NCBI RefSeq assembly: GCF_023150235.1
Contig: NZ_JAKLLH010000012.1
Span: forward strand, 62,001-126,000
Reading direction: 5' to 3'
DNA length: 64,000 nt
Source: Azonexus sp.
Lineage (GTDB): Bacteria > Pseudomonadota > Gammaproteobacteria > Burkholderiales > Rhodocyclaceae
Positions 1 to 64,000 of the stretch are shown here, in pieces. A program made the position numbers and the translations under genes. The notes beneath the pieces were generated by a model. It did not search any database. It was not told the origin of the DNA and saw only the letters and a list, made by a program, of their open reading frames with translations. Position 1 is the stretch's first letter. Each line of letters opens with the position of its first letter.

Positions 1-743
1 ACGCCGTCGTCCTCGGCATAGACCTTGCCGTTGCCATCGACCAGCGGCACGATTTCACCAAAATTCGCACCAACATTCGCACCAACATTCGCATCAAAAT
101 GCCCGGCCTGGCGGGCGGCGAGTGCCCGCTGGTGGCTGCGCACCGAAAACTCGTCCATCTGCTGGCGGTCGATCCCGAAACGCCAGGCCAGGTTTTCTGC
201 GGTCTGACCCATCAGCAGGCCGACCACCGGATCGGTCAGGCCCTTCATCAGGCCGATCACCGGCGTCAGCAGCATCGCCGGGCGCAGCTTGAGAAAATGG
301 GCAATTTTCTGGTTGACCGTGCGCAGGCTCATCATCCCGGCAAACCAGCGGACCATCGCGTCCGAGTAAAGCAGCGGCGCCCGCGACAAGGCATCGACGC
401 CGCCGGCCAGCACCAGTTCGGAACGTCCGCTCTGGATATTGGCAATCGCCGAGTCAATCGCCTGCATGCCGGAGGCGCAGTTACGCATCACCGTCCACCC
501 CGGCACCTTCTTGCCGCAACCGAGGCGCAGCGCGACCATGCGGCCGATATTGGTTTCATCCGGCGACGGCGCCGCGCAACCGAGAATCACCTCATCCAGG
601 TCGGACGGCGCAAACGGCTGGCGCAGCAGCAGCGCGCGCCCGGCCTGCGTCGCCAGGTCGGAAGCCGCGAACGGCCCCGGCCCTTTCTGGGCTTTCAGGA
701 ACGGCGTCCGGGCGCCGTCCACCACATAAATGGTCTTGCTCAT
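1..743 (-). CDS. Acetyl-CoA acyltransferase (thiolase), 3' end outside window
   Basis: Thiolase-family enzyme, probably the last step of fatty-acid beta-oxidation (3-ketoacyl-CoA + CoA to acetyl-CoA + shortened acyl-CoA). About 247 N-terminal residues are present; the gene runs off the left edge. The family start (VVDGARTPF) and the nucleophile motif RNCASGMQ with Cys89 are visible. The ATG at 743 is chosen over an in-frame ATG at 749 because an AGGAAGG ribosome site lies about 7 bases before it. It lies 82 bases downstream of fadE on the same strand, so the two are probably an operon. The second catalytic Cys/His region is outside the window. FadI-like is my best guess, not certain. A 12-bp tandem repeat lies in the coding sequence (positions 61-96). 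Confidence 0.85.
   Translation of the reverse strand, partial: MSKTIYVVDGARTPFLKAQKGPGPFAASDLATQAGRALLLRQPFAPSDLDEVILGCAAPSPDETNIGRMVALRLGCGKKVPGWTVMRNCASGMQAIDSAIANIQSGRSELVLAGGVDALSRAPLLYSDAMVRWFAGMMSLRTVNQKIAHFLKLRPAMLLTPVIGLMKGLTDPVVGLLMGQTAENLAWRFGIDRQQMDEFSVRSHQRALAARQAGHFDANVGANVGANFGEIVPLVDGNGKVYAEDDG
61..96. repeat. 12-bp unit repeated three times inside the thiolase gene
   Basis: Units at 61-72, 73-84 and 85-96 differ by one or two bases. On the minus strand they encode repeated Ala-Asn-Val/Phe-Gly blocks in a surface-like loop. Unit length is a multiple of three, so copy-number change keeps the frame. Confidence 0.8.
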
Positions 744-825
744 ATTCATCCCTTCCTGCTGCACCGGCCGCCGTCCCGCAGGCGGAGCGAGATGACTGCC
801 CGGTGGCCGTGCAGCGGCCTTGATC

Positions 826-3186
826 TCAGGCGGCCTTGCGGCACTCGGCCGGTTTGTTGGCGGTGGCGACGTTGTAGTCGAAGGGGAAATCATCGACCTG
901 GACCACGATGTCGCGCAAATGGTTGCGGCGGCGCATCACTTCGTACTCGGCGGCGGTGATCACCCCGCACTCGGCCGCCACCATCGCGATGTCGCGAACG
1001 TTGGCGCGCGGATTGGCGTCGAAGCGCCCGGCCTTCTCGGCTTCGCGGATCTTGGCTTCGATTGCTTCGGCTTCGAGAGTCGCCCGCAAGGCGAGTTCGA
1101 TGGCACCAACCGGCTCGTTCTCTTCCTGCGGCACGAAACACTCGGCACACAGGCGCTCGCGGGTTGCCGACGGGGCGATCAAGGCCTTGGCGACCTGGTG
1201 ACCGACCTCGTCGGACGGCACCACGTAGGGGTGACCCCAGGGGAAAATCAGGCGATTGACCAGACCGGCGATGGAACGCACCGGGAAGTTGGCGATGACG
1301 CCGTCGAAAGCCTGCTGCGCCTTGTACATCGCGTCCCAGATCGCCCAGTGGGCGAGCGCGGCGTCTTCCTGCTTGCGACCGTCGGCTTCGTAGCGCTTGA
1401 GCGTGCAGGAGATCAAATACATCTGGGCGAGGATGTCGCCGAGGCGGGCCGACAGCTTTTCGCGGCGCTTGACGCTGCCGCCGAGGACCAACAGCGAAAC
1501 GTCGGAGAGGAAGGCAAAAGCCGCCGAGAAACGGGTCAGCTGCTGGTAGTAACGCTTCATTTCCGGCGCCACGTCGGCATTGACGCCAACGAAGTGCGAG
1601 CCGGTCAGGCCCAGGCCGAGGGCGCGCAGCGCGTTCTTGACAGTGAAGCCGATGTGGCCGAACAAGGCCTTGTCGAAATCGACCAGGCCCTTGCCGCTAT
1701 CCGGGTTTTGCGCCGCCTGCATTTCGGCAAGCAGGTAGGGATGGCAGCGGATCGCGCCCTGACCGAAGATGATCAGCGAACGGGTAAGGATGTTGGCGCC
1801 TTCGACGGTGATCGCCACCGGCACCTGCTGGTAGGCACGGCCGAGGAAATTGGAGGGGCCAAGGCAGATGCCCTTGCCGCCGATCACGTCCATGCCGTCA
1901 TTGACCACCTGGCGGGCGCGCTCGGTGACGTGGTACTTGGCGATGGCCGAAACCACCGACGGCTTTTCGCCGAGATCGACCGCGCCGGCGGTCATCTTGC
2001 GCACCGCGTCCATCATGTAGGTATAGGCGCCGATCCGGGTCAGCGCTTCCTCGACCCCTTCGAACTTGCCGACCGCCATCTTGAACTGGCTGCGAACGCG
2101 GGCATAACCGCCCACCGCACGCGCCGTCATCTGCGCCATGCCGGTATTGGACGAGGGCAGCGAGATCGAACGCCCGGCCGCCAGGCACTCCATCAGCATG
2201 CGCCAGCCCTGCCCGGCCATCTTCGGCCCGCCGATGATGAAATCGAGCGGCATGAAGACGTCCTTGCCGCGCGTCGGCCCGTTCATGAACATCGCGTTGA
2301 GCGGGAAATGACGACGGCCGGTATCAACGCCCGGATGGTCGTAAGGCACCAGCGCACAGGTGATGCCGATATGTTTCTTGTCGCCGAGCAGGCCTTCCGG
2401 GTCATAAAGATGGAAAGCCAAGCCGAACACGGTGCACACCGGGGCCAGCGTGATGTAACGCTTGTCCCAGGAAACCCGCATGCCGATCACTTCCTTGCCC
2501 TGCCACATGCCCTTGCAGACGACGCCGGCATCGGGAATCGACGCCGCATCGGAGCCGGCCCACGGACTGGTCAGCGCAAAGGCCGGGACTTCGATGCCCT
2601 TGGCCAGGCGCGGCAGGTAGTAATCCTTCTGCGCTTCGGTGCCGTAGTGCAGCAGCAGTTCGGCCGGGCCAAGCGAGTTGGGCACCATCACCGACACCGA
2701 CAGCGCGCTGGAGCGGGTCGACAGCTTGGTCACCACCTGCGAATGCGCGTAAGCCGAAAACTCCAGGCCGCCATACTTCTTGGGAATGATCATCCCGAGG
2801 AAGCCCTTGTCCTTGATGTAGCGCCAAGCTTCGTGCGGCAGATCGTAGAGTTCGTGAGTGACCTTCCAGTCATCGACCAGGCGGCAAGCTTCCTCGCACT
2901 CGTGGTCGAGGAAGGACTGCTCGGCGGCGGTCAGCTTCGGCACCGGATAGGACTGCAGCTTCTGCCAGTCCGGCTTGCCGCGAAACAGCTCGCCCTCCCA
3001 CCAGACAGTGCCGGCCTCAAGCGCATCGCGCTCGGTTTCGGACATCTGCGGCAGCACCTTGCGGTAAGCGGCAAAAACCGGACGGGTGATCAGGCTGCGG
3101 CGCAACGGGCGGATGGCGAGCAACAGAAAAACCAAACTCGCCACCCCGGCGCCAATCACCGGCCAACTGGTCAGCGTAAATTCCAT
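826..3186 (-). CDS. fadE: Acyl-CoA dehydrogenase FadE-type, 786 aa
   Basis: First oxidation step of beta-oxidation (acyl-CoA to trans-2-enoyl-CoA, FAD-dependent). Length and sequence match the long FadE/YafH class rather than the 380-aa soluble class: a short hydrophobic N-terminus (about residues 1-30), then the acyl-CoA dehydrogenase core with IPKKYGGLEFS, a LTSPWAGSDAAS block near the flavin/substrate site, and a long C-terminal extension typical of FadE (DUF1974). The ATG at 3186 is preferred to an upstream in-frame ATG at 3216 because CAGGAGA lies 7 bases before it. It is upstream of the thiolase on the same strand. A 24-bp element at 3261-3284, nearly identical to one before the TetR gene at 9542, lies about 75 bases upstream and suggests fatty-acid-responsive repression (inference). 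Confidence 0.93.
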   Translation of the reverse strand: MEFTLTSWPVIGAGVASLVFLLLAIRPLRRSLITRPVFAAYRKVLPQMSETERDALEAGTVWWEGELFRGKPDWQKLQSYPVPKLTAAEQSFLDHECEEACRLVDDWKVTHELYDLPHEAWRYIKDKGFLGMIIPKKYGGLEFSAYAHSQVVTKLSTRSSALSVSVMVPNSLGPAELLLHYGTEAQKDYYLPRLAKGIEVPAFALTSPWAGSDAASIPDAGVVCKGMWQGKEVIGMRVSWDKRYITLAPVCTVFGLAFHLYDPEGLLGDKKHIGITCALVPYDHPGVDTGRRHFPLNAMFMNGPTRGKDVFMPLDFIIGGPKMAGQGWRMLMECLAAGRSISLPSSNTGMAQMTARAVGGYARVRSQFKMAVGKFEGVEEALTRIGAYTYMMDAVRKMTAGAVDLGEKPSVVSAIAKYHVTERARQVVNDGMDVIGGKGICLGPSNFLGRAYQQVPVAITVEGANILTRSLIIFGQGAIRCHPYLLAEMQAAQNPDSGKGLVDFDKALFGHIGFTVKNALRALGLGLTGSHFVGVNADVAPEMKRYYQQLTRFSAAFAFLSDVSLLVLGGSVKRREKLSARLGDILAQMYLISCTLKRYEADGRKQEDAALAHWAIWDAMYKAQQAFDGVIANFPVRSIAGLVNRLIFPWGHPYVVPSDEVGHQVAKALIAPSATRERLCAECFVPQEENEPVGAIELALRATLEAEAIEAKIREAEKAGRFDANPRANVRDIAMVAAECGVITAAEYEVMRRRNHLRDIVVQVDDFPFDYNVATANKPAECRKAA

Positions 3187-3260
3187 GACTTGTCTCCTGG
3201 GGTGTTTTTCGGACATTTGGGGCGTCGACCGTGACCATCACGGATCGCCGCCGCAAGCAA

Positions 3261-3284
3261 TTCATACGTTCGTTTGAATCATAA
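3261..3284 (-). promoter_or_regulatory. Putative fatty-acid regulator (PsrA/FadP-like TetR) operator before fadE
   Basis: This 24-bp stretch matches 9557-9580, in front of the TetR gene, with only three mismatches. The shared part reads CATACGTTYGTTTRAAWCAT. Such a shared sequence before a fadE gene and a PsrA-like regulator is best explained as a common operator. Binding is inferred. Confidence 0.65.
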
Positions 3285-3658
3285 GAACAATGCCGGTTAC
3301 TGGCAAGTGTTTTTCGGTGTTTTTTTGCGGGAGGCGGAAGGGGGGTGAAGCGGTTAGTTGCTGCTTTGCCGGGAAAGGCGCTGTTCGGGCGGTGATGGCT
3401 GGAGCGGTAGCCACTTCAACTTCAGCTGCTTGAGGTGGCCGCCCTACTGTTGGGCAAAATGCGCTGTAAAATTGCTTGGCATGCTGGTTTATTCATTCGA
3501 AATGCAGCAAAATTTAGCTCTTCAACAACGAAGGGGGTAGATGTGCAGAATACGTCTTGGGATATCGCAGGAACCCAACTCCGCGTAGCGGCTTGGTTCA
3601 ACGCTGCATTCCAAACGCCCCGTGCAAAAAGCTGTACAGCCCCTTTTCCAAGCGAAGA

Positions 3659-3676
3659 AAATCGTGGTCTGTCCCT
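3659..3676 (+). repeat. 18-base RAYT-associated repeat, copy 1
   Basis: AAATCGTGGTCTGTCCCT. The same 18-mer, direct or reversed, occurs at 7028-7045, 7835-7852, 8601-8618 and, degenerate, 8680-8697. This copy is remote from the transposase gene at 7085. Confidence 0.8.
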
Positions 3677-3911
3677 ATTATTTCTTGCCTTCTCTCCAGA
3701 AGATGCATTCGAGGATGCAGGGAGTGTCTTGCGACGAAAGATGGAAAAAATGACAAAAACCTAATCAGGAACCCGTTCTCTATGCACCGGCAGCAAAAAA
3801 TCGCTTGAAAACAGCGAATGGTGCGGCGCAGCATCCTTCTCTACAGCGTTTTGCAAGAAGCTCGTCTGTATTGGCAACAAGCCCAGCCGAATCAAAATTG
3901 AGCCGGTCGAG

Positions 3912-4553
3912 TTACCAGCGTAACAACCGACTGCCCAGAAATGCGCCGACAATTGCGGGAACCAATATCCCCAAGACATACCAGACCGCAAGAAACGGCG
4001 CTTCCATTTCGGGGCAGTGGATGCAGTAGACCAGGGTAGCGACTGCGCCGGAAAGGAATCCTGCGCCCGCCCCGGCGAGAGCGGGCCGGGGCGGTGCAGC
4101 AGCTCGCAATGCCCACAGCAATCCGGCTAGAAGCGGCACGGAAAGCATTGCGATAAGCCAGGGACAGACCATCCAGGTATGACCCAGAACAAGATCCAAA
4201 CGCTGCTCTGTCGTAGTGTTGCTCAGTACGAACAATGCGAGTGCCCAAAGGGCGATAAATGGCGATGCTGCCCACCATGCGGCAGTACCAATTGGCATCC
4301 CCGGGCGTGCCAAACGCCGCAGCAGCATCAATCCGGCCAAGACGAGCGCAGCGGCAAATACCACCTTGATCCAATACATCGGCAGCAGCAGCGCCTGTGA
4401 GAGGTCGGCTCGCGCGCCCAGTAATGAGACCATCAGAATCAGGGCTAATGCGACGCCCCAGCCAAGCGCGGTTGCAACACGTCGCTCGATGACGCGGTTA
4501 TCCACAGCACCGGCGCCGGTGGCCAGCAGAACAGTCAATTCTTCGGTTTTCAT
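3912..4553 (-). CDS. nrsF: NrsF-type anti-sigma factor (DUF1109), 213 aa
   Basis: Integral membrane anti-sigma factor predicted to hold the adjacent ECF sigma factor at the inner membrane until an oxidative or heavy-metal signal is sensed. The sequence shows about six hydrophobic segments after a short cytoplasmic N-terminus, and the DUF1109/NrsF look, including a Cys-containing loop (YCIHCPEME, near residue 185) that could serve in redox sensing. ATG at 4553 overlaps the sigma-factor stop (ATGA), indicating translational coupling; a GTG at 4562 is the alternative. In Caulobacter and Azospira the NrsF-SigF pair controls oxidative or heavy-metal stress genes. The targets here are probably the divergent methionine-rich peptide and msr genes. 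Confidence 0.85.
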   Translation of the reverse strand: MKTEELTVLLATGAGAVDNRVIERRVATALGWGVALALILMVSLLGARADLSQALLLPMYWIKVVFAAALVLAGLMLLRRLARPGMPIGTAAWWAASPFIALWALALFVLSNTTTEQRLDLVLGHTWMVCPWLIAMLSVPLLAGLLWALRAAAPPRPALAGAGAGFLSGAVATLVYCIHCPEMEAPFLAVWYVLGILVPAIVGAFLGSRLLRW

Positions 4554-5131
4554 TGTGTACACCTGATCAGTTTTGCCAATAGCTTCAATCCGCGATGGAT
4601 ACCCACCTTCACGGCAGATTCCGACATGCCGCTGGCAGCAGCAGCCTCCGCTATCGAATTGCCGTTCAGCTTGACATGCAGGATGGGTAAGCGATACCGA
4701 TCCGGCAGCCGTGCCAGAAGGGATTGAATGTCGATTCGTGCTTCCGTAGCCTCATTGTCGGTAAAGGCAAACGCCTCGTCATCGTCATCCAGAGATTCGG
4801 TCAGTAATTCCCGGCTGCCGTGTGCGCGCCACCGGTCGACCAATTTATAGCTGGCTATCGCGTGCATCCACACCGTCAGCGGGAGTTGCGAGTCGTAGGT
4901 GTGGCGCTGAATGTGTACCGCCAAGAGAGTCTCCTGCACCAAGTCTTCGATGTCATTGACCGATTGAGGCAAACGCTTCCGGAAATAGCCGCGCAGATGC
5001 AGCGCGACTTCGTTGAGAAAGACCAGATACTTCTCCTCATTGCCGGCTAACGCTTCCAAAAAAAGATTGCGCCAGCGATCTTCCGCATCCTGCAACAACA
5101 GTCTCTTGTTAGTTCGTTGATCTGTGGGCAT
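4550..5131 (-). CDS. sigF: ECF RNA polymerase sigma factor, SigF-like, up to 193 aa
   Basis: ECF sigma factor with region 2 (LRGYFRKRLPQSVNDIEDLVQETLLAVH, here split: FRKRL then DIEDLVQETLLAVH) and region 4 (LPDRYRLPILHVKL, then SESAVKVGIHRG). Paired with the NrsF anti-sigma through an ATGA overlap. The ATG at 5131 has a moderate GAGGGA site about 9 bases upstream, but a perfect GTAACC-N16-CGAA promoter (5138-5113) overlaps it. RNA from that promoter would start near 5105-5108, inside this frame, so a shorter protein starting at a TTG at 5098 or 5095 is possible; ECF proteins commonly begin shortly before the RWR block seen at about residue 19. Predicted to be autoregulated. Confidence 0.88.
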   Translation of the reverse strand: MPTDQRTNKRLLLQDAEDRWRNLFLEALAGNEEKYLVFLNEVALHLRGYFRKRLPQSVNDIEDLVQETLLAVHIQRHTYDSQLPLTVWMHAIASYKLVDRWRAHGSRELLTESLDDDDEAFAFTDNEATEARIDIQSLLARLPDRYRLPILHVKLNGNSIAEAAAASGMSESAVKVGIHRGLKLLAKLIRCTQ

Positions 5132-5138
5132 TGGTTAC
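5113..5138 (-). promoter_or_regulatory. SigF-type promoter of the sigma-factor gene
   Basis: On the minus strand GTAACC (5138-5133), a 16-base spacer and CGAA (5116-5113). This equals the SigF consensus I recall from Caulobacter, and the same arrangement occurs on the opposite strand at 5193-5218. It overlaps the apparent start codon of the sigma gene. Confidence 0.7.
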
Positions 5139-5192
5139 AGTCCCTCGACACTGTTGCCACTTCGGTGCATAAAAGAATATTTAGTATGTACT

Positions 5193-5218
5193 GTAACCAA
5201 AGAGGGCAGTGAAGCGAA
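5193..5218 (+). promoter_or_regulatory. SigF-type promoter of the methionine-rich peptide/msr operon
   Basis: GTAACC (5193-5198), spacer of exactly 16 bases, CGAA (5215-5218). The predicted RNA would start near 5225 and carry a leader of about 78 bases to the ATG at 5303. Confidence 0.75.
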
Positions 5219-5302
5219 ATAAGCATAGTGCAGATATCCAATGCGCTGCATGTTGCACGGTAGTCCGGCAATTACTTTACCCTTTCAATCAAGGAGTTCG
5301 AT

Positions 5303-5542
5303 ATGAACAAGTTCGCTGCAACTATTTTCTCCGTAGTCTTTGCTGTTTCCGCAGGCAGCGTCGGCGCTGCTGACGATGCCATGAAGAAGGATGCCATGGC
5401 GAAAGACGGCATGAAAAAGGAAGCCATGGCCAAGGATGGCATGATGAAGGACGACATGAAAAAAGACGACATGATGAAGAAAGACATGCCGAAAAAGGAC
5501 ATGGCCAAGGACGGCATGATGAAGGACGACATGAAGAAATAA
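5303..5542 (+). CDS. mrpX: Periplasmic methionine-rich peptide (MrpX-like), 79 aa
   Basis: Small secreted protein: signal peptide of about 22 residues (basic NK start, hydrophobic stretch, VGA-A cleavage region) followed by a mature part of about 56 residues made almost only of Met, Lys, Asp, Ala and Gly. Fourteen of those 56 residues are Met, and Met occurs at every fifth position from residue 27 to 77, with extra Met at 48, 58 and 73. AAGGAG stands 6 bases before the ATG. In Azospira suillum a Met-rich periplasmic peptide (MrpX) scavenges hypochlorite through Met oxidation and is recycled by a methionine sulfoxide reductase. The neighbouring SigF/NrsF genes and the msr gene make the same role likely here. 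The homology is judged from composition and context, because low-complexity sequence cannot be aligned reliably. Confidence 0.8.
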   Translation: MNKFAATIFSVVFAVSAGSVGAADDAMKKDAMAKDGMKKEAMAKDGMMKDDMKKDDMMKKDMPKKDMAKDGMMKDDMKK

Positions 5543-5550
5543 TGCGGCCA

Positions 5551-5580
5551 TGCCGGGGGGGGTAAAACAGTCCCCCGGCA
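5551..5580 (+). terminator. Intercistronic hairpin between mrpX and msrAB
   Basis: Perfect 9-bp stem TGCCGGGGG (5551-5559) with CCCCCGGCA (5572-5580) and a 12-base loop, 8 bases after the mrpX stop. No T-run follows, so it is more likely an RNA-stabilising or attenuating structure that lets mrpX be made in excess over msrAB than a full terminator. Confidence 0.6.
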
Positions 5581-5606
5581 CATGTCTGAATTGTTCAGGA
5601 GAAACC

Positions 5607-6890
5607 GTGAATACTTGCCGAAATCTTTTGTCCGCCTGGCTTGCCGGGCTGGTGCTGTGCATGATCTCAGTCCCGTCCGCCGCCGACAGCATCGTCCTCG
5701 GCATGGGTTGTTTCTGGGGCGCGGAAAAGCGCATGGGCGAACTGGCCGGCGTCACCGATGTCGAAAGCGGCTATGCCAACGGCGACATCGCCGGCAATTA
5801 CGAGGCGGTGCTGGCACATGAAAACGCCGTGAAGCGCGGCAAGACCACCCAGCGCAACCACGCCGAAGTCGTCAAGGTGACTTTCGATCCGGCCAAGGTC
5901 AGCCTCGAAACCGTGCTGGCCCGCTTCTGGGAAAGCCACAACCCGACGCAAGGCGACCGCCAGGGCAACGATGTCGGCACCAATTACCGTAGCGCGATCT
6001 ACACTAATAACGATGCGCAACTGGCCGTCGCCCTGAAGACGCGCGATGTTTACCAAGCCGCGCTGACGAAGGCCGGTTACCAGAAAATCACGACCGACAT
6101 CGCGCCGCTGAAGAAATACTATGCCGCCGAAACCTACCATCAGGACTATCTGAAGAAGAATCCCAACGGCTACTGCGGCCTTGGCGGTACCGGCGTCAAG
6201 TTCCCCGGTTCGGTTGCAGCCAAGGCAGACACGCCAGTGGATAGCAAGCCGCTGGATGCCAACTTATTGAACTTGAAGCGGCAACTGATCGTCTTCGAGG
6301 CGACCGACTGCGCCTACTGCAAGCAGTTCAAGGCCGAGGTACTCGACAAGTGGAAGTCGGAAGTCCCGATTGCGCGCACCTACAACACCGCACCGCCGGC
6401 CGGCTGGAAACTCGAAAAGGCCTTGTTCGCCACGCCGACCATCGTGCTGTTCGAGAACGGCAAGGAAGTCTCACGCTACACCGGCTACAACGGCGAGCAG
6501 CCGCGCTTCTGGAAATGGCTGGGCTTTCACCTGCTGACACCGGAGCAGCAGAAAATCGCCTTCGAGCAGGGCACCGAACGCCCCGGCACCGGCTCGCATC
6601 TCGATGAAAAGCGTCCCGGCACCTTCGTCGATCCGATCACCGGCGCGGCCTTGTTCCGCAGCGATACCAAGTTCGACAGCGGCACCGGCTGGCCAAGCTT
6701 TTTCAACCCGCAACCCGGTGCGCTGACCGAGCATGTGGATACCGCCCACGGCATGCGCCGGGTCGAAGTCCGCAGCGCCAGTTCCGGCATCCACCTCGGC
6801 CACGTCTTCGACGACGGCCCGAAACCTAGCGGCAAGCGCTATTGCATCAACGGTAACGTGTTGAAGTTCGTGCCGGACCCTGGAAAATGA
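5607..6890 (+). CDS. msrAB: Secreted MsrA-thioredoxin-MsrB fusion, 427 aa
   Basis: Periplasmic methionine sulfoxide reductase reducing both Met-S- and Met-R-oxide. GTG at 5607 is chosen: AGGAGA lies 4 bases before it and the protein then opens with a signal peptide (NTCRNLLSAWLAGLVL, cleavage after PSAA). MsrA domain first (GMGCFWG, catalytic Cys in GCFWG), then a thioredoxin-like domain with CAYC in place of CxPC, then MsrB (GTGWPSF, HLGHVFDDGP, catalytic Cys in RYCINGN). The zinc-binding CxxC pairs of many MsrB proteins are absent. Neisseria PilB has the order Trx-MsrA-MsrB; here Trx sits in the middle. It follows mrpX in the putative SigF operon, so its likely substrate is the oxidised Met-rich peptide (inference). 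Confidence 0.88.
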   Translation: MNTCRNLLSAWLAGLVLCMISVPSAADSIVLGMGCFWGAEKRMGELAGVTDVESGYANGDIAGNYEAVLAHENAVKRGKTTQRNHAEVVKVTFDPAKVSLETVLARFWESHNPTQGDRQGNDVGTNYRSAIYTNNDAQLAVALKTRDVYQAALTKAGYQKITTDIAPLKKYYAAETYHQDYLKKNPNGYCGLGGTGVKFPGSVAAKADTPVDSKPLDANLLNLKRQLIVFEATDCAYCKQFKAEVLDKWKSEVPIARTYNTAPPAGWKLEKALFATPTIVLFENGKEVSRYTGYNGEQPRFWKWLGFHLLTPEQQKIAFEQGTERPGTGSHLDEKRPGTFVDPITGAALFRSDTKFDSGTGWPSFFNPQPGALTEHVDTAHGMRRVEVRSASSGIHLGHVFDDGPKPSGKRYCINGNVLKFVPDPGK

Positions 6891-7027
6891 CATGGTTGCC
6901 CGGCTTCAACCTATTTTCGCCTGCGGGGCAATCGCCGACGATATTTTTGTCATAGAAGACTTTTCGAATGACTGTTGTGCTTTGGCTACCCGCCTTTGAA
7001 TCCCAAAAAAAAACACAAAAAAAAACA

Positions 7028-7045
7028 GGGGACAGACCACGATTT
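7028..7045 (-). repeat. 18-base RAYT-associated repeat, copy 2 (inverted, before the transposase)
   Basis: GGGGACAGACCACGATTT, reverse complement of the copy at 7835-7852 except for the last base. It lies 40 bases before the transposase gene, so the gene is bracketed by inverted copies. Confidence 0.85.
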
Positions 7046-7084
7046 CCTGCTAATCTCAAGCACATCTGACCGCCGGAGACCGCC

Positions 7085-7798
7085 ATGCCCCGCCGCCCGC
7101 GCCTGACCCTGCCGAACGTGCCACTGCACCTCATCCAGCGCGGCAACAACCGGCAAGCCTGCTTCGTTGCTGCCGAAGACTACCGTGGCTATCTCGACTG
7201 GCTCGGCGAATACTCCGGCAAGACCGGGTGCCGGATACACGCCTACGTCCTCATGACCAACCATGTCCATCTGCTGGTCAGCGCCGAGCGGGCCGGGGCG
7301 CCCGGCGAGATGATGAAAGCCCTCGGCCAGCGCTACGTCCAATATTTCAACAAGACCTACCGCCGCAGCGGCACGCTGTGGGAAGGCCGCTACCGCTCCT
7401 GCCCCACCCAAACCGAAACCTACCTGCTGGCTTGCCAGCGTTACATCGAACTCAACCCGGTACGGGCCGCGATGGTCGAGCATCCAGCCGACTACCGCTG
7501 GAGCAGTTACCGCGCCAATGCGCAGGGCGAGGCCAATCCACTCATCTGCCCGCACGAGGTGTATCAGGCACTCGGAAGCGACCCGTCAAGCCGACAAAAC
7601 GCGTATCGGGAACTCTTCCGCTACGAGCTTGAGCCGGGTATGGTCGATCACATACGGCAAGCCACCAACGGCAACTACGCACTTGGCAGCGCCCTCTTCG
7701 GTGAGCAGATTGCGGCTGCGCTCAGTCAGAGGGCGCTACCGGGAAAGGCAGGGAGGCCGAGAAAGATGCCGGAACCGGAAAGTGGCGGGTTGTTCTGA
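7085..7798 (+). CDS. REP-associated tyrosine transposase (RAYT, Y1_Tnp family), 237 aa
   Basis: Single-strand DNA endonuclease/transposase of the IS200-like Y1 family, domesticated in many genomes where it acts on short REP-type repeats. The opening MPRRPRLTLPNVPLHLIQRGNN, split here as LPNVPLHLIQRGNN, is typical of RAYTs; the HUH motif is seen in TNHVHLLV (about residues 58-65), and a candidate catalytic Tyr in QRYVQYFNKTYRR, followed by GTLWEGRYRS. A GGAG site precedes the ATG. It is flanked by inverted copies of an 18-base repeat (7028-7045 and 7835-7852), with further copies at 3659 and 8601, as expected for a RAYT and its repeats. No transposon ends or target duplication are seen. Confidence 0.88.
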   Translation: MPRRPRLTLPNVPLHLIQRGNNRQACFVAAEDYRGYLDWLGEYSGKTGCRIHAYVLMTNHVHLLVSAERAGAPGEMMKALGQRYVQYFNKTYRRSGTLWEGRYRSCPTQTETYLLACQRYIELNPVRAAMVEHPADYRWSSYRANAQGEANPLICPHEVYQALGSDPSSRQNAYRELFRYELEPGMVDHIRQATNGNYALGSALFGEQIAAALSQRALPGKAGRPRKMPEPESGGLF

Positions 7799-7834
7799 AA
7801 AATCGGCACAGGCGGGACGGCGATGTGCAGAGCT

Positions 7835-7852
7835 AAATCGTGGTCTGTCCCT
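7835..7852 (+). repeat. 18-base RAYT-associated repeat, copy 3 (after the transposase)
   Basis: AAATCGTGGTCTGTCCCT, identical to copy 1 and inverted relative to copy 2. It lies 36 bases after the transposase stop codon. Confidence 0.85.
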
Positions 7853-7930
7853 ATTTATTTTGCTATTTATTTCCGCCTTCGGCACAGCCATGGCTTTGCG
7901 AGTGCTAGCACCATTTGCTATCATTGAGCC

Positions 7931-8185
7931 ATGAACGCCAAACACCGCAAGACGCTTGTGGCTATTTCCTCCCGCCCGACATCAGCATCCATTGTGTTCG
8001 CTGACATCGAGGCGCTTATCAAAGCACTGGGCGGTTCGATCTCAGAGCGTGAAGGTTCGCGCGTGAAGATAGAACTCAAAGGCGAACAGTGGCGCTGCCA
8101 TCGGCCACATCCGGGAAAGGAAGCCAAGCGTTATCAGGTAGAGGAGGCGCGGGAATTGTTGGAACGTGTAGGAGTGCTGCCATGA
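7931..8185 (+). CDS. hicA: HicA-type mRNA interferase toxin, 84 aa
   Basis: Toxin of a type II HicAB module: a small double-stranded-RNA-binding-like protein that cleaves mRNA when freed. The family signature is visible: I-x-x-L-G-G at residues 28-36 and the catalytic His in WRCHRPHPGK (about residues 54-63), followed by a short helical tail (YQVEEARELLERVGV). It is somewhat longer than usual because of an N-terminal extension of about 20 residues; translation could start later. ATGA overlap with hicB at 8182 couples their translation. It sits between two copies of the RAYT-associated repeat. Confidence 0.82.
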   Translation: MNAKHRKTLVAISSRPTSASIVFADIEALIKALGGSISEREGSRVKIELKGEQWRCHRPHPGKEAKRYQVEEARELLERVGVLP

Positions 8186-8520
8186 ACACCATGACGTATA
8201 AAGGCTATACCGCTCGCGTTGAGTATGACGAAAGAGACAATGTTTTTGTTGGGCGTATTCTCGGCATTCGCAGCATCATCAGTTTTCATGGCGAGACGGT
8301 TGCCGAATTGAAGGCCGCTTTTGAGCATGCGGTCAAAGACTATCTCGCCGACTGTAAGCAAGAAGGTATACATCCCGAGAAGCCTGCTTCTGGCAAGCTG
8401 TTGTTGCGCGTACCGCCAGAAATTCACGGTCGTGCTCTCGTTGCCGCGCAGGCTGCGGGCAAGAGCCTCAACCAATGGGCTACCGAGGTTTTACAGCACG
8501 CAGTTCAACCAGGTGGCTAA
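8182..8520 (+). CDS. hicB: HicB-type antitoxin, 112 aa
   Basis: Antitoxin partner of HicA. The N-terminal half has the partially degraded RNase H-like HicB fold signature (YKGYTARVEYDERDNVFVG, then GRILGIRSIISFHGETVAEL), and the C-terminal part is a ribbon-helix-helix-like DNA-binding tail (SGKLLLRVPPEIH, then LNQWATEVL) that should repress the operon. The start overlaps the hicA stop (ATGA), and an AGGAG site lies inside the hicA end. Well conserved and complete. Confidence 0.85.
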   Translation: MNTMTYKGYTARVEYDERDNVFVGRILGIRSIISFHGETVAELKAAFEHAVKDYLADCKQEGIHPEKPASGKLLLRVPPEIHGRALVAAQAAGKSLNQWATEVLQHAVQPGG

Positions 8521-8600
8521 TTCTACTTTGTCAGATTCCCCCCACCCCATCCGAAGCCGTCATGCGAGCATGCAAGCAATATGCAAGCAAAGAAGCAATA

Positions 8601-8618
8601 GGGGACAGACCACGATTT
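8601..8618 (-). repeat. 18-base RAYT-associated repeat, copy 4
   Basis: GGGGACAGACCACGATTT, identical to copy 2. It forms an inverted pair with the degenerate copy at 8680-8697 (three mismatches), about 60 bases away, resembling a REP doublet. Confidence 0.8.
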
Positions 8619-8679
8619 ATTTTGAATACCCCCTGATCTTGCGGTCGACTGTAAGGATGCGGAATTTTCCGGGCGTAGA

Positions 8680-8697
8680 AAATCGTGCGCTGCCCCC
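8680..8697 (+). repeat. Degenerate RAYT-associated repeat, copy 5
   Basis: AAATCGTGCGCTGCCCCC, three mismatches to the other copies, inverted relative to the copy at 8601. Confidence 0.5.
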
Positions 8698-8759
8698 ATT
8701 ATGCTGATTTCCCCCGCTCAGCCCCAATGCGGCCGGTCGGGTAACACAGCGTAATTCCA

Positions 8760-8795
8760 TAAAAAATCCCCGCCCGGCTTGCCACTGGCGGGGAT
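8760..8795 (-). terminator. Rho-independent terminator of the TetR gene
   Basis: Stem ATCCCCGCC (8766-8774) with GGCGGGGAT (8787-8795); read on the minus strand it is followed by a T-run (8760-8766). Confidence 0.85.
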
Positions 8796-8846
8796 CGCTT
8801 CAGCCGCACCTGGACACTGCCGGCAAGATCTCAAACAGCGGCGGCC

Positions 8847-9542
8847 CTAGATCTGGCCGCCCTCATTGAGCTGCGGCAACGGCGCGCGCAGGCCGCCGAG
8901 GAGGAAGGACATCAGGCGCGGCAGCAGGTGGTCGAGGCGGTCCATCGTTGCCTCGTCCTCGATCTGCCAGTCGGTGACCAGGCGCAGCGCGTCGGTGCCG
9001 GCAATGGCGTAGGAGGTGGCGCCGAGCATGAAGTGGAAGCGCCAGACGATTTCTGCCTTGGGCACGTCGGGCAGCGCCTTGAACAAGGCTTCCTTGTAGC
9101 GTTCGACGACAGTGCGGTATTCCTGCGCGAGGAAGGTGCGGATGAATTCCGACGGTTCGATCAGCGTGCGCCCGAGCAGGCGGAGGAAGGTCATGCCGCC
9201 GCGTGCCTCGTCGTCGGCCATGCGCAGCAGGGTGCCGAAAAAGCCATCGACGATCTGCGACGGCTTGAGCGGCCGCCCGGCGGCCTCGTGTTCGAGTTCG
9301 TCGAGAACCCGCATCCGTTCGTCGTTGAGCCAGTCGAGGCGGCGCCGGAAGACTTCCTGCACCAGCGACTCCTTGGAGCCGAAGTGATAGTTCACCGCCG
9401 CCAGGTTGACCCCGGCCTCGCCGGTGATTTGGCGCATCGAGGTGCCTTCATAGCCGTGGGCCATGAACAGGCGCTCGGCGGCGTCGAGAATGCGTTCGCG
9501 GGTATCCGCATTACGGCTTTCGCCGGCCCGAGGTTCAGCCAC
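8847..9542 (-). CDS. TetR-family regulator, PsrA/FadP-like, 231 aa
   Basis: TetR repressor. The N-terminal helix-turn-helix domain (residues 14-60: RILDAAERLFMAHGYEGTS, then AGVNLAAVNYHFGSKESL) is close to PsrA-type regulators that sense long-chain acyl-CoA; the C-terminal ligand domain has no motif I can assign. The gene stands alone with its own terminator. The 24-bp element 15 bases before its ATG (9557-9580) recurs before fadE (3261-3284), which supports autoregulation and control of the fadE-thiolase operon. The PsrA/FadP assignment is inference from the HTH and this shared site. Confidence 0.85.
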   Translation of the reverse strand: MAEPRAGESRNADTRERILDAAERLFMAHGYEGTSMRQITGEAGVNLAAVNYHFGSKESLVQEVFRRRLDWLNDERMRVLDELEHEAAGRPLKPSQIVDGFFGTLLRMADDEARGGMTFLRLLGRTLIEPSEFIRTFLAQEYRTVVERYKEALFKALPDVPKAEIVWRFHFMLGATSYAIAGTDALRLVTDWQIEDEATMDRLDHLLPRLMSFLLGGLRAPLPQLNEGGQI

Positions 9543-9556
9543 TTCCAGACTCCATG

Positions 9557-9580
9557 TTCATACGTTTGTTTAAAACATAA
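9557..9580 (-). promoter_or_regulatory. Putative autoregulatory operator of the TetR gene
   Basis: 24-bp element with 21 of 24 bases identical to 3261-3284 before fadE. It is AT-rich and located where a repressor would block transcription. Confidence 0.65.
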
Positions 9581-9730
9581 AGGGTAAAAGCAATATCTGC
9601 AAGCCCCCCCTTCAAAAAAACAGGCGCAAGGATCAATGATTCACTGCTCGACCGCAAGCCCCATCTTAAAAAAAAGTCCATCTTGGCCTAGACTTGCGGT
9701 ATCAATGCGAGATCCATTACGGAGCACATC

Positions 9731-9976
9731 ATGAATATCCAGTCCCTGAACGCCGGCGGCTACAACTTCGGCTCCTCCGCGTCCGCTCCCTCCGGCACTG
9801 CCGCCCCGGTTGCCAGCCCCTCGCCGGCCGAGGAGGCCCGCACCGCCGAGCGTGTTCAGGCCCGCCAGGCGGAGCAAAAGCTTGAGCGCAAGGAGACCGA
9901 GAACGCACCGAAGCCCAAGCCCGTAACCAACGCCCTGGGCCAGCAGACCGGTACCCTGATCAACGTCACGGCCTGA
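9731..9976 (+). CDS. Small protein with C-terminal GQxTGxLINVTA motif, 81 aa
   Basis: Unknown function. No signal peptide or membrane segment. The N-terminal half is rich in Ser, Ala, Gly and Pro, followed by a charged helical stretch (EEARTAERVQARQAEQKLER, residues 36-55), then a Pro/Lys linker and the C-terminal ALGQQTGTLINVTA. The same C-terminus ends the next gene (10054-10476), with the DNA identical over 20 bases there, so the two are paralogues or share a mobile tail. The ATG is preceded by a GGAG at 9720. The upstream region is AT-rich and promoter-like. Confidence 0.7.
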   Translation: MNIQSLNAGGYNFGSSASAPSGTAAPVASPSPAEEARTAERVQARQAEQKLERKETENAPKPKPVTNALGQQTGTLINVTA

Positions 9977-10053
9977 GCGACCGCCCCATCCCGCCCCCGG
10001 GCGGGCTCCCGATCAACCGAAATTCGCAACCCTACCCCCTCTTCTCCCGGATC

Positions 10054-10476
10054 ATGGACTCCTCTGTTTCTTCCGCGAGTACCGGCAACTACTCTGGCGC
10101 TGCCGTCCAGTTCCAACGTCGGCAGGCCGAACAGGCGGCACGCCAGGCCGAATTGCGCGCCGATACGCTGCAGCGTGAGGCGGCGAATGCGCGTAAGGAG
10201 GCCAACGCCTCGGAACAGCGCGCCGATAGCCTGCAGCAGCAAGCCGGCGCGGCCGGCGAGGAAGCGCGCTCGGTACGCCAGGGCTTGGCAGTGGGTGAAG
10301 GCTTCCAGCAACTCGGCAGCCGTCTCGAGCAGACGACCGACCGACTGGCCTCGGCACTTGCCGGCGCCACGGCTACTGCGGCCTCCGTTTCCACCCCCGT
10401 ATCCCCTTCCCCACCGGCACCTACGGTTAACAGCAGTGGACAGCTGACGGGCCAGTTGATCAACGTCACGGCCTGA
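10054..10476 (+). CDS. Coiled-coil protein with C-terminal TGQLINVTA motif, 140 aa
   Basis: Unknown function, related to the preceding small gene through the C-terminal SGQLTGQLINVTA. A Ser-rich start is followed by a long Ala/Glu/Gln/Arg-rich stretch (residues 18-95) expected to form a coiled coil, then a Thr/Ser/Pro-rich linker (110-128) and the shared end. No signal peptide. The two genes are 77 bases apart on the same strand. An exactly conserved C-terminus on two otherwise different proteins suggests a recognition or anchoring tag; this is inference. Confidence 0.68.
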   Translation: MDSSVSSASTGNYSGAAVQFQRRQAEQAARQAELRADTLQREAANARKEANASEQRADSLQQQAGAAGEEARSVRQGLAVGEGFQQLGSRLEQTTDRLASALAGATATAASVSTPVSPSPPAPTVNSSGQLTGQLINVTA

Positions 10477-10708
10477 TTTGCCCGCCGCAGGGCTTCTCCT
10501 TTGCCGGAACAAGTCTCTTCCCCCGGCTTTTCCCATTCGATAGCCGTGTTCGTTGCCCCTTTCGTGCCAGCCCGGCTTGAGGGAATTCCGTGTTTTCCCC
10601 GCTTGCAGCAGCCAAAGAGGGTCGGCGTTACGCCCCGAACCCGGCTGCTTGGCGTCGACACACTTCTGGTATCTTTCCCTTCTTTCCATTGATGGCCAAG
10701 GCAGGCAG

Positions 10709-11092
10709 ATGCTGATAAATCACTGGTGCGCATCGGTCGATGCGACGATCCAAATGCGGACCGGCTGCAATCCGCTCGAACAACACGGGCCGCAGGCGGT
10801 GCGGGTGCATGCCGACGCCTGGGCGCCACTGGCGGCGGTGGCCAATCCGCACCGGATCGAGGACGTGGTCGATTACGAAGTGATCTATCTGGCGATCCGC
10901 CAGCTCGAAGCCGACCCGCACCACATCTGCCTCGAAACCAGCATCCTCAAGGTGATGGACGCGATTTTCTCGATGCCCATCGTCACCCAGGCGGCGGTTT
11001 CGATGCACAAGCCGCATGTCTACAACGGTGGCGGCACGCCGGCGATTTCGCTCAACCTGACCCGCGCCGCCTGGCAGGAACTGCCGCGATGA
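10709..11092 (+). CDS. Dihydroneopterin aldolase/epimerase-like protein (FolB family), 127 aa
   Basis: FolB/FolX-fold protein, expected to act on dihydroneopterin or its phosphates in folate or pterin synthesis. The pattern VRVHADAW (near residue 33), VDYEVIYLAI (family block SYADI/VDY), and the conserved Lys in AVSMHKPH (the FolB catalytic-lysine region) support it. ATG at 10709 is the first good start; a long open frame continues upstream without a start or ribosome site. It overlaps the dihydrofolate reductase gene by ATGA, so the two are translated together. It differs enough from standard FolB that another pterin substrate is possible. Confidence 0.72.
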   Translation: MLINHWCASVDATIQMRTGCNPLEQHGPQAVRVHADAWAPLAAVANPHRIEDVVDYEVIYLAIRQLEADPHHICLETSILKVMDAIFSMPIVTQAAVSMHKPHVYNGGGTPAISLNLTRAAWQELPR

Positions 11093-11598
11093 TCGCGGCG
11101 ATCAGCGCGGTCGCCGCCAACGGCATGATCGGCCGCGACCACTGGCTGCCCTGGGACATCCCGGAAGAACTCGCCTACTTCGAGGCCACCGTCGCCGGCG
11201 CGGCGCTGGTGATCGGCCGCCTGACTTATGAGTCGATGGACGTGGTCCCGGCCGACAGTTTCATCGTCACCCGCCAGCCGGATTTGCCGCTACGCCCCGG
11301 CTGCCACGCCTGCACCACTGTCGAGGAAGCTTTACGCCGTGCGCTCGCCACCGGCAAGCCGGTGTTCGTACTCGGCGGCGCGTCGATCTACGCCGCCGCC
11401 TGGCCCTACTGCCAGCGCTTCTACCTGACCCGGATCGCCGCCGCCTACCCCGGCGATACCCTGTTCCCGGCCGAAATCCCGCTCGCCGACTGGCGCATCG
11501 TCAGCGACCACAGCGCCACTTACGTAGAACGCCACAGCGGCCAGCCAGTGAGCTGCCGCTTCCTGCAGTACGAACAGGACGCGCCCAAACCCTTATAA
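11089..11598 (+). CDS. folA: Dihydrofolate reductase, 169 aa
   Basis: NADPH-dependent reduction of dihydrofolate. Recognised by ISAVAANGMIGRDHWLPWDIPEEL (split: AVAANGMIGRD, then LPWDIPEELAYF), GRLTYESMD in the place of the usual GRKTWES, and FVLGGASIYAAAWPYC. Length is normal (159-170). The start is the ATG overlapping the stop of the FolB-like gene. Pairing with a FolB-like protein suggests a small pterin/folate operon; thyA is not nearby. Confidence 0.88.
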   Translation: MIAAISAVAANGMIGRDHWLPWDIPEELAYFEATVAGAALVIGRLTYESMDVVPADSFIVTRQPDLPLRPGCHACTTVEEALRRALATGKPVFVLGGASIYAAAWPYCQRFYLTRIAAAYPGDTLFPAEIPLADWRIVSDHSATYVERHSGQPVSCRFLQYEQDAPKPL

Positions 11599-11784
11599 GC
11601 GCCGGCCAGCGCTGTCGGGCGGGTTTGGCTCGGGTTCAGCGCAGGCAGCACCCGGCGGCTTGGGATGAAGGAAAGCCGCAGCGGCAAAAAAGCGGCGAAC
11701 CGGAATTCAAGCGGGGATTCCGGCCGGAAATCGGCGTGATCAGTGGGCGATTCAAGTCACAAAAAACCGGTTTTTGCGCTTTTT

Positions 11785-11798
11785 CACGGTCGACCGTG
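11785..11798. repeat. GTCGAC palindromic element, copy A
   Basis: CACGGTCGACCGTG between folA and fbpB, with TTTT on the left and a degenerate right arm followed by ACGGCGAAAAC. Family described at 37375-37418. Confidence 0.8.
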
Positions 11799-11878
11799 GC
11801 AAACGGCGAAAACCGCCCTGCGCCCCATCGTGGCTGACATCGTGGCTGGCGATCAGCAGCCAGCCGCCGACGGCAAAC

Positions 11879-13513
11879 TCAGCGCCGGCTGCGGGCGATC
11901 TGCCGCGACAAAGCGATCAGCGGCAGGATGCCGACTGCGACGATGGCCAGCGCTGCGGTCGAGGCTTCGGCCAGACGCTCATCGGAAGCCAGCGTGTAGG
12001 CCTGGGTGGCCAGCGTGTCGAAGTTGAAGGGGCGCATCACCAGCGTCGCCGGCAGCTCCTTCATCACATCGACAAAGACCAGCAGGCCGGCGGTGAGCAG
12101 GCTGCCGCGCAGCAGCGGCGCATGCACCCGGCGCAGGGTTTCGCCCTGGCCCAGCCCCAGGCTGCGGGCGGCATCGTCCATGTTCGGCGTGATCTTGGCC
12201 AGGCTCGATTCGACGGTATGCAGCGCGACGGCGAGGAAGCGCACCAGGTAGGCGTAGATCAGCGCGGCGATGCCGCCGGTCAGCAACAAGCCGGGATTGA
12301 CCCCGAACCAGGCCTGCGCGGCGCTGGCCAGCCAGGTGTCGAGGCGGGTCACCGGGATCAGCACGCCGACCGCGATCACCGCGCCGGGCACGGCGTAGCC
12401 GAGGCCGACCAGGCGGTTGAGAATGCTCGCCAGCGGGTTTTTCGACAGCCGCGCGCCGTAGGCCAGCAACAGCGCCAGAAAAACCCCGATCAGCGCGGTC
12501 AGCCCGGCGAGGATGAAGCTGTTGCGGGCGAGCAGCACGAAGCGCTCGCCGAACTGGGCATCGCCTTCGAGCAGCGCCATCTTGAGCAGCAGCCCAGCCG
12601 GCAGCAAGAAGCCGAAGAGCAGCGGCAGCAAGCAGGCGGCGACCGCCAGCCCGGCGGCGATGCCGCGCAGACGGTTGCCGGTCAGCGGTCGGTTGCGGCC
12701 GGTGGTGTTGTGGTAGCGGGCGCGCCCGCGCGACACCCGCTCGAGCAGCAGCAGCCCGAGCACGAAGGCGAGCAGTATCGCCGCCAGCTGCGCCGCCGCG
12801 ACCCGGTCGCCGAGCGAGAACCAGGCGCGGTAGATGCCGGTGGTGAAGGTCTGCACCGCGAAATAGGCGACCGTGCCGTAATCGGCCAGGGTTTCCATCA
12901 AGGCCAGCGCGACGCCGGCGACCAGCGCCGGCCGGGCCAGCGGCAGCGACACCGTGAAGAACGCGCGCCACGGCCCCAGCCCCAGCGTCCGCGCGGCTTC
13001 GAGCATGCCGCTGGCGCGTTCGAGAAAGGCGGCGCGGGCGAGCAGGTAAACATACGGGTAGAGAACGCAGACGAACATCAGCATCGCGCCGGGCAAGGTG
13101 CGCACGTCGGGAAACCAGTAGTCGCCGTAGTTCCAGCCGAAAGCCTCGCGCAGCGCGCTCTGCACCGGCCCGACGAACTGCAGGAAATCGGTATAGACAT
13201 AGGCCAGCACATAGGCCGGCATTGCCAGCGGCAGCACCAGCGCCCATTCGAAGACGCGGCGACCGGGGAAATCGTGCATCGCCGTCAGCCAGGCGGTGGC
13301 GACGCCGATGGTGCCGACGCCGAGGCCGACGCCGAGGCAGAGCCACAGCGAATTGGCGACGTAATCCCCGAGCACGGTGGCGACGAGGTGGCTCCAGGTC
13401 TCGCTGGTGCCGCCGACCAGCAAGTTGAGGCCGACGCTGGTCACCGGCAAGCCGGCGAAGGCGGCGACGACGAGGGCGAAGATGAGCAGGAAAGAATGAG
13501 GTTGGCGCTGCAT
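11879..13513 (-). CDS. fbpB: Iron(III) ABC transporter permease, FbpB-type, 544 aa
   Basis: Fused two-module inner-membrane permease of the ferric-iron/thiamine/sulfate class. About 12 hydrophobic segments; each half carries an EAA loop for contact with the ATPase (EAARTLGLGPWRAFFTVSLP in the first half, DAARSLGLGQGETLRRVHAP in the second). ATG at 13513 is chosen; an upstream ATG at 13564 would overlap the divergent fbpC start. Divergent from fbpC with a 44-base gap, so the two share a control region. No substrate-binding protein (FbpA) is present in the window; the ion is therefore assigned by family only. Confidence 0.87.
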   Translation of the reverse strand: MQRQPHSFLLIFALVVAAFAGLPVTSVGLNLLVGGTSETWSHLVATVLGDYVANSLWLCLGVGLGVGTIGVATAWLTAMHDFPGRRVFEWALVLPLAMPAYVLAYVYTDFLQFVGPVQSALREAFGWNYGDYWFPDVRTLPGAMLMFVCVLYPYVYLLARAAFLERASGMLEAARTLGLGPWRAFFTVSLPLARPALVAGVALALMETLADYGTVAYFAVQTFTTGIYRAWFSLGDRVAAAQLAAILLAFVLGLLLLERVSRGRARYHNTTGRNRPLTGNRLRGIAAGLAVAACLLPLLFGFLLPAGLLLKMALLEGDAQFGERFVLLARNSFILAGLTALIGVFLALLLAYGARLSKNPLASILNRLVGLGYAVPGAVIAVGVLIPVTRLDTWLASAAQAWFGVNPGLLLTGGIAALIYAYLVRFLAVALHTVESSLAKITPNMDDAARSLGLGQGETLRRVHAPLLRGSLLTAGLLVFVDVMKELPATLVMRPFNFDTLATQAYTLASDERLAEASTAALAIVAVGILPLIALSRQIARSRR

Positions 13514-13557
13514 TGTGGGCGCGGCATGGGGGTAAATGCGAATTATAATCGCCGACC

Positions 13558-14655
13558 ATGGCACAACTAGAACTGAATGACATCGTTCAGCGATACGGCA
13601 AGCAAACCGTCGTCGATGGCGTCACTTTCCACCTCGAAGCCGGCCGCATCGCCTGCCTGCTCGGCCCCTCGGGCTGCGGCAAGACCACGCTGCTGCGCTG
13701 CATTGCCGGTTTCGAGGAAATCGCCGACGGCGAAATCCGGGTGCACGGCGCCTCGGTCAGCCGTGCCGGCTTCCGCGTCGCGCCGGAAAAGCGCCGGATC
13801 GGCATGGTCTTCCAGGACTACGCGCTGTTCCCGCATCTCACCGTCGAGCAGAACGTCGCTTTTGGCCTCGGCCGCAAAGCGGAATCCGGCGCGCAGGAAC
13901 GGATTGCCGAACTGCTGGCGACGGTCGGCCTCGAAGGGCGCGGCCGCCACTACCCGCACGAACTCTCCGGCGGCCAGCAGCAGCGCGTCGCCCTGGCCCG
14001 CGCGCTGGCGCCGCGACCGGAACTGATCCTGCTCGACGAACCTTTTTCCAACCTCGACGTCGGCCTGCGCGAGCGGCTTTCCGTCGAGGTCCGCGAAATC
14101 CTCAAGCGCGAGGGCTCGACCGCGATCCTGGTCACCCACGACCAGAACGAGGCCTTTGCGATGGCCGATGAAATCGGCGTCATGCACGCCGGCCGCATCC
14201 AGCAATGGGATACGCCGTACAACCTCTACCACCGGCCGAGCAACCGCTTCGTCGCCGACTTCATCGGCCAGGGCGTGCTGATCGAAGGCATCGTCCGCGA
14301 CGGCCGCGAGGTCGAGACCGAACTCGGCCGCCTGCACTCCGACGTGCTGATCGAGTGCAGCGAAACCTGCGTCAACTGCCACGACGGTTGTGCCGTCGAT
14401 GTGCTACTCCGGCCCGACGACGTGGTGCACGACGACGCCAGCCCCCTGCGCGCCGAAGTGCTGCACAAGGCCTTTCGCGGCGCCGACATCCTGTACACGC
14501 TGCGCCTGGGCAATGGCGCCGAAGTCCTGTCACTGGTCCCGTCGCACCACAACCACGCGCTCGGCGAAAAGATCGGCATCCGCCCGGACGTCGACCACGT
14601 GATCGCCTTCTCGCGCCCGAGCCCGGCGGATTGCTGCCGGACGGCGGCCACCTGA
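13558..14655 (+). CDS. fbpC: Iron(III) ABC transporter ATP-binding protein, FbpC-type, 365 aa
   Basis: ATPase partner of fbpB. Walker A GPSGCGKT (36-43), Q-loop region VFQDYALFPHLT, signature LSGGQ (136-140), Walker B LILLDEP (156-162), switch His in VTHDQNEA. A C-terminal regulatory domain of about 120 residues contains an unusual Cys cluster: Cys267, 271, 274 and 278 (ECSETCVNCHDGC), which might bind metal or a cluster and report iron status (inference). Starts 44 bases from the divergent permease gene. Confidence 0.88.
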   Translation: MAQLELNDIVQRYGKQTVVDGVTFHLEAGRIACLLGPSGCGKTTLLRCIAGFEEIADGEIRVHGASVSRAGFRVAPEKRRIGMVFQDYALFPHLTVEQNVAFGLGRKAESGAQERIAELLATVGLEGRGRHYPHELSGGQQQRVALARALAPRPELILLDEPFSNLDVGLRERLSVEVREILKREGSTAILVTHDQNEAFAMADEIGVMHAGRIQQWDTPYNLYHRPSNRFVADFIGQGVLIEGIVRDGREVETELGRLHSDVLIECSETCVNCHDGCAVDVLLRPDDVVHDDASPLRAEVLHKAFRGADILYTLRLGNGAEVLSLVPSHHNHALGEKIGIRPDVDHVIAFSRPSPADCCRTAAT

Positions 14656-14710
14656 GACCAACGGGATGCGCGCGGCGATGTGTGCAGCAATGCAGCCCGG
14701 TTTTCATCAT

Positions 14711-14732
14711 TTTTCACGGTCGACCGTGAAAA
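14711..14732. repeat. GTCGAC palindromic element, copy B
   Basis: Perfect 22-bp palindrome with core TTCACGGTCGACCGTGAA, 19 bases before the aat start, followed by ACGGCAAAAAGCC. It might affect aat mRNA structure. Confidence 0.85.
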
Positions 14733-14751
14733 ACGGCAAAAAGCCGCACCG

Positions 14752-15522
14752 ATGATCCCGCTGCTCGCCACCGACTCGCCCTTTCCGCCGCTGAGTGCCG
14801 CCAGCGACGAGTACGGCGGCCTGCTCGCCGCCGGCGCCGACCTCTCGCCGCAACGCCTGCTCGACGCCTACCGGCGCGGCATCTTTCCCTGGGGCCGGCT
14901 CGAAGGCTACCCGCTGTGGTACAGCCCGGACCCGCGCATGGTCCTCTTTCCCGCCGAATTCCGCCTCAGCCGCTCCTTGCGCAAGACGCTGCGCAGCGGC
15001 CGGCTGGGCGGCGGCCAGCCCTTTCGCGTCGCCTGCGACGAGAATTTCGCCGGCGTCATCGGCGCCTGCGCCCAGACCCCGCGCCCCGGCCAGGACGGCA
15101 CCTGGATCGACGACGCGATGCGTGCCGCCTACCTGCACCTGCATGAACTCGGCTGGGCGCACTCGGTCGAAGTGTATGCAGAAGGCGATCTCGTCGGCGG
15201 GCTGTACGGATTGGCGATCGGCCGCATGTTCTACGGCGAGTCGATGTTCGCGCATCGCGACAATGCCTCGAAGATCGCCTTCGCTTACCTGATCCGGCTA
15301 TTGCAAAACCAGGGCTTCGGCATGATCGACTGCCAGATGCATACTCCTCACCTCGCGTCGCTCGGCGGCCGCGAGATTCCCCGCGCTGATTTCTGCGCCC
15401 GGCTGCAGACATTGATCGGGCAAGGTCCGGCGCAAAGCGTGTGGACGCTGGCCGATTGTTTTGCCGACGCGCCCGCCGCACCTTGCACCGGCGGCAGCCA
15501 GCGCCCCTTGGCCGGAGGCTGA
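14752..15522 (+). CDS. aat: Leucyl/phenylalanyl-tRNA-protein transferase, 256 aa
   Basis: N-end-rule enzyme adding Leu or Phe to proteins with N-terminal Arg or Lys, targeting them to ClpS/ClpAP. Family motifs: [64 protein letters not shown] (split), [18 protein letters not shown]. Length slightly above E. coli Aat (234). ATG at 14752 matches the family start; the preceding frame is the palindromic element. Bpt follows after 2 bases, forming the usual two-gene N-end-rule operon. Confidence 0.95.
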
Positions 15523-15524
15523 AC

Positions 15525-16292
15525 ATGGCGCAGCCCGACGATGCCCGCCTGCCCTGGTCGCTGCTCAGTTTCTACGCGACCGCGCCCTACCCGTGCAGTT
15601 ACCTGCCGCGGCGGCAGGCCCGTTCGCAGGTCGCCACGCCCGGCCACCTGATCGACCCCGACCTCTACAGCACGCTGGTCCGCGAAGGTTTCCGCCGCAG
15701 CGGCCTGTACACCTACCGGCCGCACTGCGACCACTGCCAGGCCTGTATCCCGGTCCGCCTGCCGGTTGCCGAATTCCACGCCAACCGCAGCCAGAAGCGG
15801 GCCGCGAAGAAGCACGCCGGGCTCAGCGCCCGCGAAATGCCGCTGCGCTTCGACGAAACCCATTACGCGCTCTACAACCGCTACCAGCAGGCCCGTCACA
15901 GCGGCGGCGGGATGGACGAGGACAGCCACGAGCAATATGCGCAATTCCTCCTGCAAAGCCACATCGACACCCGGCTGATTGAATTTTCCGAAGACGGCAC
16001 CGTGCGCATGGTCAGCATCATCGACGTTCTCAACGATGGGCTATCGTCGGTCTATACCTTCTACGACCCCGACCTGCCGGGCGCCAGTTTCGGCGTCTAC
16101 AACATCCTCTGGCAACTGACTCAGTGCCAAGCGATTGGTCTGCCCTACCTCTACCTCGGCTACTGGATCGCCGAGTCGCGCAAGATGGCCTACAAGGCCA
16201 GTTTCCAGCCGCTCGAAGCGCTGCTCGACGGCCCGCAAGGCAAGACCTGGCAACGCCTGGCGCCTGACGGAAAGGGCAATCTCCCGTTCTGA
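15525..16292 (+). CDS. bpt: Aspartate/glutamate leucyltransferase, 255 aa
   Basis: Bacterial Bpt (ATE1-like) adds Leu to N-terminal Asp or Glu. The N-terminal PCSYLP and CDHCQAC Cys motifs, followed by [11 protein letters not shown] and the C-terminal block [18 protein letters not shown], identify it. ATG at 15525 lies 2 bases after the aat stop; the Shine-Dalgarno GGAGG lies in the aat end. Ends before a bidirectional terminator at 16302-16336. Confidence 0.93.
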
Positions 16293-16301
16293 ATTCAAGG
16301 C

Positions 16302-16337
16302 AAAAAAAACGGACGTCGCTGGACGTCCGTTTTTTTG
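16302..16337. terminator. Bidirectional terminator between bpt and lpdA
   Basis: Stem ACGGACGTC (16309-16317) with GACGTCCGT (16322-16330), loop GCTG, A-run on the left and T-run on the right. It serves the convergent genes bpt (+) and lpdA (-). Confidence 0.93.
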
Positions 16338-16351
16338 GTTGTGCGCCGGGT

Positions 16352-17776
16352 TTAGAAGTGCAGCGCGCGCTTGTCGCAGGCCAGGGCCGCTTCGTGCATC
16401 GCCTCCGACAGGGTCGGGTGAGCATGGCAGATGCGGGCCAGGTCTTCGGAAGCACCGCCGAACTCCATCGCGACGACGGCTTCGGAGATCAGTTCCGAAG
16501 CATTGACGCCGATGATGTGCACACCGAGGATGCGGTCGGTCCGGGCACAGGCCAGCATCTTGATGAAGCCGTTCGGCTCACCCATGCCCAGCGCGCGGCC
16601 GTTGGCCATGAACGGCATCTTGCCGACCTTGTAGGCAACGCCTTCGGCCTTCAAGGCCTGCTCGGTCTTGCCGACCCAGGCGATTTCCGGGGCGGTGTAG
16701 ATCACCCAGGGGATGGTGTCGAAATTGCAGTGACCGGCTTGGCCGGCCATCAGTTCGGCAACCATCACGCCTTCTTCGGAGGCCTTGTGCGCCAGCATCG
16801 GGCCGCGCACCACGTCGCCGATGGCCCAGACACCCGGCAGGTTGGTCGCGCAGTGGCCGTCGACTTCGACGAAACCACGGGCGTCGAGCTTGAGGCCGAC
16901 AGCTTCGGCATTGAGGCCGTCGGTGTTGGGCACGCGACCGATCGAGACGATCAGGCGGTCGGCTTCGAGCTTCTGCTCCTTGCCGTCCTTGTCGGTGTAG
17001 GCAATCGAGACATCTTTCTTGCCGGCCTTGATCTCGCCGATCTTGACGCCCATCTGGATGTTCAGGCCCTGCTTGGTGAACAGCTTGAGCGCTTCCTTGG
17101 CCACGTCCTGGTCGGCCACCGCGAGGAAGTCGGGCATGGCTTCGAGGACGGTGACTTCGGCACCGACGCGACGCCAGACCGAACCCATTTCCAGACCGAT
17201 GACGCCGGCACCGATGATCGCCAGCTTCTTGGGCACCGATTCCTGGTTCAACGCACCTTCGTTGTCCATGACGATCTTGTTGTCGACCGGCAGGTTGGGC
17301 AGGTGACGGGCCTTGGAACCGGTGGCGACGATGACCTGTTTGGCCAGCACTTCTTCGGCACCGACCTTGACCTTCCAGAACTCGCCTTCCTTGGCGACGA
17401 AGGAACCGTGACCGGCGAGGAAGGTGACCTTGTTCTTCTTGAGCAGGCCCTTGATGCCGGCGGTCAGCTGGGTGACCACGCCGTCCTTGCGCGCCTTCAT
17501 CGTCGGCACGTCGATGCTGGCCTTGCCGACCTTGATGCCCTGGGCTTCAAAGCTGTGGTTGGCTTCTTCGAACAGGTGCGAGGTGTGCAGCAGCGCCTTG
17601 GACGGGATGCAGCCGACATTCAGGCAGGTGCCGCCGAGACGCGGCTCGCCCTTGGGGTCGGCATAGGGATTGGATTCGCAGCAGGCGGCGGAGAAACCCA
17701 GCTGGGAGGCGCGAATCGCAGCCACGTAGCCGCCGGGGCCACCACCGATAACCAGCACGTCAAATTGCTTGGACAT
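16352..17776 (-). CDS. lpdA: Dihydrolipoyl dehydrogenase (E3), 474 aa
   Basis: FAD-dependent E3 of the 2-oxoglutarate dehydrogenase complex, reoxidising lipoyl groups with NAD+. FAD site [13 protein letters not shown] (11-23), redox disulfide Cys51/Cys56 in [16 protein letters not shown] site [15 protein letters not shown]-terminal dimer motif [15 protein letters not shown] carrying the catalytic His-Glu pair. Start at 17776 is chosen over an upstream frame because ACGGAG precedes it and the family begins [12 protein letters not shown]. Last gene of the odhA-odhB-lpdA group. Confidence 0.97.
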
Positions 17777-17792
17777 GTAAAAACTCCGTTTC

Positions 17793-17870
17793 AGGATCGA
17801 GATATCAGGATCAAGGATCGAGCAAACCCGGAGGCTCACTCGATCCCAGGTAACTAGGCAACTCGATCCT
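17793..17870 (-). repeat. Nested AGGATCGAG repeats in the odhB-lpdA spacer
   Basis: AGGATCGAG at 17793-17801 and 17814-17822; inverted copies at 17839-17847 (last base changed) and 17862-17870. The four can pair as an outer and an inner stem, giving a nested hairpin in the mRNA before lpdA. Confidence 0.65.
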
Positions 17871-17872
17871 GA

Positions 17873-19093
17873 TTACACGCCGAGCAGCAGGCGGGACGGA
17901 TCTTCCAGCGCTTCCTTCATGGTCACCAGACCGAGGACGGCTTCGCGGCCGTCGATGATGCGGTGATCGTAGGACATCGCCAGGTAGTTGATCGGACGCA
18001 CGACGACCTGACCGTTTTCAACCACGGCACGATCCTTGGTGGCGTGAATGCCGAGAATTGCGGACTGCGGCGGGTTGATGATCGGGGTCGACAGCATCGA
18101 ACCGAAGACGCCGCCATTGGAGATGGAGAAGGTGCCGCCGGTCAGTTCTTCGATCGACAGCTTGCCGTCCTTGGCCTTGGTGCCGAATTCGGCGATCTTC
18201 TTTTCGATCTCGGCAATCGACATCTGGTCGGCATTGCGCAGGATCGGCACGACCAGGCCGCGCGGCGAGCCGACGGCGATACCGATGTCGATGAAGCCGT
18301 GGTAGACGATGTCGTTGCCGTCAACCGAGGCGTTCAGGATCGGGAACTTCTGCAACGCGGCACAAGCGGCCTTGACGAAGAAGCCCATGAAGCCGAGACG
18401 AACGCCGTGGGCCTTCTCGAACTTCTCGGCATACTGCTTGCGCAGCGCCATGACCGGACCCATATTGACTTCGTTGAAGGTGGTCAGGATGGCGTTGGTC
18501 GACTGCGACTGCAGCAGACGCTCGGCAACGCGGGCACGCAGACGGGACATCGGAACGCGCTGTTCGGTACGTTCGCCGAGGGCCACGCCGGTATTCGGCG
18601 CAGCGATGCTGACCGCGGCAACCGCCGGGGCGGCTGCCGGGATCGGCTTCGGTTGTGCTGCAACGGCGTCTTCCTTGGTGACCCGACCGCCACGACCGGA
18701 ACCGGCAACGTCGCTCGCGGCCACGCCCTTCTCGTCGAGAATCTTGCGGGCAGCCGGACTGGCGGTACCTGCCGGGGCGGCAGCGGCAGCAACCGGTGCC
18801 GGGGCAGCAGCCTTCGGCGCTTCGGCGGCCGGCGCAACGGCACCGGCGGTGGCTGCGGTATCGATTCTGGCGATCAATTCGCCGGAAACAACGGTCTCGC
18901 CATCGGCCTTGATGATTTCAACGAGGACGCCGGCGCCGGGCGACGGTACTTCGAGAACGACCTTGTCGGTTTCGATGTCGATCAGGACTTCGTCGCGGGC
19001 GACGGCTTCGCCGATCTTCTTCTTCCACGAGGCGAGCGTGCCTTCGGCAACGGACTCGGAAAGCTGGGGAACTTGGACTTCGATAATGCTCAT
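17873..19093 (-). CDS. odhB: 2-oxoglutarate dehydrogenase E2, dihydrolipoyl succinyltransferase, 406 aa
   Basis: Core of the 2-oxoglutarate dehydrogenase complex. One lipoyl domain (1-76, lipoyl Lys44 in [10 protein letters not shown]), an Ala/Pro-rich linker (about 78-112), peripheral-subunit-binding domain (about 113-150, [13 protein letters not shown]), another linker, and the acyltransferase domain ending with [13 protein letters not shown], which carries the catalytic His. Between odhA (24 bases upstream) and lpdA, as in most betaproteobacteria. Confidence 0.96.
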
Positions 19094-19117
19094 GGTGACT
19101 CCACTCTGCTCGGGTTC

Positions 19118-21958
19118 TTAGTACTCGATCTTGCCCAATGCGGACTCGATCAGTGCCTTGGTTTGTTCATTGTGCTTGGCCAGGTAGCCGACCGCCGGCG
19201 AGGACGAGGCCGGGCGCGATACCAGCAACAGTTTCTGCTTGCCGCTGATCTGGGAATCCAGATGGTGACGTGAAGCGATCCAGTACCAGGCGCCCTGGTT
19301 GCGGGGTTCTTCCTGGGCCCAGACGATCTCGGTTGCCTTCGAGTACTTGGCCAGTTCCTTCTCGAGGGATTCCTTCGGGAAGGGATAGAGCTGCTCCAGA
19401 CGGACGATGGCGATATCGTCGATCTTCTTCTCGCGGCGGGCGTTGACCAGGTCGTAGTAAACCTTGCCGGAGCAGAGGATCACGCGCTTGACCTTCTTCG
19501 GATCGAGGTCGTCGGTTTCGCCGATCACGCGCTTGAACTCGCCGTTGGCCAGCTCTTCCAGCGAGCAGGCCGCATCCTTGTGACGCAACAGCGACTTCGG
19601 CGACATCACGATCAGCGGCTTGCGCTGATTGCGGACGGCCTGGCGGCGCAGCATGTGGAAGACCTGAGCCGCCGTAGTCGGCATGCAGACTTCCATGTTC
19701 ATTTCGGCGCAAAGCTGCATGAAGCGCTCGGGGCGTGCAGAAGAGTGCTCCGGCCCCTGACCTTCGTAGCCGTGCGGCAGCAGCATGACCAGACCACAGG
19801 CGCGGCCCCACTTGGCTTCGCCGGAAGCGATGAACTGGTCGATCACGACCTGGGCACCGTTGGCGAAGTCGCCGAACTGGCCTTCCCAGACCACCAGTTC
19901 ATACGGGTTGGCAGTGGCGTAACCGTAATCAAAGGCGAGAACAGCCTCTTCGGAAAGGACCGAGTCGTAACACTGGAAGCCAGCCTGCTTTTCCTGCAGG
20001 TTTTTCAGCGGATGATAGGTGCCGACGTCCCAGCTGGTGCGGTTCTGGTCATGGAAAGCAGCATGACGGTGGAAGAAGGTACCGCGACCGACGTCCTCGC
20101 CGGAGATGCGCACACCGTAGCCGGAAACCAGCAGCGAGGCGTAGGCCAGGTTCTCGGCCATACCCCAGTCAACCGGCAGCTTGCCCTCGCCCATCGCAGC
20201 ACGATCTTCGACGATCTTCTTGACCCGCGAATGCAGGGTGAAGCCTTCCGGCAGCGTGGTCAGACGCTGGGCCAGGCGCTGCAGCTCGGCCATCGGCACG
20301 GTGGTGTCGCAGGTCTCGATGTAGGACTTGGTCAGGTAGGGCGTCCAGTCGATGGTGTTCGGATGCTTGTAGCCGGCGAGAACCGGGTTGTACAGCAGTT
20401 CGCCCTTGTCGAGATGCGCACGGTATTCGGCGATCATCGTATCGGGACCGTCGGCCGGCAGCACGCCTTCGGCAACCAGCTTGTCGCCGTATAGCTTGCG
20501 GGTACCCGGGTGCTTGCTGATGATCTTGTACATCAGCGGCTGGGTGACCATCGGTTCGTCCTGCTCGTTGTGGCCAAGCTTGCGGAAGCAGATGATGTCG
20601 ACGACCACATCCTTGGCGAACTTCTGACGATACTCAACGGCGAGCTGGGTCACCAGCGCCACGGCTTCCGGATCGTCGCCATTGACGTGGAAGATCGGCG
20701 CATCGACCATCTTGAAGATGTCGGTGCAGTAGTGGCCGGAGCGATAGTCGCGCGGATCGGAGGTGGTGAAACCGACCTGGTTGTTGACCACGATGTGCAA
20801 CACGCCACCGACACCGTAACCGCGGGTCTGAGCGAAGTTGAGCATTTCCTGGTTGACGCCCTGACCGGCGACCGCGGCATCACCGTGCACCAGGATCGGC
20901 ATGACCTTCTGCTTGCTGCCTTCGCCGCGACGGACCTGACGGGCATAAACCGAGCCGGCAACGACCGGGTTCACGATTTCCAGGTGCGACGGGTTGAAGG
21001 CCAGGGTCAGGTGGCAAGCGCCGCCCGGGGTCGAGACGTCGGACGAGAAGCCCATGTGGTACTTCACGTCACCGGCCGAGAGGTCGCTCTTCTTCTTGCC
21101 CTCGAACTCGGCGAAGAGCATCGACGGCGCCTTGCCCAGCGTATTGACCAGGACGTTCAGACGACCACGGTGGGCCATGCCGACGACCACTTCGTCAACA
21201 CCGTTGGCGCCACCGGTACGGATCGCTTCGTCCATGGCAACGATCAGCGACTCGCCGCCTTCGAGCGAGAAGCGCTTCTGGCCGACGTACTTGGTGTGCA
21301 GATAGCGTTCGAGGGTCTCTGCTGCGGTCAACCGCTCGAGAATGCGTTTTTTCTGGTCAGCGTTGTACGACGGACGCGAGCGCATGCCTTCGAGGCGCTC
21401 TTGCAGCCAGCGCTTCTCGTTGTAGTCCGTCATGTACATGTACTCGACACCGATCGTGCCGCAGTAGGTTTGCTTCAGGGTTTCCAGGATATCGCCCAGC
21501 TTGGCGGTTTCCGGGACTCCCTTGAGCGAGCCGACACTGAAGGCCTGGCTGAGATCGGCATCGGTAAAGCCGTAGAAGGAGGGCTCCAGTTCATCGATCT
21601 TCGGACGAGCAAGACGCTTGAGCGGATCAAGGTCGGCCCAGCGCGTGCCAAGCGAACGGTAAGCGGTCACCAGCTGGCCGACGGCCGACTGCTTTCTGTT
21701 CTCGACGCCAGCGGCGGCGGGTGCCACCGGACGGAAGCCGCCATTCTTGCCGATTTCAGCAAAGGCAGCAATGACAGGCGCATGAGCAACGTCACGAGCA
21801 ACAAAGCCCGGCATCTGCGCCAGGCGGTCAAAGTAATCGCGCCACTCGGCGGATACGGAGGTCGGGTCGTTCAGGTAATTTTCGTAGAGCTCTTCGACGA
21901 ACGGCGCATTGCCGCCAAAAAACATCGTACTGTCGAACAGTTGATTCATCGTGGTCAT
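19118..21958 (-). CDS. odhA: 2-oxoglutarate dehydrogenase E1, 946 aa
   Basis: Thiamine-diphosphate-dependent decarboxylase of the TCA cycle. Length matches E. coli SucA (933). Motifs: NPSHLEIVNPVV, HGDAAVAGQGV and the ThDP-binding GD...N region (FHVNGDDPEAVALV), LPHGYEGQGPEHSSARPERF in the C-terminal half (split: LLPHGYEGQGPEHSSAR). ATG at 21958 is chosen because a GAGGGGA site lies 5 bases before it; in-frame upstream starts give an untypical N-terminus. A terminator separates it from gltA, so it probably has its own promoter. Confidence 0.97.
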   Translation of the reverse strand: MTTMNQLFDSTMFFGGNAPFVEELYENYLNDPTSVSAEWRDYFDRLAQMPGFVARDVAHAPVIAAFAEIGKNGGFRPVAPAAAGVENRKQSAVGQLVTAYRSLGTRWADLDPLKRLARPKIDELEPSFYGFTDADLSQAFSVGSLKGVPETAKLGDILETLKQTYCGTIGVEYMYMTDYNEKRWLQERLEGMRSRPSYNADQKKRILERLTAAETLERYLHTKYVGQKRFSLEGGESLIVAMDEAIRTGGANGVDEVVVGMAHRGRLNVLVNTLGKAPSMLFAEFEGKKKSDLSAGDVKYHMGFSSDVSTPGGACHLTLAFNPSHLEIVNPVVAGSVYARQVRRGEGSKQKVMPILVHGDAAVAGQGVNQEMLNFAQTRGYGVGGVLHIVVNNQVGFTTSDPRDYRSGHYCTDIFKMVDAPIFHVNGDDPEAVALVTQLAVEYRQKFAKDVVVDIICFRKLGHNEQDEPMVTQPLMYKIISKHPGTRKLYGDKLVAEGVLPADGPDTMIAEYRAHLDKGELLYNPVLAGYKHPNTIDWTPYLTKSYIETCDTTVPMAELQRLAQRLTTLPEGFTLHSRVKKIVEDRAAMGEGKLPVDWGMAENLAYASLLVSGYGVRISGEDVGRGTFFHRHAAFHDQNRTSWDVGTYHPLKNLQEKQAGFQCYDSVLSEEAVLAFDYGYATANPYELVVWEGQFGDFANGAQVVIDQFIASGEAKWGRACGLVMLLPHGYEGQGPEHSSARPERFMQLCAEMNMEVCMPTTAAQVFHMLRRQAVRNQRKPLIVMSPKSLLRHKDAACSLEELANGEFKRVIGETDDLDPKKVKRVILCSGKVYYDLVNARREKKIDDIAIVRLEQLYPFPKESLEKELAKYSKATEIVWAQEEPRNQGAWYWIASRHHLDSQISGKQKLLLVSRPASSSPAVGYLAKHNEQTKALIESALGKIEY

Positions 21959-22026
21959 AGGCGTCCCCTCAAGGGTGTTGTCTTTCTCTGTAACTGCGGG
22001 TTGCAGGACCTTGCGCGCCTGCATGT

Positions 22027-22052
22027 AAAAAAGGGCGGCTGGTACGCCGCCC
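22027..22052 (-). terminator. Terminator after gltA
   Basis: GGGCGGC (22033-22039) with GCCGCCC (22046-22052); on the minus strand a six-T run follows (22027-22032). It divides gltA from odhA. Confidence 0.88.
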
Positions 22053-22060
22053 AATTTCCA

Positions 22061-23359
22061 TTAGCCGCGTTGAACGAGCGGTACAACGTCGCGCTTGGCA
22101 GCACCGATGTACAGCTGACGCGGGCGACCGATCTTGTATTCCGGATCGGTGATCATTTCTTCCCACTGGGTCATCCAGCCGACGGTACGAGCCAGAGCAA
22201 AGATACAGGTGAACATTTCGGTCGGGATGCCGATCGCCTTCTGGACGATGCCGGAGTAGAAGTCGACGTTCGGGTAGAGCTTCTTCTCGACGAAGTATTC
22301 GTCTTCCAGGGCGATCTTTTCCAGTTCCTTGGCCAGCTTGAACAGACGGTCGTTTTCCAGACCCAGTTCCTGCAGGACATCGTCGCAAACCTTGCGCATC
22401 AGCTTGGCGCGCGGGTCGAAGTTCTTGTACACGCGGTGACCGAATCCCATCAGCTTGAAGGAATCGTTCTTGTCCTTGGCGCGCTTGATGTATTCGCCGA
22501 CCTTGGAAACGTCGCCGATCTGCTCCAGCATCTGCAGGCAGGCCTCGTTCGCACCGCCGTGTGCCGGGCCCCACAGACAGGCGATACCGGCAGCGATACA
22601 GGCAAACGGGTTGGCACCGGAGGAACCGGCCAGACGAACGGTCGAGGTCGAGGCGTTCTGCTCGTGATCGGCGTGGAGCGTGAAGATGATATCCAGGGCG
22701 CGGGCCAGAACCGGGTTGGCAACGTACTTCTCGCACGGATTGCCGAACATCATGCGCATGAAGTTGGAAGCGTAATCCAGGTCGTTATCCGGATACATGA
22801 ACGGCATGCCGGTGCTGTACTTGTAAGCCATGGCAACAATGGTCGGCATTTTCGCCACCAAACGATTGAAGCTGACGGCGCGATGCTCGGCATCGGAGAA
22901 GTCCATCGCATCGTGGTAGAAGGCGGAAAGGGCACCGACCACGCCGGTCATGACCGCCATCGGATGGGCATCGCGACGGAAACCGGTGTAAAACTTTGCC
23001 AACTGCTCATGCACCATCGTGTGCTTCTTGATCGTGCTCTCGAAGTCGGTCTTCTGGTTGGCATTCGGCAGTTCGCCGTTCCGCAGCAGGTAGGCAACCT
23101 CAAGGAAATTGCACTGTTCGGCCAGTTGCTCGATCGGGTAGCCGCGATACAGCAACTCACCCTTGTCACCATCGATGAAGGTGACCCGGGATTTGCAGCT
23201 GGCTGTGGAAAGGAAACCGGAGTCGTAGGTAAACAAGCCGGTCTTGCCGCCCAGAGTACGAATGTCAACGCAGTCGTTGCCATGCGTGGGGGACATGATC
23301 GGGAAATCGACGGGAGCCTGTCCATCGATTGTCAAAGTTGCCTTGCGTTCGGTTGTCAT
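22061..23359 (-). CDS. gltA: Citrate synthase, type II, 432 aa
   Basis: Condenses oxaloacetate and acetyl-CoA. Catalytic blocks [15 protein letters not shown] and [14 protein letters not shown] are intact, with the third catalytic region [11 protein letters not shown] near the C-terminus. Length is typical of the hexameric NADH-sensitive type of Gram-negative bacteria. Flanked on both sides by terminator-like hairpins, so it may be transcribed alone or by partial read-through from sdh. Confidence 0.97.
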
Positions 23360-23400
23360 AGTCTCTTCCCTTTACAGGTTTTGGTTGTCACTACACTGCT

Positions 23401-23438
23401 AAAAAAGCGGTTAACGGGCTGAAATTAGCCCGTCAACC
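23401..23438 (-). terminator. Terminator between sdhE and gltA
   Basis: GGTTAACGGGCT (23409-23420) with AGCCCGTCAACC (23427-23438), one mismatch, followed on the minus strand by a T-run (23401-23406). Confidence 0.85.
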
Positions 23439-23442
23439 TTAC

Positions 23443-23685
23443 TCAACTCTTACGAAGCAGCGCCACGATGGGCGCATAGCGAGAATCCTCGCACTCGGCC
23501 TGACCGCTGATCAGGTACCAGAGGTCGTGATCCTCCATGTCGGCGAGCTCCGCAAACACCTGCTGCTGCTCGGCATTCAGTTGATCGAACTGCTCGTCGA
23601 GGAAGCGCGTCAGCGCAATATCGAGTTCGAGCAGCGCGCGCCGAATGCAGCGCCAGCGCAGGCGTTCGTATTCAGCTCGTTCCAT
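23443..23685 (-). CDS. sdhE: FAD assembly factor SdhE, 80 aa
   Basis: Small protein that helps covalent FAD attachment to SdhA. Family features: RLRWRCIRRALLELDIALTRFL (split: RCIRRALLELD), where the usual RGxxE is RRALLE, then FAELADMEDHDLWYLISG. The ATG overlaps the sdhB stop by one base (TGATG). Standard position after sdhB. Confidence 0.92.
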   Translation of the reverse strand: MERAEYERLRWRCIRRALLELDIALTRFLDEQFDQLNAEQQQVFAELADMEDHDLWYLISGQAECEDSRYAPIVALLRKS

Positions 23686-24395
23686 CAGACGGCACGACGG
23701 ACCATCATGTCCTTGATCTTGCCAATCGCCTTGGTCGGATTCAGACCCTTCGGACAGACATCGACGCAATTCATGATGGTGTGGCAACGGAACAGGCGAT
23801 AGGGATCCTCGAGGTTATCGAGACGCTCGTTGGTTGCCTGGTCACGTGTATCGGCAAGGAAGCGGTAAGCTGCCAGCAAGCCGGCCGGACCGACGAACTT
23901 GTCCGGGTTCCACCAGAACGACGGACAGGAAGTCGAACAGCAGGCACAGAGAATGCACTCGTAGAGCCCGTCCAGTTCCTCGCGATCCTCGGGCGACTGC
24001 AGACGCTCGCGCTCGGGCGGAGGATCGTTATTGATCAGATAGGGCTTGATCGAGTGATACTGTTTGAAGAACTGGGTCATATCGACGACCAAGTCGCGAA
24101 TGACCGGCAGGCCGGGCAGCGGGCGCAACACGATCGGCTGCTTGAGATCGTCGATATCTTGGAGACAGGCCAGACCGTTCTTGCCATTGATGTTCATTGC
24201 ATCGGAACCGCAGACGCCTTCGCGGCAGGAACGACGGTACGACAGAGTCTCGTCCTTGGCCTTCAGGCGGGTCAGCGCATCCAGCAGTTTGCGATCGGTC
24301 GGTTCGAGCTCGATCGTGATGTCCTGCATGTAGGGCGCATCGTCCTTGTCCGGATCGTAGCGGTAGATGCTGAATTGAACCATACGTTTGCTCAT
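23685..24395 (-). CDS. sdhB: Succinate dehydrogenase iron-sulfur subunit, 236 aa
   Basis: Electron-transfer subunit of complex II. [2Fe-2S] ligands in CREGVCGSDAM and NGLAC; [4Fe-4S] and [3Fe-4S] ligands in CILCACCSTSCP and CVDVCPKGLNP. Complete and typical. It lies 12 bases after sdhA. Confidence 0.97.
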   Translation of the reverse strand: MSKRMVQFSIYRYDPDKDDAPYMQDITIELEPTDRKLLDALTRLKAKDETLSYRRSCREGVCGSDAMNINGKNGLACLQDIDDLKQPIVLRPLPGLPVIRDLVVDMTQFFKQYHSIKPYLINNDPPPERERLQSPEDREELDGLYECILCACCSTSCPSFWWNPDKFVGPAGLLAAYRFLADTRDQATNERLDNLEDPYRLFRCHTIMNCVDVCPKGLNPTKAIGKIKDMMVRRAV

Positions 24396-24407
24396 ATTCC
24401 CCTCCGA

Positions 24408-26192
24408 TTAGTACGAACGCGTCTTCAGCGCAACGGTTTCGACGGACAGCGGCTGCAGATTGACGCCCTTGTACTTGATGCTGTTGTCGGCAGAATAGAA
24501 CAGCGTGTGCTTCAGCCATTCCTTGTCGTTGCGACCGTTCGGGAATTCCGGGGTATCCGGAGCATCGTCACGGACGTGGGCGCCGCGGGATTCCTTGCGG
24601 GCTTCGGCGGAAATCATCGTGGCCTTGGCGACTTCGATCAGGTTCTCGGTTTCCAGGGCCTCGATACGGGCCGTATTCCAGACCTGGGATTTATCCTTGA
24701 TTTCCAGCGACTTGGCCTGCTTCTCGACTTCAAGAATCTGGGCAGCGCCCTTCTTCAGCATGTCGCCAAAGCGGAACACGCCGGCGTGATCCTGCATCGT
24801 GCGGGCAATCGCCTGGCGTGCCTCGAAAACGCTGGCCCCCCCCTTGCGATTGTTGATGGCATCGACACGAGCCAGCGAGAAGTCGGCGGCATCCTTCGGC
24901 AGCTCGCGATGAGCGAGGCCAGACTTGAGGTCGGCCACGGCGGAATCGCCAGCAGACTTGCCGAAAACCAGCAGATCGAGCAGGGAGTTGGTACCGAGGC
25001 GGTTGGCGCCATGCACGGAGGCACAGGCACATTCGCCCGCAGCGTAGAAACCGGGAATTTCGACCGACAGGCTGTCGCCCTGCGGCACGACCACACGACC
25101 GTAGTAGTTGGTCGGAATACCGCCCATCTGGTAGTGGCAAGTCGGCACGACCGGAATCGGTTCCTTGATCGGATCGACACCGGCAAACTGGATCGAAATT
25201 TCGCGGATACCGGGCAGGCGCTTCATGATCGTCGCCGGATCGAGGTGGGTGATGTCGAGCAGGACGTAGTCCTTGTTGACGCCACAGCCGCGACCTTCCT
25301 TGATTTCGGTCGCCATCGCACGGGCAACCACGTCACGCGACGCCAGATCCTTGGCGTTCGGCGCATAGCGCTCCATGAAGCGTTCCTTGCTGGAGTTACG
25401 CAGGATACCGCCTTCACCACGGACGCCTTCGGTAATCAGCACCCCGGCACCGGCGACGCCGGTCGGGTGGAACTGCCAGAACTCCATGTCTTCGAGCGGG
25501 ATGCCAGCACGTGCCGCCATGCCCAGGCCGTCACCGGTATTGATGAAGGCATTGGTCGAGGAGTGATAGATGCGACCGGCACCGCCAGTTGCGAAAATCA
25601 CGGCGCGAGCGTGGAAGATCACGATCTGGCCGGTTTCCATTTCCATTGCAGTGACACCGATGACAGCACCATCGACGTCACGAATCAGGTCCAGGGCCAT
25701 CCACTCAACGAAGAACTGGGTATTGGCCTTGACGTTGCGCTGATACATCGCGTGCAGCATGGCGTGACCGGTACGGTCAGCGGCGGCACAGGAGCGACGC
25801 ACCGGCTTTTCGCCGAAGTTGGACATGTGACCACCGAACGGGCGCTGATAGATCTTGCCGTTATCGGTACGGTCAAAAGGCATGCCGTAATGTTCGAGCT
25901 CAACGACGACTTCGTTGGCTTTCTTGCACATGAATTCGATCGCATCCTGGTCGCCGAGCCAGTCGGAGCCCTTGACGGTGTCGTACATGTGCCAGTGCCA
26001 GTGATCCTCCTCGGAATTACCGAGAGACGCGGCAACCCCGCCCTGCGCGGCAACGGTGTGCGAGCGGGTCGGAAAAACCTTGGACAGAACGGCGGTCTTG
26101 AGACCGGCCTCGGACAACTGGATCGCGGAACGCAGACCGGCACCGCCGGCACCAACGATGACCGCATCGAATTTGAGAACAGGAATACTCAC
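24408..26192 (-). CDS. sdhA: Succinate dehydrogenase flavoprotein subunit, 594 aa
   Basis: Catalytic subunit: oxidises succinate to fumarate. FAD-binding AVIVGAGGAGLRSA, covalent-FAD His45 in RSHTVAAQGG, active-site HPTGVAGAGVLITEG and the QMGGIPTNYYG block. GTG at 26192 is chosen: a CTGGAGG site precedes it at a normal distance, and it starts 2 bases after the sdhD stop. The usual family length (588-600) agrees. Confidence 0.96.
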   Translation of the reverse strand: MSIPVLKFDAVIVGAGGAGLRSAIQLSEAGLKTAVLSKVFPTRSHTVAAQGGVAASLGNSEEDHWHWHMYDTVKGSDWLGDQDAIEFMCKKANEVVVELEHYGMPFDRTDNGKIYQRPFGGHMSNFGEKPVRRSCAAADRTGHAMLHAMYQRNVKANTQFFVEWMALDLIRDVDGAVIGVTAMEMETGQIVIFHARAVIFATGGAGRIYHSSTNAFINTGDGLGMAARAGIPLEDMEFWQFHPTGVAGAGVLITEGVRGEGGILRNSSKERFMERYAPNAKDLASRDVVARAMATEIKEGRGCGVNKDYVLLDITHLDPATIMKRLPGIREISIQFAGVDPIKEPIPVVPTCHYQMGGIPTNYYGRVVVPQGDSLSVEIPGFYAAGECACASVHGANRLGTNSLLDLLVFGKSAGDSAVADLKSGLAHRELPKDAADFSLARVDAINNRKGGASVFEARQAIARTMQDHAGVFRFGDMLKKGAAQILEVEKQAKSLEIKDKSQVWNTARIEALETENLIEVAKATMISAEARKESRGAHVRDDAPDTPEFPNGRNDKEWLKHTLFYSADNSIKYKGVNLQPLSVETVALKTRSY

Positions 26193-26194
26193 GC

Positions 26195-26542
26195 TTACAG
26201 CCTCCAGAGAATCGCAGCAGCCCACGCGGTGTAGCCCACCAGCGCGGCGATGGTCAGCACGTGCAGGGTCAGACGCAGACCCGTCGGCTTGACATAGTCC
26301 ATCCAGATGTCACGCACGCCGATCCAGACGTGGTAGAACAGGCTGACGAAGAAGATGAAGGTAACGAACTTGATGAAGCCATTGGCAAAGACACCGCGCC
26401 AAGCCTCGAAGGTGTTCGGCTGAACGATCAGCAGAACAGCCCCCATGATGACCGAGTACACGGCCATGATGACGGCGGTGGCACGCTGGGCAATCCAGTC
26501 CTTGAGACCATAGTGCGCGCCGACAACGATACGATTGATCAC
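26195..26542 (-). CDS. sdhD: Succinate dehydrogenase membrane anchor, 115 aa
   Basis: Small haem-binding anchor with three membrane spans. His in FYHVWIGVRDIWMDYVK (split: FYHVWIGVRDIW) matches the family haem and quinone region. Starts at a GTG overlapping the sdhC stop (GTGA). Confidence 0.93.
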   Translation of the reverse strand: MINRIVVGAHYGLKDWIAQRATAVIMAVYSVIMGAVLLIVQPNTFEAWRGVFANGFIKFVTFIFFVSLFYHVWIGVRDIWMDYVKPTGLRLTLHVLTIAALVGYTAWAAAILWRL

Positions 26543-26925
26543 AGCAACACCCCCCAGAAGATCAGCGTCAGCGGGATACTGACAGCCAACACGACGGCTG
26601 CCGACTTGCCGGCCGCTTCCTTTTCGATGCCGACGTGCAGATCGAGCAACAGGAAACGGATACCGGCACAGAAGTGGTGAATGTAGGCCCAGATCAGACC
26701 GGCAAGAATCACCTTGGCCGGCAGCGTCGAGAAGACGCTCTTGAAGACGGCAAAGGTATCAGCCGAATTCAGGCTCGCCGAGAACAGCCAGAGGAGCAGC
26801 GGAAAGCAAAGGAAGAGGCCGGCACCGCTGACACGATGCAGGATCGACACTTTGCCCGGTAGAGGCAACCTTATGGTTGTCAGGTCCAAGTTTTTTGGAC
26901 GCTTCTTGATGGTCATTTCTGCCAT
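26539..26925 (-). CDS. sdhC: Succinate dehydrogenase cytochrome b556 subunit, 128 aa
   Basis: Membrane anchor with three spans and the SdhC signature RLPLPGKVSILHRVSGAGLF (PxxxSIxHRxSG), plus HHFCAGIRFLLLD with the haem-ligand His. ATG at 26925 is preferred (GAGGG 9 bases upstream); ATG at 26934 is too close to the ribosome site. First gene of sdhCDAB-sdhE; the promoter should lie in 26935-27059. Confidence 0.93.
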   Translation of the reverse strand: MAEMTIKKRPKNLDLTTIRLPLPGKVSILHRVSGAGLFLCFPLLLWLFSASLNSADTFAVFKSVFSTLPAKVILAGLIWAYIHHFCAGIRFLLLDLHVGIEKEAAGKSAAVVLAVSIPLTLIFWGVLL

Positions 26926-27059
26926 GAACGTCATCCCTCGCGTAAATGTGCGGTTTTACCGCTTGTACGTGGTTTGAAAGGAAGCGTAATTATACATTCA
27001 ATATTGCCCCTTTGACTTCACCCGCAGGGCGTTTTCAGGATTAGTCACAGCGACCTAAG

Positions 27060-27815
27060 CTAGCCGAGATCGTTGCGATAGTAATGCCGCCGGGTACAGT
27101 AAAGCCCACGCCGCCACTCAACCGGCCGATTGCCGTAGGTGTAGGCGGTGCGCTCCACTAGGAGCAGCGGCGCTCCCACTTCGATCTGCAACAATTCCGC
27201 GCTGCGCTCGGCGGCCGCCACAGCCCGCAGGTGCTCCTCGGCACGAATCATGCGGACCCCGTAATCGGCCTCGAAAAGACTGTAGAGGGAACGCTCGCCA
27301 CTGCGCAGGGCATCCAGGGTCAAACCAGAAAAAAGATCGTGCAGAAGATAGATACGGTCATGCACCACCGCCTCGCCGGCAAAGCGCAGCAAGCGCTCGA
27401 CATGTACCACCGGATCGCCCGTCCGCAAACCGAGAACCCCCGCCACATCGGCAGCCGCCGGAATCACCGAACAGGACAAGGGGTCGCTAACCGATTGCAC
27501 GCCCTGATCGTCATCGGGAACCAGACGCAGGAAACGGTAAAAGGAACGCGGATCGTCGTGCGTGGCAACGAAGGTCCCCTTGCCTTGCCGCCGCACCAGC
27601 AGGTTTTCCGAGGCCATTTCGTCTATGGCTTTACGCACCGTCCCCTGGCTCACGCTGAAACGCTGAGCCAGCTCGCCCTCACTGGGTATGGCGTCGCCCG
27701 GCCCCCATTCGCCATCCTGCAGGCAACGGATGAGATAGTCCTTTATCTGGCGGTAAAGGGGGCTGAATGTCGGCGTCGCGACGCGTCCGGCCGAGCGCAG
27801 TGAATCACGGGTCAT
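27060..27815 (-). CDS. GntR/HutC-family regulator, 251 aa
   Basis: Transcription factor with an N-terminal winged helix (residues about 18-85: PLYRQIKDYLIRCL, then IPSEGELAQRFSVSQGTVRKAI split as SEGELAQRFSVSQGTVRKA) and a C-terminal UTRA ligand domain (about 100-245). It sits between sdhCDAB and the divergent mdh gene. A perfect 16-bp palindrome at 27860-27875 lies 45 bases upstream of its ATG. Likely autoregulation and control of mdh or other TCA genes by a small organic acid; the effector is unknown. Confidence 0.9.
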   Translation of the reverse strand: MTRDSLRSAGRVATPTFSPLYRQIKDYLIRCLQDGEWGPGDAIPSEGELAQRFSVSQGTVRKAIDEMASENLLVRRQGKGTFVATHDDPRSFYRFLRLVPDDDQGVQSVSDPLSCSVIPAAADVAGVLGLRTGDPVVHVERLLRFAGEAVVHDRIYLLHDLFSGLTLDALRSGERSLYSLFEADYGVRMIRAEEHLRAVAAAERSAELLQIEVGAPLLLVERTAYTYGNRPVEWRRGLYCTRRHYYRNDLG

Positions 27816-27859
27816 GCAAGCAATTTCAGCACATTTCCCGCATAGCGTCCACGAAAAGT

Positions 27860-27875
27860 TGTCTTATATAAGACA
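27860..27875. promoter_or_regulatory. Perfect palindrome, likely GntR operator
   Basis: TGTCTTATATAAGACA in the gntR-mdh divergent spacer; sixteen bases, perfect symmetry, AT-rich centre, as common for GntR/HutC operators. I found no second copy before sdhC, gltA or odhA. Confidence 0.72.
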
Positions 27876-28010
27876 TATGATGAATTGACAGGCCGGACAC
27901 GAACTTTTAACATGAACGTTCGCCCGCAAGGTAAGGGGAATTGCCCGCGATTCCCGGGAGGCGAACCACTAGAATGATTTCCACCACGCTGTTTGATACA
28001 GGAGCGACAC

Positions 28011-28997
28011 ATGTCCAAAGCCCCCATGCGCGTTGCCGTGACCGGCGCCGCCGGCCAAATCGGTTATAGCCTGCTGTTCCGCATCGCCTCCGGCGAAATG
28101 CTCGGCAAGGATCAACCGGTAATTCTGCAGTTGCTGGACCTGCCGCAAGCCCAGCAAGCCGTCAAGGGCGTGATGATGGAACTGGACGACTGCGCTTTCC
28201 CGCTGCTCGCCGGCATGGTCGCCACCGATGACCCGAACGTTGCCTTCAAGGATGCCGACGTTTGCCTGCTGGTGGGTGCCCGTCCCCGCACCAAGGGCAT
28301 GGAACGTGCCGACCTGCTGACCGCCAACGGCGCCATCTTCACCGTTCAGGGCAAGGCCATTGCCGAGAACGCCAAGGAAGACGTCAAGGTTCTGGTCGTC
28401 GGCAACCCCTGCAACACCAATGCCTACATCGCCGCTGCCGCCGCCAAGAAGGTTGGCCGCACCAATCCGGACAACTACCACGGCATGCTGCGCCTGGATC
28501 ACAACCGCGCCCTGTCGCAACTCGCCGAGAAGACCGGCCGCGCCGTCTCCTCCTTCAAGAAGCTGGTCGTCTGGGGCAACCACTCGCCCACGATGTACGC
28601 CGACTACCGCAACTGCGAGTCCAACGGTGACAACGTCAAGGCCTTGGTCAACGATCACGCCTGGAACAACGATGTCTTCCTGCCGACCGTCGGCAAGCGC
28701 GGCGCCGCGATCATCGAAGCCCGCGGCCTGTCTTCCGCTGCCTCCGCCGCCAATGCCGCAATCGACCACGTCCGCGACTGGGTTCTCGGTTCCAGCGACT
28801 GGGTCACCATGGGTGTTCCCTCCGACGGCTCCTACGGCATTCCGGCCGGCATCGTTTACGGTTTCCCGTGCGAATGCAAGGACGGCTCCTTCAAGATCAT
28901 CCAGGGCCTGGAAATCGACGAGTACAGCCGCGAGAAGATGAACATCACCCTCAAGGAACTGACCGACGAAGCCGAAGCCGTCAAGGACATGCTCTAA
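28011..28997 (+). CDS. mdh: Malate dehydrogenase, 328 aa
   Basis: NAD-dependent malate to oxaloacetate, TCA cycle. NAD-binding [19 protein letters not shown], substrate Arg blocks [15 protein letters not shown] (mobile loop) and MLRLDHNRA, catalytic His in [12 protein letters not shown]. This is the cytosolic-type (non-LDH-like) MDH common in betaproteobacteria. ATG at 28011 with AGGAG 6 bases upstream. Divergent from the GntR gene and followed by a strong terminator. Confidence 0.97.
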
Positions 28998-29039
28998 GAG
29001 CCGATAGTTGCCTGTGCCATCAGCGGCCAGGCAATACAA

Positions 29040-29069
29040 GGGGCGCGGTAGAATACCGCGCCCCTTTTT
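29040..29069 (+). terminator. Terminator of mdh
   Basis: GGGGCGCGGTA (29040-29050), loop GAA, TACCGCGCCCC (29054-29064), five T. Confidence 0.95.
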
Positions 29070-29114
29070 GCTTTTTGCTCACCTCCTGATAACTTGATCC
29101 TGACAGCTCTCATC

Positions 29115-30098
29115 ATGCGCCATCCCAAAGAGGTTCTGTTCGCGGGCGAAAAGCCCTTCCCGGTCCTGCCTGCGGTCGATCACTACGCCGGCTCGGAAAA
29201 GCTGATGCAAAAGGCCTTGCAGTTACAGAACGAGCTCGGCCCGATCTTCGACATTACCTGCGACTGCGAGGACGGCGCCCATGCCGGCGCCGAACGCGAG
29301 CATGCCGAAATGGTGGCAACGGTAATCAATGGCGAAGACAACCGCTTCAACCGGGTTGGCGCCCGTATTCACGATGTGACCCACCCGCACTGGCGACAAG
29401 ACCTCGAAATCCTGGTCGGCCAGGCCGGTGATCGCCTGCCCTTCATTACTCTGCCCAAGCCCTGCTCGGCCGAAGATGTCGAAATCCAGCTCGAAGCCCT
29501 GCGCGACATCGAACGCAAATACGGCATCGACCGCCGCATTCCGGTACATGTCCTGATCGAAACCCACGGCGCCCTGCGCGAAGTCTGGGAGATTGCCGCC
29601 CTGCCTGGCGTCGAGTCGCTGGACTTTGGCTTGATGGATTTCGTTTCCGGTCACCACGGAGCGATCCCCGGGAGCGCCATGAAGAGCCCCGGACAGTTCG
29701 AGCACCCGCTGATCGCCCGCGCCAAGTGCGAGATCACCGCCGCCGCACTGGCCAACGGGATTGTTCCGGCACACAACGTGACCACCGAACTGCAGGATAT
29801 CGACACCATCCGCAACGATGCCCGCCGCGCCCGCCAGGAATTCGGCTATCTACGGATGTGGAGCATCCACCCCAGGCAGGTTCTGCCCATCGTCGAGGCG
29901 ATGCGCCCCGATTTCTCCGAGGTCGAGACCGCGACCGAGATACTGATTACTGCCCAGGACAAGGACTGGGGGCCGATCCAGCATGCCGGCAAGCTGCACG
30001 ACCGTGCTTCCTACCGCTATTACTGGGAACTGCTCGACCGCGCCCAGGTGACCGGAATGGAGATCCCGGCCAACGCCAGGGAACGCTTTTTTGCCTGA
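29115..30098 (+). CDS. HpcH/HpaI aldolase/citrate lyase-family protein (CitE-like), 327 aa
   Basis: Mg-dependent acyl-CoA lyase of the CitE/malyl-CoA lyase superfamily. DITCDCEDGAHAG and PFITLPKPCSAEDVE are family-like blocks; IETHGALREVWEIAALPGVESLDFGLMDFV (split: HVLIETHGALREVWEI, then LDFGLMDF) provides the metal-binding acidic residues. Neighbouring mdh suggests a C4/C5-acid CoA role such as malyl-CoA or citramalyl-CoA cleavage; the substrate is not decided by sequence. No clear ribosome site before the ATG at 29115; a TTG at 29094 is the alternative. Confidence 0.82.
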   Translation: MRHPKEVLFAGEKPFPVLPAVDHYAGSEKLMQKALQLQNELGPIFDITCDCEDGAHAGAEREHAEMVATVINGEDNRFNRVGARIHDVTHPHWRQDLEILVGQAGDRLPFITLPKPCSAEDVEIQLEALRDIERKYGIDRRIPVHVLIETHGALREVWEIAALPGVESLDFGLMDFVSGHHGAIPGSAMKSPGQFEHPLIARAKCEITAAALANGIVPAHNVTTELQDIDTIRNDARRARQEFGYLRMWSIHPRQVLPIVEAMRPDFSEVETATEILITAQDKDWGPIQHAGKLHDRASYRYYWELLDRAQVTGMEIPANARERFFA

Positions 30099-30876
30099 AT
30101 CCACCGTCGACCGTAGCCATGCGGCCAGCGCTGCCGAGCCACCGCTGACCATCCTCTACCGCGATGCATCGCTGGTCGTCATCGACAAGCCACCCAGGCT
30201 GCTGGTCCACCGCTCGGAAATCGACCGCCACGAGACCCGCTTCGCGATCCAGATCCTGCGTGACCAGATTGGACAGCGCGTGTGGCCGGCGCATCGCCTC
30301 GACCGTGGCACCTCGGGAACACTGCTGTTCGCCCTCTCGCCGGAAATCGCCCGCCAGCTCGGTCAGCAATTCGAGACCGGCAGCATAGGCAAGCGCTACC
30401 TCGCCGTTGTCCGCGGCCACCCCGCCGACAGTGGCGAAATCGATCACCCACTGTCGCGCCAGCGCGACGATTATGAATTTCAGGGAGACAATACCAGCCG
30501 TGAAGCTCAGCCAGCGCTGACCCGTTACCGCACCCTGGCCACCATCGAGCTGCCAGTCGCCATCGACCGCTACCCGAGCAGCCGCTACGCACTGCTCGAA
30601 CTGGAGCCGGTGACCGGCCGCCGCCACCAGTTGCGTCGGCACCTCAAGCACATCGCCCATCCGATCATCGGCGACGCGACCTACGGCAAGGGTCGGCACA
30701 ACCGCTACTTTTCCGAACACCTCGATTGCGGCCGAATGCTATTGGCTTCAACCCATCTTGCCTTCAAGCACCCCGAGAGTGGTGAAACCATGGAAATCGA
30801 GGCGCCAGTCAGTGGCGAATTCTCCGCACTGCTGGCGCGTTTTGGCTGGACCACCGCCAGGATTGGCTCTCAATAG
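30091..30876 (+). CDS. RluA-family RNA pseudouridine synthase, TruC-like, about 261 aa
   Basis: Pseudouridine synthase: catalytic Asp in AHRLDRGTSGTLLFAL (about residues 67-82), LVVIDKPPRLLVHRSEID at the N-terminus, and the RYALLELEPVTGRRHQLRRHLKHI block (split: LELEPVTGRRHQLRRHL). Best fit is TruC (tRNA U65). The start appears to be a TTG at 30091 that overlaps the end of the CitE-like gene; its first residues are encoded by a degenerate GTCGACC palindrome, so the true start may be further in. Confidence 0.85.
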   Translation: MPESTVDRSHAASAAEPPLTILYRDASLVVIDKPPRLLVHRSEIDRHETRFAIQILRDQIGQRVWPAHRLDRGTSGTLLFALSPEIARQLGQQFETGSIGKRYLAVVRGHPADSGEIDHPLSRQRDDYEFQGDNTSREAQPALTRYRTLATIELPVAIDRYPSSRYALLELEPVTGRRHQLRRHLKHIAHPIIGDATYGKGRHNRYFSEHLDCGRMLLASTHLAFKHPESGETMEIEAPVSGEFSALLARFGWTTARIGSQ

Positions 30877-31310
30877 CCGATCGATTTTTCGAGTTCGCTC
30901 AACCGATCCAGATCGCGCTCGAGTTCGACCATGTCCTGCCCCAGCGCATCGCGCGCCGAAACCATGCCGATCGGCACCCCCGCCGCATCGACCACCGGCA
31001 CATGCCGGAAGCCACCATCGACCATCATGAGCAAGGCGTAAGCCAGCGGCTTGTCGGCAGCGATGGTCTGGGGATTGGCAACCATCACCTGCACCAGGGA
31101 AGTTGCATCGGCATCGAGACCGGCGGCAAGCACTTTGGTCAGAGCATCGCGCTCGGTAAAAATCCCTGCCAGGCGTCCCGCCTCCAGCACCAGAACGGCA
31201 CCGACGCGCCTCTCGGCCATGGCCTCGGCCGCCGCGCGCACACTCGTCGCCGGGCTGGCGGTCAACAGCGTCTGTCCGGCAATTACCTGGCTGATCATTC
31301 TTCTGGGCAT
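30870..31310 (-). CDS. Tandem CBS-domain protein, 146 aa
   Basis: Two CBS domains (about 12-65 and 78-132) that usually bind adenine nucleotides. Motifs: VRAAAEAMAERRVGAVLVLE and GIFTERDALTKV; second FRHVPVVDAAGVPIGMVSARDAL (split: FRHVPVVDAAGVPIGMVSA). A short acidic/helical tail follows. GAGGAGA lies 6 bases before the ATG at 31310. It overlaps the 3' end of the truC-like gene by 7 bases (convergent). The target is unknown. Confidence 0.88.
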   Translation of the reverse strand: MPRRMISQVIAGQTLLTASPATSVRAAAEAMAERRVGAVLVLEAGRLAGIFTERDALTKVLAAGLDADATSLVQVMVANPQTIAADKPLAYALLMMVDGGFRHVPVVDAAGVPIGMVSARDALGQDMVELERDLDRLSELEKSIGY

Positions 31311-31381
31311 GACTAGTCTCCTCATCGTGAATGGAATAGGCCCACCCAGTTTGTCATGAAGCAGCGCAAAAAAGTGCGAAA

Positions 31382-31456
31382 TTATTGTGACCGGATCACG
31401 ATCACCGCGATGCCGACGAAGATGACGAGCAATCCAATCAGTTCCAGGTAAGCCAT
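31382..31456 (-). CDS. Possible 24-residue membrane peptide
   Basis: Short open frame MAYLELIGLLVIFVGIAVIV plus a basic end, starting 7 bases after the stop of the PBP-like gene, with a GAGG site 7 bases before the ATG. It would form one membrane span. Not recognised; could be a chance frame. Confidence 0.4.
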   Translation of the reverse strand: MAYLELIGLLVIFVGIAVIVIRSQ

Positions 31457-31463
31457 CAATGCC

Positions 31464-31898
31464 TCAATGTCCCAACTCGAAAACAACCCGCACGCGGGCG
31501 TCGGCATGGCGCAAATCGACATAGCCGATACCGCCGGGATGGTCGACGATCCAGCGCAAGACCTCCTCGCTGCCACGCAACTGCGGCGGTGGCTGCAACC
31601 GGCCGGTGAACAACTGCCGCGACCAGTAAGCATTCACATCGGCGAGATCCTTGCCGACCAAAGCGCGATAGAAACGTCCCCGATCCGGATGGGTATCCTG
31701 CAAATCGACGACCTGCGCTTCCAGACCATTGAAGAATACGCGGGTGCGCCCGAAGAAAAGATTGATGACCTCGTTGCGCGTCATCGCCGAAACGCCGCTG
31801 CGCACATTGACGACGACGACCAGTTCCGCGTGTGGAAAGCTGCCCGGCCAGAGCAGGGCAAGCCCCAGGAGCGGCAGGAAAAGGCAGCGACGCATCAT
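31464..31898 (-). CDS. Periplasmic phosphate-binding-like protein (PBP-like domain), 144 aa
   Basis: Secreted protein with a signal peptide (MMRRCLFLPLLGLALLWPGS, cleavage before AELVVV), and a PstS-like half-domain: VNVRSGVSAMTRNEVINLFFGRTRVF (split: SAMTRNEVINLFFGRTRVF), later HPGGIGYVD. This short form without a full ligand domain is widespread next to outer-membrane or phosphate-responsive genes in Proteobacteria; the role is unclear. ATG overlaps the stop of the upstream barrel gene (ATGA), so it is translationally coupled. Confidence 0.75.
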   Translation of the reverse strand: MMRRCLFLPLLGLALLWPGSFPHAELVVVVNVRSGVSAMTRNEVINLFFGRTRVFFNGLEAQVVDLQDTHPDRGRFYRALVGKDLADVNAYWSRQLFTGRLQPPPQLRGSEEVLRWIVDHPGGIGYVDLRHADARVRVVFELGH

Positions 31899-33097
31899 CG
31901 AAAGACGTAATCCAGCGTCAGTGAATAGACATTCATCCGCCCGGACCATTGCCCGGAGGAAGGATCGTTGCGGAAGGGAAAAAGCGACGACGGGCTGGCG
32001 CGGATCCCGTCCCACTGCAACTTCAACGCGGTATTGCGGGCAAAGTCCCAGCGCAGCCCCAGCGTCGTCGTCCGCTGATCGACATGACTGTCCGCCATGA
32101 TCCGGTCGATCAAGGGACTGGGGCGCTCCCGCTTGGGCGAAGAACGGGCCAGGCTATAGCCGAAATAAGGCGTGAGGCTGCCGGAGCGATAAGCCAGGAG
32201 AAAGGAAGCTGCGTGCGAACTTTCAAAGACGGCGCTTTCCTGCTCGATGCGGTTCAACATCCATTGCAGCAACCAGGGGCCGCGATCATGGACCAGGCCC
32301 AGGGAATAGTAGCCGGCTCGGCGGCCGGAGGTTTTCAGGTAGGCCAGAGTCGACGCCAACTGTGCTGGCGGCAGCAGCGGCGCCAGCAGTCCGGAAAGAG
32401 GCAGATCGCGACTGAAGCGCAGGGCGGCATAGCCCGCCCGCCATTGCCAGGCACCGCTCTGGTAGTCGAGATAGCCTCCAGCCATGGCCGAACCCGAAAT
32501 ATCCCAGTGCTCCCGCGCCAGCGGTAGACGAGCCGTGGTTGTGCCGTAAAACAGCTTGCCGCGCAGAACATCGTCGCCCAGGGAGCGGCTCAGCGAGAGA
32601 TCGGCCCCATCGATCGATGAAAACGGCAAATGCCAGAAGAAATCGCCGGGTGGCCTGACCGTTGGATAGGAATAGCCAACCATGCGGGAGTCGGCAAGCA
32701 TGAAAAAATCGGTACCCAGTCGCCCGGCACGCAGACTGAGCATCGGCCAGGGCTCGTACTTGAGATAGGCCCAGGTCAGCTCCGGGACGTAGCTGCGATC
32801 ATAGCGATAGCGGCTGACCAGTTGTGCGCTTGCCTCCAGCGTCCGAGTCAAGCGCCAGCCGGTCTGCAAACCGGCGAGGCTGTCGATCTTTGCCGACCAT
32901 TCCCGACCGATACCGCGTGCCTGCGACAAGTCGCGCACGAATTCCAGCTCGCGACTATCGCTACGGCTGGCCCCCAGGGTAGCGAAGCCCTGCAGGCTGA
33001 AGCGTTCCTCATCCGCCCGCAGCGGCAAGGCTGCGCACAAGATGAGCAGCAGTGCCGCGAGCCGGCCGCTGCTCAGCAGGGTTTGCGGGCCTGGCAT
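31895..33097 (-). CDS. Predicted outer-membrane beta-barrel protein, 400 aa
   Basis: Signal peptide (LAALLLILCAALPLRADEERF) then repeated amphipathic strands rich in Tyr, Trp and Arg (FSLQGFATLGAS, SAQLVSRYRYDRS, AGYAALRFSRD). The end NVYSLTLDYVFR is barrel-like. No named family recognised; it could be a porin or transport partner for the PBP-like protein encoded by the next, coupled gene. The start is uncertain: ATG 33097 lies inside the end of the ankyrin gene. Confidence 0.65.
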   Translation of the reverse strand: MPGPQTLLSSGRLAALLLILCAALPLRADEERFSLQGFATLGASRSDSRELEFVRDLSQARGIGREWSAKIDSLAGLQTGWRLTRTLEASAQLVSRYRYDRSYVPELTWAYLKYEPWPMLSLRAGRLGTDFFMLADSRMVGYSYPTVRPPGDFFWHLPFSSIDGADLSLSRSLGDDVLRGKLFYGTTTARLPLAREHWDISGSAMAGGYLDYQSGAWQWRAGYAALRFSRDLPLSGLLAPLLPPAQLASTLAYLKTSGRRAGYYSLGLVHDRGPWLLQWMLNRIEQESAVFESSHAASFLLAYRSGSLTPYFGYSLARSSPKRERPSPLIDRIMADSHVDQRTTTLGLRWDFARNTALKLQWDGIRASPSSLFPFRNDPSSGQWSGRMNVYSLTLDYVFR

Positions 33098-33555
33098 CCC
33101 TTCAGGATCCAGAGCGAGATCACCCCAGCCACCTCGTGCGCCATGGCTTTTCTCGCCATCGAGGTCGTATCGCGGCCGACATTGGTCTTGGCCAGTGGAT
33201 CGGCGCCGGCCTCCAGCAAGCGTTGAGCATGGCGCGCATTCTGCGTATAGGCGGCGATATGCAGGGGCGTCGCCCCCTCGCCGTCGCGGGCATTGGGGTC
33301 GGCGCCGGCATCCAGCAAGGCCTGCAAGGCGGAGAGATCGGGATTGGCCGCGGCCAGATGCAGCGGTGTCGAGCCCTGCACGGTACGCCGGTCGCGGGCG
33401 GCGGGATCTTTCTGCAACATGGCCTCGATGGCCTGCCTGCCCTCCAGGCGGGCGAGATCGTGGATGGGATGATCGTTGGCACCCAGGGTCGCATCGGCTG
33501 CGGCAGACAGCGCGGTACACAGCAACAGGGCTGCGAGAATTCCAGACTTGCGCAT
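33073..33555 (-). CDS. Secreted ankyrin-repeat protein, 160 aa
   Basis: Signal peptide (MRKSGILAALLLCTALSAAA) followed by about three ankyrin repeats, recognisable as GSTPLHLAAANPDLSALQAL, GATPLHIAAYTQNARHAQRL and a weaker third repeat. AAGGAG 8 bases before the ATG at 33555. It probably acts by binding a periplasmic partner. First gene of a possible four-gene operon with the barrel and PBP-like genes. Confidence 0.85.
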   Translation of the reverse strand: MRKSGILAALLLCTALSAAADATLGANDHPIHDLARLEGRQAIEAMLQKDPAARDRRTVQGSTPLHLAAANPDLSALQALLDAGADPNARDGEGATPLHIAAYTQNARHAQRLLEAGADPLAKTNVGRDTTSMARKAMAHEVAGVISLWILKGCQARKPC

Positions 33556-33638
33556 CGCGCCACTCCTTGCAATAGATGCCCGGCCGCTTGCGGGCAGACT
33601 ATCCCGCGCCCGCATCCACCCCGGCCGGGCGGTCGAAA

Positions 33639-34895
33639 TCAGGCAGCCACCGCCGGCGGCAGGGCAAGCTGCTGGTCAATGCTGAATTGGTAGTCCTTGA
33701 AGATGTGCTCGGCCGAAGGCACCTGGTAGCTACCGTCGGCGAGAACATTGGTCGTGTCCTTCAAACGCCAGGTCAGCTGGCCGCAGGTCCAGATGTCGAA
33801 GTTGCGCATGTGGGTGCACAGGCAGGTCTTGTCCATCACCTTGATCTTGCGCGCTTCTGGATGCGCCGCGACTTCGCGATTGTAGGCAGCGACGTAGGAG
33901 CATTTGCCACTGGCGTCGAGCAGGTAACCGTAGGCTTCGCAATTCGGACGGATGCCGGAACCGATCCCGGGACTGCTCTTGATCATCCGCATCGGGTAGC
34001 CGGTCGGGGAAATCTGGTTGACCTCGATATCGTCCTCGGTCGCCTTGAAATACGCCTGTTTGGCTTCCGTTGGCAGCCCGCACTCCTCGGCAACGGTGAA
34101 ACGGGTAGCCACCTGAATGCCGCCGGCACCCATTTCGAGAAATTGCACCGCATCGGTACCGGTAAAGATACCGCCGGCGGGAATCACCGGAAGATCGAGT
34201 TTTTCTTCACGCAGGTAGTGCATCACTTCGGCAACGATGGTCGCCAGATCGTACTGCGCCCAATCCATGCCAAAACCGAGATGCCCCCCCGCCAACGGCC
34301 CTTCGACCACCACATAATCGGGCAAGCGCCCGGTGCGGGCGGATTTCTTGAGGAAAAGCTGCAGCGCACGCACCGACGAAACGATGATCCCCAGCTTGGC
34401 GTCGCGGAAGCGCGGATGCTCCTCGATCAGGCCGAAGGAACCGAGATGCAGGCCGGCGGCCAGCGTGATGCCGTCGATACCGGCATCGAGCGCGGCTTCC
34501 ATGCGCACCTTGAGCGTTTCACGCGGCGCGTTCATGGTCAGCTTTTCCATGCAGTTGATGAACACCAGGCCATCGCCCTGCTTGCGGCGCATCGTTGCCT
34601 CGACGTGGAGGCGGGTTGCCTCCTCGACACGACCGAGATCGAACTTGACCGCCGACTTGTCTTCGTTATTGACGTTGTATTTGTACAGCGCGAGTTTTTC
34701 CTTGACGTGCCGGGTTTCGTAACGACGGTCGGAAACGGTATTGATCATCGCGTCCGAAATGTGGCCGACGCCCCCCAGACGAGCCGCCTCCAGTGCCAGG
34801 TCGGCCGTCGAGATATCGACCCCCATGCCACCGATCATGATCGGCACCAGCTCGTGCTTGCCCAAACGCAAGCGGAAATCGTCCACACGCTTCAT
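33639..34895 (-). CDS. Nitronate monooxygenase (2-nitropropane dioxygenase family), 418 aa
   Basis: FMN-dependent TIM-barrel enzyme. Visible motifs: VPIMIGGMGVDISTADLALEAARLGG (split: PIMIGGMGVDISTADLA), VVEGPLAGGHLGFG, phosphate-binding PAGGIFTGTDAVQFLEMGAGG (split: AGGIFTGTDAVQFLEMGAGG). C-terminal Cys-containing segment (DKTCLCTHMRNFD), longer than typical NMO (about 330). Substrate may be alkyl nitronates, but enoyl reductases of this fold cannot be excluded. Solitary. Confidence 0.85.
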   Translation of the reverse strand: MKRVDDFRLRLGKHELVPIMIGGMGVDISTADLALEAARLGGVGHISDAMINTVSDRRYETRHVKEKLALYKYNVNNEDKSAVKFDLGRVEEATRLHVEATMRRKQGDGLVFINCMEKLTMNAPRETLKVRMEAALDAGIDGITLAAGLHLGSFGLIEEHPRFRDAKLGIIVSSVRALQLFLKKSARTGRLPDYVVVEGPLAGGHLGFGMDWAQYDLATIVAEVMHYLREEKLDLPVIPAGGIFTGTDAVQFLEMGAGGIQVATRFTVAEECGLPTEAKQAYFKATEDDIEVNQISPTGYPMRMIKSSPGIGSGIRPNCEAYGYLLDASGKCSYVAAYNREVAAHPEARKIKVMDKTCLCTHMRNFDIWTCGQLTWRLKDTTNVLADGSYQVPSAEHIFKDYQFSIDQQLALPPAVAA

Positions 34896-35104
34896 ATCAT
34901 CCTCGGGAAAACTGGCCGGCCCCCCTCGCGTCCGCGAGCCCCGGCAGAGGCGGGAATTTTACGCGATTGTGACCTGGCTTGCTTGCCTCTCCCGGATAAA
35001 TCAAGTCGGCGGATTGACACAATCGCTAAACTGGCAATCCTCCGCCACTGCCGCGACCCGTCCGACCGGTCGCCGCCGGCACCCATCTTCACGAAAGGCT
35101 AGCG

Positions 35105-36259
35105 ATGAATTTCTTCCGGCATCCCCTGTGGCTGGTCGGTTTCCGTCCCTTCTTCACCCTCGCCTGCGTCGCCGGCGCGCTCCTGCCGCCGCTATGGATA
35201 CTGATTTTTCGCGGCACCTTGCCGGCGCCCACGCGCTTCACGCCACTGCAGTGGCACGCCCACGAAATGTTCTTCGGCTTTGGCTGGGCGGTTCTCGGCG
35301 GTTTTCTCCTGACCTCGACCAAGAACTGGGTCAACATCCGCGGCTACCACGGCCCGGCCCTGGCCTGGCTGGTCGCCTGCTGGCTGCTGGAACGACTGGC
35401 GATGGGATTCGGCGGCGACTGGCCGCTGCCGCTATTCCTGCTGGCCAATCACCTCTTCCTCGGCAGCATCGTCGCGATGCTGATGTGGACACTGATCCGT
35501 CACCGCGACACCGACAGTTATCGCGACAACGCCATCTTCCTGGTCATGCTGCCGGCTTTCCTCCTGGCCAAGAACCTGCTTCTCGGCGACCACCCGACCG
35601 CCGGCTACAGCATGGCCCTGTCCCTCTACCGGGTCGCCTTCCTGGTGATGTTCGAGCGCACCCTGACCCAGTTCATGAAGGCCGGCTTCCAGGCCCAGAT
35701 CCTGCGCAACCCCAGGCTCGACCTGCCGATCAAGCTGCTCGCCCTGCTCCTGGTTTTTGAATTCCTGCTCCCCGTCGCGTTGACCGTGATCCTCAGCCTG
35801 CTGCTGGCAACGCTGCTGCTGATCCGCTTCTTTTTCTGGCATCCGGCCAAGGCCTTCACCCGCATCGACATCGGCATCATGTACGTCGGCTATCTCGCCA
35901 TCGCCGGCCAGCTTCTACTCTCGGCCTGGCAAGCACTGACCCCGCTGGCACTGACCGGCACCGTCGCCACCCACCTATTCACCTTTGGCGCCATGGGCTG
36001 CGTGATCCCGGCAATGATCGTCCGCATCGGCAACGGCCACACCGGGCGCAAGGTCGTCTTCGCCGCCGCCGACCGCGCCGTACTCTGGATCATGCTCCTG
36101 GCGCTGATCCTGCGCCTGCTCGGACCGCAGCTGGCCCCCGCCGCCTACCTGCACTGGCTGGATGCCGCCGCCGCCTGCTGGCTGCTGGCCTTCGCGCTGC
36201 TCGGCTGGCGCTGCATCCCGATGCTGTGGCAGGCGCGGATCGACGGTCGCGAACACTGA
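35105..36259 (+). CDS. nnrS: NnrS-family protein, 384 aa
   Basis: Membrane protein of the NnrS family, linked to nitric-oxide stress in denitrifiers. About 12 hydrophobic segments; the typical LWLVGFRPFF, QWHAHEMFFGF and TSTKNWVNIRG motifs are present (conserved His residues may bind haem or copper). AAAGG site before the ATG at 35105. No NnrR/DNR site identified. Supports a facultatively denitrifying lifestyle. Confidence 0.9.
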   Translation: MNFFRHPLWLVGFRPFFTLACVAGALLPPLWILIFRGTLPAPTRFTPLQWHAHEMFFGFGWAVLGGFLLTSTKNWVNIRGYHGPALAWLVACWLLERLAMGFGGDWPLPLFLLANHLFLGSIVAMLMWTLIRHRDTDSYRDNAIFLVMLPAFLLAKNLLLGDHPTAGYSMALSLYRVAFLVMFERTLTQFMKAGFQAQILRNPRLDLPIKLLALLLVFEFLLPVALTVILSLLLATLLLIRFFFWHPAKAFTRIDIGIMYVGYLAIAGQLLLSAWQALTPLALTGTVATHLFTFGAMGCVIPAMIVRIGNGHTGRKVVFAAADRAVLWIMLLALILRLLGPQLAPAAYLHWLDAAAACWLLAFALLGWRCIPMLWQARIDGREH

Positions 36260-36372
36260 CCCCTCACCGTCATCCGGCCCGAAGGCGGCGCAAGCCGGCT
36301 GGACGAGGTAGCGGTATCGCCACGGCGGCGCCCGGCCGTGGGATACTGCCGCCCTGAAAACAGGATATCTCC

Positions 36373-37356
36373 ATGCACCCACGCAACAAGAATGCCGAAG
36401 GCTACGATCTCGCGGCGCTGACCGCCACCTCCGCCGCCCTGGCCAAATACCTCACCACCACGCCGGCCGGCACCTCGAGCATCGACTTCGCCAACCCGGC
36501 GGCAGTCAAGGCGCTTAACCGCGCCATCCTGATGCACCACTACGGCGTCCAGGGCTGGGAACTGCCGACCGGCTACCTGTGCCCGCCGATTCCCGGCCGC
36601 GCCGACTACCTGCACGCCCTCGCCGACCTGCTCGCCACCTGCAACCGCAAGACCGTTCCCAGCGGCCCCGGCGTCCGCCTGCTCGACATCGGCACCGGCG
36701 CCAACCTGGTCTATCCGTTGATCGGCCACGCCGAATACGGCTGGTCCTTCCTCGGTAGCGACATCGACGAAGCGGCGCTGGCCAACGCCGGCAAGATCAT
36801 CGGCAAGAACCCTGGCCTCGGCGAATTCATCGAACTGCGCCACCAGCCGGTCTGGGACAACATCTTCACCGGCCTGCTGCGCTCCGGCGAGAGCTTTGAA
36901 GCCACCCTGTGCAACCCGCCCTTCCACAATTCGCCCGACGAAGTGCTGGCGGTCAGCCAGCGCAAGTGGAACAAGCTCGGCAAACCCGGCGCCAAGAAGG
37001 GCACGGTCCAGCCGCGCCTCAACTTCGGCGGCGGCGGTACCGAACTGTGGTGCAACGGCGGCGAACGCGCCTTCGTCAAGTCGATGATCGAACAGAGCGC
37101 GCAGATCCCCAAGCGGGTGCTGTGGTTCACCAGCCTGGTCTCCAAGGCCGACAACTTGGTGCACCTCGAAGCCGCGCTGAAAAAGGCCAAGGTCGTCGAA
37201 TCGCGGATTCTCGAAATGAACCAGGGCCAGAAGAAGAGCCGTATCTTGGCCTGGACCTTCTGCGGCAACGGCGAGCGCGAAAAATGGCGGCGCGAACGCT
37301 GGGCGGCCCCGGCGCTGGCCGAATCGCCGACCACGCCGCAAGGCACAGGCGAGTAA
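36373..37356 (+). CDS. rlmF: 23S rRNA (adenine1618-N6)-methyltransferase, 327 aa
   Basis: SAM-dependent rRNA methylase. SAM motif LLDIGTGANLVYPLIG (about 103-118), catalytic NPPFHNS, and NFGGGGTELWCNGGE, typical of RlmF. Starts MHPRNKNAEGYDL, the family opening. Complete. Ends before a long palindromic terminator (37375-37418). Confidence 0.95.
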   Translation: MHPRNKNAEGYDLAALTATSAALAKYLTTTPAGTSSIDFANPAAVKALNRAILMHHYGVQGWELPTGYLCPPIPGRADYLHALADLLATCNRKTVPSGPGVRLLDIGTGANLVYPLIGHAEYGWSFLGSDIDEAALANAGKIIGKNPGLGEFIELRHQPVWDNIFTGLLRSGESFEATLCNPPFHNSPDEVLAVSQRKWNKLGKPGAKKGTVQPRLNFGGGGTELWCNGGERAFVKSMIEQSAQIPKRVLWFTSLVSKADNLVHLEAALKKAKVVESRILEMNQGQKKSRILAWTFCGNGEREKWRRERWAAPALAESPTTPQGTGE

Positions 37357-37374
37357 GCCACGAGGCAGCACGGC

Positions 37375-37418
37375 AAAAAGGCCCATTTTCACGGTCGACC
37401 GTGAAAATGGGCCTTTTT
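37375..37418. terminator. 44-bp perfect palindrome: bidirectional terminator built from the GTCGAC element
   Basis: A-run, GGCCCATTTTCACGGTCG, its exact mirror and a T-run (to 37420) between convergent rlmF and the 37443 gene. The core TTCACGGTCGACCGTGAA is the repeated element of this window (11785, 14711, 38554, degenerate 51381, 55917, 57373, 62608). Here it has acquired terminator arms. Confidence 0.9.
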
Positions 37419-37442
37419 TTGCCTGCCGGGCTGCTGGCGGGC

Positions 37443-37784
37443 TTACTGCGGCATTTCCTTGGTTCCCACCATCTCGTTACAGCTGGCACGGCCGAAGGTT
37501 TCGGCCTTTTTCGGGCTGGAGATGGACGGCTCTTCGTAAATGCGCTTGACGATTGCGTTGGTGATGCGCGGGCCGAGGCTGCCATCTTCGGTGAACTGCT
37601 TCATGGGCCGGCCGCGTTCGCGGTCGTGAAAAGCCTGCAGAGCGAAATCGCGGACGCGCTCGCAGAAACGGATTTTCTGCACATCCGGCATATCGTCGGC
37701 GATCTGGCCGGCGTGGGCGTGCGCCCAGGCACCGCTGCTGGCCAGCAGCAAAGCAGCCAGGGTCAAGGGGTGTGAAATTTTCAT
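37443..37784 (-). CDS. Small periplasmic protein, 113 aa
   Basis: Signal peptide (MKISHPLTLAALLLASSGAWA) then a charged, His/Cys-containing domain (Cys41 region RFCERVRDFALQAF; a second Cys in GRASCNEM). Not recognised. ATGA overlap with the dihaem cytochrome gene suggests joint function in the periplasm, perhaps electron transfer or assembly. Confidence 0.72.
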   Translation of the reverse strand: MKISHPLTLAALLLASSGAWAHAHAGQIADDMPDVQKIRFCERVRDFALQAFHDRERGRPMKQFTEDGSLGPRITNAIVKRIYEEPSISSPKKAETFGRASCNEMVGTKEMPQ

Positions 37785-38461
37785 TCCTTCGGTTCCTGCA
37801 AGGTAGTGAGATAAGCCAGGATGTCGTTGATATCCTTTTCCTGCAGCGTGTTGAGCACGCCGGTCGTTCCTTCGTCGTCGTGCGGGCGATCACCCTTCAG
37901 GTACAGATCGGCCTGGCGCTTGAGGTAATTGGTGTATTGCCCGGCCAGCATCGGGAACATGCCGCGTCCCTTGCCGGTCTTGCCGTGACAGCCGGCACAC
38001 TTCTTCTGGTAAATCACGCCGCCGGCCTCGACATCGCCTTCGGCGCGCGGCACGATCATCACCTTTTCGACCATCTGCAGCCGGGTCAGCGCGTCCTCGT
38101 CGCCGGTGAAAGTCGGCATCTTGGTCGGCAGTTCGATCGCATTCAGATATTTGGCGATTTCCTTGATGTCCTCGTCCGGCAGCTCGCGCTCCTGGGTATA
38201 GGGGAACATCGGGATATTCACCCGCATCCGGGCGCGGAAGTTGCGCAGCTGGGTTTCGATGTACTTCACCTGCTGGCCGGCAATACGCGGATACTCACCC
38301 TTCTTGCCACCGGCGCCGAACTCGCCGTGGCAGGCGGCGCAGGTGCCGTTGATATCCTTGCCGGCGGCCTTGCCGCCTTCCATTTCGACGGCACCGAGCG
38401 GCATCGCCACCAGGCCGGCCACCGCGCCCCACCACCACCATTTACCCAAAGCCATGCGCAT
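37781..38461 (-). CDS. Dihaem cytochrome c (c4/c553-type), 226 aa
   Basis: Periplasmic electron carrier. Signal-like N-terminus (MALGKWWWWGAVAGLVAMP), two haem sites CAACH (about residue 41) and CAGCH (about residue 154), each followed by the class I pattern and a distal Met region (MFPYTQERELPDEDI; MFPMLAGQYTNYLKRQ). Start at 38461 forms TAATG with the stop of the receptor gene; an ATG at 38455 is equally possible. Confidence 0.9.
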   Translation of the reverse strand: MRMALGKWWWWGAVAGLVAMPLGAVEMEGGKAAGKDINGTCAACHGEFGAGGKKGEYPRIAGQQVKYIETQLRNFRARMRVNIPMFPYTQERELPDEDIKEIAKYLNAIELPTKMPTFTGDEDALTRLQMVEKVMIVPRAEGDVEAGGVIYQKKCAGCHGKTGKGRGMFPMLAGQYTNYLKRQADLYLKGDRPHDDEGTTGVLNTLQEKDINDILAYLTTLQEPKE

Positions 38462-40695
38462 TACTCCAATGATCCGTTTGCGGCGGATTGTCGCAGTTTG
38501 TGGCGGGAGAAAAATTGATTTACGTCGGCGCCGTCCGACTGCGGCGGTTTTGCGGGAAATTCACGGTCGACCGTGAATTTCCCGAGGGTCACGAAGTAGC
38601 TGGCGACGCCCTTGATCCGGTCGTCTTCCTGGCGCAACGGGGTGCCGCTGCCGTCGATCTGGTAGAGGCTGCCGGTGCGCGCCTCGCGGGTCACGTTCTG
38701 TGCCGAGAAGCGCAGGTTCATCTGGCGGTCGAGCTTGTACAGCGCATAGAGGTCGAGCTGGCGGCGGGCGCCTTGGACTTGGCGAATCAGCGCGCTGCTT
38801 TCGCGGTCGAGCGCCGAGACGTAGGTAAAGGTACCGCCCAGGGTCAGGCGCTGTTCGCTCCACTCGTAGTCCCAGCCGAAATTGGCGCTCTTGCGCGGGC
38901 CTTCGCCCGCGCCCAGGCCGGGCACCTTGTCGAGCATCTGCGTCCGGGTATAGGCCAGATTGCCGCGCAGCGTCAGCTGCGGCAGCCCCCAGGCCTGCAG
39001 CCGTGCCTTGTAGTCGAACAGAGCACCGCGCAGTTCGGCGCGGCCAACGTTATAGGGGCGCTCGATCCAGCGGCCACCCTCGTCGGCAATCAGGCGCTGG
39101 ATGTAGTTGTCGATTTCGCGGTCGAAGACCGAGAAACCCAGCGTGCCGGCACGCTCGGGCAGGAAATGCTCGACCCCGAGTTCGATGCTGCGCAGACGCT
39201 CGGCTTCGAGATTGCCGTTACCGCCGCGATCCGGATTGCTCGCCGAATTGCTGCCGCTGGCCGGCCGCACCAGCGGCGTCAGGTCGCGCGAAAACGGCGC
39301 CTTGGTATTGCGCGCAATGCTGGCGCGCAGGTTCCACTCGTCGGAAACCTGCCACAAATAATGCAGCGAAGGATCGACGCTGTGCTGGCGATGCTCGACA
39401 TGGCCGGCGCTGGCGCTTTCGACCCGGGTATCGAGGAACTGGTAGCGCAAGCCCGGCGTCAGTACCTGGCGTTCGCTCATTTGCCACTCGTCCTGGATCC
39501 ACGCCACCCGGCGCTGCTCGGTCATCTGCGCGCTGTTGTCGGCACCGCCGCCCTGGCGGCGCTGCTCGTCGTCGGTCGTCTTGTGCCGCCATTCGAGCGC
39601 GCCGGTAATCAGGTGGCTGTCGCCGAACAATTGCTTGCGCCGGGCTTCAAGCATCTGCTCGCGCTCCTCGCGCAGCGTGTTTTCTTTCTGGAATGCAGTC
39701 TGCCCGCCGCTGCCGTCGTATTTGCCGGTGCGCCGCTCGCTTTCGTCGCGTTCGGCCTGGAGCATGCCGCGCACGGTGGTTTCGGTCCCGCCCGGGGCGC
39801 TCTTGCGCCACTCGCCGCTCAGCCGGCCGCTGGTCCGGCGACCGTCCTCGGCGATCAGGTCGCGGCTGGAAATGCCATTGCTCAGCCGGTCGACCGTGGC
39901 CGAGCGGTCGGTTTCGGTATGGGTCAGGAAAGGCGTCAGCGTGAAGCGCTCGCCGTTGCCGAGATTCCACGAAAAGCGCGGGCTCAGCGTCAGGTTGCGG
40001 TCCTCGCCGCGCTGCGTCGCCTTCTCCTGCAAGCTGCCGCCGGCAAACAGGTTGGCGTTCATCGTCTGCTCGCCGACCATCGGCCGGCTGTTGTAGGCAC
40101 CGGAGAGCAGGTAGCCGAAGTCGTTGCGGTCGGGTTCACCGTACTGACCTTCGAGGCGTAGCGCCGGGCGGCCGTCAATGGCACCGACCCCGAGCTTGGC
40201 GCCGGCAGTCTGCTGCCTGGGCACGTCGCGCAGAATCAGGTTGATCACCCCGCCCGGCCCAAGCACCGGGAATTCGGGCGTGCTGTTGCGGATGATCTCG
40301 ACCCGCTCGATCAGATCCACCGGCAGGCGCAGCGCGGCCATCGGGTTGCGACCGCCGCCGGGCAGCGGCTGGCCGTCGACCAGGATCTGCGGCATGAAGC
40401 GGTCGGGAGCGCGCATCCGCCCACGCGGACCGCCATCCATATCGGCACTCATGCCGGTACCGGGCAGTTTGGAAAGTAGCTCGCCGGTACTCATTGCATC
40501 CAGGACGTCGATTTCCTCGCGGTCGTAAACGATTTTTCCGGCGCTGGCATTGCGGCGTATTTCCTGGCTCTGCGAACGCTTGGCCTCGACCTTGACCTCG
40601 CCAAGCACGACCTCCCCGGCCGCAAGCCAGGGCGAGGCGGAGAGCAGCGAACAAAACAGGGGCGTAGCCAGCAAGGCGGGGTTTCTTTTTTTCAT
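38461..40695 (-). CDS. TonB-dependent outer-membrane receptor with a C-terminal extension, 744 aa
   Basis: Outer-membrane receptor: signal peptide from ATG 40695, plug domain (VYDREEIDVLDAMSTGELL, then ILVDGQPLPGGGRNPM and LPVDLIERVEIIRN), then a 22-strand barrel. The substrate is not assigned. A normal barrel should end at ASYFVTLGKF, with a terminal Phe. Here the frame continues through a perfect 30-bp copy of the GTCGAC palindrome (38554-38583, encoding KFTVDREFP) and adds about 37 residues to a stop that overlaps the cytochrome start (TAATG). Interpretation: the element replaced the old stop codon. Barrel insertion depends on the terminal Phe, so function may be impaired. Confidence 0.88.
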   Translation of the reverse strand: MKKRNPALLATPLFCSLLSASPWLAAGEVVLGEVKVEAKRSQSQEIRRNASAGKIVYDREEIDVLDAMSTGELLSKLPGTGMSADMDGGPRGRMRAPDRFMPQILVDGQPLPGGGRNPMAALRLPVDLIERVEIIRNSTPEFPVLGPGGVINLILRDVPRQQTAGAKLGVGAIDGRPALRLEGQYGEPDRNDFGYLLSGAYNSRPMVGEQTMNANLFAGGSLQEKATQRGEDRNLTLSPRFSWNLGNGERFTLTPFLTHTETDRSATVDRLSNGISSRDLIAEDGRRTSGRLSGEWRKSAPGGTETTVRGMLQAERDESERRTGKYDGSGGQTAFQKENTLREEREQMLEARRKQLFGDSHLITGALEWRHKTTDDEQRRQGGGADNSAQMTEQRRVAWIQDEWQMSERQVLTPGLRYQFLDTRVESASAGHVEHRQHSVDPSLHYLWQVSDEWNLRASIARNTKAPFSRDLTPLVRPASGSNSASNPDRGGNGNLEAERLRSIELGVEHFLPERAGTLGFSVFDREIDNYIQRLIADEGGRWIERPYNVGRAELRGALFDYKARLQAWGLPQLTLRGNLAYTRTQMLDKVPGLGAGEGPRKSANFGWDYEWSEQRLTLGGTFTYVSALDRESSALIRQVQGARRQLDLYALYKLDRQMNLRFSAQNVTREARTGSLYQIDGSGTPLRQEDDRIKGVASYFVTLGKFTVDREFPAKPPQSDGADVNQFFSRHKLRQSAANGSLE
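38554..38583. repeat. GTCGAC palindromic element, copy in receptor 3' end
   Basis: Perfect 30-bp palindrome GGGAAATTCACGGTC plus its mirror, inside the reading frame of the TonB receptor at the expected stop. Confidence 0.95.
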
Positions 40696-40842
40696 CGTCA
40701 CAATGCGCGCGGAAACTGCGGGTTGGAAAAGCCGGCAAGTAGCGGCCAAAGAAGGCGCATCGTAACAAGGCGGGCGCAATTTGCGAGCGCCCTTTACAAA
40801 GCCTTAATCTTTTTACAAATGTTTGATAATCATGAACTTGAG

Positions 40843-40884
40843 CGCAAACACCCCGGCGCCGCACCAGCAGCCGGGGTGTTTGCG
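40843..40884 (-). terminator. Strong hairpin after the siderophore receptor
   Basis: 15-bp perfect stem CGCAAACACCCCGGC (40843-40857) with GCCGGGGTGTTTGCG (40870-40884), 20 bases after the receptor stop. No T-run on the minus strand; terminator or RNA-stabilising structure. Confidence 0.7.
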
Positions 40885-40904
40885 TCAAGCGCGTCGCGGA
40901 CCGG

Positions 40905-43010
40905 TCAGAATGCCGTCGACAAGGTCAGGCGGGCATTCACCGGCGCACCCGGCGAGATATTGTTGTCGCTATGCGCGGTCGGCGTGTACTTCTGATTGGT
41001 CAGGTTCTCGACATTGAGCGCCAGGCGGGTCTTGCCGTCGGCGAAGCGGTAGTACACCGCGCCATCGACCCGGGCAAACTCGGGCAACTTGACGGTGTTG
41101 GAGAACGAGGTATAGCTCTCGGACTGGTAGATCACGCCGAGACCGAGACCCCAGCCACCGGCCAGGTCGAACTTGTTCCACACCGACAGGGTGTTACGCG
41201 GCACCAGGCCAACGCGCCGGCCGGCCGGCGCGTCGCTGGTGCCTTTCTCGATCAGCGCGTCGAGATGGGCGTAACCGGCGTAGACCTTCCAGTGGCTGGT
41301 CACTTCGCCCTGCAGGCCAACCTCAACCCCTTCGGTACGCTGCAGGCCACCGAGAACCAGGCGCTGACCGGTCGGGTCGCTCGGGTCCTTGGTCTTGACG
41401 TCGTCGCGGTCGGTGCGGAAGACCGCCGCCGACAGGGTCATCTTGGGCAGCACGTCCCAACGCGCGCCAAGCTCGTAGTTGAGCGCGCTTTCCGGCTTCA
41501 ACTGGGCGTTGGTGGTGGCCAGCGACAGTTGTTCGCCCTGCGGCAGGAAGGAGTAGCTATAGCTGGCGTAGTAGGTCGACACGGCGTTCGGCTGCCAGAT
41601 CAGGCCGAGGCGCGGGCTGACCTCCTTGTCGGTGCGACCGAGATCGGTCGGCGCCGCGCGGCGGTCGTCGAGCTTGAGCTTGTAGTAGTCGTAACGCAAA
41701 CCGGCCAGCAGCTTCCATTCCTGGCTCAATGCGATCTGGTCCTGCAGGTACACGGCGGCGGTATCGGCGGTGACCTGGTTGTTGGCATCGGAGGCGGTGG
41801 CGGCGAAGCGGGTGGCGCGGCCATAGGGCGAAGCAGCGGCGACGCTCAGGCTGGTGGCATTGCCGAAGTAGCCGGTCTGACGGGTATTGCGGCTGTCCTG
41901 GTGGCCAAGTTCGAGACCGACCAGCATCTGGTGTTCGATGGCGCCGGTCTTGAACTTGAAGCTCAGGTCGGTCTGGTTGAAGTAATTGGTGCGGTCGTTG
42001 CCGCTGTTGTAGGCCGCGAGATTGAGCGTGCCGGCGTTCTGTACCGCACTGCTGGCAAAGACGTTCTGGTAGAACTTGTCGTAGTGGCTGACGCGGAAGC
42101 TGTTCTTCAACTTGACGTCGTTGCTGAAGGCGTGATCGAGCACGGCGGCCAGGCTGTTGACCTCGACCCGCGCCACACTTTGCTCGGCATTGCCGAAAAA
42201 GCGGCTGCGCGCCGTGTCGTAGGGGCGCCCGGCAAAAGACGGCTGGCCACGGTCGGCGGTGCGCTCGTCGAAGAAGTACTCGTAGGACAGCGAGAGCAGG
42301 GTACGGTCGCTCAACTTGAACGCCGCCGTCGGGTTGAAGCCGTAGCGCTTGAGATCGACGCCGTCGCGGAAACTCTCGGCCTGCTCGCCCATCAGGTTCA
42401 TGCGCCAGGAAGCACCTTCCGACAAGCGGCCACCAAGGTCGCCGCTGGCCCGCACCTGGCCGTAGCTGCCAAGGGTCAGGCTGGCATCGGCATGACGGGT
42501 GAAATCAGCACGCTTGGTCACGCGATTAACCACGCCGCCGGCGCCGCCACGACCGAAAGCCATGCCCGCCGGACCCTTGATCGCCTCGACCCGCTCGACG
42601 TTGTAGAGATCGCGGAAATACTGGGTATCGTCGCGCACACCATTGACGAAGAAATCGGCGGTGGAATTGATACCGCGAATCACCATCTGGTCGCGATTAC
42701 CCTCGCCCTGCGCCATGCTGGCGCCGGGAACGTAACGCAGCACGTCGCCCATGCCACGCATCGCCTGGTCCTTGACCATTTCCTCGCCAACCACGGCGAC
42801 CGAAGCCGGCACATCCTTGAGCGCGGTATCGGTCTTGGTGAAGGAAGCAGAACGGGTGGCGCGGTAACCGGCAACCGGACCGTCGGCGATTTCGCCACGG
42901 TCCTTGACCACCACCGGGGCCAGCGATTGTTCTTGCGCCTGGGCCACAGCAACGGTGGCCAGGCCGGCAACGACGGCAAGCAATGAAGGCTTGATCTGGA
43001 ACGGCAACAT
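40905..43010 (-). CDS. TonB-dependent siderophore receptor (Fiu/CirA-like catecholate type), 701 aa
   Basis: Iron-siderophore receptor. Signal peptide (MLPFQIKPSLLAVVAGLATV), plug with VPASVAVVGEEMVKDQ, FFVNGVRDDTQYFRDLYNVERVEAIKGPAGMAFGRGGAGGVVN (split: VRDDTQYFRDLYNVERVE, GRGGAGGVVNRVTK), barrel ending SPGAPVNARLTLSTAF with terminal Phe intact. The plug sequence is close to the Fiu group for catecholates and their monomers. A Fur-like box lies at 43195-43214. GAGAGAG lies before the ATG. Confidence 0.92.
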   Translation of the reverse strand: MLPFQIKPSLLAVVAGLATVAVAQAQEQSLAPVVVKDRGEIADGPVAGYRATRSASFTKTDTALKDVPASVAVVGEEMVKDQAMRGMGDVLRYVPGASMAQGEGNRDQMVIRGINSTADFFVNGVRDDTQYFRDLYNVERVEAIKGPAGMAFGRGGAGGVVNRVTKRADFTRHADASLTLGSYGQVRASGDLGGRLSEGASWRMNLMGEQAESFRDGVDLKRYGFNPTAAFKLSDRTLLSLSYEYFFDERTADRGQPSFAGRPYDTARSRFFGNAEQSVARVEVNSLAAVLDHAFSNDVKLKNSFRVSHYDKFYQNVFASSAVQNAGTLNLAAYNSGNDRTNYFNQTDLSFKFKTGAIEHQMLVGLELGHQDSRNTRQTGYFGNATSLSVAAASPYGRATRFAATASDANNQVTADTAAVYLQDQIALSQEWKLLAGLRYDYYKLKLDDRRAAPTDLGRTDKEVSPRLGLIWQPNAVSTYYASYSYSFLPQGEQLSLATTNAQLKPESALNYELGARWDVLPKMTLSAAVFRTDRDDVKTKDPSDPTGQRLVLGGLQRTEGVEVGLQGEVTSHWKVYAGYAHLDALIEKGTSDAPAGRRVGLVPRNTLSVWNKFDLAGGWGLGLGVIYQSESYTSFSNTVKLPEFARVDGAVYYRFADGKTRLALNVENLTNQKYTPTAHSDNNISPGAPVNARLTLSTAF

Positions 43011-43495
43011 GAAACTCTCTCGTCAGTAATGATTGAAGTCCGCCCGGAAGGGCGACCAGAAGGCAGAAAACCGTCCGCGAGAGAGTGCTTGCCAACAAAG
43101 TGCCTCAGCGCAAAGCGGCAACGCTCCCTCGACGGGGCGCAATCGGTTTGGCTGGCATGGGCAGCGCGGAAAACCCGCGCCACACCGGCTGGCTAATTGA
43201 GATCAATTATCATTGTAACAAAACCTTGCCGGCACGACCAGCCGCCAGCAAGGTTGATGCAGAGAGAGAAAGGCTGCTGCCGTCGATGATGGAAAAATCT
43301 GCGCGAGGAAGATAGTCAGTTTTTTGGCCTTACCCGACATTCGACTAGTCTGAAAACTCCGGCTGCCTTGGCGAGGAAAGCAGTCCTCTGTGGTGACTAT
43401 CAAAAAGGGGCGATTCACCCCGCTGAGCAAGCTTTCCCCTGAATTGCAGTTCTGACTCAGTGTAAGCTACCGGTTTTGCAATCAACGCGAATGGC
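43011..43495. other. 485-bp divergent spacer between receptor and hsdM
   Basis: Holds the Fur-like box (43195-43214) for the receptor and presumably the hsdM promoter. No convincing open frame. Confidence 0.55.
43195..43214 (-). promoter_or_regulatory. Fur-like box before the siderophore receptor
   Basis: On the minus strand AATGATAATTGATCTCAATT, resembling the Fur hexamer pattern (AATGATAAT plus inverted part), 185 bases before the ATG. Iron repression expected. Confidence 0.65.
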
Positions 43496-43528
43496 ATGAA
43501 AGCCGTTTGCCCCCAAGCCTGCAACCCC

Positions 43529-45077
<1,549 letters not shown>

Positions 45078-45088
<11 letters not shown>

Positions 45089-45527
45089 ATTGACACAAGC
45101 CTCTGCCGACTATCGTGCCTGGCTGGGAGAGCTGAAAGCCCGTTTCCGCCAGGTCCAGCTCAAGGCGGCGGTTGCGGTCAACACCGCTTTATTGCAGTTT
45201 TACTGGGACCTGGGCGCTGATATGGTCACTCGGCAGGTGCAGTGGGATTGGGGCTCAGGGTTCCTCAAACAACTCAGTGCCGACCTGATGCTCGAATTTC
45301 CCGAGATGAAAGGATTTTCAGCCAGTAATCTCAAGTACATTCGCCAGTGGCATCTGTTCTGGGTAGCAGATGCAATTGGCCAACAGCCTGTTGGCCGAAT
45401 GGGGCAGCAGCCTGTTGCCCAATTTGCGAAACAGCCTGTTTCGCAAATTTTCGCCATTCCCTGGGGCCACAACCTCGCCGGTTTGAGCGGGAATGGGGGG
45501 CGATGCAGACAAAGACGAGGGGACTAG
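45078..45527 (+). CDS. Truncated DUF1016 (YhcG-type) protein, 149 aa
   Basis: N-terminal half of the DUF1016/PDDEXK family: [70 protein letters not shown], split in the usual blocks, ending IPWGHNL and then an unrelated short tail. Full-length relatives (about 330-380 aa) carry a PD-(D/E)XK nuclease domain after this point, which is missing. A tandem QQPVxxx sequence ([20 protein letters not shown]) occurs near residue 102. Starts with the junction-derived MSSE. Either a decaying gene or a shortened accessory protein; I favour decay. Confidence 0.72.
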
Positions 45528-45541
45528 GCTATGAGTTCTGA
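45517..45541 (+). repeat. Cassette-junction direct repeat, copy 2 (degenerate)
   Basis: Four mismatches to copies 1 and 3 over 25 bases; encodes GLGYEF-stop in one frame, as the hsdM end does. Confidence 0.85.
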
Positions 45542-46358
45542 AAGCCCAAAAGAAGAAACCTCGGCTCCAATCACCGCCGCAAAGAGCGGGAGAGGGAGTT
45601 CCGAGGCTTACGGGACCATTTTACCGCAAATGAACACAATGGATTGCTCAGATTTCTGCCGCCAACTTGAGGCGCACATGTCCACTGAGCGATTGAGCGC
45701 TTACGCTGCGTCACCTGAAGAAATCGAAACCACGCCCAAACTGGTGTTGTCACGCTACCTATTGAACATGGCCTTGTGCGAAAGTCTTTACCCAGCCCTG
45801 CAAACCTGCGAGATCGCGCTCCGAAACGCCATTCATACCTATTTGACGACAACCTTGAGGCGTGAAGACTGGTTTGACGCTCCAAGCTTTCAGTTGACAC
45901 CGTGGGCGCAACTCGAAGTGCGCAAGGCCAAAGACAAAATTGCAAAATCGGGGAAAGTCGTAACCGCTGGCCGCGTGGTGGCTGAACTGCAATTTGGGTT
46001 CTGGACCAGCCTGTTTGAAGCCCATTACGAACAAAAAACCGCATTTCTGCCGCGTGGCATCAAAGCTGTATTCCCACACTTGCCGAAGAGCTTGCACAAA
46101 CGCAAGGAACGAAAAGGCGATCTGGAGCGGGTGCGAACTTTACGCAACCGCGTGTTTCACCATGAGCGCATCGTGCATTGGACAGACTTGGAAGCACAGC
46201 ATGACCTGATTGTTCAAATCATCGGCTGGATCAGCCCGCCTTTGCAGCACATAACAGCGGCGCTGGATCGATTTCATGCGGTGCGGAAAGCGGGGCTCAC
46301 CCCGTTTCTGAATAACCCGATGTGGCATGTGGGCGAAGCTGGGGGGGCTGGGGTATGA
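45531..46358 (+). CDS. Abi-like protein with HEPN RNase motif, 275 aa
   Basis: Resembles Abi_2/AbiD/F abortive-infection proteins. A Ser/Thr-rich N-terminus is followed by an alpha-helical domain (ERLSAYAASPEE, LSRYLLNMALCESLYPALQ, EIALRNAIHTYL) and the RNase-type HEPN signature RTLRNRVFHHE (Arg-x4-His; about residues 200-210). GFWTSLFEAHYEQ is also an Abi_2-like block. A defence role (RNA cleavage on infection) is likely. It lies between hsdM and hsdS, with start and end inside copies of the 25-bp junction repeat, so it appears as an inserted cassette. Complete. Confidence 0.8.
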   Translation: MSSESPKEETSAPITAAKSGRGSSEAYGTILPQMNTMDCSDFCRQLEAHMSTERLSAYAASPEEIETTPKLVLSRYLLNMALCESLYPALQTCEIALRNAIHTYLTTTLRREDWFDAPSFQLTPWAQLEVRKAKDKIAKSGKVVTAGRVVAELQFGFWTSLFEAHYEQKTAFLPRGIKAVFPHLPKSLHKRKERKGDLERVRTLRNRVFHHERIVHWTDLEAQHDLIVQIIGWISPPLQHITAALDRFHAVRKAGLTPFLNNPMWHVGEAGGAGV

Positions 46359-46365
46359 GTTCTGA
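46341..46365 (+). repeat. Cassette-junction direct repeat, copy 3 (hsdS start)
   Basis: 25/25 identical to copy 1 (45064-45088). It encodes the hsdS start MSSE and the 3' end of the Abi-like gene. Confidence 0.92.
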
Positions 46366-47746
46366 GTCGCAGGAGTTCCAACTCGATGAAATTTGCGATT
46401 TCGTGAACGGGTTTGCCTTCAAGCCTGAAAACTACATCGAGAAATCCGCGGAAACCTATGAAGTATTTCGTATGGGATACATCGGTCGTGGTGGTGGATT
46501 CAAAGAGGACAGCTCGCCTGTTTTCGTCTCTCGATCAAACCCCAAGTTAGATAAATACCGTTTGCGTCGTGGAGACATCGTTATCGCGATGACCGACATG
46601 AAGGACAAAGTTGCAATTCTTGGCAACACAGCAAGAGTTCCGCAAGATGATCGCTTTGTCTTGAACCAGCGAGCTGGCTTGATACGAGTTTCGAAGCCGG
46701 ACATTGTTTGCCCGATTTTTCTTTATTACTACTCTAACTGGAAACCACACGTCGATTACTTGCGAGCCAGAGCGAACAGTGGCGTGCAAGTAAATCTTTC
46801 TACCGGGGCAATCAAAGAAGCCAAACTTTTGTTGCCTCCGCTAGCAGAACAGAGACAGATAGGGTCTTTGTTGTCGTCACTAGACGACCGCATCACCCTC
46901 CTGCGCGAAACCAATGCCACGCTCGAAGCCATCGCGCAGGCGCTGTTCAAGTCGTGGTTTGTCGATTTCGACCCCGTCCGCGCCAAGCAGGCAGGCCGCG
47001 CCCCGGAAGGCATGAGTGACGCCACCGCCGCCCTCTTTCCCGACAGCTTCGAGGAATCGGAATTGGGCTTGGTGCCGAAGGGGTGGCGTTTGGTTCCATT
47101 TGGACAGTTGCTTTCCCACACCATTGGCGGTGATTGGGGCAGTGAGGCGCCCGACGACAAGAACGATGTCCGTGTTGCCATTATTCGCGGCACCGATATT
47201 CCTGATTTGCAGTCAGGCGCAAATAGCCGTGTCCCCGTTCGTTACACCTCACAAAAGAAACTGGCCACTCGGAAGTTGGAGGATGGCGATATTGTTTTGG
47301 AGGTGTCTGGTGGCAGCAAAGACCAGCCCACCGGCAGGGCACTGTATCTGACCGACGGTCTGCTCGGACAATTCGACTGCCCAGTAGAGCCCGCCAGCTT
47401 TTGCCGATTGTTGAGGCCGAATACAAAAGATATAGGACTGCTTCTTGGACAGCATCTGACGTACATCTATGCCCAAGGGAAAACATGGGAATACCAGAAC
47501 CAAAGCACAGGCATTGCCAACTTCCAAACGACACATTTTCTCGAAACGGAGTTGGTGGCTGTTCCCGATGATGAGGTGTTGGCAGAGTTTGCCAAAGTGA
47601 TTCGACCCATAGTTGATCGGGCGCACTTAACCCAAGTTCAAGAACTTGCCACCCTTCGCGACACCCTGCTGCCCCGCCTGATCTCCGGCCAACTGCGGCT
47701 ACCGGAGGCCGAGACTCTGGTCAAAGAAGCCTCATCGACCTGCTGA
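46355..47746 (+). CDS. hsdS: Type I restriction-modification specificity subunit HsdS, 463 aa
   Basis: DNA-recognition subunit with two target-recognition domains: TRD1 about 8-165 (ICDFVNGFAFKPENY, RRGDIVIAMTDM), first conserved helix LPPLAEQRQIGSLLSSLDDRITLLRETN (split: PPLAEQRQIGSLLSSLDDRI), TRD2 about 240-405 (VPFGQLLSHTIGG, KLEDGDIVLEVSGG), second conserved region LRDTLLPRLISGQLRLPEA. Starts at the junction repeat, ATGA overlap with the Abi-like gene. Its base composition is lower in G+C than its neighbours in the TRDs, as common for exchanged domains. Confidence 0.92.
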   Translation: MSSESQEFQLDEICDFVNGFAFKPENYIEKSAETYEVFRMGYIGRGGGFKEDSSPVFVSRSNPKLDKYRLRRGDIVIAMTDMKDKVAILGNTARVPQDDRFVLNQRAGLIRVSKPDIVCPIFLYYYSNWKPHVDYLRARANSGVQVNLSTGAIKEAKLLLPPLAEQRQIGSLLSSLDDRITLLRETNATLEAIAQALFKSWFVDFDPVRAKQAGRAPEGMSDATAALFPDSFEESELGLVPKGWRLVPFGQLLSHTIGGDWGSEAPDDKNDVRVAIIRGTDIPDLQSGANSRVPVRYTSQKKLATRKLEDGDIVLEVSGGSKDQPTGRALYLTDGLLGQFDCPVEPASFCRLLRPNTKDIGLLLGQHLTYIYAQGKTWEYQNQSTGIANFQTTHFLETELVAVPDDEVLAEFAKVIRPIVDRAHLTQVQELATLRDTLLPRLISGQLRLPEAETLVKEASSTC

Positions 47747-47759
47747 CCGGAAAATCCAG

Positions 47760-48296
47760 ATGACCCCACACGAAGTGCTGAGCTTGGCTAACGACTACGG
47801 AATCACTGCAGCGGCAGTTGCTTTTCTGTTGATCGTGCTCGGGAACATGGCTGCTGCATGGTTGACCCAGGCATTCCTGCCCATGCGCCTCAAAAAGCAT
47901 TCGTGGAAGTGGGAGAAGGAACAGTGGGCTACGGAACAGTTCCTCGAATCCTTGTCGCGGGTTGAGTTCATGGGAAAGCATCTCGTCCGCTCAGAGGCGG
48001 GTGAGAAAGTGTCACTTTCAAGGCTGAGCTTCAATGAAACTGAGGCAGAAATCGTCAAGGTCATCTCCGATCTGCACAGCGGTGGGCATCGCATCCGTCC
48101 ATATCTGAATCAGCGCAACCAGGCGCTTTTTGATGATTACCTGCAGCAATCCTCTGCTGCTTTTGATGCGTCAAAAGCAAGCCATGGCGAGTGGATGCAG
48201 GATGACTACGCAGCAGAAGAGGATCACAGGCTCAGTTTCATCCATGAACAAAGTCTGATCGCCGGAAGGTTGATCGGAAAGGTGGAGATAGCTTGA
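47760..48296 (+). CDS. Hypothetical protein with N-terminal membrane segment, 178 aa
   Basis: Not recognised. A hydrophobic segment at residues 12-38 (GITAAAVAFLLIVLGNMAAAW) likely spans the membrane, followed by a charged helical region (KKHSWKWEKEQWATEQFLES, residues 45-64) and an acidic C-terminus. The layout, one transmembrane helix plus a cytoplasmic helical domain, is often seen in defence-island proteins. Starts 13 bases after hsdS, same strand, in the interval before hsdR. Confidence 0.65.
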   Translation: MTPHEVLSLANDYGITAAAVAFLLIVLGNMAAAWLTQAFLPMRLKKHSWKWEKEQWATEQFLESLSRVEFMGKHLVRSEAGEKVSLSRLSFNETEAEIVKVISDLHSGGHRIRPYLNQRNQALFDDYLQQSSAAFDASKASHGEWMQDDYAAEEDHRLSFIHEQSLIAGRLIGKVEIA

Positions 48297-48333
48297 TGGC
48301 AGCTAAAGCATGTAAGTCAGGAGCCGGTTTGAG

Positions 48334-49143
48334 ATGAGAAAACTCTACCGCTACCAGCCCATCCCCGTCCCTGGCGATGACCGCCTGAGCCAGTTGCAGA
48401 AGGATGAAGTCTGGTTTTCCGACCCTGCCGGCTTCAACGATCCCTTCGATCTGAAGCCGCGCATCAGCAATCTGATGCCGGATCGTTGGTGCGACGCCCC
48501 CGAATTCGATACCGCCACGCGCCGGGCGTTGGCCGCTTTGCTGGCCGACCCGGCCATGTATCAAGGTGCGCTGTTCATCGACCAGGCGCTGATCGACGAA
48601 TTCCGGGCATGGACGGCTGGGGATGCGGGATACGAGCAGCTTTGGGATGAACGCCTGTGTAACGCCATCAAGAAACGAATCGCCCAGTTCGGCGTGGTCT
48701 GTCTGACGCCGCAATGGGATAGCCGCTTGATGTGGGCGCACTACGCCAGCAATGGACAAGGGTTCTGCATTGAATATGAGGTTGATGGTTTCAGGAATAA
48801 TCAGGATGTCCGCTACGTGCCGGTGCAATACGCCTCAGAAATTCCCGAGCTTTGCCTCTCCGAGGCGATGTTCACCCCGCATCAGTTTCTGTATCGGGTG
48901 CTGGCGACCAAACATGCCGATTGGGCCTATGAACAGGAGGTCAGGCTGGTTTGCCTGACCGGCAAGGCAAAGAATGTGAAGCTCGACCAGGACTTTGTGC
49001 GCATGACCGGGCTGATTGCCGGCCATGCGATGCCGGAGCCGTTGCAGTCACACCTGAAGGAAACGGCGGCACGACTGGGGGTTAAGGCTTGGAAGGTGAG
49101 GACAGGAATTCTCGGCAGTTTCGACGTGGAGCGGTTGGCATGA
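48334..49143 (+). CDS. DUF2971-family protein, 269 aa
   Basis: Recognised by LYRYQPI, VWFSDPAGFNDPFDLKP and MWAHYASNGQGFCIEYE, all typical of DUF2971. The family occurs often in defence islands and phage-related loci; biochemical function is not known to me. Coupled to the DUF3800 gene by an ATGA overlap at 49140, so the two act together. GGAG before the ATG. Confidence 0.8.
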   Translation: MRKLYRYQPIPVPGDDRLSQLQKDEVWFSDPAGFNDPFDLKPRISNLMPDRWCDAPEFDTATRRALAALLADPAMYQGALFIDQALIDEFRAWTAGDAGYEQLWDERLCNAIKKRIAQFGVVCLTPQWDSRLMWAHYASNGQGFCIEYEVDGFRNNQDVRYVPVQYASEIPELCLSEAMFTPHQFLYRVLATKHADWAYEQEVRLVCLTGKAKNVKLDQDFVRMTGLIAGHAMPEPLQSHLKETAARLGVKAWKVRTGILGSFDVERLA

Positions 49144-50045
49144 GCCGCCCCGGCACCCAATATTCCCTGTTCGAATCCGTCGAGCCGATTCCGGTTGAAC
49201 AATCTCCACAGGAGCCAGCTGCCAAGCGCTTCAGTGACTACATCGTCTATGTCGATGAAAGTGGCGACCACTCCCTGGCCAGCATCGACCAGGACTACCC
49301 GGTATTCGTCCTGGCCCTGTGCGTCTTCCATAAGCGGCACTATGCCGAAAAGATCGTCCCGGCCATCCAGAAGCTGAAGTTCAACTACTTCGGCCACGAT
49401 AGCGTGGTGCTGCATGAACACGAGATACGCAAGCAGAAAGGCGATTTCGCCTTCCTCAGCCACCGACCGACACGCGATGCTTTCATCGACCATCTGTCAT
49501 CGGTGATGGATGCCAGCAACTTCATCCTGATTGCCGGCGTTGTCGACAAGGCCCGTCTGGGCCGGGGCGAAGGGACGAGTTCGAACCCTTATCACATTGC
49601 GTTGGGCGTCTGCCTGGAAGCCCTACGCGAGTTCCTGGCCGAGAAGCAGCAGGACCAACTCAAGACGCATGTCCTGGTGGAGTGTCGCGGCAAGAAAGAA
49701 GATGCCGAGCTTGAACTGGAATTTCGGCGAATTTGCGATGGGGACAACCCTGGCGGCAGGTCCCTGCCCTTCGACATCGTCTTTGCTGACAAGAAAACCA
49801 ACCTGGCCGGCCTGCAACTGGCCGATCTGGTGGCCCGCCCGGTGGGTATCAGCTACATCCGCCCGCAACAGGAAAACAAAGCGTTCGAGATGCTGAAGAA
49901 AAAGTTTTTCTGCGATGGCGGCAGAAGTAACGCGGGATGTGGGTACGAAGATGTGGGGCTGATGATTTACCCGCCCAGAAAAGCGAAAGGCCCCGGTGAA
50001 CCCACCGAGACCATAGCGCCGACCGGGAACCCCCAATCCACTTAG
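49140..50045 (+). CDS. DUF3800-family protein, 301 aa
   Basis: DUF3800 proteins have an RNase H-like fold with acidic residues; here IVYVDESGDHSL (about residues 36-47) and FDIVFADKKTNLAGLQLADL (split: DKKTNLAGLQLADLVARP) match. It starts inside the stop of the DUF2971 gene. The pair stands between hsdS and hsdR. A nuclease role is inferred from the fold, not shown. Confidence 0.8.
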   Translation: MSRPGTQYSLFESVEPIPVEQSPQEPAAKRFSDYIVYVDESGDHSLASIDQDYPVFVLALCVFHKRHYAEKIVPAIQKLKFNYFGHDSVVLHEHEIRKQKGDFAFLSHRPTRDAFIDHLSSVMDASNFILIAGVVDKARLGRGEGTSSNPYHIALGVCLEALREFLAEKQQDQLKTHVLVECRGKKEDAELELEFRRICDGDNPGGRSLPFDIVFADKKTNLAGLQLADLVARPVGISYIRPQQENKAFEMLKKKFFCDGGRSNAGCGYEDVGLMIYPPRKAKGPGEPTETIAPTGNPQST

Positions 50046-50103
50046 GCCTTAATTTTAGTGCAAAAAAACTGACAGTGCTTGAAAAGTTGAGGAAATCACG
50101 GGC

Positions 50104-53100
50104 ATGACCGAAGACCAACTCGAACAGGAAACCCTAGTCTGGCTGGCGGAAGTCGGTTACACCCACCTGTACGGTCCGGACATTGCCCCGGATGGAGATT
50201 CGCCCGAACGCGCCAATTACCTGCAGGTGGTGCTGCCCTTCCGCCTGCGCGAGGCTGTCCACCGCCTGAATCCTGACATCCCCACTGCCGCCAAGGAGGA
50301 TGCTTTCAAGCAGGTGATGGACTTGGGCATCCCGTCGCTACTGGCCGCCAACCGCCACTTTCACAAGCTGCTGGTCGGCGGCGTGCCGGTGCAGTATCAG
50401 AAGGACGGCGAAACCCGGGGCGATTTCGTCCGCCTGATCGACTGGGCCAACCCCAAGAAAAACGAATGGCTGGCAATCAACCAGTTCTCGATCAAGGGCC
50501 ATGCGGGGAAAAATGCCTACACCCGCCGCCCCGACATCATCCTGTTCGTCAATGGCCTGCCGCTGGTGCTGATCGAGCTGAAGAACCCGGCAGACCTGAA
50601 TGCCGATATCTGGAAGGCTTTTGACCAGCTGCAGACCTACAAGGAACAGATTCCCGACGTCTTCCAGTACAACGAGTTGCTGGTGATTGCCGATGGCAGC
50701 GAGGCGCGGCTGGGTTCGCTTTCCGCCAATGCCGAGCGTTTCATGCAATGGCGCACCATCGACGGCGTGACGCTCGACCCGCTGGGTCAGTTCAACGAGC
50801 TGGAAACCCTGGTGCGCGGCCTGCTGGCGCCGGCCATGCTGCTCGATTATCTGCGCTACTTCGTGCTTTTTGAGGACGACGGCACCCTGATCAAGAAGGT
50901 GGCCGGCTACCACCAGTTCCATGCGGTGCGGGCGGCGATCAATCAGGTGGTGGCTGCTTCCCGCCCGGGCGGCTCGCACAAGGGCGGCGTGGTCTGGCAT
51001 ACCCAGGGCAGCGGCAAGAGCATCACCATGACCTGCTTTGCCGCGCGGGTGATGCGCGAAGCGGCGATGGAGAACCCGACCATTGTCGTCATCACCGACC
51101 GCAACGACCTGGACGGCCAGTTGTTTGGGGTGTTTTCGCTGGCGCAGGACTTGTTGCGTGAGCAGCCGGTGCAGGCCAACACACGGCAGGATTTACGCGC
51201 CAAACTGGGCAACCGCCCATCCGGCGGCATCGTCTTTGCCACGATCCAGAAGTTCATGCCCGGCGAGGACGAGGATACGTTCCCGATCTTGTCCGAGCGT
51301 AGCAACATCGTGGTGATTGCCGACGAGGCGCACCGCACCCAGTACGGCTTCGAGGCGAAGCTGAAAATGGGCAAAGTTTTGCGGTCGACCGCAGAATTTG
51401 GGCAAAAAGCGGCCAATGATATTCAGGTTTTGCAGGCCGCCGAACCCGTCGCCCGTTACCAGGTCGGCTACGCCCAGCATCTGCGCGATGCGCTGCCCAA
51501 CGCCACCTTTGTCGCCTTCACCGGCACCCCGGTGTCCAGCGAAGACCGCGACACCCGCGCCGTGTTCGGCGATTACATCCACGTCTACGACATGCAGCAG
51601 GCCAAGGAGGATGGCGCCACGGTGGCTATCTACTTCGAATCCCGCCTGGCCAAACTGTCGCTGAAGCAGGACGAGTTACCGGCCATCGACGACGAAGTCG
51701 ATGAACTCGCCGAAGATGAGGAAGAGGACCAGCAGGCCAAGCTGAAGAGCAAATGGGCGGCGCTGGAAAAGGTGGTCGGCGCCGAGCCGCGCATTGCCAG
51801 TGTGGCCGCCGATCTGGTGGCGCATTTTGAAGCCCGCAGCCAAACCCAGTCCGGCAAGGCGATGGTGGTGGCCATGAGCCGGGAAATCTGCGTGCATCTC
51901 TACAACGAAATCGTCAAGCTGCGCCCCGACTGGCACGACGCGGACCCAGAGCTAGGCGCCATCAAGATCGTGATGACCGGCTCAGCCAGCGATAAGGCTC
52001 TGCTCCGCCCCCATATCTACAGTGCCCAGGTGAAGAAGCGGCTGGAAAAGCGCTTCAAGGACCCCGCCGATCCGCTGCGCCTAGTCATCGTGCGCGACAT
52101 GTGGCTGACTGGCTTCGACGCCCCCTGCGTCCATACGCTGTATGTGGACAAGCCGATGAAGGGCCACAACCTGATGCAGGCCATCGCCCGGGTGAATCGG
52201 GTGTTCAAGGATAAACAAGGCGGGCTGGTGGTCGATTACATCGGCATCGCCAATGAACTCAAAAGCGCGCTGAAGGAATACACCGCCAGCCATGGCCGTG
52301 GCCGGCCGACGGTGGATGCCGCCGAGGCCTACGCGGTGCTGGAAGAAAAGCTCGACATCCTGCGCGCCCTGCTGCACGGCTACGATTACAGCGATTTCCT
52401 CACCGCCAGCCACCAGCGCCTGGCGGGGGCGGCCAACCATGTGCTCGGCCAGAAGGATGGCAAGAAGCGTTTTGCCGATAACGCGCTGGCGATGAGCAAG
52501 GCCTTCACGCTGTGCTGCACCCTGGACGAAGCCAAGGCCGTGCGCGAGGAAGTGGCCTTCCTGCAGGCGGTGAAGGTGATCCTGACCAAGCGCGACCTCA
52601 GCCTGAAGAAAAAGACCGACGAAGGGCGCGAACTGGCCATCCGCCAGATCATCGGCGCCGCCGTGGTCTCCGAAGACGTGGTCGATGTCTTCGATGCGGT
52701 GGGGCTGGACAAACCCAATATCGGCATCCTCGACGATGCCTTCCTGGCCGAGGTGAAGAATCTGCCCGAGCGCAATCTTGCGGTGGAACTACTGGAACGC
52801 CTGCTGGAGGGCGAGATCAAGAGCCGATTTGCCAGCAATCTGGTGCAGGAAAAGAAGTTCTCCGAACTGCTGGCTAACGTGATCAAGCGCTACCAGAACC
52901 GCGCCATCGAAACTGCCCAGGTCATCGAAGAGCTGATCGAGATGGCGAAGAAATTCCGCGCCGCAGCCCATCGTGGCGAGGCGCTGGGCCTGACCGAGGA
53001 CGAAGTGCGCTTCTACGATGCGCTGGCGGACAACGAATCGGCGGTGCGCGAACTATCGGACGAAACGCTGAAGAAAATCGCCCACGAACTGACCGAAAAC

Positions 53101-53277
53101 CTGCGCCAGAACATCACCGTCGACTGGTCGGCCCGGGAAAGCGTGCGCGCCCGGCTTCGGCTGATGGTCAAGCGCATCCTGCGCAAATACAAATATCCGC
53201 CGGATCAGCAGGAAGCCGCCGTTACCCTGGTACTGCAGCAGGCTGAGGCGCTGGGTGGATCGTGGATGACAACGTAG
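50104..53277 (+). CDS. hsdR: Type I restriction enzyme subunit HsdR, 1057 aa
   Basis: Motor and nuclease subunit. N-terminal PD-(D/E)[11 protein letters not shown] with Asp144 and LIELKNP with Glu158 and Lys160; Walker A GSGKS (302-306); DEAH box VIADEAH (404-410); FTGTP motif III region near 472; a Glu-rich stretch ([16 protein letters not shown]) near 533; helical C-terminal domain. Between the DEAH box and FTGTP lies a segment around residues 421-440 coded by a palindrome with core GCGGTCGACCGC (51381-51392), unlike the usual spacer, suggesting an in-frame insertion of the repeated element. Ribosome site GAGGAAA before the ATG. Confidence 0.93.
51381..51392. repeat. GTCGAC palindromic element inside hsdR
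   Basis: GCGGTCGACCGC with imperfect arms (TTTT left, AGAATTTG right) and followed by GGGCAAAAAGC, the tail also seen after the element at 14711. Confidence 0.65.
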
Positions 53278-53361
53278 ATGCGTTCCAGCTCAAAATAAAT
53301 TTATTTCCCCCGCCCAGATTTGTCAGGAGTTTTGTGTAAAGCGGACCGAGCTAATCGCCTT

Positions 53362-53411
53362 GAGCAAGAAATCAGCGACAGGCATGAATGCCTGTCGCTG
53401 ATTTCTTGCTC
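53362..53411. repeat. 50-bp inverted repeat with 24-bp perfect arms
   Basis: Arms 53362-53385 and 53388-53411 are exact reverse complements with a two-base centre. No T-run follows. It lies at the boundary between hsdR and the piuC remnant. Confidence 0.93.
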
Positions 53412-53434
53412 GTCGCGGCCTGCGCACCAGCGGT

Positions 53435-53527
53435 TTACAAACCGTCCACCCAACCGGCGGCGTCGAGCCGCTGGCGGATGTCGGCGACCTCGGCCCGGCT
53501 CAGGACCTGCGGAATGTGCAACAGCAT
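53435..53527 (-). pseudogene. piuC: piuC (Fe(II)/2-oxoglutarate dioxygenase) N-terminal remnant, 30 codons
   Basis: Minus-strand frame [20 protein letters not shown] then [10 protein letters not shown] and stop. This is the conserved start of PiuC/YbiX, usually about 225 aa and co-transcribed with siderophore receptors. It breaks off where the hairpin and hsdR region begin. The receptor remnant lies directly upstream, as in intact loci. Confidence 0.72.
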
Positions 53528-53544
53528 CGGATTATCCCAAGCAT

Positions 53545-53580
53545 GCAAAAAACCCCGCCGGGGCACGGCGGGCGGGGTCT
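53545..53580 (-). terminator. Terminator after the receptor remnant
   Basis: ACCCCGCC (53552-53559) with GGCGGGGT (53572-53579); minus strand T-run follows. Confidence 0.75.
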
Positions 53581-53590
53581 GGCGGCGGAC

Positions 53591-53762
53591 TTAGAACTGC
53601 ATTTCGGCGGTCAGCATCGCCGAACGCAGGGTGCCCAGGGTCATCCGGGTGCCACCGTTGTTGAGCGTGCCGATGTATTCCTTGTCGAACAGGTTGTACA
53701 AGTTCAGTTGCAGGTACAGGCTCTTGTTCACCCGGTACGCGACACGAGCGTCAGCAATTTCC
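53591..53762 (-). pseudogene. TonB-dependent receptor C-terminal remnant
   Basis: Minus-strand frame with IADARVAYRVNKSLYLQLNLYNLFDKEYIG (split: ARVAYRVNKSLYLQLNLYNL, FDKEYIG) and the end RSAMLTAEMQF, the last two strands of a barrel with terminal Phe. The other 600-700 residues are absent; sequence upstream is the end of the flavoprotein gene. A deletion has fused them. Confidence 0.8.
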
Positions 53763-53768
53763 TCCAAC

Positions 53769-55097
53769 TCAAAACACGTCGCGGCGGTAACGTCCACTTT
53801 CCGCCAGGCCGGCAAGCCCGGCTTCGCCCAAGAGTTCGCGCAGAGTTTGCTCGACGCCCTCGCCCATGCCTCGGCGACTGCCGCAGACGTAGATAGCGGC
53901 ACCGTGCTCGACCCAGGCACGTAGCTCGACCGCGCATTGCTGCAAGCGGTGCTGGACGTAGCCGGGCTGATCCGGGCAGCGGGAAAAAACCTGCTCGAGC
54001 CGCAGACCCGCGTCCAGCAGCAGACGCGAGGCGTACCCGTCGCTGCGCGGGCAGCGTTCGCCGTAAAACAGCCAATGCTGATCGCCGCCGGCAGCCCGCG
54101 CAGCCTTGAGATGCGCCATCAAGCCGGCCAGGCCGACGCCGCCGCCAATCAGGATCAAGGGGCGGCGGGCATTGTCGTCCAGCGCGAAAGCCGCATGCGG
54201 GCGAATCCGCCAGTCGACACTTTCGCCCACGCGCAATTCGCGGCAGAGAAAATTCGAGGCCAATCCCGGTCGACCGTGTGCGTCAACCTGCCGCCGGACC
54301 AGCAGTTGCAGGCAGCCGTCCGCCGGCAGCGAGGCGATGGAATAGTCGCGGGCAGCATCCCAGCCCTCGAGCCGGATACTGGCCAGATCGCCGGATTGCC
54401 AGCTCGGCGGCGGGCCGTCGTGCGGCGCGAAGACCAGGCGATGAATTTCGCCGCCGGGGCTGCCGGGGTTGAGGTACTCACGTTCGCGCAGGCACCAGCG
54501 CACGGGCCTTGCCGGCGGGCAGGCCGGGGTCGTATCAACGGCCACGGCGGGGAGCGCGGCAAACCAGGCCTCGACAACGTCCGCATCGCCACGGTTAACG
54601 TAGTGCGCCGCCTGCCAGGCAGTGGCGCCCGCCATCGTCAGGACGCCATCGAGTTGCCGCCCAAAGGCGCAGAACGCCGGATAGCGGTCGTCGCCCAGGG
54701 CCAGTAGGGAATAACGACAGGCGCGCAGCGGGGAGTCGCCGGCCGTGCGCCGAAAATCGGCCAGACGGGCCACGAAATGCCGGGCATTATCCGGCGCCTC
54801 GCCATCGCCCGCCGTGGCGACGATGAACAGGAAGCGGCCACCGGCAGCCAGGGCCTGCGGCGAGAGGTGATCGAGCGGCAGCACGCCAGCCACGCCGAGT
54901 CGTGCCGCGCTTTCCTCCGCCAGGGTTTGCGCTGTCCCGGTCTGGCTGGCATAGACCACGGTCCACTCGCCGGCCGGCGACAAAACCGGCCGCGTCCGGC
55001 GCCAGGCGTGCCAGCAAAGGCCAAGCCAGGCCAGCAGCAGGAAGGCGGCCAAGGCCAGACGCGCCGGCGGCAGCATGGCCCACGCTTCCGGGATCAC
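53769..55097 (-). CDS. Membrane-anchored flavodoxin/NADPH reductase (CysJ-like), 442 aa
   Basis: N-terminal membrane helix (LALAAFLLLAWLGLCWHAW), flavodoxin domain (YASQTGTAQTLAEESAARLG, FIVATAGDGEAPDN), then FAD domain (RDYSIASLP) and NADPH domain (LILIGGGVGLAGLMAHL, YVCGSRRGMGEGV) ending RYRRDV. It resembles reductases in PepSY/iron-uptake loci that reduce ferric siderophore or haem. GTG start overlaps the DUF4198 stop (GTGA). Downstream lie remnants of a receptor and piuC. The usual reductase partner is likely lost. Confidence 0.86.
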   Translation of the reverse strand: MIPEAWAMLPPARLALAAFLLLAWLGLCWHAWRRTRPVLSPAGEWTVVYASQTGTAQTLAEESAARLGVAGVLPLDHLSPQALAAGGRFLFIVATAGDGEAPDNARHFVARLADFRRTAGDSPLRACRYSLLALGDDRYPAFCAFGRQLDGVLTMAGATAWQAAHYVNRGDADVVEAWFAALPAVAVDTTPACPPARPVRWCLREREYLNPGSPGGEIHRLVFAPHDGPPPSWQSGDLASIRLEGWDAARDYSIASLPADGCLQLLVRRQVDAHGRPGLASNFLCRELRVGESVDWRIRPHAAFALDDNARRPLILIGGGVGLAGLMAHLKAARAAGGDQHWLFYGERCPRSDGYASRLLLDAGLRLEQVFSRCPDQPGYVQHRLQQCAVELRAWVEHGAAIYVCGSRRGMGEGVEQTLRELLGEAGLAGLAESGRYRRDVF

Positions 55098-55945
55098 TGC
55101 GCCTGCACTTCCACCGTGCCGGCATAGGTCCAGCGCCGGGCCGGCATGGCCGGGCGCGGCTGACCTTCGGCGACGACCGGTGCCGGCGGATAGCTGGCGC
55201 TGATCCAGTACATCTCGGCAAAGGGCCAGGTCACGCTGAATTCGCCCTTGGCATCGGAAACGGCCGTGACCTCGCGCAAGACGCCGCGATAGCGGACATT
55301 GCCCGGCGCGAGCGCGACCTTGAGATCGGGAAGCGGCTTGCCGTCGAGCAGGACGCGGAAACGCGCTGTTTCGCCGGCGTGATACTCGTCCGGCGCGCTC
55401 AGGGGCAAGACTTCAAGGCCGATGCCTGCCGGCTTCAAGGCCTCGCCCCCGGAACGAGCGGACGAAACGACGGTTTCGATCCGCGTGTGAATGCGGGTCA
55501 CCTGCAATTCGCTGGCGCCAGCCGGAATTTCCTTCTCCAGCGCCTCGACGCTGCCGCGCCAGCGCTTGGCCTCGCCGTTGAGCTTGTAACTGGCCATTGC
55601 GTTTTCGCCGACCAACGCAATGCGGTAGCTGCCGGGCTTGGGCAGTTGCACGTCGAAAACGCTGCGCCGCTTGCCGGTAAAGGTTTGCGCCGGCGCCAGG
55701 GCTTCTCCGTCGGGACCGACAATCGACAAGCGGTCGAGCCAGAGCGGACTGGTATCGAATTCAAAGGCGTTTTCACCGACGGCGGCATCGACGGTCACCC
55801 AGGCATCCCGCGCCTCGACCACCGTGGTCGACGGCAGCAGAAAAGGGCGGTGCGCCTCGGCGGCCAGGGGAAGCAGCGCCAGCAACAGCGCGCAGGCCGG
55901 GGCGGTCAGCATGGGATTTTTCACGGTCAACCGGTGTTTTTGCAT
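55094..55945 (-). CDS. DUF4198 (NikM-like) periplasmic protein, 283 aa
   Basis: Secreted protein: signal peptide ending PLAAEAHRPFLLPS, with the HRPFLLPSTTVVE start typical of DUF4198, then two beta-sandwich regions (VTVDAAVGENAFEFD; ARFRVLLDGKPLPD). The family is linked to metal uptake. ATG at 55945 (TGGAGA upstream); the first residues (HRLTVKNP) are encoded by a degenerate GTCAACC palindrome, so the original start may be the ATG 12 codons later. In an operon with DUF2271 and PepSY genes. Confidence 0.84.
   Translation of the reverse strand: MQKHRLTVKNPMLTAPACALLLALLPLAAEAHRPFLLPSTTVVEARDAWVTVDAAVGENAFEFDTSPLWLDRLSIVGPDGEALAPAQTFTGKRRSVFDVQLPKPGSYRIALVGENAMASYKLNGEAKRWRGSVEALEKEIPAGASELQVTRIHTRIETVVSSARSGGEALKPAGIGLEVLPLSAPDEYHAGETARFRVLLDGKPLPDLKVALAPGNVRYRGVLREVTAVSDAKGEFSVTWPFAEMYWISASYPPAPVVAEGQPRPAMPARRWTYAGTVEVQAQ
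55917..55941. repeat. Degenerate palindromic element at the DUF4198 start
   Basis: TTTTTCACGGTCAACCGGTG with one changed base in GTCGAC; it codes for signal-peptide residues. Confidence 0.55.
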
Positions 55946-56169
55946 GATTTCGTTCTCCAGGGGCAATACGGAAGGGGTGTGCGCGAGCGAAGCGGGTGCG
56001 ACGCGGCTCAGCGCCGCTGAATTATTCGGGCCCACCCGAGCAAGGGGTCCAGGCGGACACGATCAAGGCGCAAAGCGCTGCCGTAGCTCGGGGCATGGCG
56101 AGGATTGGCAAGGCCGAGCGGGTTCGTCTGGGCGCGGGGAGCAGCGATGAAGCAATAGTTCACGGGCGC

Positions 56170-56682
56170 TCAGGGCTTGGCCTGCAGGCTGACCGCGCCC
56201 AACTCTTCCTGCCCGCGCACGCTGGCGTTTTGCGCGCTCTTCGGCGGCCAGGCCAGCGGCAGGCGGACCACTTCGCGGCCGCCGCCCTCGCGCGCCGCTT
56301 CGACGAACAGCGTGTAGTTGCCCGGTGCCAGCTTGTCGAGCGGGGCCTTGCCGGCGACGAAATTGAGGGTGTGCACGCCGGGCGCGCGGGTGGCGCTGCT
56401 CACCGCGTCGAGCGGCAATTCGACGTCACGGCCGCCCTTGCGCCACCACTGGCGCAGATCCTTGATCCACTTGAGGCCGGCGTTGTCCTTCTTTTTCTGG
56501 TCGTACCAGACCGCCAGGTGCGTCGTCTGCGCCGGCTCGCCACCCTCCAGCCAGACGGCCAGGTAGGGCCGGTGGTACTCGGCGACCGGCAGCGGCGGCA
56601 GCTCGACCTTCAAGGACAATTCGGCGGCGGCAGCCGGCAGCGCCAGCAGCAAGGCGGAAGCAAGGAGGACGGTTTTTTTCAT
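56170..56682 (-). CDS. DUF2271 periplasmic protein, 170 aa
   Basis: Signal peptide (MKKTVLLASALLLALPAAAA) and DUF2271 core: PYLAVWLEGGEPAQTTHLAVW (split), KWIKDLRQWWRKGG, and LAPGNYTLFVEAAREGGGRE. The family is often encoded next to PepSY and TonB genes in iron loci. Good ATG at 56682. Region 55946-56169 between it and DUF4198 has no gene. Confidence 0.85.
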   Translation of the reverse strand: MKKTVLLASALLLALPAAAAELSLKVELPPLPVAEYHRPYLAVWLEGGEPAQTTHLAVWYDQKKKDNAGLKWIKDLRQWWRKGGRDVELPLDAVSSATRAPGVHTLNFVAGKAPLDKLAPGNYTLFVEAAREGGGREVVRLPLAWPPKSAQNASVRGQEELGAVSLQAKP

Positions 56683-56702
56683 CGGTGAGGACTTTCTCGG
56701 GG

Positions 56703-57377
56703 TCAATGGAAGCAGAGCAGGATGATCAGCAAGGGCAGCACCGCGCCGCCGGCGACCAGCGGCCAGGTCGCGGCCCGCTGCGCCGCATGGCGCTGCAGGA
56801 TCCACAAGCCGCTGAGCGAAAACACCAGGCTGCCGACCGCGATCAGGTCGATGAACCAGGCCCACGCGGCCCCGGTGTGGCGGCCTTTGTGCAGGTCGTT
56901 GGCCCAGGCGATCCAGCCGCGGTCGCTGTGTTCGTATTCGATCTCGCCGCTTTCCGGGTCGATGCGCAGCCAGGCATCGCCGCCAGGGCGCGGCAGCGGC
57001 AGGTAGATTTCATCGGCCGACCACTCGGCGGCCACCGCAGTCAGCCCGCGCAATTGCCACTCGCCGGCCAGCCAGGCGCGCACGCCAGGCGGCAAGGCGG
57101 TCTGCCGCGTCGCCGTCAGTTGCGCGGCGCGCAGCTCGGTAAGCAGTTCGGGCGGCAAGGCCGCCTGCCGCCGCTGCACCTGTGCCTTGGCCTCGATCGT
57201 CCCGGCATGGTTGAGCGTGATCCCGGTCGCCGCGAACAGCAGCATGCCAACCAGGCACAAGGCCGAGCTGACCCAGTGGATGGTCAGGAGCAGGCGCAAG
57301 GACGCCGAACGCCCGGCCAGCGCGGCATGAGCGGAAGTTTGGGGAGCCTGGGAAGAAGAGGAAACGGGGGAATTCAC
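56703..57377 (-). CDS. PepSY-associated membrane protein, about 224 aa
   Basis: Inner-membrane protein with PepSY-like domain: first span LTIHWVSSALCLVGMLLFAA, PepSY domain about residues 60-150 (WLRIDPESGEIEYEHSDRG), LHKGRHTGAAWAWFIDLIAV and a last span. The HW and LH motifs are typical of PepSY transmembrane proteins proposed in ferric reduction. The start is doubtful: a GTG at 57377 within a palindromic element, or a TTG at 57458; neither has a good ribosome site. First gene of the iron operon. Confidence 0.78.
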   Translation of the reverse strand: MNSPVSSSSQAPQTSAHAALAGRSASLRLLLTIHWVSSALCLVGMLLFAATGITLNHAGTIEAKAQVQRRQAALPPELLTELRAAQLTATRQTALPPGVRAWLAGEWQLRGLTAVAAEWSADEIYLPLPRPGGDAWLRIDPESGEIEYEHSDRGWIAWANDLHKGRHTGAAWAWFIDLIAVGSLVFSLSGLWILQRHAAQRAATWPLVAGGAVLPLLIILLCFH

Positions 57378-57387
57378 GGTCGACCGG
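57373..57387. repeat. GTCGAC palindromic element at the PepSY gene start
   Basis: TTCACGGTCGACCGG followed by CCAAAAGC; right arm incomplete. Confidence 0.6.
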
Positions 57388-57458
57388 CCAAAAGCAGAAA
57401 AATCCCGGCCCTGCGCGGTCAGGCAGTAAGCATTACTGCCGCCGGCAACCCACTGCAA

Positions 57459-57779
57459 AATGGGGGTGGATCAGGACGGGTCAGGCGATGGCTGGCGACG
57501 CGGCGGTTCCGGCGCGATGCCGGAAGCGAAGCCGGATTGGCTGGCTGGGCCGGATATTATTTGATAATGGTTCGCAATAGCAAGAAGACCGGGGAAATTC
57601 GCGAGGGCGAGCATGCGCCCCCGTCAGGCGCAGCGCGAGCCTGAGGGGCGCGCTCGCTGTCGCCGCTGCCACGGTCGACCGCCGCTACGGGCGGAAATGC
57701 CTCGCCTGCTGCCCCGCCCCCATCATCGCAGCACAACGCAGCCAAGCCGCAGCGACCGGGCAAACTTGCGGGCGACGAC
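57459..57779. other. 320-bp region with a Fur-like box
   Basis: Contains the Fur-like box at 57559-57578 and another degenerate element CCACGGTCGACCG (57669-57681). No gene seen. Confidence 0.5.
57559..57578 (-). promoter_or_regulatory. Fur-like box before the PepSY operon
   Basis: Minus strand ATTGCGAACCATTATCAAAT resembles Fur boxes with the AATGCGAATCATTATC form. Iron repression expected. Confidence 0.6.
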
Positions 57780-58544
57780 TCAGCCCGACTTGCGCCCGTG
57801 CCCGGTCGGCTTTTGCGTCGCGGCGAGCAGGCCGCGCAGGATGTTGACCTCGTCGGCCTCCAGCCGGGCGCGGGCAAACAGGCGCTGCAGCTTGGGCAAC
57901 AGGCGCCCCGGCTGCTCGGGGTTGTAGAAGCCGGTGTCGGTCATCACCTGTTCGAGATGCTGCAGCAGCCCGTCGATTTCGCGATGGGTCGCGGCCGGAG
58001 CGGCGAACGGCGTGGCGCCCTGGCTGGCCAGCGGCGGCTGTTCGGCAAAGGCGCTCATCCGGCATTCGTAGCACAGTACCTGCACCGCCGAGCCGAGGTT
58101 CAGTGAACTGAACTCAGGATTGGTCGGAATCGTTGCCGCCGCCTGGCATTCGCGAACTTCCTCGTTGCTCAGGCCCATCGTTTCGTTACCGAAGACCAGC
58201 GCCACCGGAGCGTGCGCCGCCTCGGCGAGCAGGCGGGCGATGCTGGCGCGCGGCGCCCCGACCGCCGGGCCGAGATCGCGCTGGCGCGCCGACAGGGCGA
58301 TGGCGAAAGACGTATCGGCCAGTGCCGCGCTCAGGTTCGGCACGACGCGCGCCGCCTGCAGCACGTCGACCGCGCCGGTCGCCCGCGTATCGGCCTCGGG
58401 ATCAGGAAATTGCCGCGGTTCGACCAGCCACAGATCGTGCAGCCCCATCGTCTTCATCGCCCGCGCCACAGCACCGATATTGCCGGGATGACTGGGGCGG
58501 CAGAGAACAACCCGGATACGGGCGAGCAGGTCTTCCGGTTTCAT
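57780..58544 (-). CDS. trmJ: RNA methyltransferase, TrmJ-like (SPOUT), 254 aa
   Basis: 2'-O-methylation of tRNA at position 32 in known TrmJ. SPOUT motifs RIRVVLCRPSHPGNIGAVAR, VALVFGNETMGLSNEEV and SLNLGSAVQVLCYE are conserved. ATG at 58544 chosen (AGGA upstream); an earlier frame lacks a site. Divergent from suhB. Confidence 0.93.
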   Translation of the reverse strand: MKPEDLLARIRVVLCRPSHPGNIGAVARAMKTMGLHDLWLVEPRQFPDPEADTRATGAVDVLQAARVVPNLSAALADTSFAIALSARQRDLGPAVGAPRASIARLLAEAAHAPVALVFGNETMGLSNEEVRECQAAATIPTNPEFSSLNLGSAVQVLCYECRMSAFAEQPPLASQGATPFAAPAATHREIDGLLQHLEQVMTDTGFYNPEQPGRLLPKLQRLFARARLEADEVNILRGLLAATQKPTGHGRKSG

Positions 58545-58610
58545 GGTGTAAAATCCTGTTTTTCCAAAATGAAGCGGGTGACTCCTGGTCACCCGTCAGC
58601 TCTTTAAGTC

Positions 58611-59429
58611 ATGCATCCAGCCCTGAATATCGCCATCAAGGCGGCGCGTCGCGCCGGCCAGATCATCAATCGTGCCTCCAACGACCTCGATTCGCTCAAG
58701 GTCGCCAGCAAGCAGCCCAACGATTTCGTCACCGAAGTCGACCGCGCCGCCGAAGCCACGATCATCGAAACGCTGCAAGAGGCGTATCCGCACTATGCGA
58801 TTCTAGCAGAGGAGTCCGGCCACACCGCCGCCCGCTCCGGCCAGGAATCCGAGTACCAGTGGATCATCGACCCGCTCGACGGCACCACCAACTTCATCCA
58901 CGGTCTGCCGCAGTACGCGATCTCGATTGCGCTGGCCAAGGGCAATGTGATTGAGCAGGCGGTGGTCTACGACCCCAACCGCAACGAGCTGTTCACCGCC
59001 TCCAAGGGCGCCGGCGCCTTCCTCAACGAGCGCCGCATCCGGGTTTCGCGCCGCCTCAAGCTGGGCGATGCACTGATCGGTACCGGTTTCCCCTACCGCG
59101 AACTCGGCCATCTCGATACCTACCTGGCGATCTTCCGCGAACTGGTCGAAAAGACCGCCGGCCAGCGCCGTCCCGGCGCCGCCTCGCTCGATCTCGCCTA
59201 CGTTGCCTGCGGCCGTTACGATGGTTTCTGGGAATTCGGCCTGGCCCCGTGGGACATGGCGGCCGGCGCGCTGCTGATTTCCGAAGCCGGCGGCCTGGTC
59301 AGCGACCTGCGCGGCGATGCCAATTACCTCGACACCGGCAACGTCGTCGCCGGCACGCCGAAGGTCTTCGCCCCGATGCTCAAGCTGATCCAGGACCGTC
59401 TGCCCGACTCCCTGCTCAACCGCGGCTGA
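58611..59429 (+). CDS. suhB: Inositol monophosphatase family protein SuhB, 272 aa
   Basis: Mg-dependent phosphatase that also acts on rRNA transcription and folding in E. coli. Metal sites: EESGH (about residue 66-70), [31 protein letters not shown]. Complete; start near a conserved MHPALNIA opening. Followed by a good terminator. Confidence 0.95.
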
Positions 59430-59476
59430 CCTCGGCGTCGCCAGCCCTGCCCGGCCTTTCCTCCATTGAGCGCCCA

Positions 59477-59508
59477 AGCCGCCCTGAAATTCTTCGGGCG
59501 GCTTTTTT
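59477..59508 (+). terminator. Terminator of suhB
   Basis: AGCCGCCC (59477-59484) with GGGCGGCT (59496-59503) followed by six T. Confidence 0.92.
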
Positions 59509-59562
59509 CTTTCCGCCTCCCGGCCATTTATTTCAAAATCGAATAACAAGATAAAAACACGT

Positions 59563-59593
59563 TCTTAATTGAATATTAAGACCGCGCTACAAT
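59563..59593 (+). promoter_or_regulatory. Inverted repeat and -10 before cysD
   Basis: TCTTAAT (59563-59569) and ATTAAGA (59575-59581), 7-bp perfect arms, followed by TACAAT (59588-59593) as possible -10. A CysB-type site is plausible but not certain. Confidence 0.45.
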
Positions 59594-59627
59594 TCGCCTC
59601 ATTCGACAATCCCTGCGGATTACCCAG

Positions 59628-60563
59628 ATGACTCAAAGCAACAGCTCCACGCTCTCCCATCTCGACTGGCTCGAAGCCGAAGCCATCCACATCATGCGCG
59701 AAGTGGCCGGCCAGTGTTCCAACCCGGTGCTGCTCTTCTCCGGCGGCAAGGACTCGATCTGCATGCTGCGCATCGCCGAAAAGGCCTTCCGCCCCGGCAA
59801 GTTCCCCTTCCCGCTGATGCACATCGACACCGGCCACAACTACCAGGAAGTCGTTGCCTTCCGCGACCAGCGCGCCGCCGAACTCGGCGAGCGGCTGATT
59901 GTCCGTTCGGTGGAGGATTCGATGCAGCGCGGCACGGTCGTCCTCAAGCACGAAGGCGAATCGCGCAACAAGCACCAGTCGGTGACGCTGCTCGAAGCCA
60001 TCGAGGAATTCGGCTTCGACGCCTGCATCGGCGGCGCCCGCCGCGACGAGGAAAAGGCCCGCGCCAAGGAACGGATCATGAGCTTCCGTGACGAATTCGG
60101 CCAATGGGACCCGAAGAACCAGCGTCCGGAACTGTGGAACCTCTACAACGCCCGCAGCCATAAAGGCGAGAACATCCGCGCCTTCCCGATCTCGAACTGG
60201 ACCGAAATGGACGTCTGGCAATACATCGAGCGCGAAGGCCTCGAACTGCCGAGCATTTATTTCGCCCACACCCGCCCGGTGGTGATCCGCCAGGGCGCCA
60301 TCGTCCCGGTCAACGTGCCGCTGATGAATGGCGAGCTGACCAACCTGCCGAAAGCCGGTGAAGAAATCGTCGATCTGCAGGTGCGCTTCCGCACCGTCGG
60401 CGACATCTCCTGCACGGCGCCGGTCGAATCGGATGCCGATACGGTCGAGAAGATCGTCGTCGAAACCGCGACCACCACGATTACCGAGCGCGGCGCCACC
60501 CGCCTGGACGACCAGACCAGTGAAGCCTCGATGGAACAGCGCAAGAAGGAAGGCTATTTTTAA
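59628..60563 (+). CDS. cysD: Sulfate adenylyltransferase subunit 2, 311 aa
   Basis: ATP sulfurylase small subunit: sulfate + ATP to APS. PP-loop LLFSGGKDSICML (35-47), IGGARRDEEKARAKERI, RPVVIRQGAIVPV and the C-terminal RCTISCTAPV-like block with DQTSEASMEQRKKEGYF (seen as DDQTSEASMEQRKKEGYF). Normal length. CysN, its GTPase partner, is downstream but separated by a toxin-antitoxin pair (60662-61281), which is unusual. Confidence 0.95.
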   Translation: MTQSNSSTLSHLDWLEAEAIHIMREVAGQCSNPVLLFSGGKDSICMLRIAEKAFRPGKFPFPLMHIDTGHNYQEVVAFRDQRAAELGERLIVRSVEDSMQRGTVVLKHEGESRNKHQSVTLLEAIEEFGFDACIGGARRDEEKARAKERIMSFRDEFGQWDPKNQRPELWNLYNARSHKGENIRAFPISNWTEMDVWQYIEREGLELPSIYFAHTRPVVIRQGAIVPVNVPLMNGELTNLPKAGEEIVDLQVRFRTVGDISCTAPVESDADTVEKIVVETATTTITERGATRLDDQTSEASMEQRKKEGYF

Positions 60564-60618
60564 TGGCCGTGGAGAAGGCGCCTACAGAAAAATCGCTCCT
60601 TGCGGAAGAGGCCAGGGC

Positions 60619-60650
60619 GTTGTACATTGAAAACGAAAACAATGTACAAC
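60619..60650. promoter_or_regulatory. Operator-like inverted repeat before the phd-like gene
   Basis: GTTGTACATTG (60619-60629) and CAATGTACAAC (60640-60650), 11-bp perfect arms with a 10-base spacer, 12 bases before the antitoxin ATG. Likely autoregulatory site of the toxin-antitoxin pair. Confidence 0.75.
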
Positions 60651-60661
60651 AGGAGCCCGCC

Positions 60662-60910
60662 ATGCTTGCCAGCCAGACGATCTACGGCCTTTCCGCCCTG
60701 CGCGCCAATCTCTTCCAGATTGCCGATGCGGCCCTGCAAAGCGGCGAACCGGTGCCGCTCGAACGTAACGGCCAGCGTTTGTGGCTGGTACCCGAGCGCA
60801 CGGAAAGCCGCATCGAGCGCCTGCCGATACTCGATCTCATCGTTGGCGACGCCGACGATCTCGCCACCCTGAATGTCAGCGAATGGAACGAAACCCGAAA
60901 CCTCGCCTGA
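60662..60910 (+). CDS. Phd/YefM-family-like antitoxin, 82 aa
   Basis: Small protein with ASQTIYGLSALRANLFQIAD (residues 3-22), a Phd/YefM-like DNA-binding start, and an acidic C-terminal tail for toxin binding. AGGAG lies 6 bases before the ATG; a perfect inverted repeat lies just before that. Overlaps the PIN toxin gene by 28 bases. Part of a type II module sitting between cysD and cysN. Confidence 0.75.
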   Translation: MLASQTIYGLSALRANLFQIADAALQSGEPVPLERNGQRLWLVPERTESRIERLPILDLIVGDADDLATLNVSEWNETRNLA

Positions 60911-61281
60911 CCTTCATCGACACCCACATTGCCGTCTGGCTGTGCGCAGAAAAGCGCCGCAGCTTTCCGGCCAAGGCGGTGACGGCGATTGAGGACGGCT
61001 GGCTGGCCATCTCGCCCATGGTCGTGCTGGAACTCGATTTCCTGCACGAAATCGGCCGTATCAAGGTCGGGAGTGCCGGCATCCTGAATGCCCTGGCCGG
61101 CCTGCCCATCCACATCGACCAGACGCCATTCCAGGCGGTGAGTCAGGCTGCGGCCACACAGACCTGGACACGCGATCCCTTTGACCGGCTGATCGTCGGA
61201 CAGGCGATTGCCGCCGGCGGCTGGCTGGTCACGGCCGACGAATGCATCCGCCAACATTTTCCCCAGACCCTCTGGGATTGA
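60883..61281 (+). CDS. PIN-domain toxin (VapC-like), 132 aa
   Basis: Probable RNase toxin. PIN acidic residues: Asp in TFIDTHIAVW (about residue 13), Glu in VLELDFLHEIG, Asp in TRDPFDRLIVGQAIA and TADE (all four clusters typical). Starts inside the antitoxin gene (ATG 60883). The stop at 61279-61281 is 26 bases before the cysN start. Confidence 0.85.
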   Translation: MERNPKPRLTFIDTHIAVWLCAEKRRSFPAKAVTAIEDGWLAISPMVVLELDFLHEIGRIKVGSAGILNALAGLPIHIDQTPFQAVSQAAATQTWTRDPFDRLIVGQAIAAGGWLVTADECIRQHFPQTLWD

Positions 61282-61307
61282 ATTCTCTCTTTCTGACGAA
61301 AACCACT

Positions 61308-62582
61308 ATGTCCGCCTCTGAACACATCGAAGACCACGGCCTGCTGCGCTTTCTCACCTGCGGCAGCGTCGACGACGGCAAGAGCACGCTGATCGGCCGC
61401 CTGCTGTTCGACACCAAGACCATCCTCGCCGACACCCTGAACGCGATTGAAAAAACCTCGCAGAAGCGCGGCATGAGCGCGGTCGACCTGTCGCTGCTGA
61501 CCGACGGCCTGCAAGCCGAGCGCGAGCAAGGCATCACCATCGACGTCGCCTATCGCTACTTCTCCACCGGCACGCGCAAGTACATCATCGCCGACGCGCC
61601 GGGCCACGAGCAGTACACCCGCAACATGGTCACCGCCGCCTCGACCGCCAACCTGGCGATCATCCTGATCGACGCGCGCAAGGGCGTGCTGACCCAGACC
61701 CGCCGCCATTCCAAGCTGGCGGCGCTGGTCGGCATCCCGCACCTGGTGGTCGCGATCAACAAGATGGACCTGGTCGATTACTCGCAGGAAACCTACGAGA
61801 AGATCAAGGCCGAGTACCTCGAATTCGCTGCCAAGGTCGGGATTCAGGACATCCGCTTCATTCCGCTGTCGGCGCTAAACGGCGACATGATCGTCGACCG
61901 GGGCGACAGCCTGAACTGGTATGACGGCCCAACCCTGCTCGACATCCTCGAAGCCGCGCCGGCTGCGCACACCGAGCACACCGAGAAGTTTCGCTTCCCG
62001 GTCCAGTTCGTCTGCCGCCCGCAGGACTCAGCCAACCCCGAACTGCACGACTACCGTGGCTTCATGGGCCGCGTCGAGTCCGGTGCTATCAAGGTCGGCG
62101 ATGCCGTCACCGTTTTGCCCAATGGCTTCACGTCGACCGTGAAAGCGGTGCAACTCGGCGGCGTCGACATCAACGAAGGCGTCACCGAGCAATCGGTGAC
62201 CCTGCTGCTGGCCGACGAAATCGACTGTTCGCGCGGCGACATGATCGTCAAGAGCGACGAGGCCCCGGCGGCGGTCAAGGAAATCCGCGCCACCGTCTGC
62301 TGGCTCTCGGAAACCCCGCTCGACCGCGCCCGCACCTACCTGATCCGCCACACGACACGCGACAGCAAGGCCAAGCTGACCGGCATCGACCACCGCCTCG
62401 ACGTTAACACGCTGGAAAAGGTCGCCGCCGACAAGCTGGCGATGAACGACATCGCCGAAGTCAGCTTCAAGCTGGCGCAACCGCTGTTCGTCGACGCCTA
62501 CACCGACAACCGTGCCACCGGTGCTTTCATCGTCATCGACGAGAGCAACAACAACACCGTTGGCGCCGGGATGATTATTTAA
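61308..62582 (+). CDS. cysN: Sulfate adenylyltransferase subunit 1 (GTPase), 424 aa
   Basis: EF-Tu-like GTPase activating CysD. P-loop GSVDDGKST (19-27), DAPGHEQY, NKMDL, then beta-barrel domains. No CysC kinase domain at the end (fused CysNC are longer). ATG at 61308 chosen. Transcription from the cysD promoter must pass the toxin-antitoxin genes, or a promoter lies within them. Terminator at 62633-62660. Confidence 0.95.
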   Translation: MSASEHIEDHGLLRFLTCGSVDDGKSTLIGRLLFDTKTILADTLNAIEKTSQKRGMSAVDLSLLTDGLQAEREQGITIDVAYRYFSTGTRKYIIADAPGHEQYTRNMVTAASTANLAIILIDARKGVLTQTRRHSKLAALVGIPHLVVAINKMDLVDYSQETYEKIKAEYLEFAAKVGIQDIRFIPLSALNGDMIVDRGDSLNWYDGPTLLDILEAAPAAHTEHTEKFRFPVQFVCRPQDSANPELHDYRGFMGRVESGAIKVGDAVTVLPNGFTSTVKAVQLGGVDINEGVTEQSVTLLLADEIDCSRGDMIVKSDEAPAAVKEIRATVCWLSETPLDRARTYLIRHTTRDSKAKLTGIDHRLDVNTLEKVAADKLAMNDIAEVSFKLAQPLFVDAYTDNRATGAFIVIDESNNNTVGAGMII

Positions 62583-62929
62583 CAAAATCACGGAAATTCA
62601 ACAAAAACACGGTCAACCAGCAAAATCGCCAAAAACCTCCGCTTGCCGGAGGTTTTTTTTACCCGAAAAGGCATATACCGATTACCTATTATTGCTGTAT
62701 TACCCGCGTGTTACCATGACGCGACGGGTATTCCGTTCATTTTTTCCACCAGGCCGGCCAACACCATCCTGCCCGCGAGTCGATGAGCGAATCCCTGCTG
62801 ACAGCACATACCGGGACAACATTGAGGCATGCCGAAAAGATCGAATTCAAGCACCGGCGGCATGACTTCGACAAAGTGCCTTCCCGGCTGACTGTCTCGC
62901 ATCGAAGTCTTTATTTTCAGGGGGATAAC
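62583..62929. other. 347-bp region without a convincing gene
   Basis: Contains a degenerate palindromic element (CACGGTCAACC at 62608-62618), the cysN terminator, and the chemoreceptor leader. Short frames have no ribosome site. Confidence 0.55.
62633..62660 (+). terminator. Terminator of cysN
   Basis: AAACCTCCG (62633-62641), loop CTTGC, CGGAGGTTT (62647-62655), eight T. Confidence 0.95.
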
Positions 62930-64000
62930 ATGCTGTTGAACAATCTTTCCATTCGTTTGCGCCTCTTCGGGAGCTTCTTTTTCATTGTTCTGCTGCTCGT
63001 GATGCTTGGCGGCTTTTCATGGCAAAAAATCAGTATCACGGCGCATGAAACCAGCTCGATGTACGAATACAACACCAAGCCCCTGCCCGAGTTGGCCAAG
63101 GTCACCAATGCCTTTTTGCGGAAACGGGTGGAATTGCGTAATCCGATAATTTTCCCCGAAGACCGGGAAGATGCCTTCAGAAGCCTGCAAGAACTTGACA
63201 AGGAAATCGAAACGGCACTCGCCGCTTTCGAGCGTTCGATTCACAACGACAAGATCCGCGAGCAATTTGCCACCCTGAAAAAGGAACTTGCCACATTCAG
63301 GACTGTCCAGGACGCGATTGTTTCCTTCATCAATCAGGGAAATACCGAGCAAGCGAAAAAATTGATGCACGAGCAGTGCAAGCCGGCCGCCCTCAAGGTA
63401 TTGCAGGCAAGCCACGAGCTGGAAAAAACCAAGCTCGCGCTTGCCGAAGCCAAGCATCTGGACGCGGATAAAAATGCGACCGCCGTGTCCTATACGGTAC
63501 TGATCATCATGGCCATCGGCATTGTCGTCGCCCTGTTGCTTGCCGGCTACCTTTCCAGAATCATCCTCGGCCCCCTGCGTGAAATGGAAAACATGTTCCG
63601 CACCATGGCCAACGGCGAGGGCGACCTGACCCGGCGCTTCCACATTCACGGGCAGAACGAAGTTTCCGCCACCACCTCGGCCTTCAATCTCTTCCTGGAA
63701 AAACTCAATTCGATCATCAAGGAAATTGTTTCCTCTTCCAGCGAGATCGGCCAGATCTCGTCCAGCAACATCCAGCTGGCAAGTCGCATGAACAGCGACA
63801 TGACCGAAATCTCCTCGACCGTCGAAAACATTGCCGCCACCTTCGAGGAAATGACGACTTCGATTGCCCACGTTTCCGACAACTGCAATGTCACGGCCTC
63901 GGCGGCAACGACCGCCGACGAACATACCAGCCGTGGCTACCAGATCGTGCACGACACCATTTCCCAGATGAGCACAACGTCGAGCCGCGTCTCGGAAACC
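62930..64000 (+). CDS. Methyl-accepting chemotaxis protein, 3' end outside window
   Basis: Chemoreceptor: TM1 about 12-33 (FGSFFFIVLLLVMLGGFSW), periplasmic four-helix-like domain 34-186, TM2 187-207 (SYTVLIIMAIGIVVALLLAG), HAMP from about 208 (LSRIILGPLREMENMFR), then the start of the signalling coiled coil (ASRMNSDMTEISSTVENIAA). 357 residues in the window. AGGGGGAT site 7 bases before the ATG. Ligand unknown. Confidence 0.92.
   Translation, partial: MLLNNLSIRLRLFGSFFFIVLLLVMLGGFSWQKISITAHETSSMYEYNTKPLPELAKVTNAFLRKRVELRNPIIFPEDREDAFRSLQELDKEIETALAAFERSIHNDKIREQFATLKKELATFRTVQDAIVSFINQGNTEQAKKLMHEQCKPAALKVLQASHELEKTKLALAEAKHLDADKNATAVSYTVLIIMAIGIVVALLLAGYLSRIILGPLREMENMFRTMANGEGDLTRRFHIHGQNEVSATTSAFNLFLEKLNSIIKEIVSSSSEIGQISSSNIQLASRMNSDMTEISSTVENIAATFEEMTTSIAHVSDNCNVTASAATTADEHTSRGYQIVHDTISQMSTTSSRVSET

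Follow-up and report, generated by a model that had tools for sequence, protein, structure and literature searches.

The idea of a sigma factor that controls a methionine-rich peptide together with a reductase is not new, Azospira and Brucella versions having been described. The hypochlorite system SigF/NrsF-MrpX-YedY1Z1 of Azospira suillum, reportedly the subject of Melnyk 2015 and referred to in PMC4623255 and PMC8315932, combines an ECF sigma factor and NrsF with a secreted Met-rich peptide and a periplasmic methionine sulfoxide reductase, in that case the molybdenum enzyme YedY with the cytochrome YedZ. For Brucella, the accessible portion of the source (PMC8315932) describes BcrS-AbcS/BcrXQP, with an ECF16 sigma factor and NrsF-family anti-sigma factor, an MXKDX peptide co-transcribed with the reductase MsrPQ, GTAA...CGAA promoters before the sigma gene and the peptide gene, and a demonstrated induction by HOCl. 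In Bradyrhizobium EcfF-OsrA, an NrsF-family anti-sigma factor likewise governs methionine sulfoxide reductases, but their genes lie elsewhere in the genome and the inducer is H2O2; PMC3420878 does not use the term 'methionine-rich'. Thiol Msrs in such surroundings have precedent: according to excerpts of PMC4623255, two perchlorate islands (P. militaris MP and D. hydrogenophilus LT-1) have msrA and msrB homologues with exported products, in association with the oxidative-stress genes sigF/nrsF, yedYZ and mrpX of such islands, although these msr genes are apparently additional to sigF/nrsF-yedYZ-mrpX, and the excerpts mention no built-in thioredoxin.

How does the present locus compare? In the window, the 64-kb stretch of an Azonexus genome analysed here, all four components named in a preliminary description (ECF sigma factor, NrsF anti-sigma factor, Met-rich peptide and MsrA-Trx-MsrB fusion) were found in place and matched by profiles. 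The regulators and the peptide are of the Azospira and Brucella kind, whereas a thiol MsrA-Trx-MsrB fusion stands where those systems have YedYZ or MsrPQ; what is new is the combination of a missing YedYZ with a one-piece MsrA-Trx-MsrB enzyme. We read the locus as a SigF-NrsF-controlled oxidant-scavenging cycle of the periplasm with molybdenum-free thiol repair, and put the probability of this reading at roughly 60%.

The anti-sigma gene nrsF (3912..4562, minus strand) encodes a membrane protein that exceeds the Pfam cut-off (PF06532, E 3.8e-67, 226.5 against 26.8), while scoring 156.1 against the NCBI equivalog NF042994, whose cut-off is 300. Cys133 and Cys180/Cys183 of the protein roughly coincide in position with the conserved redox cysteines, given as 129/179 in OsrA (PMC3420878) and 131/181 in Caulobacter NrsF (PMC3511200). 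Paired with it is a sigF-like ECF sigma factor gene (4550..5131, minus strand; Sigma70_r2 and r4_2; PRK12536 at 250.5 bits, cut-off 250). As its ATG at 5131 sits within its own SigF-type promoter, the true start, which is uncertain, may lie downstream, with TTG codons near 5098 as candidates.

Between sigF and the peptide gene, two exact GTAACC-N16-CGAA motifs face outward, one reading into sigF-nrsF (5113..5138, minus strand) and one into the peptide and fusion genes (5193..5218, plus strand), and both are called by sequence match only. The motif agrees with the SigF promoters of Caulobacter (PMC3511200) and with those reported in the available portion of the Brucella source. Nowhere else in the 3.4-Mb genome does an exact N16 copy occur, and the 64-kb window holds no further SigF-type site; 0.16 N15-17 matches would be expected in it, and two or more arose in 1 of 100 shuffles. 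Relaxed to N15-17, the pattern has 11 matches genome-wide, these two included, and is no commoner than the reversed pattern used as control, which has 19. The divergent pair lends substance to the proposal that SigF-NrsF, peptide and fusion form one regulon, which is what they look like.

The peptide gene (5303..5542, plus strand) encodes 79 residues and occurs once in the genome. Its homology had been thought to rest on composition and context; the product instead matches a curated profile, the pentapeptide MXKDX repeat family TIGR02953, with 55.7 bits where the cut-off is 41. A chance Met-rich frame is thereby ruled out, and a Met-rich peptide, judged secreted by eye, adjoins sigF. The estimate of 25% Met was accurate, with 14 of the 57 residues that follow the signal peptide, whose cleavage site was likewise placed by eye (15 of 79 overall). 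MXKDX peptides tend to accompany NrsF: among 51 fusion-free genomes of our own choosing, a set rich in NrsF, matches at E 0.001 occurred in 14 of 29 with an NrsF above the cut-off as against 1 of 22 others (Fisher p 0.0006), and matches over the family cut-off in 8 of 29 as against 1 of 22 (p 0.06).

Might such a peptide bind metal rather than absorb oxidant? It would then serve as a sponge for copper or the like, with SigF-NrsF sensing the metal and the fusion repairing collateral oxidation. DUF2282/DUF2063/DoxX genes, which we take to mark bufferin-type clusters, occur at 14 of the 57 NrsF loci of the order, yet a composition-based tally found no Met-rich frame at any of those 14. Caulobacter SigF answers chromium and cadmium, not agents that generate reactive oxygen species (PMC3511200), whereas PMC8315932 links hypochlorite resistance in Brucella to an MXKDX peptide together with MsrPQ. 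We consider a metal sponge unlikely.

The fusion gene (5607..6890, plus strand) begins 64 bp after the peptide gene, most likely at GTG 5607 behind AGGAGA, rather than at ATG 5550, giving a secreted protein of 427 residues. Profiles place PMSR (1.7e-49), Thioredoxin_2 (2.9e-9) and SelR (1.2e-40) in the order MsrA-Trx-MsrB. In an alignment of 67 fusions plus that of the window (L016 left out beforehand), all five cysteines are kept, gaps aside, and 67 of the 68 have T or S where MsrB would carry its resolving cysteine. With that cysteine gone, reduction of both catalytic domains probably falls to the built-in thioredoxin. A structure model has confident domains (pLDDT 85.6) whose mutual placement is not fixed (pTM 0.55), and the six best hits of a Foldseek search against solved structures are MsrA-MsrB fusions, with TMq of at most 0.34. 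Neisseria PilB has three domains of the same kinds, its thioredoxin-like part feeding the Msr domains and being reduced by DsbD, but there the thioredoxin comes first (Trx-MsrA-MsrB), and the accessible part of PMC6210582 mentions neither a peptide nor NrsF. The window protein falls outside the PilB family NF010625 in domain order as well as in score (246.6 against 522 bits).

Does the fusion take the place of YedY, as the preliminary description proposed? A genome-wide PF00174 search is in line with this: its sole match is a cytochrome c-fused relative on another contig, and no MsrP (YedY) of the usual kind is present, which leaves the locus with the fusion as its one reductase. Repair of both S- and R-sulfoxides as a gain over YedY was overstated, since MsrP reduces both methionine sulfoxide diastereomers. 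Three DsbD_TM proteins are encoded in the genome. A chlorite dismutase is absent from it, making perchlorate respiration an unlikely source of hypochlorite; together with the peroxide response in Bradyrhizobium, this makes hypochlorite one candidate inducer of the locus among others.

From the genes, promoter matches, missing usual MsrP, conserved cysteines and DsbD-type proteins read in the sequence, we infer signal, sink, electron route and substrate as follows. A periplasmic oxidant would alter NrsF, probably through its cysteines, and release SigF, which would transcribe its own operon and the divergent peptide and fusion genes. The peptide would absorb the bleach-like oxidant as methionine sulfoxide, and the fusion would repair it, and surely other periplasmic proteins, with MsrA acting on S-sulfoxides and MsrB on R-sulfoxides. 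The central thioredoxin domain (CAYC) would reduce the MsrA disulfide C39/C194 as well as the sulfenic acid of MsrB C417 (numbering of P0001), a cysteine without a resolving partner, and would then be reduced by DsbD; the cycle would thus be fed by cytoplasmic thiol electrons, not by YedYZ molybdenum and cytochrome b. If true, the compact four-gene unit is a direct test bed for peptide turnover by MsrA and MsrB, and the wide MsrA-Trx-MsrB family, its MsrB lacking the resolving cysteine, a clean test case for one thioredoxin domain common to two reductases.

Among the matches listed for 592 relatives were 80 named loci, 45 of which were examined (L022-L066; L067-L101, matching over the MsrA part only, were left out), along with L014-L021, whose stretches span ~2.6-4.2 kb; several loci end at a contig edge. 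With L019-L021 and L066 excluded beforehand, 76 fusion loci were analysed, 68 of them three-domain (66 different rows, as the named and unnamed collections overlap) and eight partial (L056, L058, L061, L157-L161). A shared SigF-type promoter close upstream of fusions in general was considered and rejected, the exact motif occurring in none of 68 upstream stretches and the relaxed pattern in one (L027), with 0.39 expected. The fusion is a widespread family found mostly without SigF or the peptide: of 399 genomes of the order, 27 have a fusion match and 56 an NrsF above the cut-off, the two coinciding in this genome alone. An MXKDX peptide at E 0.001 is absent from all 26 remaining fusion-matching genomes of the order (three of which match over Trx-MsrB only), and the notion of the fusion as the peptide's dedicated partner was accordingly not borne out. 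This absence, and the position of the nearest fusion kin (L022-L025 and others) among other genes, favour an account in which the four genes are co-regulated while the fusion serves general periplasmic repair and the peptide acts as a sink independently of it, with no dedicated peptide-enzyme cycle. In two lineages, however, the fusion gene comes immediately after that of a Met-rich peptide with SigF-type promoters, and Brucella co-transcribes peptide and reductase (PMC8315932); we regard general repair as a tenable but less than probable account.

The second lineage, an Azoarcus MAG (L052) and the one such case among the loci listed, was found, as the preliminary description had suggested, by searching for the arrangement elsewhere. 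It repeats the gene order, its peptide scoring 23.9 bits against TIGR02953, under the cut-off of 41. The sigF-nrsF pairs of window and L052 group together and their fusions fall on different branches in trees and an AU test, whose p value is only a guide (24 rows of our choosing, a simpler model setting, the pair named after the tree was seen); this suggests that the fusions were recruited separately. The SigF-NrsF tree holds 34 of 59 loci (the 57 plus window and L052), the other 25 having no match to the window NrsF or sigma factor. Of the 57 NrsF loci of the order, 6 combine a Met-rich frame with MsrA and/or MsrB while lacking any YedY-like protein. We give even odds to a broader picture, in which SigF-NrsF-MXKDX would be a cassette with an exchangeable reductase, at least two lineages having dropped molybdenum YedYZ and independently recruited a self-contained thiol enzyme in which a single central thioredoxin works for both an MsrA with two cysteines and an MsrB with one. 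The sacrificial-methionine cycle would in that case run without molybdenum and be driven by DsbD. Sacrificial-methionine defence would then be modular, sensor and sponge being kept while the repair enzyme is swapped, and repair would switch between quinone/molybdenum and thiol/DsbD electron sources.

The four-gene cluster appears to be a small acquired unit. A 5.6-kb insertion that separates tetR from fadE houses it, along with a Y1 transposase and four repeats; none of 20 relatives examined has an insert at this site. In so mobile a patch the fusion could have landed beside a sigF-nrsF-peptide unit by chance, with no functional coupling; given that L052 repeats the gene order although its fusion belongs to another branch, and that here the fusion follows the peptide gene by 64 bp with no other SigF-type site in the window, we hold this to be very improbable. 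An NrsF relative appears in 29 plasmid records at E 1e-10, the fusion in no plasmid record at E 1e-60. Within the genus, G728 (L173) combines sigF-nrsF with cytochrome b561, a YedY-like protein, an MXKDX peptide and MsrA; an in-place swap of such a yedYZ locus is unlikely, as its SigF shares only 53% identity with the one in the window and the 20 relatives lack the insert. Rfam gave no match across 3200-8900. The peptide-fusion gap contains a weak GC-rich hairpin (5551..5580, plus strand; folding z-score -1.5, equalled in 13 of 200 shuffles), possibly a partial terminator or mRNA stabiliser.

How is this locus to be classified? Its four genes comprise, on the minus strand, nrsF (3912–4562) and a sigF-like ORF for an ECF sigma factor (4550–5131) and, on the plus strand, the MXKDX peptide gene (5303–5542) and a gene (5607–6890, start likely) whose product carries MsrA, thioredoxin and MsrB domains in Pfam. 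The preliminary description of this gene set was correct. The peptide, the genome's sole TIGR02953 match, scores 55.7 bits (cut-off 41); with signal peptides assigned by eye, the 57 residues of its mature form include 14 Met, 17 Lys and 14 Asp. A GC-rich hairpin at 5551–5580, between peptide and fusion genes, possibly lowers fusion mRNA relative to peptide mRNA. In the SigF-NrsF-MrpX-YedYZ system of Azospira (Melnyk 2015), YedY is a defining part; since YedY was searched for and is missing here, the locus is not a strict member of that system. By gene content, it is instead a variant of the SigF-NrsF-MrpX type in which a thiol enzyme takes the place of the molybdenum one. Its sequence suggests that it functions as that system does, and we put the probability of this thiol-enzyme reading at roughly 0.6; function, inducer and electron route are inferred.

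That the fusion stands in for YedY, as had been suggested, agrees with the remaining gene content: Across the 99.96%-complete genome, PF00174 (the profile for YedY/MsrP-like proteins) finds one protein, which has a cytochrome c domain attached and lies on a different contig. One more MsrA and one more MsrB are encoded elsewhere in the genome, in which no chlorite dismutase was found. The earlier interpretation was mostly right in kind; the gain it saw over YedY, repair of S- plus R-sulfoxides, is doubtful because MsrP reduces both.

NrsF exceeds its cut-off in 56 of 399 genomes of the order, including the window genome. Among 57 NrsF loci fetched and tallied by composition and phmmer, as gene neighbourhoods and not proven operons, with some stretches ending at a contig end, 20 contain a Met-rich frame, 9 a YedY-like protein, 13 MsrA, 8 MsrB and 14 a DUF2282/DUF2063/DoxX set, while 19 have no tallied feature and none has the fusion. 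Met-rich frame and YedY-like protein co-occur in 8 of the 57 (six also with MsrA), and a Met-rich frame accompanies MsrA and/or MsrB, with no YedY-like protein within ~5 kb, in six (L200–L203, L206, L216). The YedY-like protein of locus L173, which is partnered by a cytochrome b561, reaches 75.8 bits against MsrP, under the equivalog cut-off of 207. Four NrsF-type loci (L203, L206, L205, L179) with separate, exported-looking MsrA and MsrB and no YedY-like protein, the first two also with a Met-rich peptide, represent an unfused counterpart of the window locus. Two loci have two nrsF-like genes within one sigF locus (L166, 4754–6370; L168, 4971–6919).

In a hand-picked, NrsF-rich sample of 51 fusion-free genomes of the order, the MXKDX peptide was found at E 0.001 in 14/29 genomes with NrsF over cut-off vs 1/22 others (p 0.0006); above the family cut-off, the association weakened to 8/29 vs 1/22 (p 0.06). 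This weakening favours a different reading, wherein the peptide is a metal sponge and SigF-NrsF senses metal, as does a statement on Caulobacter that SigF is tied to chromium and cadmium and its genes give no answer to agents making reactive oxygen species (PMC3511200). Both points render us slightly less confident in the thiol-enzyme reading and slightly more in the metal reading, which we consider unlikely. According to further reports, Brucella BcrS activates bcrXQP, HOCl induces the latter and BcrX is an MXKDX protein (PMC8315932); exported msrA and msrB homologues occur in two perchlorate islands (PMC4623255); an NrsF-family pair controls three MetSO reductases (PMC3420878); an ECF sigma factor and a 67-residue cytoplasmic anti-sigma factor control periplasmic MsrAB in Haemophilus (PMC7907618); and a DUF1109 'RCS-sensing anti-sigma factor' is among genes near chlorite dismutase (PMC9751292). 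SigF-NrsF, MXKDX peptide and fusion together were not found among the matches listed from open-licence literature, as far as their excerpts extend.

The literature also gives GTAACC-N16-CGAA for Caulobacter SigF promoters (PMC3511200) and GTAA-N14-21-CGAA for Brucella (PMC8315932). Exact matches to the former lie at 5113–5138 (minus strand) and 5193–5218 (plus strand), pointing outwards. For N15–17 spacing, 0.16 matches were expected in the window, at least two copies arising in 1 of 100 shuffles; genome-wide, GTAACC-N15..17-CGAA has 11 copies (N16 only in the window pair) vs 19 for the reversed-pattern control, so the relaxed pattern by itself is no evidence. What is evidential for these predicted promoters is that two N16 copies share one intergenic gap. 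The minus-strand match covers ATG 5131 of sigF, and in three related loci (L163, L166, L173) the sigF stop-to-stop frames start a few bases inside such a promoter, suggesting that the true sigF start is probably downstream of this ATG. NrsF cysteines 133, 180 and 183 are close to the conserved pair of OsrA and Caulobacter NrsF, which matters in both proteins (PMC3420878, PMC3511200).

The MsrA-thioredoxin-MsrB protein forms its own family. At E 1e-60, it matches 8 of 369 genomes of the class (listed matches in genomes G053 and G192 being MsrA-only) and 27 of 399 of the order, both including the window genome; all three domains are present in 68 of 76 fusion loci. The 26 other matching genomes of the order, three with Trx-MsrB only and one with the match split across two contigs, have neither NrsF above cut-off nor, at E 0.001, an MXKDX peptide. 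A second case was found: Among 45 loci (L022–L066) of the 80 matches listed, L052 (Azoarcus sp. Md513_bin116) alone shares the arrangement of the window locus. It carries nrsF and sigF, a pair of promoter matches, an incomplete fusion that runs off the contig end and a Met-rich peptide scoring only 23.9 bits against TIGR02953 (cut-off 41). An unrooted SigF-NrsF tree separates window and L052 jointly from 32 other loci (SH-aLRT/bootstrap 95.9/97), and the fusion tree places the window's fusion in a six-row set without L052 (100/98). Forcing both fusions together was rejected (p-AU 0.006; 24 rows, pair chosen after the first tree was known). Most simply read, these trees would mean that each line independently recruited a local fusion, placed behind sigF-nrsF-peptide units that are related; alternatively, one line may have had its fusion replaced. 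In a gammaproteobacterial locus (L028, 3584–4929), the stretch directly 5′ of the fusion gene encodes a different kind of ECF sigma factor and a Pfam-less protein of 277 aa, and a sigma factor is likewise encoded upstream in L049; the fusion may have been brought under several ECF sigma factors.

Within the fusion (MsrA, Thioredoxin_2, SelR in the Pfam scan), there are five cysteines, C39 and C194 (MsrA), C239 and C242 (CAYC) and C417 (MsrB), plus two in the predicted signal peptide. C194, C239 and C242 are kept in 68/68 aligned fusions, C39 in 67/68 (one gap) and C417 in 66/68, the gaps being L026 and L052, both ending at a contig end. At the usual MsrB resolving position, which we take to be marked by the motif GCGWPSF, the 68 fusions have T (47), S (20) or C (1). 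With the resolving cysteine missing from nearly all, the MsrB cysteine most likely receives its electrons straight from the thioredoxin domain. Stand-alone MsrB proteins encoded in other NrsF loci share the T at this position, so the absence is not special to the fusion. The genome has three matches to DsbD-type membrane proteins; in PilB, DsbD reduces the thioredoxin-like domain (PMC6210582).

A 5.6-kb insertion (3217–8846) between fadE (826–3216) and tetR (8847–9542) holds the locus, together with a Y1 (IS200-like) transposase gene (7085–7798) and a HicA/HicB pair (within 7931–8520). Among 40 genomes of the genus, fadE was found in 35, the window genome and 34 others; where the stretch upstream of it was fetched, tetR directly adjoins fadE in 20/20 relatives, the insertion is absent and nothing in that stretch matches sigF, nrsF or Msr. 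GC content of the insert is mostly under that of the flanks. A 17-mer, AAATCGTGGTCTGTCCC, surrounds transposase and locus in four exact copies of both orientations (3659, 7029, 7835, 8602), with a fifth at 3 mismatches (0.08 expected for up to 3 mismatches), and looks like a REP-type repeat. Finally, the region 5′ of fadE contains a near copy of a promoter/operator-like stretch, TTATGATTCAAACGAACGTATGAAT, that precedes tetR in relatives such as L249 (sites 3255–3290 and about 9550–9580), suggesting that fadE may still be controlled by tetR now that the insertion separates the two genes.
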